Virus record (IMG/VR): IMGVR_UViG_3300021424_000233
Location: 1 to 23,871 of that record
Strand: one strand, 5' to 3'
From: a virus
DNA length: 23,871 nt
In this document: positions 1 through 23,871 of the stretch, in pieces
How the letters are laid out: every line of letters begins with the position of its first letter
Position numbering within the stretch: the stretch's first letter is position 1
Translations under genes and position numbers: made by a program
The notes under the pieces: generated by a model
Seen by the model: only the letters and a program-made list of their open reading frames with translations
The model's database searches: none
What the model was told of the DNA's origin: nothing

Positions 1-2
1 GT

Positions 3-251
3 GAATATGACTTTACTTTTGAGAGTGGTAAAAAATATCACAAAGTTATCATGAGCATTGACAATGGTGGCAGACTGCCCAACTCTCGTAGTGTGCATTG
101 CTTCATTGACAAGAAGACTGGTGAAGTCTACAAGTCTGCATCTTGGAAGTCTCCTGCTAAAGGTGTACGTTTCGACCTGCGTAATATCAAGCAACGTGAA
201 TGGTTGTTTGCACATGCAGACTGGGCAGGTGGTTATCTCTACTATCGCTGA
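3..251 (+). CDS. Conserved small cyanophage protein, 5' end cut off by the window
   Basis: The frame is open from base 3 with no start codon that must be the true one, and it ends with TGA at 249-251, so the left part of the gene lies outside the window. The visible 82 residues include the stretches RSVHCFIDKKTGEVYKSASW and PAKGVRFDLR. From memory, proteins with this wording (a DKKTGEVYK-[SA]-ASWK-x-PAKG core) are common short hypothetical proteins of cyanomyoviruses; no function is known to me. An internal ATG at 51 could be a start, but the coding character (EYDFTFESGKKYHK) continues upstream of it, so I treat the gene as truncated. Confidence 0.8.
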   Translation, partial: EYDFTFESGKKYHKVIMSIDNGGRLPNSRSVHCFIDKKTGEVYKSASWKSPAKGVRFDLRNIKQREWLFAHADWAGGYLYYR

Positions 252-315
252 TCATGACTTCTAAAGATAAACTCATCTTTATTTCTTCATTCATTTGGTT
301 TTTGCACTGGGGGCA

Positions 316-789
316 ATGTCTTACATTCAACATTCTGGATACGGTTATCGCAAAGTCCTCTGTGAGAATGTTACCTCTTGGTTTATGAATAAGTTTCTGT
401 CCCGACACAAAGTTGGAGTGGAAATCTTACATCGAGGACTAAATCGAGAAGGTGTTTATGGGTATTGTGATTTCGTGGATGATAATTCTAGGCGTCCACG
501 ACACTTTTTGATTGAATTGAATACTCACCTGGACGAGGAGTTGTATGTAAAAACTCTTTTGCATGAATTGACTCATCTTCGCCAATGGGTGATGGGTTCA
601 CTGCAACTTCGTCGTGGAAAAATGTGTTATTGTAAAGAACCAGTCGAAAAGTACGACTATTGGCATCAACCACACGAAATTGAAGCAAGAGAACAAGAAG
701 AAACACTTTATGAACAATACCTGCAAGAAGTGTGTGGGGTTCGTATCAACAATTCCTTTGTGAGAACAGTCTCCAGGCACCTGTTGTGA
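316..789 (+). CDS. SprT-like zinc metallopeptidase domain protein
   Basis: This 157-residue protein carries the zinc-peptidase signature HELTH at residues 83-87 (two histidine ligands and the catalytic glutamate), preceded by a helix-like YVKTLL. A later HEIEAR segment (residues 120-125), within YWHQPHEIEAREQEE, offers a glutamate or histidine that could be the third metal ligand. The layout resembles SprT/DUF45-like minigluzincins; related proteins occur in cyanomyoviruses. SprT/SPRTN relatives cleave proteins crosslinked to DNA, but the substrate here is unknown. I chose ATG 316 because GGGGG lies 5-9 bases upstream; a TTG at 295 is the only in-frame alternative of note. The stop codon overlaps the first arm of the repeated promoter element at 785. 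Confidence 0.88.
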   Translation: MSYIQHSGYGYRKVLCENVTSWFMNKFLSRHKVGVEILHRGLNREGVYGYCDFVDDNSRRPRHFLIELNTHLDEELYVKTLLHELTHLRQWVMGSLQLRRGKMCYCKEPVEKYDYWHQPHEIEAREQEETLYEQYLQEVCGVRINNSFVRTVSRHLL

Positions 790-842
790 CAGTTGAAAAG
801 GTGGCACAAGGTATGAGCACAGTGCTCAAAACCGTGTATTCT
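785..842 (+). promoter_or_regulatory. Repeated promoter-like element, copy 1
   Basis: TGTGACA (785-791) and TGGCACA (802-808) form an imperfect inverted repeat with starts 17 bases apart. A perfect 13-base palindrome GAGCACAGTGCTC lies at 815-827. The -10-like TATTCT lies at 837-842. No TTGACA-like -35 box is present at 17-base spacing (TGAGCA sits there), which fits a promoter needing an activator. It overlaps the end of the peptidase gene and stands 24 bases before the start codon at 867. Three other copies have the same internal distances. Confidence 0.7.
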
Positions 843-874
843 ATAGAAGTTCAAGGGATTTCACCCATGACTGA
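833..874 (+). repeat. Perfect 42-base direct repeat, unit 1 (-10 box, leader, start codon)
   Basis: These 42 bases are identical to 1557-1598. The unit spans the TATTCT box, the 5' leader with AAGGG, and the first codons ATG ACT plus two bases of a third. The flanking bases and the downstream proteins differ, so the unit looks like a duplicated expression cassette front. Confidence 0.9.
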
Positions 875-1130
875 GTTTCCCACACTACAATCCAAGGACG
901 GCACAATGCTCGTAGGATTTTATCCTGTTCAGACGCCATTCGGTGACATTTCAGAAGAGTGGTGCCTACAAATCTTGTCTTGGAAAGGTATCGATCAGAT
1001 CAGCAAAAAGTATCTGAATCGTGTTGAAAAGTCTCTCGCTATTCGTGACAGACTCGCACATGATTACATCCTGACTGGTGACAATCAAGATTTCCCCCAA
1101 CTTGGCAATCCTTTCTACGGTGCAGTCTGA
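867..1130 (+). CDS. Small protein of unknown function, first gene after element copy 1
   Basis: The 87-residue product begins MTEFPTLQSKDGTMLVGFYP and ends DFPQLGNPFYGAV. It contains a charged middle part (KKYLNRVEKSLAIRDRLAHD). I see no membrane segment or catalytic motif and do not recognise a function. The start at 867 is preceded by AAGGG (853-857) with 9 bases of spacing and lies downstream of the predicted transcription start, near 849. An upstream in-frame ATG (813) lies inside the promoter element and is less likely. The stop TGA at 1128-1130 overlaps the next gene's ATG by one base, suggesting translational coupling. Confidence 0.72.
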   Translation: MTEFPTLQSKDGTMLVGFYPVQTPFGDISEEWCLQILSWKGIDQISKKYLNRVEKSLAIRDRLAHDYILTGDNQDFPQLGNPFYGAV

Positions 1131-1330
1131 TGCAATTCCAAGTGACTGCCATTGAGTATGATTTCACTGGCGCTGAGGATGAGATTACAGATGCTGAGAT
1201 GAATGACATCATTGATGATACAATAGGACACATCTGGGAGGCAGATGATGAAGATGATCTCATTGAAGAGATCACTTCATGGACTGGTTGGTGTATTAAA
1301 TCGATTGATTATCGTCATGTGTTGGTTTAA
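1130..1330 (+). CDS. Conserved acidic small cyanophage protein
   Basis: This 66-residue protein has a strongly acidic centre (WEADDEDDLIEEI) and a C-terminal TGWCIKSIDYRHVL. I recognise the combination FQVTAIE at the start, ADDEDDLIEEIT in the middle and GWCIKSIDY at the end from memory as a widespread cyanomyovirus hypothetical family. No function is known. It overlaps the previous gene by one base (TGATG), so it is probably co-transcribed and coupled with it from element copy 1. Confidence 0.85.
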   Translation: MQFQVTAIEYDFTGAEDEITDAEMNDIIDDTIGHIWEADDEDDLIEEITSWTGWCIKSIDYRHVLV

Positions 1331-1333
1331 TCA

Positions 1334-1483
1334 ATGAAACGCAAATCTCTGACTTTTAAGAAACTCAATTCCATGAAAGTTCTCACACTTGTCTTCATTG
1401 TAGCACTGTTTCTTTCACCCTCTGTTCGATCATTGACTGCGAACACTTTACACACTGTTGCTGACATTATCCAACCCCAATGA
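1334..1483 (+). CDS. Small predicted membrane or secreted peptide
   Basis: The 49-residue product has a basic start (MKRKSLTFKK) followed by a hydrophobic run of about 15 residues (residues 16-30, VLTLVFIVALFLSPS) and a short polar tail ending DIIQPQ. This is the shape of a single transmembrane helix or uncleaved signal anchor. Small proteins with a hydrophobic core and a TANTL-x-TVAD-like tail are familiar to me from cyanophages, without known role. A second Met at residue 14 could also serve as start. It follows the previous gene by three bases. Confidence 0.72.
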   Translation: MKRKSLTFKKLNSMKVLTLVFIVALFLSPSVRSLTANTLHTVADIIQPQ

Positions 1484-1524
1484 TTGAAACTGATTATCAC
1501 ATGGAAGATGTGACACCTGACTAA
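1480..1524 (+). CDS. Possible 14-residue micro-ORF
   Basis: An ATG at 1480 overlaps the stop of the previous gene in the ATGA manner and opens a frame encoding MIETDYHMEDVTPD. The first arm of element copy 2 (TGTGACA, 1509-1515) lies inside it. The overlap style matches the other genes here, but the product is too short to judge. It may be chance or a translated leader. Confidence 0.25.
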   Translation: MIETDYHMEDVTPD

Positions 1525-1566
1525 GTGGCACAGTAAATCTCCACGGCACCCAGATTCGTGTATTCT
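1509..1566 (+). promoter_or_regulatory. Repeated promoter-like element, copy 2
   Basis: TGTGACA (1509-1515), TGGCACA (1526-1532) and TATTCT (1561-1566) have exactly the distances seen in the other copies. The palindrome found in copy 1 is degenerate here (CTCCACGGCACCC). From 1557 on, the sequence is identical to copy 1 through the start codon of the following gene. Its position between two gene groups supports a promoter role. Confidence 0.7.
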
Positions 1567-1598
1567 ATAGAAGTTCAAGGGATTTCACCCATGACTGA
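1557..1598 (+). repeat. Perfect 42-base direct repeat, unit 2 (-10 box, leader, start codon)
   Basis: This is the second unit of the repeat at 833-874, with no mismatch. It gives the gene at 1591 the same leader and the same first two codons as the gene at 867, 724 bases upstream. Confidence 0.9.
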
Positions 1599-1863
1599 CA
1601 CACACATTCTCATCAATTTGGGGCGTCGTCATCACTTCAATGTGCTTGATGTTGAGATTATCAAAGAGACTGAAAAAGCAATTCAGTTTCGATCAGTATT
1701 CAACACACATCATACACTTTGGATGCCAAAGAAAGCACTTCGTGAATGTAACGAAGTTCCTGGTTTGTTTAATCTTCAATCATGGTTCCGATTTGATGAA
1801 TGGGGTGCTAAGTTTCTTGGGCACAACATGCGTCACACAATGTCAACAACCTGGATTCGTTGA
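1591..1863 (+). CDS. Conserved small protein of unknown function, first gene after element copy 2
   Basis: The 90-residue product starts MTDTHILINLGRRHHFNVLD, has a KETEKAIQF stretch and a tryptophan-rich second half (LWMPKKAL, LQSWFRFDEWG). The ILINLGRR-HxFNVLDVEI opening seems familiar from cyanophages, but I cannot name a function. The start is fixed by the shared leader: AAGGG at 1577-1581 with 9-base spacing, identical to the gene at 867. It is followed after seven bases by the gene at 1871. Confidence 0.82.
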   Translation: MTDTHILINLGRRHHFNVLDVEIIKETEKAIQFRSVFNTHHTLWMPKKALRECNEVPGLFNLQSWFRFDEWGAKFLGHNMRHTMSTTWIR

Positions 1864-1870
1864 GGTTATC

Positions 1871-2059
1871 ATGAACACTGCATTTGTCACACCAAAGAGT
1901 AAGAAAGCACGCAACAGATTCTGTAATCTAATGGAATCAGAATCTGAGTGTATTGTTGAACAAAACAAAGGCAATCGTGTCTTTCTTCGTTCACTCAATG
2001 GCAAAAACTTTTTCTGGGTAAATCTACACAACGATTCTGATTGGGAGGTTGAGTTCTAA
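1871..2059 (+). CDS. Conserved small basic protein
   Basis: The 62-residue product has a basic N-terminal part (TPKSKKARNRFCNLM) and a C-terminal part with FFWVNLHNDSDWEVEF. I recognise this TAFVTPK-x-KKARNR ... HNDSDWxVEF type as a recurring cyanomyovirus hypothetical protein. Its role is unknown. GAGGT at 1862-1866 provides a ribosome binding site. The stop TAA (2057-2059) overlaps the next ATG by one base. Confidence 0.85.
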   Translation: MNTAFVTPKSKKARNRFCNLMESESECIVEQNKGNRVFLRSLNGKNFFWVNLHNDSDWEVEF

Positions 2060-2223
2060 TGAACACTTCTACAATTTCACTCACTTTTGATAAAACATCT
2101 GTCAATCCTGTGATGTTGGAGCAAGCACTTTATCAGTTGTTTGATCTTCTGAAGATTGAGATTTTAGAAAGTGAAGTCACCAATGTCACACCAGAAGAAA
2201 ATGCACAAGTATTTGGTGGTTGA
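2059..2223 (+). CDS. Small protein of unknown function
   Basis: This 54-residue product is coupled to the previous gene by a TAATG overlap. It opens with MNTSTISLTFDKTSVNPVML and holds a likely amphipathic helix (EQALYQLFDLLKIEILE). No motif suggests a function. Confidence comes from the tight packing on both sides (the next ATG follows its stop by one base). Confidence 0.72.
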   Translation: MNTSTISLTFDKTSVNPVMLEQALYQLFDLLKIEILESEVTNVTPEENAQVFGG

Positions 2224-2224
2224 A

Positions 2225-2401
2225 ATGACACAAACACAACTGCTTCGTTGTATTGAACAACAACTGGACAATTTACAATCAATCAATCAAATGTGTTTTG
2301 ATTATTGGATGAGTGAATTGTGTGATGAGAATGATGAACTGATTGCAGAAAAGTGTAGTGCTGATGTTCTCTCTCAGATTGAACGAGATGTGTATGATTA
2401 A
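2225..2401 (+). CDS. Small acidic protein of unknown function
   Basis: The 58-residue product begins MTQTQLLRCIEQQLDNL and ends SQIERDVYD. It is glutamine- and acid-rich and probably helical. An in-frame ATG at 2171 would lie well inside the previous gene, so I chose 2225, one base after that gene's stop. Function not recognised. Confidence 0.75.
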   Translation: MTQTQLLRCIEQQLDNLQSINQMCFDYWMSELCDENDELIAEKCSADVLSQIERDVYD

Positions 2402-2470
2402 CTGAAGTAATTTGTCCTGAGTTATGACATTAAACTGATTCATCTGTTCTCTACTTTTTCTTTTCTGATT

Positions 2471-2569
2471 ATGACCCGTTCGATGATTCTTGCACTTCTT
2501 GCACAAGGTAACACTGGCAATGAGATTCTGCAGATTCTTGATACCATCGTGGAGGAAGTGAAAGGTTAA
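2471..2569 (+). CDS. Conserved cyanophage micro-protein with TGNEIL motif
   Basis: The 32-residue product, starting MTRSMILALLAQGNTGNEIL and ending LDTIVEEVKG, has the LAQGNTGNEILxILDxI wording that I know from very small cyanophage proteins and from some host small proteins. It is likely one helix-turn-helix-like hairpin. Role unknown. It is the last gene before the terminator at 2575. Confidence 0.75.
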   Translation: MTRSMILALLAQGNTGNEILQILDTIVEEVKG

Positions 2570-2574
2570 TGAAT

Positions 2575-2603
2575 AAGGAGGAGTATCACAACTCCTCCTT
2601 TTT
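2575..2603 (+). terminator. Rho-independent terminator
   Basis: A 10-base stem AAGGAGGAGT (2575-2584) and ACTCCTCCTT (2591-2600) with a 6-base loop continues into further T residues. It lies five bases after the stop at 2567-2569 and just before element copy 3, so it closes the transcription unit begun at copy 2. Confidence 0.9.
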
Positions 2604-2614
2604 AGTTGATACCA

Positions 2615-2672
2615 TGTGCCAATAAATGTAGTGGCACAATCAATGAGCACAGTGCTTAAAATCGTGTATTCT
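2615..2672 (+). promoter_or_regulatory. Repeated promoter-like element, copy 3
   Basis: TGTGCCA (2615-2621) and TGGCACA (2632-2638) are perfect inverted arms with starts 17 bases apart. A near-palindrome GAGCACAGTGCTT lies at 2645-2657 and TATTCT at 2667-2672. It sits directly after a terminator and 27 bases before the next start codon, which is the position expected for a promoter. Confidence 0.75.
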
Positions 2673-2699
2673 ATAAAAGTCGAAAACAACACAACCGAC

Positions 2700-2879
2700 A
2701 TGTTTGCTGTTCTTCCCACTTCCACTGATTTCTGCAAAGATGATGCAGAATGGTACACTGATTTGGAACATGCTTATGATGTAGCATTTGACTGGAGCGT
2801 AGATCTTCATGGAGATCGTGTTAATGTCTATGAAGTTCGTGGTGGTAAGTTCATTAAACTGACTGAGGTGTTTGCATGA
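2700..2879 (+). CDS. Conserved small protein, first gene after element copy 3
   Basis: The 59-residue product starts MFAVLPTSTDF and contains AYDVAFDWSVDLHGDRVNVY followed by EVRGGKFIKLTEVFA. The YDxAFD ... HGxRVNVYEVRGGK wording is familiar from small cyanomyovirus proteins of unknown role. I chose ATG 2700 because an upstream in-frame ATG (2643) lies inside the promoter element, before the predicted transcription start. The stop overlaps the next gene by four bases (ATGA). Confidence 0.8.
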   Translation: MFAVLPTSTDFCKDDAEWYTDLEHAYDVAFDWSVDLHGDRVNVYEVRGGKFIKLTEVFA

Positions 2880-3037
2880 AGAACTATCGTATTCGAGTTG
2901 AAACCTACGACGGATGTGTGACTGTTTGGTATGAGAAATCAAAAGCAATTCGTGCTTGTGATTTTATCTCCAATCGTGTCTACAATCAACTCTGTGGATT
3001 AAACATTAAAGAGATTTCTGTGACTCCTTCCGTATGA
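2876..3037 (+). CDS. Small protein of unknown function
   Basis: The 53-residue product begins MKNYRIRVETYDGCVTVWYE and ends KEISVTPSV. It has alternating hydrophobic residues suggesting a small beta-rich fold, and three cysteines that do not form a recognisable metal motif. ATGA overlaps on both sides tie it into the copy 3 transcription unit. Confidence 0.76.
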   Translation: MKNYRIRVETYDGCVTVWYEKSKAIRACDFISNRVYNQLCGLNIKEISVTPSV

Positions 3038-3207
3038 ACAACACCGACATTCTTTCCGTCCGTGAACAAATCCAAGAGGACATCGACTGTATCATCGAAG
3101 GTTTCTTTTATGATACTTGGGGCGATGAATACAACGAAGACAAGAACGAATTAGTTCGCGTCCTTTGTGATTCCGTCTGCAACAACTTCACTAAACTTCT
3201 GAACTGA
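3034..3207 (+). CDS. Small acidic protein of unknown function
   Basis: The 57-residue product begins MNNTDILSVREQIQEDIDCI and ends CNNFTKLLN. It is acidic (EYNEDKNEL) and probably helical. Proteins with an IxxxREQIQxDID start occur in cyanophages as I remember them. It starts in the ATGA overlap with the preceding gene. Confidence 0.77.
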   Translation: MNNTDILSVREQIQEDIDCIIEGFFYDTWGDEYNEDKNELVRVLCDSVCNNFTKLLN

Positions 3208-3218
3208 ATTAAAATAGT

Positions 3219-3398
3219 ATGAAAACCCAACTCCAACAAGATTGCCTCTCCCTTGCAGAACAAATCGCTGATGAAATCAATGGTAATTTGTTCTATGTTC
3301 CTGATGAAGATGTAGATCAACTGTTATCTCAACTCACTGAAGATAATGTAGAAGAGATTGCATCTGAACTTGCGAACTTAGCGCATTGGTATAACTGA
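3219..3398 (+). CDS. Small acidic helical protein of unknown function
   Basis: The 59-residue product begins MKTQLQQDCLSLAEQIADEI and ends LANLAHWYN, with an acidic middle (VPDEDVDQLL, TEDNVEEIASEL). I find no functional motif. Eleven bases separate it from the previous gene and no strong ribosome binding site is visible. Confidence 0.7.
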   Translation: MKTQLQQDCLSLAEQIADEINGNLFYVPDEDVDQLLSQLTEDNVEEIASELANLAHWYN

Positions 3399-3436
3399 AT
3401 CTTTCCTCTTAACTAACACTCAAACACTGAAACATC

Positions 3437-3616
3437 ATGAACCGTCAAGAACTTCTGGAAGCATACGTTGATCGTTTGCTTGAGAACATGTCCACCAAAG
3501 ATTTGATGCGTATTGTAGGCGATCAGATCGAAGAAAACCTCTCTGGTTATAGCGATGAGGAACTGATTGCAGAGGTTTCAGAATACTATCCCGAACTGAT
3601 TGAGGAGACTAACTGA
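3437..3616 (+). CDS. Conserved small acidic protein
   Basis: The 59-residue product begins MNRQELLEAYVDRLLENMST and ends EVSEYYPELIEETN. The pattern ELLxxYVxxxLExM ... YSDEELIxEVxEYYPEL matches a small cyanomyovirus family I recall; no function is known. The stop overlaps the next ATG by one base (TGATG). Confidence 0.82.
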   Translation: MNRQELLEAYVDRLLENMSTKDLMRIVGDQIEENLSGYSDEELIAEVSEYYPELIEETN

Positions 3617-3744
3617 TGTTCACGATTCGCTACTTCACACCGTATCAGCAACAGTGGAGAACACAAAGTTTCTCTACACTTGATGAAGCAAATCGAATGA
3701 TAGATTTCTATCGTTCTTGTGGTTCACCTGCATCTCTAGTTTGA
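3616..3744 (+). CDS. Conserved micro-protein
   Basis: The 42-residue product begins MFTIRYFTPYQQQWRTQSFS and ends YRSCGSPASLV. The YTIRYFTP ... EAxRMIxFYRSCG wording is typical of a very small cyanophage protein family as I recall it. It is translationally coupled to the previous gene by a one-base overlap. Role unknown. Confidence 0.82.
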   Translation: MFTIRYFTPYQQQWRTQSFSTLDEANRMIDFYRSCGSPASLV

Positions 3745-3751
3745 TACACAA

Positions 3752-3928
3752 ATGAGAACACATTGCATTGCATCAAACATTCAATCTAAACAGTATGAAT
3801 GGTTCGTTTATGAAAACAATCGTCTCTGGAAGTATAATCAAACACCTTTATCTTTTACAGCAGTGGAGTTAGCAGGATGGTATGGTGAAAGGTATAGTGA
3901 AGAGGTGAATGTACCAGTGATTGATTAA
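3752..3928 (+). CDS. Small protein of unknown function, last of the array
   Basis: The 58-residue product begins MRTHCIASNIQSKQYEWFVY and ends EEVNVPVID. It is rich in aromatic residues (WFVYENNRLWKY). No motif is recognised and no clear ribosome binding site is present. It lies between the gene ending at 3744 and the terminator at 3937, which supports it being the last gene of the unit. Confidence 0.66.
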   Translation: MRTHCIASNIQSKQYEWFVYENNRLWKYNQTPLSFTAVELAGWYGERYSEEVNVPVID

Positions 3929-3936
3929 CATTTAAC

Positions 3937-3961
3937 AAGGGGTGATTACAACCCCTTTTTT
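3937..3961 (+). terminator. Rho-independent terminator
   Basis: AAGGGGT (3937-3943), loop GATTACA, ACCCCTT (3951-3957), then four more T residues. It follows the stop at 3926-3928 and closes the small-gene array before a gene-free stretch. Confidence 0.92.
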
Positions 3962-4256
3962 AATGCTTTTTGAGTGATTTATGATTAAAAATGTATTAAA
4001 ATCAATTAAAAATGTATTATTAAATATAAACGTGCTTTTGTAATCATTCTCAATAAGTGTTAGTAATTGAGAATCAATTAGGTGTATTGTTGAGAATTAG
4101 GGGTGCATTTATAGTCAATTAAATGTATCTGGGAGTCGTTATCTTTGCGTGCATTGTATCATCACGCCGCCAAAATGTCAAGTCCCCCAGCGTCACAAAA
4201 TCCCCACAATCCTGTCACAAAAATCCACCAACCGCACATAAATACTCTCCAGGACG
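3962..4256. other. Gene-free stretch with repeats; no coding region seen
   Basis: The first part (to about 4120) is very AT-rich and contains ATTAAAAATGTATTA twice, plus a hairpin of ATTCTCAAT (4046-4054) and ATTGAGAAT (4066-4074), with a third TTGAGAAT at 4090-4097. The second part (about 4150-4250) is poor in G on this strand and holds GTCACAAAATCC (4192-4203) and GTCACAAAAATCC (4214-4226), 22 bases apart. I see no tRNA and no credible reading frame. It could be regulatory, a recombination junction or a replication-related site; the sequence alone does not decide. Confidence 0.6.
4046..4074. repeat. Inverted repeat ATTCTCAAT / ATTGAGAAT
   Basis: Two perfect 9-base arms are separated by 11 bases, with a further same-sense half site TTGAGAAT at 4090-4097. 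There is no T-run after the stem, so it is not a standard terminator. It may be a binding site for a dimeric protein. Confidence 0.6.
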
Positions 4257-4285
4257 TTGACAATAATTCCCAGGTATCTTAGACT
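4257..4285 (+). promoter_or_regulatory. Sigma70-type promoter
   Basis: A consensus -35 TTGACA (4257-4262), a 17-base spacer and TAGACT (4280-4285) as -10 lie just before the gene at 4313. The leader would be about 20 bases and carries AAGGAG. This is a host-type early promoter unlike the repeated TATTCT elements. Confidence 0.65.
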
Positions 4286-4312
4286 ATCCAAAGAACACCA
4301 AGGAGCGCACTT

Positions 4313-4486
4313 ATGTCAGTTGCCTATTCACAAGCACAGAAAGTACGTTATAGAATCACCCTAGACATTTCTGCGTTTCCTGACTTCGATCCACACCAAA
4401 TTGACTGGGAGAAGTTATTCAAACTGGAACCTGCAGAAAAGTGTGAAGCATACGTGGAAGACTTAAGTACACCTGATAGATGGTAA
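4313..4486 (+). CDS. Conserved small cyanophage protein
   Basis: The 57-residue product begins MSVAYSQAQKVRYRITLDIS and contains FPDFDPHQIDWEKLFKLE and AYVEDL. The YSQxQKVRYRxTLD ... DFDPHQIDW wording is one I recognise from cyanomyoviruses, function unknown. It has a strong ribosome binding site AAGGAG (4300-4305) seven bases before the ATG, and its own sigma70-type promoter. It stands alone, between the gene-free stretch and element copy 4. Confidence 0.87.
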   Translation: MSVAYSQAQKVRYRITLDISAFPDFDPHQIDWEKLFKLEPAEKCEAYVEDLSTPDRW

Positions 4487-4509
4487 GTTGCGTCTGATTG
4501 TTTATACGA

Positions 4510-4567
4510 TGTGCCACAAGTATTAGTGGCACAATAAAAGAGCACAGCACTCTAGATCTGGTATTCT
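4510..4567 (+). promoter_or_regulatory. Repeated promoter-like element, copy 4
   Basis: TGTGCCA (4510-4516) and TGGCACA (4527-4533) are perfect inverted arms; with neighbouring bases the stem is 8 bases (TGTGCCAC/GTGGCACA). GAGCACAGCACTC lies at 4540-4552 and TATTCT at 4562-4567, all at the same distances as in the other copies. Downstream of the -10 box it diverges from the other three. It precedes the gene at 4620. Confidence 0.72.
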
Positions 4568-4619
4568 ACTCTTGTTGGTGAGGGATTCATCAACACAAAC
4601 ACCACCACACTTTCCTCCA

Positions 4620-4937
4620 ATGCGTATCATCGAAGAACAGATGAACACTGCAATCAATGAGTGTATTGATTGGAAGAATAGCAACACTTCAGTGATGTAT
4701 TCTCCCGAACGTAATGCTTCCTATGTGTATCTGCACGGCAATCACATTGCTACCATTGGTGATACCTTTGTTGAACTTTATACCTGTGGGTATTATACAA
4801 ACACCACCAAGTCTCGCCTCAATGCTATACTTGCAGATCATGGAAATGGTGCCCGTGTTTATCAGAAACGTGGTGAGTGGTTTGTGAGTGATAGTGGCAA
4901 CACAGTTCCGTTCACTGAAGGTATGGTGCTTAATTGA
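4620..4937 (+). CDS. Conserved cyanophage protein of unknown function, after element copy 4
   Basis: The 105-residue product begins MRIIEEQMNTAINECIDWKN and contains YVYLHGNHIATIGD, TTKSRLNAIL and KRGEWFVSDSGNTVPFTEGM. I recognise the YLHGNxIAxxGD ... NTTKSRLNAL ... GEWFVS layout from cyanomyoviruses; no function is known. ATG 4620 is preferred because the frame upstream (from TTG 4572) runs into the predicted promoter and has no good ribosome binding site. A Met at residue 8 (ATG 4641) is an alternative start. Confidence 0.86.
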   Translation: MRIIEEQMNTAINECIDWKNSNTSVMYSPERNASYVYLHGNHIATIGDTFVELYTCGYYTNTTKSRLNAILADHGNGARVYQKRGEWFVSDSGNTVPFTEGMVLN

Positions 4938-4949
4938 TACGAACTGCGT

Positions 4950-4989
4950 GGGGCAGTTGTTGACACTCTGCCCCCGTATGTGCTATAAT
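4950..4989 (+). promoter_or_regulatory. Strong sigma70-type promoter overlapped by an inverted repeat
   Basis: Perfect TTGACA (4960-4965), 18-base spacer, perfect TATAAT (4984-4989). The -35 box lies in the loop between GGGGCAG (4950-4956) and CTGCCCC (4968-4974), a perfect 7-base inverted repeat with 11 bases between arms. The repeat could be an operator for a repressor or a hairpin ending the upstream transcript. It has no T-run, which favours the operator reading. Confidence 0.8.
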
Positions 4990-5133
4990 TCGTGTATGCG
5001 TGAATGGCAGTTATCCGGCGGTTGTTGATGGCGTTGGGGCGGGCGGTGCGTTATAAAAACCCCAAACTACCCTAACCTACAGAGGTGACAAATCGACAGC
5101 TCATTATCACACTCATAAAAAATTTCCGGAAGT
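4990..5133 (+). other. GC-rich leader with two overlapping micro-ORFs
   Basis: Transcription from TATAAT at 4984-4989 should begin about 4996, where an ATG opens a 10-residue frame, MREWQLSGGC (4996-5028). Its stop overlaps the ATG of a 15-residue frame, MALGRAVRYKNPKLP (5028-5075). The DNA is much richer in G+C (GGCGGTTGTTGATGGCG and following) than its surroundings. It could encode leader peptides, a small RNA or simply an untranslated leader for the gene at 5134. Confidence 0.35.
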
Positions 5134-5283
5134 ATGATCAGTCTTAAAAACCCCGACAGAAAATCGCCCTATTGGACATTCTGGAAGGTTGTATTAGCAG
5201 GTTGGATAATTCGCCATCCACGCCCATTTTTTGCCGCACTAGGATTTTGTGCAGTATTGATATATAATGCAGTTACAAAATAA
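5134..5283 (+). CDS. Small predicted membrane protein
   Basis: The 49-residue product begins MISLKNPDRKSPYWTFWKVV and ends with a hydrophobic stretch (FFAALGFCAVLIYNAVTK). There are probably one or two short membrane segments (residues 14-26 and 31-46) joined by a basic turn RHPRP. CCGGA lies at 5126-5130, just before the ATG. I know no function for it. It is the first full gene after the strong promoter at 4960-4989. Confidence 0.76.
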   Translation: MISLKNPDRKSPYWTFWKVVLAGWIIRHPRPFFAALGFCAVLIYNAVTK

Positions 5284-5316
5284 GTCTGAAAGAAAAAATT
5301 CCGGAGATATTTTTTT

Positions 5317-5517
5317 ATGACTGCAACTGAAAAAGTTTATCACATTTATGCAAAGAATGAGTGTTTATTTCATTCACTGAAAGAAGAAGAATTCAAAATT
5401 ACTTGGAGTGCATTGAATAAACTTGTGAATATCTTAGATACGCGCTATAATAGTGATGAATTATCTTATGAAGAATTGCTAGTCAACAAAGATACAATAT
5501 TGAATTCTTCGCATTGA
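5317..5517 (+). CDS. Conserved small cyanophage protein
   Basis: The 66-residue product begins MTATEKVYHIYAKNECLFHS and ends NKDTILNSSH. The combination KVYHIYAKxECLFHSLxEEEF ... LSYEEL ... SSH is one I recall from cyanomyoviruses, usually left as hypothetical. The leader has TTCCGGAG (5299-5306) as ribosome binding site. Its stop overlaps the -35 box of the next promoter. Confidence 0.87.
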   Translation: MTATEKVYHIYAKNECLFHSLKEEEFKITWSALNKLVNILDTRYNSDELSYEELLVNKDTILNSSH

Positions 5518-5543
5518 CAAAAGCATATATAGACTGATAAAAT
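5514..5543 (+). promoter_or_regulatory. Sigma70-type promoter before the glycosyltransferase gene
   Basis: TTGACA (5514-5519) overlaps the stop codon of the preceding gene; TAAAAT (5538-5543) follows after 18 bases. The leader to ATG 5568 is about 18 bases and has GAAAGG (5550-5555). Confidence 0.6.
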
Positions 5544-5567
5544 TGATCTGAAAGGTTTATTTCTCTT

Positions 5568-6335
5568 ATGGCAAAAGGATTTACTGTTAAAGCTGCTGCA
5601 CCAAAGAAAACGGAAGCAGAGTGGGACTATGACGCAATTAAAGAACGAATGAAAGGAAAGACAATTGTATTCTGTCTTCCTGGTCGTGGATGTTCTTTTA
5701 TCTTTCTGAAGAACTTTGTACAACTCTGTTTTGACATGGTTCAAAATGGAATGAGTATTCAAATCTCACAAGATTACTCATCAATGGTTAACTTTGCACG
5801 TTGTAAGGTACTAGGTGCAAATGTACTTCGTGGACCAAAGCAAGTACCTTGGGACGGTAAACTAGAGTATGATTATCAATTGTGGATTGATAGTGATATT
5901 GTGTTTACCACAGAAAAGTTCTGGCAATTGTGTGATGTGGCACTACCTGCAGATGAGGAAGAGCGTCCGATTAGTGCTGGATGGTATGCAACAGAAGATG
6001 GGCACACGACCTCAGTGGCACACTGGTTAGAAGAAGATGACTTTCGTAAGAATGGTGGAGTGATGAATCATGAAACTGTGGAATCGATCAGCAAGCGTCG
6101 CAAGCCATTTACTGTAGATTACACAGGTTTTGGATGGGTTCTGATTAAGAAGGGTGTCTTTGAGAATCTTGAGTATCCTTGGTTTGCTCCAAAGATGCAA
6201 GTCTTTGAATCTGGTGCAGTTCAGGATATGTGTGGTGAGGACGTTTCATTCTGTCTTGATGCAATTGACAAGGGTTTTAAGATCTGGTGCGATCCTCGCA
6301 TTAGAGTTGGGCATGAGAAAACTCGTATTATTTGA
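5568..6335 (+). CDS. GT-A-like glycosyltransferase family protein
   Basis: The 255-residue protein has the layout of a small GT-A-fold glycosyltransferase. An early strand with FCLPGRGCSF (about residue 35) is followed by a helix region with ISQDYSSMVNFARCKVLGA. The metal-binding DxD motif occurs in LWIDSDIVF (D108, D110). A C-terminal GEDVSFCLDAIDKGF segment supplies a possible catalytic ED, followed by a late histidine in GHEKTR. Sugar donor and acceptor cannot be told. Close relatives occur in cyanomyoviruses next to the baseplate cluster as far as I recall. It may modify host surface sugars, phage DNA or virion protein; none is shown by the sequence. It has its own sigma70-type promoter, unlike the late genes that follow. 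Confidence 0.85.
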   Translation: MAKGFTVKAAAPKKTEAEWDYDAIKERMKGKTIVFCLPGRGCSFIFLKNFVQLCFDMVQNGMSIQISQDYSSMVNFARCKVLGANVLRGPKQVPWDGKLEYDYQLWIDSDIVFTTEKFWQLCDVALPADEEERPISAGWYATEDGHTTSVAHWLEEDDFRKNGGVMNHETVESISKRRKPFTVDYTGFGWVLIKKGVFENLEYPWFAPKMQVFESGAVQDMCGEDVSFCLDAIDKGFKIWCDPRIRVGHEKTRII

Positions 6336-6349
6336 TGGAGGCACTCTAA

Positions 6350-6487
6350 ATGGCTAAAGGACAGAATAGAGTTATATTTGAACCTGGAGCACCTAAGAAA
6401 ACTCGTCAAGGGCGTTCTCCTCGAACTCTTCTCTCGGCAACTTCTCGTAATGGACGTAAAAAAAAGTATCGCGGACAGGGTAAATAG
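6350..6487 (+). CDS. Conserved tiny basic protein
   Basis: The 45-residue product begins MAKGQNRVIFEPGAPKKTRQ and ends NGRKKKYRGQGK. About a third of its residues are Lys or Arg, with two basic clusters and a TSRNGRKKKYRGQG tail. I recognise it as a recurrent cyanophage mini-protein. A nucleic-acid- or ribosome-binding role is possible from charge alone but not shown. It has a strong ribosome binding site GGAGG (6337-6341), eight bases before the ATG. Confidence 0.88.
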   Translation: MAKGQNRVIFEPGAPKKTRQGRSPRTLLSATSRNGRKKKYRGQGK

Positions 6488-6508
6488 TTAAAAGATAAAA
6501 CTTAACAT

Positions 6509-7222
6509 ATGCCTTGCTTAATCGCTAATCTACCTTCACAAGAAGTCTGGGTTCGTAAAGAGTATCTGACCGATCATCAAAGTGGTTGGGGTGAGTTTGT
6601 AAAAGGCGTCTGGGTATCTGCTAAGTCGATACCTGGACGTGCTTTTTATTTTGAGACATACTTACCAGAGTATGCTGCAATGTACGATAAACTGCCTATC
6701 AGTGCCTTTGTAGCACGTCCTGAGGCACCTGATCCTGATCTGAACCTACCTAATCTACAATTCTGGAATTGTATGGACTATGGAGTGGTCGCAGTTCAGA
6801 AACAATTTATCGGATCTATGGATTATGAGTGTTATACCCGCGACTTTGGACCTCAAAAAGGTACATATATCTGCACTTTAGACAACTATCATCAAGATCC
6901 AGATGTGATTGACTATGCAACAAGCGAAAATCCAGCAGAACATAAGTCACATAATCTGATTGAACTGCAAAACGGACAATTTGCACTTTATCCTAACAAC
7001 AGAATTCGCATCTATGACAACAGCTTGACGCCTAAAGAACCAAAAACACCTGATTTTAAGGTCTCCACTCGTTATTATCAGGTTGAAAACAGTTATGAAC
7101 GACTTGCAATGGGCAATGAAGATGAATATTTTTGGAAAACAGCACAAGAACGGGATAGCAACCCCGTAAAAAGTTCTGATTTTAACGAATCAGGAGCACA
7201 AAATGACCAAACAAGTCGATAA
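6509..7222 (+). CDS. Conserved cyanomyovirus protein upstream of the baseplate genes
   Basis: The 237-residue protein starts MPCLIANLPSQEVWVRKEYL and contains WGEFVKGVWVSAKSIPGRAF, FETYLPEYAAMYDKLPISAF and a PNNRIRIYD segment. I remember this type as a conserved hypothetical protein of cyanomyoviruses, found close to gp25. No enzymatic motif is visible, and I do not see homology with T4 gp53 or gp5. The aromatic-rich first half and hydrophilic C-terminal tail (from about residue 200) suggest a folded domain with a flexible end. The last 20 bases overlap the next gene. A weak late-type box (GGTAAATA, 6479-6486) lies 30 bases before the start. Confidence 0.9.
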   Translation: MPCLIANLPSQEVWVRKEYLTDHQSGWGEFVKGVWVSAKSIPGRAFYFETYLPEYAAMYDKLPISAFVARPEAPDPDLNLPNLQFWNCMDYGVVAVQKQFIGSMDYECYTRDFGPQKGTYICTLDNYHQDPDVIDYATSENPAEHKSHNLIELQNGQFALYPNNRIRIYDNSLTPKEPKTPDFKVSTRYYQVENSYERLAMGNEDEYFWKTAQERDSNPVKSSDFNESGAQNDQTSR

Positions 7223-7457
7223 AGATGAAAATTTTATGAAAAATGAGTGGGGAACTCAATATTTGTCAGGTGAATATGGTTGGGAGACTAAAATTCAGAA
7301 ACCAAAAATGCTTCGTGAGATCGCAAATGATGATTTGACGCCCAAAAAACACGATTTTTATCATCAAAATGAAATTCATGAAAGAATTCGCAATGATGAG
7401 GACTATGATGACTGGGAATATGGAACTGAACCTCTTTATGAATCTAAAAATCCTTAA
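7203..7457 (+). CDS. Small acidic protein of unknown function before gp25
   Basis: The 84-residue product begins MTKQVDKDENFMKNEWGTQY and ends with an acidic, aromatic stretch (NDEDYDDWEYGTEPLYESKNP). AGGAG (7192-7196) lies six bases before the ATG, and the gene overlaps the end of the previous one by 20 bases in another frame. That overlap suggests coupled translation. No function is recognised. Confidence 0.85.
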   Translation: MTKQVDKDENFMKNEWGTQYLSGEYGWETKIQKPKMLREIANDDLTPKKHDFYHQNEIHERIRNDEDYDDWEYGTEPLYESKNP

Positions 7458-7463
7458 TAAATA
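7455..7463 (+). promoter_or_regulatory. T4-late-type promoter box before gp25
   Basis: TAATAAATA closely matches the T4 late consensus TATAAATA, which is read by phage-modified RNA polymerase. It overlaps the end of the preceding gene (stop 7455-7457) and begins 28-29 bases before the gp25 start. Confidence 0.65.
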
Positions 7464-7483
7464 AGATAGATTTATAATTTCTC

Positions 7484-7885
7484 ATGCCTGTAGAACGGGT
7501 AAGTAAAAGGTTCAAGGATATTAGTGCGTCATTTCAGGTCAATCCGTTGACCTACGACCTTATTGCGATTAAAAATGAGACTGCGATTGCCCGTTCTGTT
7601 CGAAATCTTGTATTAACCGCTCAAGGTGAAAGATTTTTCAATCCAATTCTTGGTTCAAAAGTAAGTAAATTACTTTTTGAAAATGTAGATGAAATTACAG
7701 CATCTGCAATTAAAGAAGAAATTACAACAACAATTAATAACTTTGAACCAAGAGCGAATCTACTTTCAGTGGATGTTTCTCCAGATTATGATAATGGTGA
7801 ATTTAATGTAACAGTTAAATATGAAATTGTTGGAATTGATGTATTACCTCAGCGATTATCATTTGCATTACAACCAACACGCTAA
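7484..7885 (+). CDS. 25: gp25-like baseplate wedge protein
   Basis: The 133-residue product has the length of T4 gp25 (about 132). It carries the signature EPR triplet (residues 88-90 in INNFEPRANLLSVDV) that marks the gp25/TssE family. The first part, SFQVNPLTYDLIAIKNETAI followed by ARSVRNLVLTAQGERFFNP, matches the family's conserved N-terminal half. In T4 the protein joins gp6 and gp53 in the wedge core and helps trigger sheath contraction. Its stop overlaps the gp6 start by one base (TAATG), the order expected in cyanomyoviruses. A late-type promoter box precedes it. Confidence 0.97.
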   Translation: MPVERVSKRFKDISASFQVNPLTYDLIAIKNETAIARSVRNLVLTAQGERFFNPILGSKVSKLLFENVDEITASAIKEEITTTINNFEPRANLLSVDVSPDYDNGEFNVTVKYEIVGIDVLPQRLSFALQPTR

Positions 7886-9786
7886 TGACATTAGTAAATT
7901 TCGCTAATCTAGATTTCGATCAAATCAAGACTTCAATCAAGGATTACCTTAGATCGAATCCAAATTTTACTGATTATGATTTTGAGGGATCTAATCTCTC
8001 TGCAATTATTGATGTTCTTGCGTACAATACCTACATTACCTCATATAATGCCAACATGGTAGCAAATGAGGTATTCATTGACAGTGCAACGCTAAGAGAA
8101 AACGTCGTTTCTCTTGCAAGAAACATTGGATATGTTCCAAAATCTAAAAGGGCAGCAAAAGCAAAAATATCTTTCTTTGTCGATACAAGTAATTTTACAA
8201 ATGTTGCTACACAATTAACACTTAGAAGAGGAGTTGTTTGTACAACTCGTTCTTTTGGAACAGAAAGTTATTCTTTTGTTATACCTTCTGATATTACCGT
8301 TCCAGTAACAAACAATATTGCAGAATTTAATGAAATAGACATTTATGAAGGAACTTTTATTTCTGAGAATTTTACAGTAAATTCTTTTATTCCAAATCAA
8401 AGATTTATTCTTAGTGACGCTGGAATTGATACAAGACTTTTATCTGTTACAGTTAAACCAAATGAACTTACTACAGTTTCAAGAAAGTATTCTCTTGCAG
8501 ATAGTTTATTTACTATAACTCCAGATTCGGCAATCTTTTTTGTGCAAGAAGTTGAAGATGAAAGATATGAACTCATCTTCGGTGATGGTGTATTTGGTAA
8601 AAAACTAGAAGAACCAAACTATATTACAGCAAGTTATGTTGTGTCAAATGGATCAAGTGCAAATGGACTCTCTTCATTTATTTTTAGTGGCACAATAGTT
8701 GATCAAAGTGAAAGAATCATAACATCTGGTATTTCATTGATAACAACTTTAGAAGCATCAAGTTTAGGAGCGGAAATTGAAACCGTTGAGTCAATTAAGA
8801 AATATGCAACAAGAATTTATGCATCAAAAAAGAGAGCGGTAACTGCAGCAGACTATGAATCTCTTATTCCCACAATATATCCTGAAGCAGAATCTGTTTC
8901 TGTATATGGAGGAGAAGAACTTACTCCAAAACAATTTGGAAAAGTTTTTATAAGTATTAAACCTTATAATGATAGATATCTTTCTAATTTAATCAAAGAT
9001 AATATAAAAAGAGATCTGAAACCATATGCAGTTGCAGGTATTATTCCAGAAATTGTTGATCTTAAATATCTTTATATTGAAGCAAATGCAAACGTATACT
9101 ATAATACTAATTTAGCATCATCTAGTAATTTTGTTAAGAGTATTATTTCATCTAATATTAATACTTATGTAAATTCTACAGAATTGAATAAATTTGGCGC
9201 AAGATTTAAATACAGTAAGTTTTTGAAAATAATTGATAATAGTCACAATTCAATCACATCAAACATAACGAATATAATTATTAGAAGAGATTTGAAAGCT
9301 TCTCTAAATTCTTTTGCAGAATATGAAATTTGTTTTGGTAATAGATTTCATATCAAAAACGTAAATGGTTATAATATTAAATCCTCAGGATTTACAATAA
9401 GTGGAGAATCTAGTTTGGTGTATTTGTCAGATGTTCCAAATTCAAATCTTCAAACAGGAACTATTAATATCTTTAAATTAAACTCTCCAACTGAACCCCA
9501 AATCGTAAAGAAAAATGTGGGGACAATTGACTATGTTAAGGGAGAAATAAAACTTTATCCAATTAATATAATTTCAACAAAAATAACTCGTGGAGCTCCA
9601 ATTATTGAAGTATCAACATCACCTTATTCAAATGATGTCATCGGATTACAGGATCTTTATTTACAACTAGATATTAATAACACATTTATTAATATGTTCG
9701 CAGATGGAATAGAATCTGGATCAGATATTTCAGGAACAACGTATAGTGTTTCTTCAAGTTATTCAAACGGAGTTTACGTAAGATAA
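7885..9786 (+). CDS. 6: gp6-like baseplate wedge protein
   Basis: The 633-residue product is close in length to T4 gp6 (660) and follows gp25. Family-like stretches include the early LSAIIDVLAYNTYITSYNAN and NIGYVPKSKRAAKAKISFFV segments. Next come a FGDGVFGKKLEEPNYITASY region and KKYATRIYASKKRAVTAADYESLIP, typical of the baseplate J/gp6 fold. In T4 two gp6 copies per wedge form the inner ring that links wedges. The gene is coupled to gp25 by a one-base overlap and is followed after eight bases by the giant structural gene. No separate promoter is visible. Confidence 0.96.
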   Translation: MTLVNFANLDFDQIKTSIKDYLRSNPNFTDYDFEGSNLSAIIDVLAYNTYITSYNANMVANEVFIDSATLRENVVSLARNIGYVPKSKRAAKAKISFFVDTSNFTNVATQLTLRRGVVCTTRSFGTESYSFVIPSDITVPVTNNIAEFNEIDIYEGTFISENFTVNSFIPNQRFILSDAGIDTRLLSVTVKPNELTTVSRKYSLADSLFTITPDSAIFFVQEVEDERYELIFGDGVFGKKLEEPNYITASYVVSNGSSANGLSSFIFSGTIVDQSERIITSGISLITTLEASSLGAEIETVESIKKYATRIYASKKRAVTAADYESLIPTIYPEAESVSVYGGEELTPKQFGKVFISIKPYNDRYLSNLIKDNIKRDLKPYAVAGIIPEIVDLKYLYIEANANVYYNTNLASSSNFVKSIISSNINTYVNSTELNKFGARFKYSKFLKIIDNSHNSITSNITNIIIRRDLKASLNSFAEYEICFGNRFHIKNVNGYNIKSSGFTISGESSLVYLSDVPNSNLQTGTINIFKLNSPTEPQIVKKNVGTIDYVKGEIKLYPINIISTKITRGAPIIEVSTSPYSNDVIGLQDLYLQLDINNTFINMFADGIESGSDISGTTYSVSSSYSNGVYVR

Positions 9787-9794
9787 GAAAAAAT

Positions 9795-12700
9795 ATGTCA
9801 GAAACTAGAGTAAAAATTCAATCAATTGTCGAAAATCAAATTCCAGATTTTCTTGCTGAGGAGTCTCCACTTCTTGTTGAATTTTTAAAACAATATTATA
9901 TTTCTCAAGAATATCAAGGTGCTTCAGTAGATTTAATTCAAAATATTGACACGTATTTAAAACTTGAAAAAAATGTTTTAATAAAAGAGTTTACTTATTT
10001 GTCTGCAGATCTTGCATCGACAGATACAAGAATTAATGCAGGTGCCCTTGGCGTTGGTGGACTGATAAGCACCTTTACAAAAGGATTTCCTGATAAGTAT
10101 GGTCTACTTTTAATTGATAATGAAATCATTACATATGAATACAAAACTGATTTTACTTTTGAAAATTGTAAAAGAGGTTTTAGTGGAATTACATCATATA
10201 AAAAACCCAATGTTTCTGATGAATTAACTTTTAAATCTTCTGTAGCAGAATCTCATAAAAAAGAAGCAAAAATTTATAATCTCAGCTCATTGTTCCTACA
10301 AGAATTTTTTGCTAAAATTAAAAAACAATTCATTCCTGGATTTTCTGAGAGATCTCTTGATTCTGATTTAAATAAAAGAAGTTTTATTTTAAATGCAACA
10401 GATTTTTATGATTCAAAAGGAACTGATGAATCCTTCAAAATATTATTTGGAGCACTTTATGGAGAACAAGTTAAAGTTATAAAACCCAGAGATTTTCTAT
10501 TCAGACCATCAGATGCTGGATATAGAAGAACAAAGGATTTAGTTGTAAAGTCTATAGAAGGAAATCCTCTTGATCTTTTAAACAAAACATTATATCAAGA
10601 TAAATATACAGATTATGGTATTGATAACTCTTATGCCTCTGTCACTGACGTAGAAAAAATATTTTTAGGCGGAGAAGAATACTTTAAATTAAGTTTTGAC
10701 TATGATTATAACAAGGATCTTATCTTAGAAGGATCTCTTTATGGAAATTTCTCATTACATCCAAAAACAAGAATCGTATCTCAAGTTTCATCTGGATCTA
10801 ATGTCATTGACGTTGATTCTACTGTAGGATTTCCAACTTCTGGCACACTTGTAACCAAATATTCAAGTGGATCTGAAGCTACTTTAACTTATTCTGGAAA
10901 ATCTGTTACTCAATTTTATAATGTAAAAAATGCAATATCTACAATATTACCAGAAACAGAAATCAATCTTGATGTTTATGCATATGGTTATGCAGGCATT
11001 ACAACAGGAGAAAAAATAAAAGTAAGAATAGGGTCTGTATTAAATGAGGTTGTCATTCCAAAAGACACTTACCTTTTTGCAAAAAATGATACTGCTAGAA
11101 TTAAAACATTAGGAATTTCTTCATCTACAATTAGAAGAAGTAATTGGATTGATAACGTTTCAAATGAATATAAAGTAAGTTCATTTATTCTTCAAGATAG
11201 TTCTAACTTTACTTATGATGTAACTGTTTTTGACTCTCATAATTTTAGAATTGGTGATAGATTAAAAATTACAGACAGCACATCAGTTTCCAAAGATTCT
11301 TCTGTTGTTGATGTTTTAGATAACAAAAGATTTTCTATTAGAGGTCAAGGTCAATTAAATCCTAACTTGTTCTATAATGTCAGTAGATATATTTCAAAAC
11401 CAAACTCATCATCATATCCTGAATTAAATTTTAATACTGCAAACATTCAAAACGTTTATACAAATTATTCAGATGAAGTACTAGTTGCTTCTTCATCAAT
11501 ACCATTTTATAATAATCAACTTTTAAATCCATATAATAAAAAAGTTACTTTCTCTGGTAGTTTTAGCGGAGAAATTTTACAAATAACACCTGGATTTGAC
11601 CATGGTTTCTATACAGGAGATAAAGTTTATTACTCACCCGAAAAAATCTCAACAGAAAGAGTAGATGCAGATGGAAATGTAATTACATCAACAAGAATAG
11701 GAAGCAAGTTTTCAGAATTAATAGAGGGTCTTTATTATGTAAAGAGGATTGATGCAACAAGAATCAGTTTGGCAAAAAGTCCATCAAATTTAGCAGACAA
11801 CAATTTAATTTCTGTTTCAGGTATTGTAACGTCTAATAGCATTTCTTATTATGATTTTGCCAACAAAAATCTGCAAGCACAAAATATTTTAAGAGAAGTA
11901 AAACAACCTGTCAATAAAAGTGGAAACTATATTACTAATCCAGGAAGAACTGGTATCTTAATAAATGGCGTAGAAATTTTAAATTATAAATCATCAGAAA
12001 CCGTTTTTTATGGACAAATTGGCAATATAGATGTATCTGCACAAGGCAGTGGATACGACGTAATTAATCCTCCTAGTTTAGAAATATCTGATTCTCAAGG
12101 CATAGGAGCAACAGGAATTTGTGCAGTAAATGGATCTCTACAGAGGATAGAAATTATTAATCCTGGATTTGATTATGTTAACAAACCATTTGTAACAATC
12201 ACAGGAGGAAATGGAAAAAATGCTTCTGCAGAGATTAACATGGTCTCTGTTGAACACAATTCCTTCTTTAATGCAGATTCTACTTCAACAAATGTAAATG
12301 TATTCACTGACACAATCGGATTCTCCACATATCATAAATTTAGAGATTATGAAAGGGTTATTTACCTCACAGATGGACAGAAAGGAATTGCGGGATTAAC
12401 AACAGCATCTTCTTACTATGTTTCTGTTATTGATGGATTTAGCATCAAATTGCACGAAAAACAAAACGAAGCTATTTCTGGAATTAATACTGTCAATCTT
12501 AATGATTATGGAACTGGAATTCATAGATTCAAAGCAGCAGTTAGAAAAGAAGTAATTTCAGAAATTATTGTTACAAATAGTGGAAGTGATTATCAAAATA
12601 AACAGAGAACTGCAACTCCTGTTGGGATCAATACTGCTTTAGATACAATAAACATTGAGTCTCATGGTTATCTAACGGGAGAGGAGATTACATATTCAAC

Positions 12701-15700
12701 CACAGGAACTTCAATAGTTGGTCTGAATACAACAACAAATTACTTGATCAAAAAGATTGATAAAAATTCCTTTAAACTAGCACCAGTAGGATTAGGAACA
12801 ACCACAAAATCATATTATCTTGATTCAGAACAGTATCTTGATTTACAGTCAATTGGTTCTGGTGTTCATTCATTTAACTATGCACCAATTTCAGTTACTA
12901 TAACTGGAAATATTGGCGTATCAACTTTATCTGGACAAGATTTTTCTGCTAAAATTCAACCAATTTTTAGAGGAAGTATAGATTCTATTCACTTAACCTC
13001 AAATGGATTAAATTATGGATCTCAAGAAGTAATAAACTACAATAGGCAACCTATTTTTAGTTTTAGAAGCGGAACAGGAGCAGAATTACTTACTATAGTC
13101 AACAATGAAGGAAAAATTACAGAAGTTTTAGTAACTAGAAATGGATCTGGATATAACACTCCTCCTAATTTGATTATTAATGGAAAAGGAAAATATGCTA
13201 AGTTAACACCAATAATTAAAAATGGCGAGTTAGTTGAAGTTAAAGTTATAAATGGAGGAATTGGTTACGATGAAGGAACCACTGTTGACGTAATATCGGC
13301 AGGTGAAAATTGTAGATTATTTGCAAATATTCAACAATGGACTGTCAATCTTTTCCAAAAATATTTTAATATATTGACCGGCGATGATGGAATTGTAACT
13401 TTATCAGATAGAAATCAATATGGACTACAATACTGCCATCTTTATGCTCCAAGAAAACTGAGACAATCAGTATATGCTAAATCTCAAGATGGGGATACAA
13501 GTGTTGTTAAAGATGTAACTCTTTATGGAATTGCAGATTTAAGAGAAGCAAACAACGAAGAAATATCTTCTACATATCACTCACCAATTATTGGATGGGC
13601 ATATGATGGCAATCCAATTTATGGTCCATATGGATTCTCAACACCAACTGGTGGAACTGCAAAGGTGATGAGATCCGGATATGAGTTGGTAACAAAATCA
13701 AATAGGCCCTCTTTTTCATATTTCCCCCAAGGATTTTTCAATGAGGATTATGAATTTAAAGGATCTGGTGATTTAGATGAACATAATGGAAGATTTTGTG
13801 TAACTCCAGACTATCCAAATGGAGTTTATGCATATTTTTCTACCATAAGTTCTGGTTCAGTAGACACTGATGGACCATTTAAAGGATATAAGAGACCAAC
13901 ATTCCCATATTTTATTGGAACAAGTTTTTATTCTCAACCAAACGATTTTAATTTTAGCAAACAATCAAACCAAGATGAATACAAATTTGGTGATTTTAAA
14001 TGGTTTAGAAATACCGTTAACTATAAGTTAAAGAGTTCAAATAGTTTTTACAAGTATATTTTTAATCCAGATAGGGTTAAAAATCAAACAGTAAATGTCA
14101 ATTATGCTTCAAAAGGAAAAGTAGAGACCATTGGTATTTTAACCGGTGGAACAAATTATAATGTAGGAGATCGATTAATTTTTGATAATTCTGAAACAGG
14201 TGGATTAAATGCCTCTGCAAAAATAGAAAAAGTTTTTGGAAAAAATATTACTAATGTAAGCGCATCTACAACTTCTTTCTCATCAGTAGAATTTGCTACT
14301 TTAGATGGGACAGGACAAGTTATTGGATTTACTACTACTCCACATAGACTAAAAAATCTTGAATTGGTCAATGTATCAGGTTTAAATACTTACTTTTCAA
14401 AATTACAAGGTTCCTATACTTTAGGTATACGAACAGATAATTTTATTACAACTTTAGGAATTGGAACGATTGGAGTAACAGGACTTACCACTTATTTTTA
14501 TCTTTCTGGCATTTTAGAATTCCCTTACATTCGTGAAAATGATATTTTGGGAATAGGAACCCAAGAAAAGGTAAAGGTATTAAATGTAGACACTCCTTCA
14601 GGTAGAATTAGAGTTTTAAGGGAATATAATTCCACCGTAAGTTCTGCTTATACTGCCACTACACCTCTTTATGAAGATCCTAGAAAGTTCAGAATCAATA
14701 CTGGATTTAAAACAGATTATGCATATTCTGTAAATAGAGAAATTTATTTTGATCCTAAAGAGTCTGTTGGAATTGGAACAATTGCTTCAGTTGGAATTGG
14801 AACTACAATCACATTCTCTCTTCCTGGAGTTGGTGCAACTCAAGTATTTGTACCCTATCAATCAATATATCTTCCAAACCATCAATTAAAAACAGGAGAA
14901 AAAGTTTCATATTCAACTTATGGAGAAACTTCAATTTCTATTTTTGATGGAGTTTCATCTTTTGCACTTTCTCAAATTCAAGATTTGTATGTTGCAAATA
15001 TATCCAATAATTTTATTGGAGTATCAACTGTTAAAATTGGATTGGGTAGCACTGGATTTGTTGGAGTTGGTACAACATCCTCTGTTGGTCTTTTATTCTT
15101 TAAAAATTTTGGTACAGGAAGTTATCACAGTTTTAAAACAAAAAGAGAAGTAATTTCAGGAGAAATTTCCAAAAATATAGTAACAGTATCAACAGCCTCT
15201 ACTCATGGATTAAATATTGGGGACAAAATTGAATTGACCTCTATTCCAAAGAATGAAGAGACAATAGTAGTACAATATAATGATACTAATAGAAGAGTTG
15301 TATTTAAACCACAGTCATTTACTGCAGGCAATGTTGACACTGTTGAGGATACGATTTATATTCAAAACCATGAATTAAAAACAGGCGATAAAGTAATCTA
15401 CACCTCTTCATCTCCATCTGGAGGATTATCAAATCAAAAAATTTATTATATTTTATATTACACCAAAGACAAAGTTAGACTTTGCGCTACAGAATATGAT
15501 TTGAATTTAAATATTCCAAATTATATCAATATAACCAGTGCTTCTGGCGGAACTTTATCATTAATCAATCCACAATTAAACGTATATAGAAATAAAATTA
15601 TCAAATTTAATTTATCAGATCCTTCACTGTCTTATCTAAACGGACCAACTTTATACTCTGCTTTTGAACTCAATTTCTACAGAGATTCTGAGTGCAAGTA

Positions 15701-18700
15701 TAAATTAGAGGGAACAGGATTCTCAAATAAATTTGAAGTTGTTGGAAGTGGTAGAGTTGGGATTGACACAACTGCAAATGTTTCAATTATCTTGAATGAT
15801 GAAGTTCCTAATAATTTCTTCTACAAGTTAGAAAGTGTAAATAAAGACTTCATTGGAAATATAAAGAAAGAATTAATTGTTGACTCTGATGTTTATAATC
15901 ACAACCAAATCAACTTAATTTCTAGCAAATATTCTGGGACTCATAGAGTTACAGGAATTGGAACCACAAACACATTTACATTCGATTTATTACAATATCC
16001 AGAACAAAGTTTATATAATCAAACTACGTCAAATATTTTTTATAAGACAAACTCTTTAACAGCTTACGGTGCAATATCGGACGTAACAGTTACAAATGGT
16101 GGAAGTAACTATGAATTTACTCCAGAAGTAAGTTCAACATTAACCACTTATGGTTCAGGAGCAATTTTTGAGGCAAATAGTAAATCAATAGGAAATATTG
16201 TAAAAAATCAAATTGAAGATATTGGATTTGATTATCCAACAGATCTTACCCTAAGTCCATCTCTAAATCTTCCAGAAATACTTCAAATTGAACCACTAAC
16301 ATCATTCAAAACTATTGGTATTTCATCTGCAGGTAAAAATTATCTTACTCCTCCTGGGTTGGTGGTAATTGATGGATATACTAAACAAATAGTTGCAAAT
16401 GTTGATTTAAGATATGAAATAGGTGCAACATCTGTTAAGATAGCAAAAAATACTTATGGTATGTTTAATACCACACCAACTATAATTCCAATTAATAACT
16501 CTAACGGTGTTGGTATTAATATTATAACATATAATGCAACAACAAAAAATGTAACCGTAGGATTTAATACTGGATTTAGTGATGCTTTTCCTTTCTCAGT
16601 TGGTGATAAGGTATTAATTGAAAACACTAGTGTAGGTGTTGGATCCACTGCTAGAGGATTTAATTCTTCTGAATATGGATATGAGTTATTCACACTCACA
16701 GCAGTAAATCCAGCTTTAGGTGGAAACACTGGTTCAGTCACATATAATTTAACAAATTATCTTAAGACAAATGAATTTCCCGGTGTATTTGATCCTTTGA
16801 CTTCAAAAGGTAGAATTATTAATCGAAATGAATTTCCAGTCTTTAGTATTGAATTAAAGAAAAACAATTACTTTATCGAAGAAGAAGTTTCTTCTCAGTC
16901 TGGAATTGGTATTGTTGAAAGTTGGAATAATAAGATTGAATATCTAAAAGTATCAACAGATAGTGATTTTCAACTGGGAGAAATATTAACAGGGAAGTCT
17001 TCAAATACAAGAGGAGTTATTAAGAAAAAAATTGAATTTGATTCATTTATAAAATTAGGATCTTCATCACAAGTCAATAAAGGTTGGATCTATGATACCG
17101 GCGTTTTAAATAACAACGTTCAAAGAATCGCAGATAACAATTACTATCAATATTTCTCATATTCGCTCAAGTCTAGAATTCCAATTGAAACCTGGAATGA
17201 CTCTGTTCAAACATTAAATCATACCTCTGGATTTTTAAAGTTCTCAGATTTGATGATTGAAAATCAAGATGAAGATAAAAATTCTGCAAAGATTTTTGCT
17301 GATAGTAGTATAACTGACGTTGTTGTTGATATTATAGGAAGTGGAGATGTAAATTGTGTTTATGTCTTTGATCTTGCGACAGAAAAAACTTCCAGAATAG
17401 GAACCGGTTTAGTTTCAAATGAAATTATCTTACAAAATAGAATTTTAACAGATTATTTTGAATCAATTGGAAACAGAGTTCTAATTATTGATGATATTAG
17501 CAATCAGTTTAATAATACTGCCAGACCAACCAGATTTAGTGTGATTAATGAGTTTACATTAACTTCAGCAAGAACTAAAAAGTATTTTACTTATGTGAGA
17601 GATAAGAGATTTACTTCAGAAAGACAAATTCTTTTAGTTTCTCTCTTACATGATAATGTAAATGGTTATCTGAATCAATATGGTAGAGTTGAAACTTATT
17701 TGGACTTAGGATCTTTTGATTTTAGCGTAAGTGGTTCTCTTGGTCAACTCACATTCTACCCAATTAAATATTCAGTTAATGATTATGACATTTCTTGCGT
17801 ATCTCATGACCTTAAGAGTAACTTAGTTGGTGTCGGTCAGAGCAATCTAGGAAATGTAGTAAACATTAAATCAGGACAAACTTCAATTTCTTCTGGATCA
17901 TCCTCTGCTACAAATATTGTTTCAATTGCAGATACATATCGCTCTGCAAAAATTTTAGTGGAAATTGGAACAACAAATGAATCTTACTATGAGTTTGACG
18001 AACTCAATATTATTCAAGACGGAACAAATGTTGAGTTAATTGAATATGGACAATTAACATCAAATAATTTACAACCAGAATCTTCCCCTGGATTGGGAAC
18101 GTATATTCCATATTTTGACGGATCAAACTTCAAAGTAGATTTTAAACCAAATTCTGCTCTTGGAATTGGTGTCACAATCAATACATTCACCATTTCAATT
18201 GCAAGTTCTACTTCAGCATCAACTGGAATAGGCACAGATGAATTAAATACTGGTTACATAAGTTCTGGAATTGCATCAATTACTGCGTCTGCTTCTCCTT
18301 TAGAAACTGTTATCACAGAATATCCAAATAATCATTCATGCGCTTATTATATTGTAAGTGTTGAGGATACAACAAATCAAAGATATCAAATATCTGAGGT
18401 TGTTGTAGCTGATGACGGAACAGAGGCATCAATAACAGAATATGGAATTGTTCAAACACATTCTTCACTTGGGACTGTTGGTGCTGCAGTTAGCACAAAC
18501 GGAACTCAAATTACGTTTACAGCAGAACCAAATATTGACGTACAAGTTAGAGTTTTCCAAAATGCATTGAGTTTTAATAAAGAAAGTATTTCTAAAAACT
18601 CAATTAATTTTGTTAATGCTGAAATAATAAGTGGTTATGGAAATTATGAAGGAACTGATAGATCTATTAAGAGAAGTTTTGAATTAACTCACAAGCAAAA

Positions 18701-21700
18701 TCCAATTTTCTTAAGATATTTTAATGGTAGTAGTTCTGCAATTGTAAATATTGGATCTGATACAATTACAATACCAGATCATTATTATGTAACTGGGGAA
18801 AAAGTTAGATATTCACACGCTGGTGCAGGAACAACTCAAGCAATTGGTATTGCACAAACAGTTGTTACTGGAATAGGAACAACCGACAAACTTCCATCAA
18901 CTGTTTATATTGTTAAAGTAAATGAAAGTACAATTAAACTTGCGAGAAGTGCAACAGATGCATTGAAAGCAAATCCAATTGTGTTCAATATCACCTCTGT
19001 TGGTATTGGAACTTCGCATTCATTAACGGCGACAAATCAAAATGCTAAGAATATTATTGCAATTGATAATTATTTCCAGTCACCTATTGTTGGAACTGCA
19101 ATAACAACGACTTTAGTAAAAGACATAACAACAGTTGATAATAGATTAACCTTCTCAGGAATTACCTCATTCTTTGGCGGCAATCTAATTCAAATTAATA
19201 ATGAGATAATGAAGATCAATACTGTTGGTTTAGGTAGCACTAATGTAATTTTAGTTGATCGTCCTTGGATGGGTACAGGATTATCGACGCACTCTGCTGG
19301 AGATTTGATCAAAATAATTGATGGAAACTACAATATTATAGAAAATACGATTCACTTTGCAGAAGCTCCTTATGGTCCAACTCCCATAGGATCAACAACG
19401 AATCCTCCAAATGAAAGAGATTGGACAGGAATAACTACTTATTCAACTTTCCAAGGTAGAACATTTTTAAGAAGTGGAATTCCAAATACCGCACAAGAAA
19501 CTTATGAAACCAATTATATTTTTGATGGAATATCAAATCAATTCACAGGTATTGGTAAAACATTTACCCTAACCTCAAATAATCAAAACATAACAGGATT
19601 CTCTACAAACAATGCAGTCGTTTTAATCAATGGAATTTTTCAAGGTCCTCAAGGATCTCAGGCAGAACCAGAAGATTATACGCTCATTGAAAGTGCGGGT
19701 ATTTCAAGTATTAGATTTGTAGGTACAGCATCTTCTGTTGGATATGATGTTAATAATGCAAATATTCCTGTTGGTGGAATAATTGTTTCTGTTGGATCTA
19801 CAAATGGATTTGGATTGCAACCTCTTGTTGCTGCTGGTGGAACAGCAGTTGTTTCTGCTGCCGGCACAATTTCTTCCATTAGTATTGGTAATAGTGGATC
19901 TGGATATAGAATTGGTATTCAGACAGTTGTAAATGTAGGTGTTCAAACCTCAAGTACAGGAACTCCTAGCATAACCTTTATTGGCACAGCATCTGTAAGC
20001 AATGGTCGTATTATTGGGGTTGCGATCACAAATCCAGGAATAGGATATACAAGATCAAATCCACCTAATGTTATATTTGATTCTCCATTATCATATTCAA
20101 ATATTCCTTTAATTTACAGTTCCTCTTCTATACAAGGAATAGGTACTCAAGCAAAGGTAGATGTTGTTGTTGGACAGGGATCTAGTGTAATTGACTTTAC
20201 AATTACAAATACAGGATATGGATATGGTCAGGGTCAAATTTTAACAGTTCAAATTGGAGGAAATTCTGGAATACCAACAGATGTTTCAAAACCATATTCT
20301 GAATTCCAAATTACTATAGACAAAACATATAATGATTTCTTCTCTGGTTGGGTGCTAGGAGAACTTCAAGTTCTTGATAGTTTTGAAGATTTATTTGATG
20401 GAGTTTCTAAAAAGTTCCCATTAAAACTTGACGGAGGTCTTGTAACAATTAGAGCAGCTAAAGGTTCAAATATTGATGTTAAAGCAACACTTCTGGTATT
20501 CATTAATGATGTTCTTCAAAAACCAGGAGAAGCATATTATTTTGAAGGAGGAAGTGTAATTGAGTTTAGTGAGGCTCCTAAAAATGGAGACTTTGTTAAA
20601 GTTTTATTCTATAAAGGTAGTGGATCAATTGATGTTGTTTTTAGGGATGTCCTGGAAACAATTAAAGTTGGTGATGAGGTTACGTTGAATTATGAACCTG
20701 GATTTGGACAAGGACCTGGATTACAACAAGACGAGAGAGTCGTTATTGGTATTAATACAACTGATTCATTAGAAACAAATCCATATTCTGGTCCAGGAAT
20801 AACAACAAATGATACATTGATTAGACCATTAAAGTGGTGCAAACAAACTTCTGATAAAATTATCAATGGTAGAATTGTAGGAAAAGATAGAATTCAATAT
20901 GAACCCCTAATCAATCCATCATCTTATTTGATCAATGGAGTAGGAATAGGTTCAACAACTGTGTATGTTGATAACGTTAAACCTTTCTTTGATGCCCAAA
21001 ATGAAAGTCCTCTATTAAGTTTCCAAAAGCAAATAACATTTACTTCTCAAGATTCACTGGTAGCAGCGGCAGCCACAGCAGTTGCTTCCGCAGCAGGATT
21101 ACTTACTTCTATTACCATTACCAATGGTGGTTATGGTTATTCATCTTCTCCAATAGTAACAATTGCTGCTCCAGTTGGATTGGCAGTCACTTATAAAGCA
21201 ACTGCATCTTCTACAATCTCTTCTGGAGTTGTAAATTCAATTTCTGTCGTAAGTAATGGAATTGGGTATTCTAGTTCTAATCCACCAACAGTTCTTATTG
21301 AACCTCCAACTTTATTAAATGAAACTGTAAATATTACATCATACTCTGGCGATTCTGGTGTTATTGTTGGTGTTGGAACAACAACACTTGAAGCAATATT
21401 TGACTTGTTTATTCCTACTGACTCTTTCTTAAGGAATTCAACTCTAGTTGGTTCTGCTATTACAATTAGTGGCATTTCTACAGGAGATTTCTTCGTCATC
21501 TATAACTCAAATGTTGGACAAGCTTCAACATCCATTAACTCTTTCAGTAGTTCTAATCAAATTATTGGTATTGGAACACAATTCTTGGATAATGTTTATC
21601 AAGTTTCCTCTGTACAAAATATTGCAGTTAATATTATTGGAATTGGAACGACACACGTAAGAAGAGTTCATGCAAAAACTGGTATCAGCACTGTTGATTT

Positions 21701-21956
21701 TAGTTCTACCCTCATAACATTTGATTCAACTGCATATGAATTCAGTTCTATAGGAATTGGATTTGGATCTGGAACTTTCTTAGGAATTTCTACTTCAAAT
21801 TACTTCGGAAATTTCAGTTGGGGTAAAATTGCATTATCAGAACCTCTTGAGAATGGGACATTTAATTCTTACACTTTAAGAGGCACTGGTGGAATAACAA
21901 CATCAACCTTAGTAAATCGTACTGCTCCACTGAAGTATCTGAACTATACTAGTTAA
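9795..21956 (+). CDS. Giant baseplate/tail structural protein with YHYH domain (4053 residues)
   Basis: This gene fills half the window. The N-terminal part (about 1-230) has LVEFLKQYYISQEYQGA and DFYDSKGTDESFKILFGALY, wording I recall from large cyanophage baseplate proteins in the slot occupied by gp7 in T4. Residues about 1208-1350 form a YHYH-type domain: SPIIGWAYDGNPIYGPYG (1263-1280), then GRFCVTPDYPNGVYAYF (1332-1348). The rest is mostly beta-type sequence with repeated motifs: an [ST]NxGxxY...P pattern in about 14 places, an H-x-L-x-TG[DE]-x-V-x-YS pattern in about 8, and many GIGTT runs. Near residue 3570, LVFINDVLQKPGEAYYFEGG resembles phage fibre modules. It probably builds the outer baseplate or side fibres. 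T4 gp7 is only about 1030 residues. I see no frameshift. Confidence 0.95.
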   Translation: MSETRVKIQSIVENQIPDFLAEESPLLVEFLKQYYISQEYQGASVDLIQNIDTYLKLEKNVLIKEFTYLSADLASTDTRINAGALGVGGLISTFTKGFPDKYGLLLIDNEIITYEYKTDFTFENCKRGFSGITSYKKPNVSDELTFKSSVAESHKKEAKIYNLSSLFLQEFFAKIKKQFIPGFSERSLDSDLNKRSFILNATDFYDSKGTDESFKILFGALYGEQVKVIKPRDFLFRPSDAGYRRTKDLVVKSIEGNPLDLLNKTLYQDKYTDYGIDNSYASVTDVEKIFLGGEEYFKLSFDYDYNKDLILEGSLYGNFSLHPKTRIVSQVSSGSNVIDVDSTVGFPTSGTLVTKYSSGSEATLTYSGKSVTQFYNVKNAISTILPETEINLDVYAYGYAGITTGEKIKVRIGSVLNEVVIPKDTYLFAKNDTARIKTLGISSSTIRRSNWIDNVSNEYKVSSFILQDSSNFTYDVTVFDSHNFRIGDRLKITDSTSVSKDSSVVDVLDNKRFSIRGQGQLNPNLFYNVSRYISKPNSSSYPELNFNTANIQNVYTNYSDEVLVASSSIPFYNNQLLNPYNKKVTFSGSFSGEILQITPGFDHGFYTGDKVYYSPEKISTERVDADGNVITSTRIGSKFSELIEGLYYVKRIDATRISLAKSPSNLADNNLISVSGIVTSNSISYYDFANKNLQAQNILREVKQPVNKSGNYITNPGRTGILINGVEILNYKSSETVFYGQIGNIDVSAQGSGYDVINPPSLEISDSQGIGATGICAVNGSLQRIEIINPGFDYVNKPFVTITGGNGKNASAEINMVSVEHNSFFNADSTSTNVNVFTDTIGFSTYHKFRDYERVIYLTDGQKGIAGLTTASSYYVSVIDGFSIKLHEKQNEAISGINTVNLNDYGTGIHRFKAAVRKEVISEIIVTNSGSDYQNKQRTATPVGINTALDTINIESHGYLTGEEITYSTTGTSIVGLNTTTNYLIKKIDKNSFKLAPVGLGTTTKSYYLDSEQYLDLQSIGSGVHSFNYAPISVTITGNIGVSTLSGQDFSAKIQPIFRGSIDSIHLTSNGLNYGSQEVINYNRQPIFSFRSGTGAELLTIVNNEGKITEVLVTRNGSGYNTPPNLIINGKGKYAKLTPIIKNGELVEVKVINGGIGYDEGTTVDVISAGENCRLFANIQQWTVNLFQKYFNILTGDDGIVTLSDRNQYGLQYCHLYAPRKLRQSVYAKSQDGDTSVVKDVTLYGIADLREANNEEISSTYHSPIIGWAYDGNPIYGPYGFSTPTGGTAKVMRSGYELVTKSNRPSFSYFPQGFFNEDYEFKGSGDLDEHNGRFCVTPDYPNGVYAYFSTISSGSVDTDGPFKGYKRPTFPYFIGTSFYSQPNDFNFSKQSNQDEYKFGDFKWFRNTVNYKLKSSNSFYKYIFNPDRVKNQTVNVNYASKGKVETIGILTGGTNYNVGDRLIFDNSETGGLNASAKIEKVFGKNITNVSASTTSFSSVEFATLDGTGQVIGFTTTPHRLKNLELVNVSGLNTYFSKLQGSYTLGIRTDNFITTLGIGTIGVTGLTTYFYLSGILEFPYIRENDILGIGTQEKVKVLNVDTPSGRIRVLREYNSTVSSAYTATTPLYEDPRKFRINTGFKTDYAYSVNREIYFDPKESVGIGTIASVGIGTTITFSLPGVGATQVFVPYQSIYLPNHQLKTGEKVSYSTYGETSISIFDGVSSFALSQIQDLYVANISNNFIGVSTVKIGLGSTGFVGVGTTSSVGLLFFKNFGTGSYHSFKTKREVISGEISKNIVTVSTASTHGLNIGDKIELTSIPKNEETIVVQYNDTNRRVVFKPQSFTAGNVDTVEDTIYIQNHELKTGDKVIYTSSSPSGGLSNQKIYYILYYTKDKVRLCATEYDLNLNIPNYINITSASGGTLSLINPQLNVYRNKIIKFNLSDPSLSYLNGPTLYSAFELNFYRDSECKYKLEGTGFSNKFEVVGSGRVGIDTTANVSIILNDEVPNNFFYKLESVNKDFIGNIKKELIVDSDVYNHNQINLISSKYSGTHRVTGIGTTNTFTFDLLQYPEQSLYNQTTSNIFYKTNSLTAYGAISDVTVTNGGSNYEFTPEVSSTLTTYGSGAIFEANSKSIGNIVKNQIEDIGFDYPTDLTLSPSLNLPEILQIEPLTSFKTIGISSAGKNYLTPPGLVVIDGYTKQIVANVDLRYEIGATSVKIAKNTYGMFNTTPTIIPINNSNGVGINIITYNATTKNVTVGFNTGFSDAFPFSVGDKVLIENTSVGVGSTARGFNSSEYGYELFTLTAVNPALGGNTGSVTYNLTNYLKTNEFPGVFDPLTSKGRIINRNEFPVFSIELKKNNYFIEEEVSSQSGIGIVESWNNKIEYLKVSTDSDFQLGEILTGKSSNTRGVIKKKIEFDSFIKLGSSSQVNKGWIYDTGVLNNNVQRIADNNYYQYFSYSLKSRIPIETWNDSVQTLNHTSGFLKFSDLMIENQDEDKNSAKIFADSSITDVVVDIIGSGDVNCVYVFDLATEKTSRIGTGLVSNEIILQNRILTDYFESIGNRVLIIDDISNQFNNTARPTRFSVINEFTLTSARTKKYFTYVRDKRFTSERQILLVSLLHDNVNGYLNQYGRVETYLDLGSFDFSVSGSLGQLTFYPIKYSVNDYDISCVSHDLKSNLVGVGQSNLGNVVNIKSGQTSISSGSSSATNIVSIADTYRSAKILVEIGTTNESYYEFDELNIIQDGTNVELIEYGQLTSNNLQPESSPGLGTYIPYFDGSNFKVDFKPNSALGIGVTINTFTISIASSTSASTGIGTDELNTGYISSGIASITASASPLETVITEYPNNHSCAYYIVSVEDTTNQRYQISEVVVADDGTEASITEYGIVQTHSSLGTVGAAVSTNGTQITFTAEPNIDVQVRVFQNALSFNKESISKNSINFVNAEIISGYGNYEGTDRSIKRSFELTHKQNPIFLRYFNGSSSAIVNIGSDTITIPDHYYVTGEKVRYSHAGAGTTQAIGIAQTVVTGIGTTDKLPSTVYIVKVNESTIKLARSATDALKANPIVFNITSVGIGTSHSLTATNQNAKNIIAIDNYFQSPIVGTAITTTLVKDITTVDNRLTFSGITSFFGGNLIQINNEIMKINTVGLGSTNVILVDRPWMGTGLSTHSAGDLIKIIDGNYNIIENTIHFAEAPYGPTPIGSTTNPPNERDWTGITTYSTFQGRTFLRSGIPNTAQETYETNYIFDGISNQFTGIGKTFTLTSNNQNITGFSTNNAVVLINGIFQGPQGSQAEPEDYTLIESAGISSIRFVGTASSVGYDVNNANIPVGGIIVSVGSTNGFGLQPLVAAGGTAVVSAAGTISSISIGNSGSGYRIGIQTVVNVGVQTSSTGTPSITFIGTASVSNGRIIGVAITNPGIGYTRSNPPNVIFDSPLSYSNIPLIYSSSSIQGIGTQAKVDVVVGQGSSVIDFTITNTGYGYGQGQILTVQIGGNSGIPTDVSKPYSEFQITIDKTYNDFFSGWVLGELQVLDSFEDLFDGVSKKFPLKLDGGLVTIRAAKGSNIDVKATLLVFINDVLQKPGEAYYFEGGSVIEFSEAPKNGDFVKVLFYKGSGSIDVVFRDVLETIKVGDEVTLNYEPGFGQGPGLQQDERVVIGINTTDSLETNPYSGPGITTNDTLIRPLKWCKQTSDKIINGRIVGKDRIQYEPLINPSSYLINGVGIGSTTVYVDNVKPFFDAQNESPLLSFQKQITFTSQDSLVAAAATAVASAAGLLTSITITNGGYGYSSSPIVTIAAPVGLAVTYKATASSTISSGVVNSISVVSNGIGYSSSNPPTVLIEPPTLLNETVNITSYSGDSGVIVGVGTTTLEAIFDLFIPTDSFLRNSTLVGSAITISGISTGDFFVIYNSNVGQASTSINSFSSSNQIIGIGTQFLDNVYQVSSVQNIAVNIIGIGTTHVRRVHAKTGISTVDFSSTLITFDSTAYEFSSIGIGFGSGTFLGISTSNYFGNFSWGKIALSEPLENGTFNSYTLRGTGGITTSTLVNRTAPLKYLNYTS
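14766..14803 (+). repeat. Tandem GTTGGAATTGGAAC units coding for VGIGT
   Basis: Two identical 14-base units start at 14766 and 14790, a period of 24 bases, and encode VGIGT twice. It is the clearest DNA-level example of the many GIGT coding repeats in the giant gene. Confidence 0.75.
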
Positions 21957-21962
21957 CTTTAA

Positions 21963-21971
21963 AAATAAATA
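21963..21971 (+). promoter_or_regulatory. T4-late-type promoter box before the fibre-like gene
   Basis: AAATAAATA lies between the giant gene's stop and the fibre-like gene, 28 bases before its ATG. The box-to-start distance is almost the same as before gp25, which supports both calls. Confidence 0.65.
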
Positions 21972-21990
21972 AAAGAAAACCTAACATAAA

Positions 21991-23871
21991 ATGTCAAGAG
22001 TAGCAATAAATACTGGTTCAATCGCAAATGATGGAACTGGTGATAATTTAAGAATTGCTGGTGGTAAAATTAATGATAATTTTTCTGAACTTTATAATTT
22101 TCTTGGAGATGGCACCGATTTAATTCCTACATGGAGAAAAACTGCTGCCGGTATTAATACTACATCAAATGTTGGTATTGGAACCACAAATCCAAGATTT
22201 GCTCTTGAGGTTGGTGCAGTTGGTGCCTCTGGAACTTCATTGCATGTAAACGGCAATGCAAGAGTTACTGGAATTTTAACTGTAGGATCTTCTTCTATCG
22301 TTTTAGATGGACCTTCAAATAAAATTCTGGTTGGTTCTGGAGTATCCATTGACGGAAATACGGGAATCATTAGTGCAACGGCATTTTATGCTGGAGGATC
22401 AATCATTTCTGGCGGAAGTGGTTCTGGACTCAACTATTGGGGAAGTGGTGCTTCTGGTATTAGCACTACAGGAAATGTTGCAATTGGTACAGTAACACCA
22501 ACCTCAAGACTAACAGTTGTTGGTAATTCATTATTCTCTGGAATTGCAACATTTAGAAGCAATTTAACTCTTGCTAATTTAACATCATCATCAAATACCC
22601 TAAGATTTGGAAGCAACTCTTATATTGACCAAAGTAATAGTGATGTAGTTACTTTCCAAATAGACTCCGGCACAAACGGAACAGGCACAGATTCAAGTTT
22701 TGTTTTTAGAACAACTCAACTTGGATCTCCAAACCAACAGTTTGATGCACTGAGAGTTTATAGCGGAGGAAATCATTGGAATAGATTAGTCAGAGTATAT
22801 ACAAATTTCCACGCAGACAATAATGCGTTCGTCGGTGGAGATTTGCAAGTTGGAGCAGCAAGCACTCTTGTTGGAGCAGGAAATACATTAGGATCTTTCA
22901 AGGTTGGTGCTGGTGGAACAGTTATTACCACAACCACTGCTGGATTGGTGGGCATTGGAACCACAAATCCAACAAGTGCTCTTACAGTAAAAGGAACATC
23001 CGCTCTTGAGAATGTAACTGTTACTGGAACTACTTTCACAAATCAACTAAGTGTTTCTGGTGTAGTAACAGCAACATCATTCTCTGGTTCTGGTTCAAAC
23101 TTAACCAGTCTTCCAGCAGGTCAATTAACAGGAGCACTTCCTGCAATTGATGGTTCTGCACTTACAGGTGTTGTTGGATCTGGATCTGGTGTTGTAATTA
23201 AAGATAGTGGTTCAACAGTAGGAACTGCAGGAACTATTGATTTTGGAGACAACTTAACAGTTTCTTCGATTTCTGCTGGTATTGTAACCGTAACAGCATC
23301 TAGTGGTAGTGGATCATCCCAATTTGTAACCACTGCTGCTGGTATTCATACACTCTCTAATGTTGGCATCGGAACCACAAATCCAACAAGTGCTCTTACA
23401 GTAAAAGGAAATACTTTTCTTGAGACTTTAGTTGCATCATCAGTCGTATCAACTGGAATTATAACGTCTCAAAACGGTGGTTTCAGTTTGGGTGGTAATA
23501 ACTCATACTTTACTCCTAATACATTGTCTTTGTCTGGAAATATCTATTTTGGTGATATCTATTATTCAACTCCTAACTTTAATTTTAATTCAAGTTATAC
23601 TGGAGTCGGTGCAAATTATGGTATAGGGGATTGGATTTTTAACCAAAGAGGAAGTTTTGGTTCTCTCTCAGAAGTTGCAAGAATTAGTGGATTGACGGGC
23701 ACTGCTAGTTTTAGTGGTAGTTTAAATGCTTCAGGTAATCTAAGTGTTTCTGGTATTGCCACTGCCAGACAACTTTCTGACTATAAGGCACTTGTAGGTG
23801 CTGTAAGTTCTGCAACAGAAACATTTACAGTTACGGTCGCAAGCAAAACATCAAATCACCGTTACTTTGGA
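21991..23871 (+). CDS. Fibre-like virion protein with VGIGTT repeats, 3' end cut off
   Basis: The frame is open from ATG 21991 to the window end (627 codons, no stop). The N-terminus has SRVAINTGSIANDGTGDNLR and KINDNFSELYNFLGDG, an attachment-type module that I recall at the start of many cyanophage tail-fibre and structural proteins. The rest is glycine-, serine- and threonine-rich. It carries four copies of a VGIGTxxPxxxLxV motif, at about residues 60, 162, 319 and 457. That motif is common in fibre and spike proteins, often ahead of a C-terminal intramolecular chaperone, which would lie outside the window. It also has fibre phrases such as GSGSNLTSLPAGQLTGALPA. Likely receptor-binding or decoration; the exact role is inferred. 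Confidence 0.93.
   Translation, partial: MSRVAINTGSIANDGTGDNLRIAGGKINDNFSELYNFLGDGTDLIPTWRKTAAGINTTSNVGIGTTNPRFALEVGAVGASGTSLHVNGNARVTGILTVGSSSIVLDGPSNKILVGSGVSIDGNTGIISATAFYAGGSIISGGSGSGLNYWGSGASGISTTGNVAIGTVTPTSRLTVVGNSLFSGIATFRSNLTLANLTSSSNTLRFGSNSYIDQSNSDVVTFQIDSGTNGTGTDSSFVFRTTQLGSPNQQFDALRVYSGGNHWNRLVRVYTNFHADNNAFVGGDLQVGAASTLVGAGNTLGSFKVGAGGTVITTTTAGLVGIGTTNPTSALTVKGTSALENVTVTGTTFTNQLSVSGVVTATSFSGSGSNLTSLPAGQLTGALPAIDGSALTGVVGSGSGVVIKDSGSTVGTAGTIDFGDNLTVSSISAGIVTVTASSGSGSSQFVTTAAGIHTLSNVGIGTTNPTSALTVKGNTFLETLVASSVVSTGIITSQNGGFSLGGNNSYFTPNTLSLSGNIYFGDIYYSTPNFNFNSSYTGVGANYGIGDWIFNQRGSFGSLSEVARISGLTGTASFSGSLNASGNLSVSGIATARQLSDYKALVGAVSSATETFTVTVASKTSNHRYFG
22951..22995 (+). repeat. 45-base direct repeat in the fibre-like gene, unit 1
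   Basis: It matches 23365-23409 with a single mismatch and encodes GIGTTNPTSALTVKG (residues 321-335). The units are 414 bases apart and in the same frame, so recombination between them would remove 138 codons without a frameshift. Confidence 0.9.
23365..23409 (+). repeat. 45-base direct repeat in the fibre-like gene, unit 2
   Basis: This is the second unit of the repeat at 22951-22995, encoding the same 15 residues at 459-473. Confidence 0.9.

Follow-up and report, generated by a model that had tools for sequence, protein, structure and literature searches.

The window, that is, the whole stretch of DNA analyzed here, is an entire record, a viral contig of 23,871 bases. Judged by its sequence, its source is a T4-like cyanophage, an identity based on baseplate wedge genes, an RGQGK protein, and the nearest isolates; the RGQGK protein is common to nearly all cyanophage Kyanoviridae tested. 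An Rfam search of the window gave no match, and the exact late box TATAAATA had 0 matches in it. A motif scan of the window detected TGTGMCA-N10-TGGCACA-N28-TATTCT exactly on the + strand at 785-842, 1509-1566, 2615-2672, and 4510-4567. The features of these four copies are as follows.

785-808, + strand: predicted operator of copy 1, TGTGACA-N10-TGGCACA (motif scan, PWM)
814-822, + strand: TGAGCACAG block of copy 1, at -35 to -27, with GCAC in 85 of 114 related copies
837-842, + strand: -10 hexamer of copy 1, TATTCT, with the predicted +1 at G849, followed by T850
867-1130, + strand: first gene after copy 1, 87 aa, no assigned function, weak phrog_500 similarity
1509-1532, + strand: predicted operator of copy 2, TGTGACA-N10-TGGCACA (motif scan, PWM)
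1538-1546, + strand: copy 2 counterpart of the TGAGCACAG block, TCTCCACGG
1561-1566, + strand: -10 hexamer of copy 2, TATTCT, with the predicted +1 at G1573
1591-1863, + strand: first gene after copy 2, 90 aa, no assigned function
2615-2638, + strand: predicted operator of copy 3, TGTGCCA-N10-TGGCACA (motif scan, PWM)
2644-2652, + strand: equivalent of the TGAGCACAG block in copy 3
2667-2672, + strand: -10 hexamer of copy 3, TATTCT, with the predicted +1 at G2679
2700-2879, + strand: first gene after copy 3, 59 aa, no assigned function, opening a small-gene run that extends to 3928
4510-4533, + strand: predicted operator of copy 4, TGTGCCA-N10-TGGCACA (motif scan, PWM)
4539-4547, + strand: equivalent of the TGAGCACAG block in copy 4, AGAGCACAG
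4562-4567, + strand: -10 hexamer of copy 4, TATTCT, with the predicted +1 at G4574
4620-4937, + strand: first gene after copy 4, 105 aa, phrog_554, no assigned function

The preliminary description had reported a four-copy element of constant geometry, and this was confirmed: all four copies are exact, and dinucleotide shuffles yielded 0 matches to the 58-base motif, with a chance expectation of 0. Random occurrences elsewhere, which would have spoken against the element, were absent from the window, as a scan allowing up to 3 mismatches gave no further match beyond the four copies. On a PWM built from 114 viral-contig copies, including those of L024, a contig with near-identical copies 1-3, the four copies scored 72-85 and the next-best window site scored below -50, opposite-strand readings of the four operators excepted. 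Their operator PWM scores of 27.5-34.8 place them in the operator class described below, and the distance from the operator end to the -10 hexamer is 28 bp in 4/4 copies, within the 28-30 bp rule of that class. A terminator-like hairpin at 2575-2600 directly precedes the operator of copy 3, in agreement with the earlier placement of this copy behind a terminator. Copies 1 and 2 have an identical leader in common.

The copies stand ahead of the genes at 867, 1591, 2700, and 4620, as previously described, and the ATGs of these genes lie 18-46 nt past the predicted +1 positions (849, 1573, 2679, and 4574). It had been proposed to record the position of the motif relative to gene starts in relatives; an ATG, counted if it opened a frame of at least 35 codons, lies within 45 nt of the -10 hexamer at 98/121 isolate sites, compared with 19% of random positions. 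In the eight operator-rich genomes, the sites fall mostly in runs of small genes with no assigned function. Those of the window and of Syn9 stand at the head of such runs, and in Syn9, five of the seven strong sites, at 47204, 48558, 49078, 51000, and 52996, lie within a small-gene run at 47-53 kb.

The region around the predicted start was then compared among related copies. The proposed starts carry G then T in all four window copies, and the same dinucleotide is found exactly 7 and 8 nt past the hexamer in 93-94% of related copies; in both -10 classes (TATTCT and TATAAT), +1 is a purine and +2 is T. Because a start site is expected at this position, the conserved dinucleotide is independent evidence for a promoter. 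TTGACA is absent from 4/4 window copies, and in the TATTCT class the mean -35 match at 16-18 bp spacing was 2.7/6, compared with a background of 2.5-2.6, with matches of at least 5/6 in 1/114 copies. These values bear out the earlier reading as a -10-only promoter. Among TATAAT-type operator promoters, a -35 element with at least 5 matches was present in 15/93, so the reliance on the operator may vary. In S-CREM1, an operator-less promoter in the homologous region has TTGACT (one example). Between operator and hexamer, GAGCACAG occurs in copies 1, 3, and 4, and CTCCACGG in copy 2. The block itself, noted earlier in three copies, is indeed there and is common in relatives, but the near-palindrome ascribed to it is not conserved: among the 85 related copies having GCAC in the block, only 7 pair at 5/6 positions or better, and a second palindrome was rejected on this basis.

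The full 58-mer was found in 116 viral-contig stretches by an exact scan. Open reading frames similar to those of Kyanoviridae isolates were present at 116/117 of the 58-mer loci, and at least three such frames at 108/117. A scan of approximately 85,000 bacterial and archaeal genomes gave one match, in a contig binned as Sphingobacteriales whose open reading frames are cyanophage-like, that is, mis-binned cyanophage DNA. The logo of 119 copies shows conservation past the seed, within the arms at offsets 7-16; further conserved parts are TAAATGAGCACAG, placed around -39 to -27, a CCAAAAT stretch of the spacer, and TATTCT. When the spacers were left free (4-20 between the arms and 15-42 to the -10), the scan still peaked at N10 and at N28-30. 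The pooled distances from the arms to TATTCT were 28 (95), 30 (19), and 29 (9), a tally in which 28 is inflated because the first of the two scans demanded N28 and in which some gap-30 matches are coding-strand chance.

The operator is a 24-bp dyad in which two 10-bp half-sites, TGTGnCAsTT, face each other across 4 bp, with the core GnCASTT. The half-site reads TGTG(A/C)CA(G/C)TT, and its TGTG is sometimes replaced by GTGG or GAGG. The operator recurs across T4-like cyanophages, including Syn9, S-PM2, P-SSM2, P-SSM4, and S-SSM7. In isolates, with the distance left free, -10 hexamers were found at offsets of 28, 29, and 30 in 12, 33, and 11 cases, respectively, with about 1.3 expected at each; this clustering is a fairer test of the spacing than the pooled contig tally. 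The iterated operator model gave 301 matches compared with 3 in reversed sequence, for a model trained on the same genomes and with palindromic sites countable in both orientations. A core-only test on the eight operator-rich whole genomes gave 5-19 sites per genome at gaps of 28-30, where the other gaps predict 0.3-0.8. Strong sites per whole genome numbered 20 in S-SRM01, 17 in P-SSM2, 16 in S-SSM7, 13 in S-PM2, 13 in S-T4 (including some doubles, as the two ends of that record repeat), 10 in P-SSM4, 7 in Syn9, and 7 in DSL-LC02. Few or none were found in S-CREM1 (2), S-SM2 (0), and SynMITS9220M01 (0), so the operator is not essential for the lifestyle. No site scoring at least 22 was found in T4, KVP40, the SAR11 phage HTVC008M, Ma-LMM01, or the T7-like Syn5. 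From the genomes compared, the dyad-operator class, carried by viruses of both marine and lake cyanobacteria, is spread through Kyanoviridae and is not special to the window phage. The suggestion of a phage regulon thus held for its regulon-like repetition, but it was too local, since the class spans the family.

Each copy is likely to be an activator-dependent sigma70-type promoter with a predicted dimer operator, to which host polymerase would be recruited (probability roughly 0.7). The dyad would occupy about -64 to -41 with its center near -52.5, consistent with the palindromic arms centered near -52 in the preliminary description, at a fixed 28 bp (28-30 bp in relatives) before TATTCT or TATAAT. 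A homodimer would bind this operator and contact RNA polymerase through alpha-CTD and/or sigma region 4, and this contact would make up for the absent -35 box. The homodimer may be a regulator that the host already contains at entry, a virion protein, or an early phage protein, each of which agrees with part of the evidence. Transcription is predicted to start at the purine-T located 7 nt past the -10, usually leading straight into a short gene, and clusters of small, probably early, host-takeover genes may be fired together. Operator promoters repeated along the early-gene region would form a regulon common to Kyanoviridae cyanophages. We regard as tentative, at slightly under even odds, the stronger version in which one dimeric activator, supplied by the virion or by the host at entry, drives a -10-only regulon throughout Kyanoviridae via the 24-bp operator. 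If this is true, a single activator, as yet assigned, like its operator, to no known family, would be the cyanophage replacement for takeover by Alt, MotA, and AsiA in T4.

Candidate binding factors were sought in 15 cyanophage genomes. MotA and AsiA were found in none of them, with a positive T4 control and with the window being only a fragment; likewise, none had an Ogr_Delta domain (E. coli control positive) or RHH_1 (S. elongatus control positive). Phage-encoded activators of the MotA/AsiA, Ogr/Delta, and RHH types were rejected on this absence, while the positive S. elongatus control leaves room for a host RHH protein. Co-occurrence of genes with the operator gave no clean activator candidate; it pointed to a DUF7201/holin-like protein and to phrog_516, a basic protein of 48 aa, but the latter also occurs in S-SM2, a phage almost devoid of the operator.

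That a host cyanobacterial transcription factor reads the operator, much as host PhoB is exploited by phage pstS and further genes of phages, is compatible with the activator-dependent promoter and is nearly an even bet. Any gene expressed from the moment of entry depends on a factor that the cell already contains, none of the phage genes follows the operator cleanly in its occurrence, and HTVC008M, the relative that infects SAR11, lacks the operator. However, the full element in the genome collection was confined to the one mis-binned contig of cyanophage DNA, and Syn5, a T7-like phage of the same hosts, does not use the operator. Host PhoB binds to promoters of S-PM2d in vitro (PMC10976474), which also favors a host factor. 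Cyanophage promoters under host PhoB or NtcA resemble the promoters proposed here in that a dimeric protein binds DNA upstream of a sigma70 promoter and controls phage genes (PMC10976474, PMC3037559), but the operator is unlike the Pho box CTTA-N7-CTTA and the NtcA site GTA-N8-TAC in their consensus forms (PMC3037559).

The palindrome might instead be a repressor or shut-off site, at which a phage or host dimer lowers expression of the genes later in infection. Dyad operators are typical of repressors, and a location just upstream of a -35 is compatible with repression. In P-SSM2, moreover, a single operator is shared by -10 elements that point in opposite directions (66591/66614), an arrangement seen in many regions under repressor control. 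However, the site ends at about -41 and overlaps neither the -10 nor the start, its strict spacing from the -10 is what activators typically show, and a bare TATTCT-class promoter would be expected to be weak. We prefer activation, given the missing -35 in this class and the TTGACT of the operator-less S-CREM1 promoter, and consider repression unlikely.

The arms had also been suggested to act as an RNA hairpin in upstream transcripts. Such a hairpin could be a terminator, a processing site, or a leader, and a 9-bp stem is possible in some copies. This suggestion did not survive, because the arms vary independently at every variable position: no covariation was found, and at these positions symmetric states were no commoner than independence predicts (for example, 53 observed versus 46 expected of 114, and 50 versus 60 of 134). 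Independent variation is expected of two protein-dimer subunits reading DNA and not of an RNA stem. The stem is also broken in the TGTGACA/TGGCACA copies, the operator keeps a constant distance from the -10, and transcription would start only downstream of it, so a hairpin is very improbable. Equally improbable are recently duplicated intergenic repeats with no function, which the leader shared by copies 1 and 2 would suit, since the spacer bases are free to diverge whereas the arms, distance, -10, and start are retained in divergent contigs that total about 1 Mb and in isolates from many genera.

The activator-dependent promoter proposed above has likenesses in known phage systems. Late promoters of P2 and P4 are activated by Ogr/Delta through a dyad, TGT-N12-ACA, centered near -55, and have no -35. 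Both systems would place a dyad at about -50 to -55 before a -10-only sigma70 promoter of several phage operons; against the P2 consensus, the window operator differs in reading TGT-N18-ACA with a center at -52.5, and its phase differs. In T4 middle promoters, a phage-specific element likewise replaces the -35 contact at a sigma70 -10, but there the MotA box lies at -30 and AsiA carries out the appropriation, whereas the cyanophage operator is palindromic and would lie at -64 to -41.

Early genes of Syn9 and P-TIM40 are reportedly under the transcriptional control of a "novel regulatory element," said to be conserved among T4-like cyanophages (Doron et al. 2016). The dyad-operator class is probably this early element, as those phages belong to the same family as the window phage and Syn9 has its seven strong operator sites. 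The earlier remark that no named factor fits the site still holds, but the early-gene element itself would already have been published. The motif is not described in the examined passages of papers citing Doron et al. 2016. Newly defined here are the dyad with its half-site, its spacing of 28-30 bp from the -10, the conserved dinucleotide at the start, the independent variation of the two arms, and the taxonomic limits, together with the TATTCT/GAGCACAG subclass to which the window promoters belong.

Among the viruses of Prochlorococcus and Synechococcus, T4-like cyanophages are abundant. Cyanophage transcriptomes fall into early, middle, and late classes (PMC5082946, PMC5780444), and a review calls it unclear how cyanomyoviruses transcribe their early and middle genes, with Alt, ModA, MotA, and AsiA of T4 missing (PMC2984593). 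Given a precise operator with a defined spacing, hundreds of examples of it, and negative controls that came out clean, the switching of early genes becomes directly testable, and in contigs of uncultured cyanophages such promoters can be recognized by this simple sequence signature. Some operator sites occupy corresponding places in distant phages; for example, Syn9 (127492) and P-SSM2 (129348) both have an operator ahead of the corresponding peptidase gene.

A second promoter class is present in uncultured contigs (L123, L133, L134, L147, L182-L184 and others), with arms identical to those of the first class (TGTGMCA-N10-TGGCACA). A -35-like TAGAC or TTGAC lies about 7 nt past the arms, and TATTCT is located at 30 bp. 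The reverse complement CAAGGGGTCTTGTGCCA is sometimes found on the opposite side, which suggests divergent promoters. In the cyanophage isolate P-SSM2, three operators lie inside ~280 bp (66,330-66,650; L198 4001-4026), and one of them is common to divergent -10 elements, TATTGT (+) and TATAAT (-).

The predicted transcript leaders start with GTTCAAG or GTCGAAA in three of the four window copies and with GTTGG in the remaining one, and GTGG is the leader start in ~40% of the uncultured copies. Several GTGG leaders (among L005, L008, L015, L018 and L023) have a possible 5'-terminal hairpin at the predicted transcript end, such as GTGGGA...TCCCAC.

Two further features of the window were recorded:
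4960-4989, sigma70 promoter with a 12/12 match (TTGACA-18-TATAAT, TG ahead of the -10)
6350-6487, very basic phrog_516-like protein of 45 aa (...TRQG...SATSRN...YRGQGK)

The former, located after the gene behind copy 4, contrasts sharply with the operator promoters. Almost every one of the cyanophage Kyanoviridae tested, S-SM2 among them, conserves the basic protein, which had no match in HTVC008M, T4, KVP40, Ma-LMM01 or Syn5.

Contig L121 (JAAXIF010000060.1), deposited within a Sphingobacteriales metagenome-assembled genome, is actually cyanophage DNA and carries the operator promoter together with relatives of the window genes.
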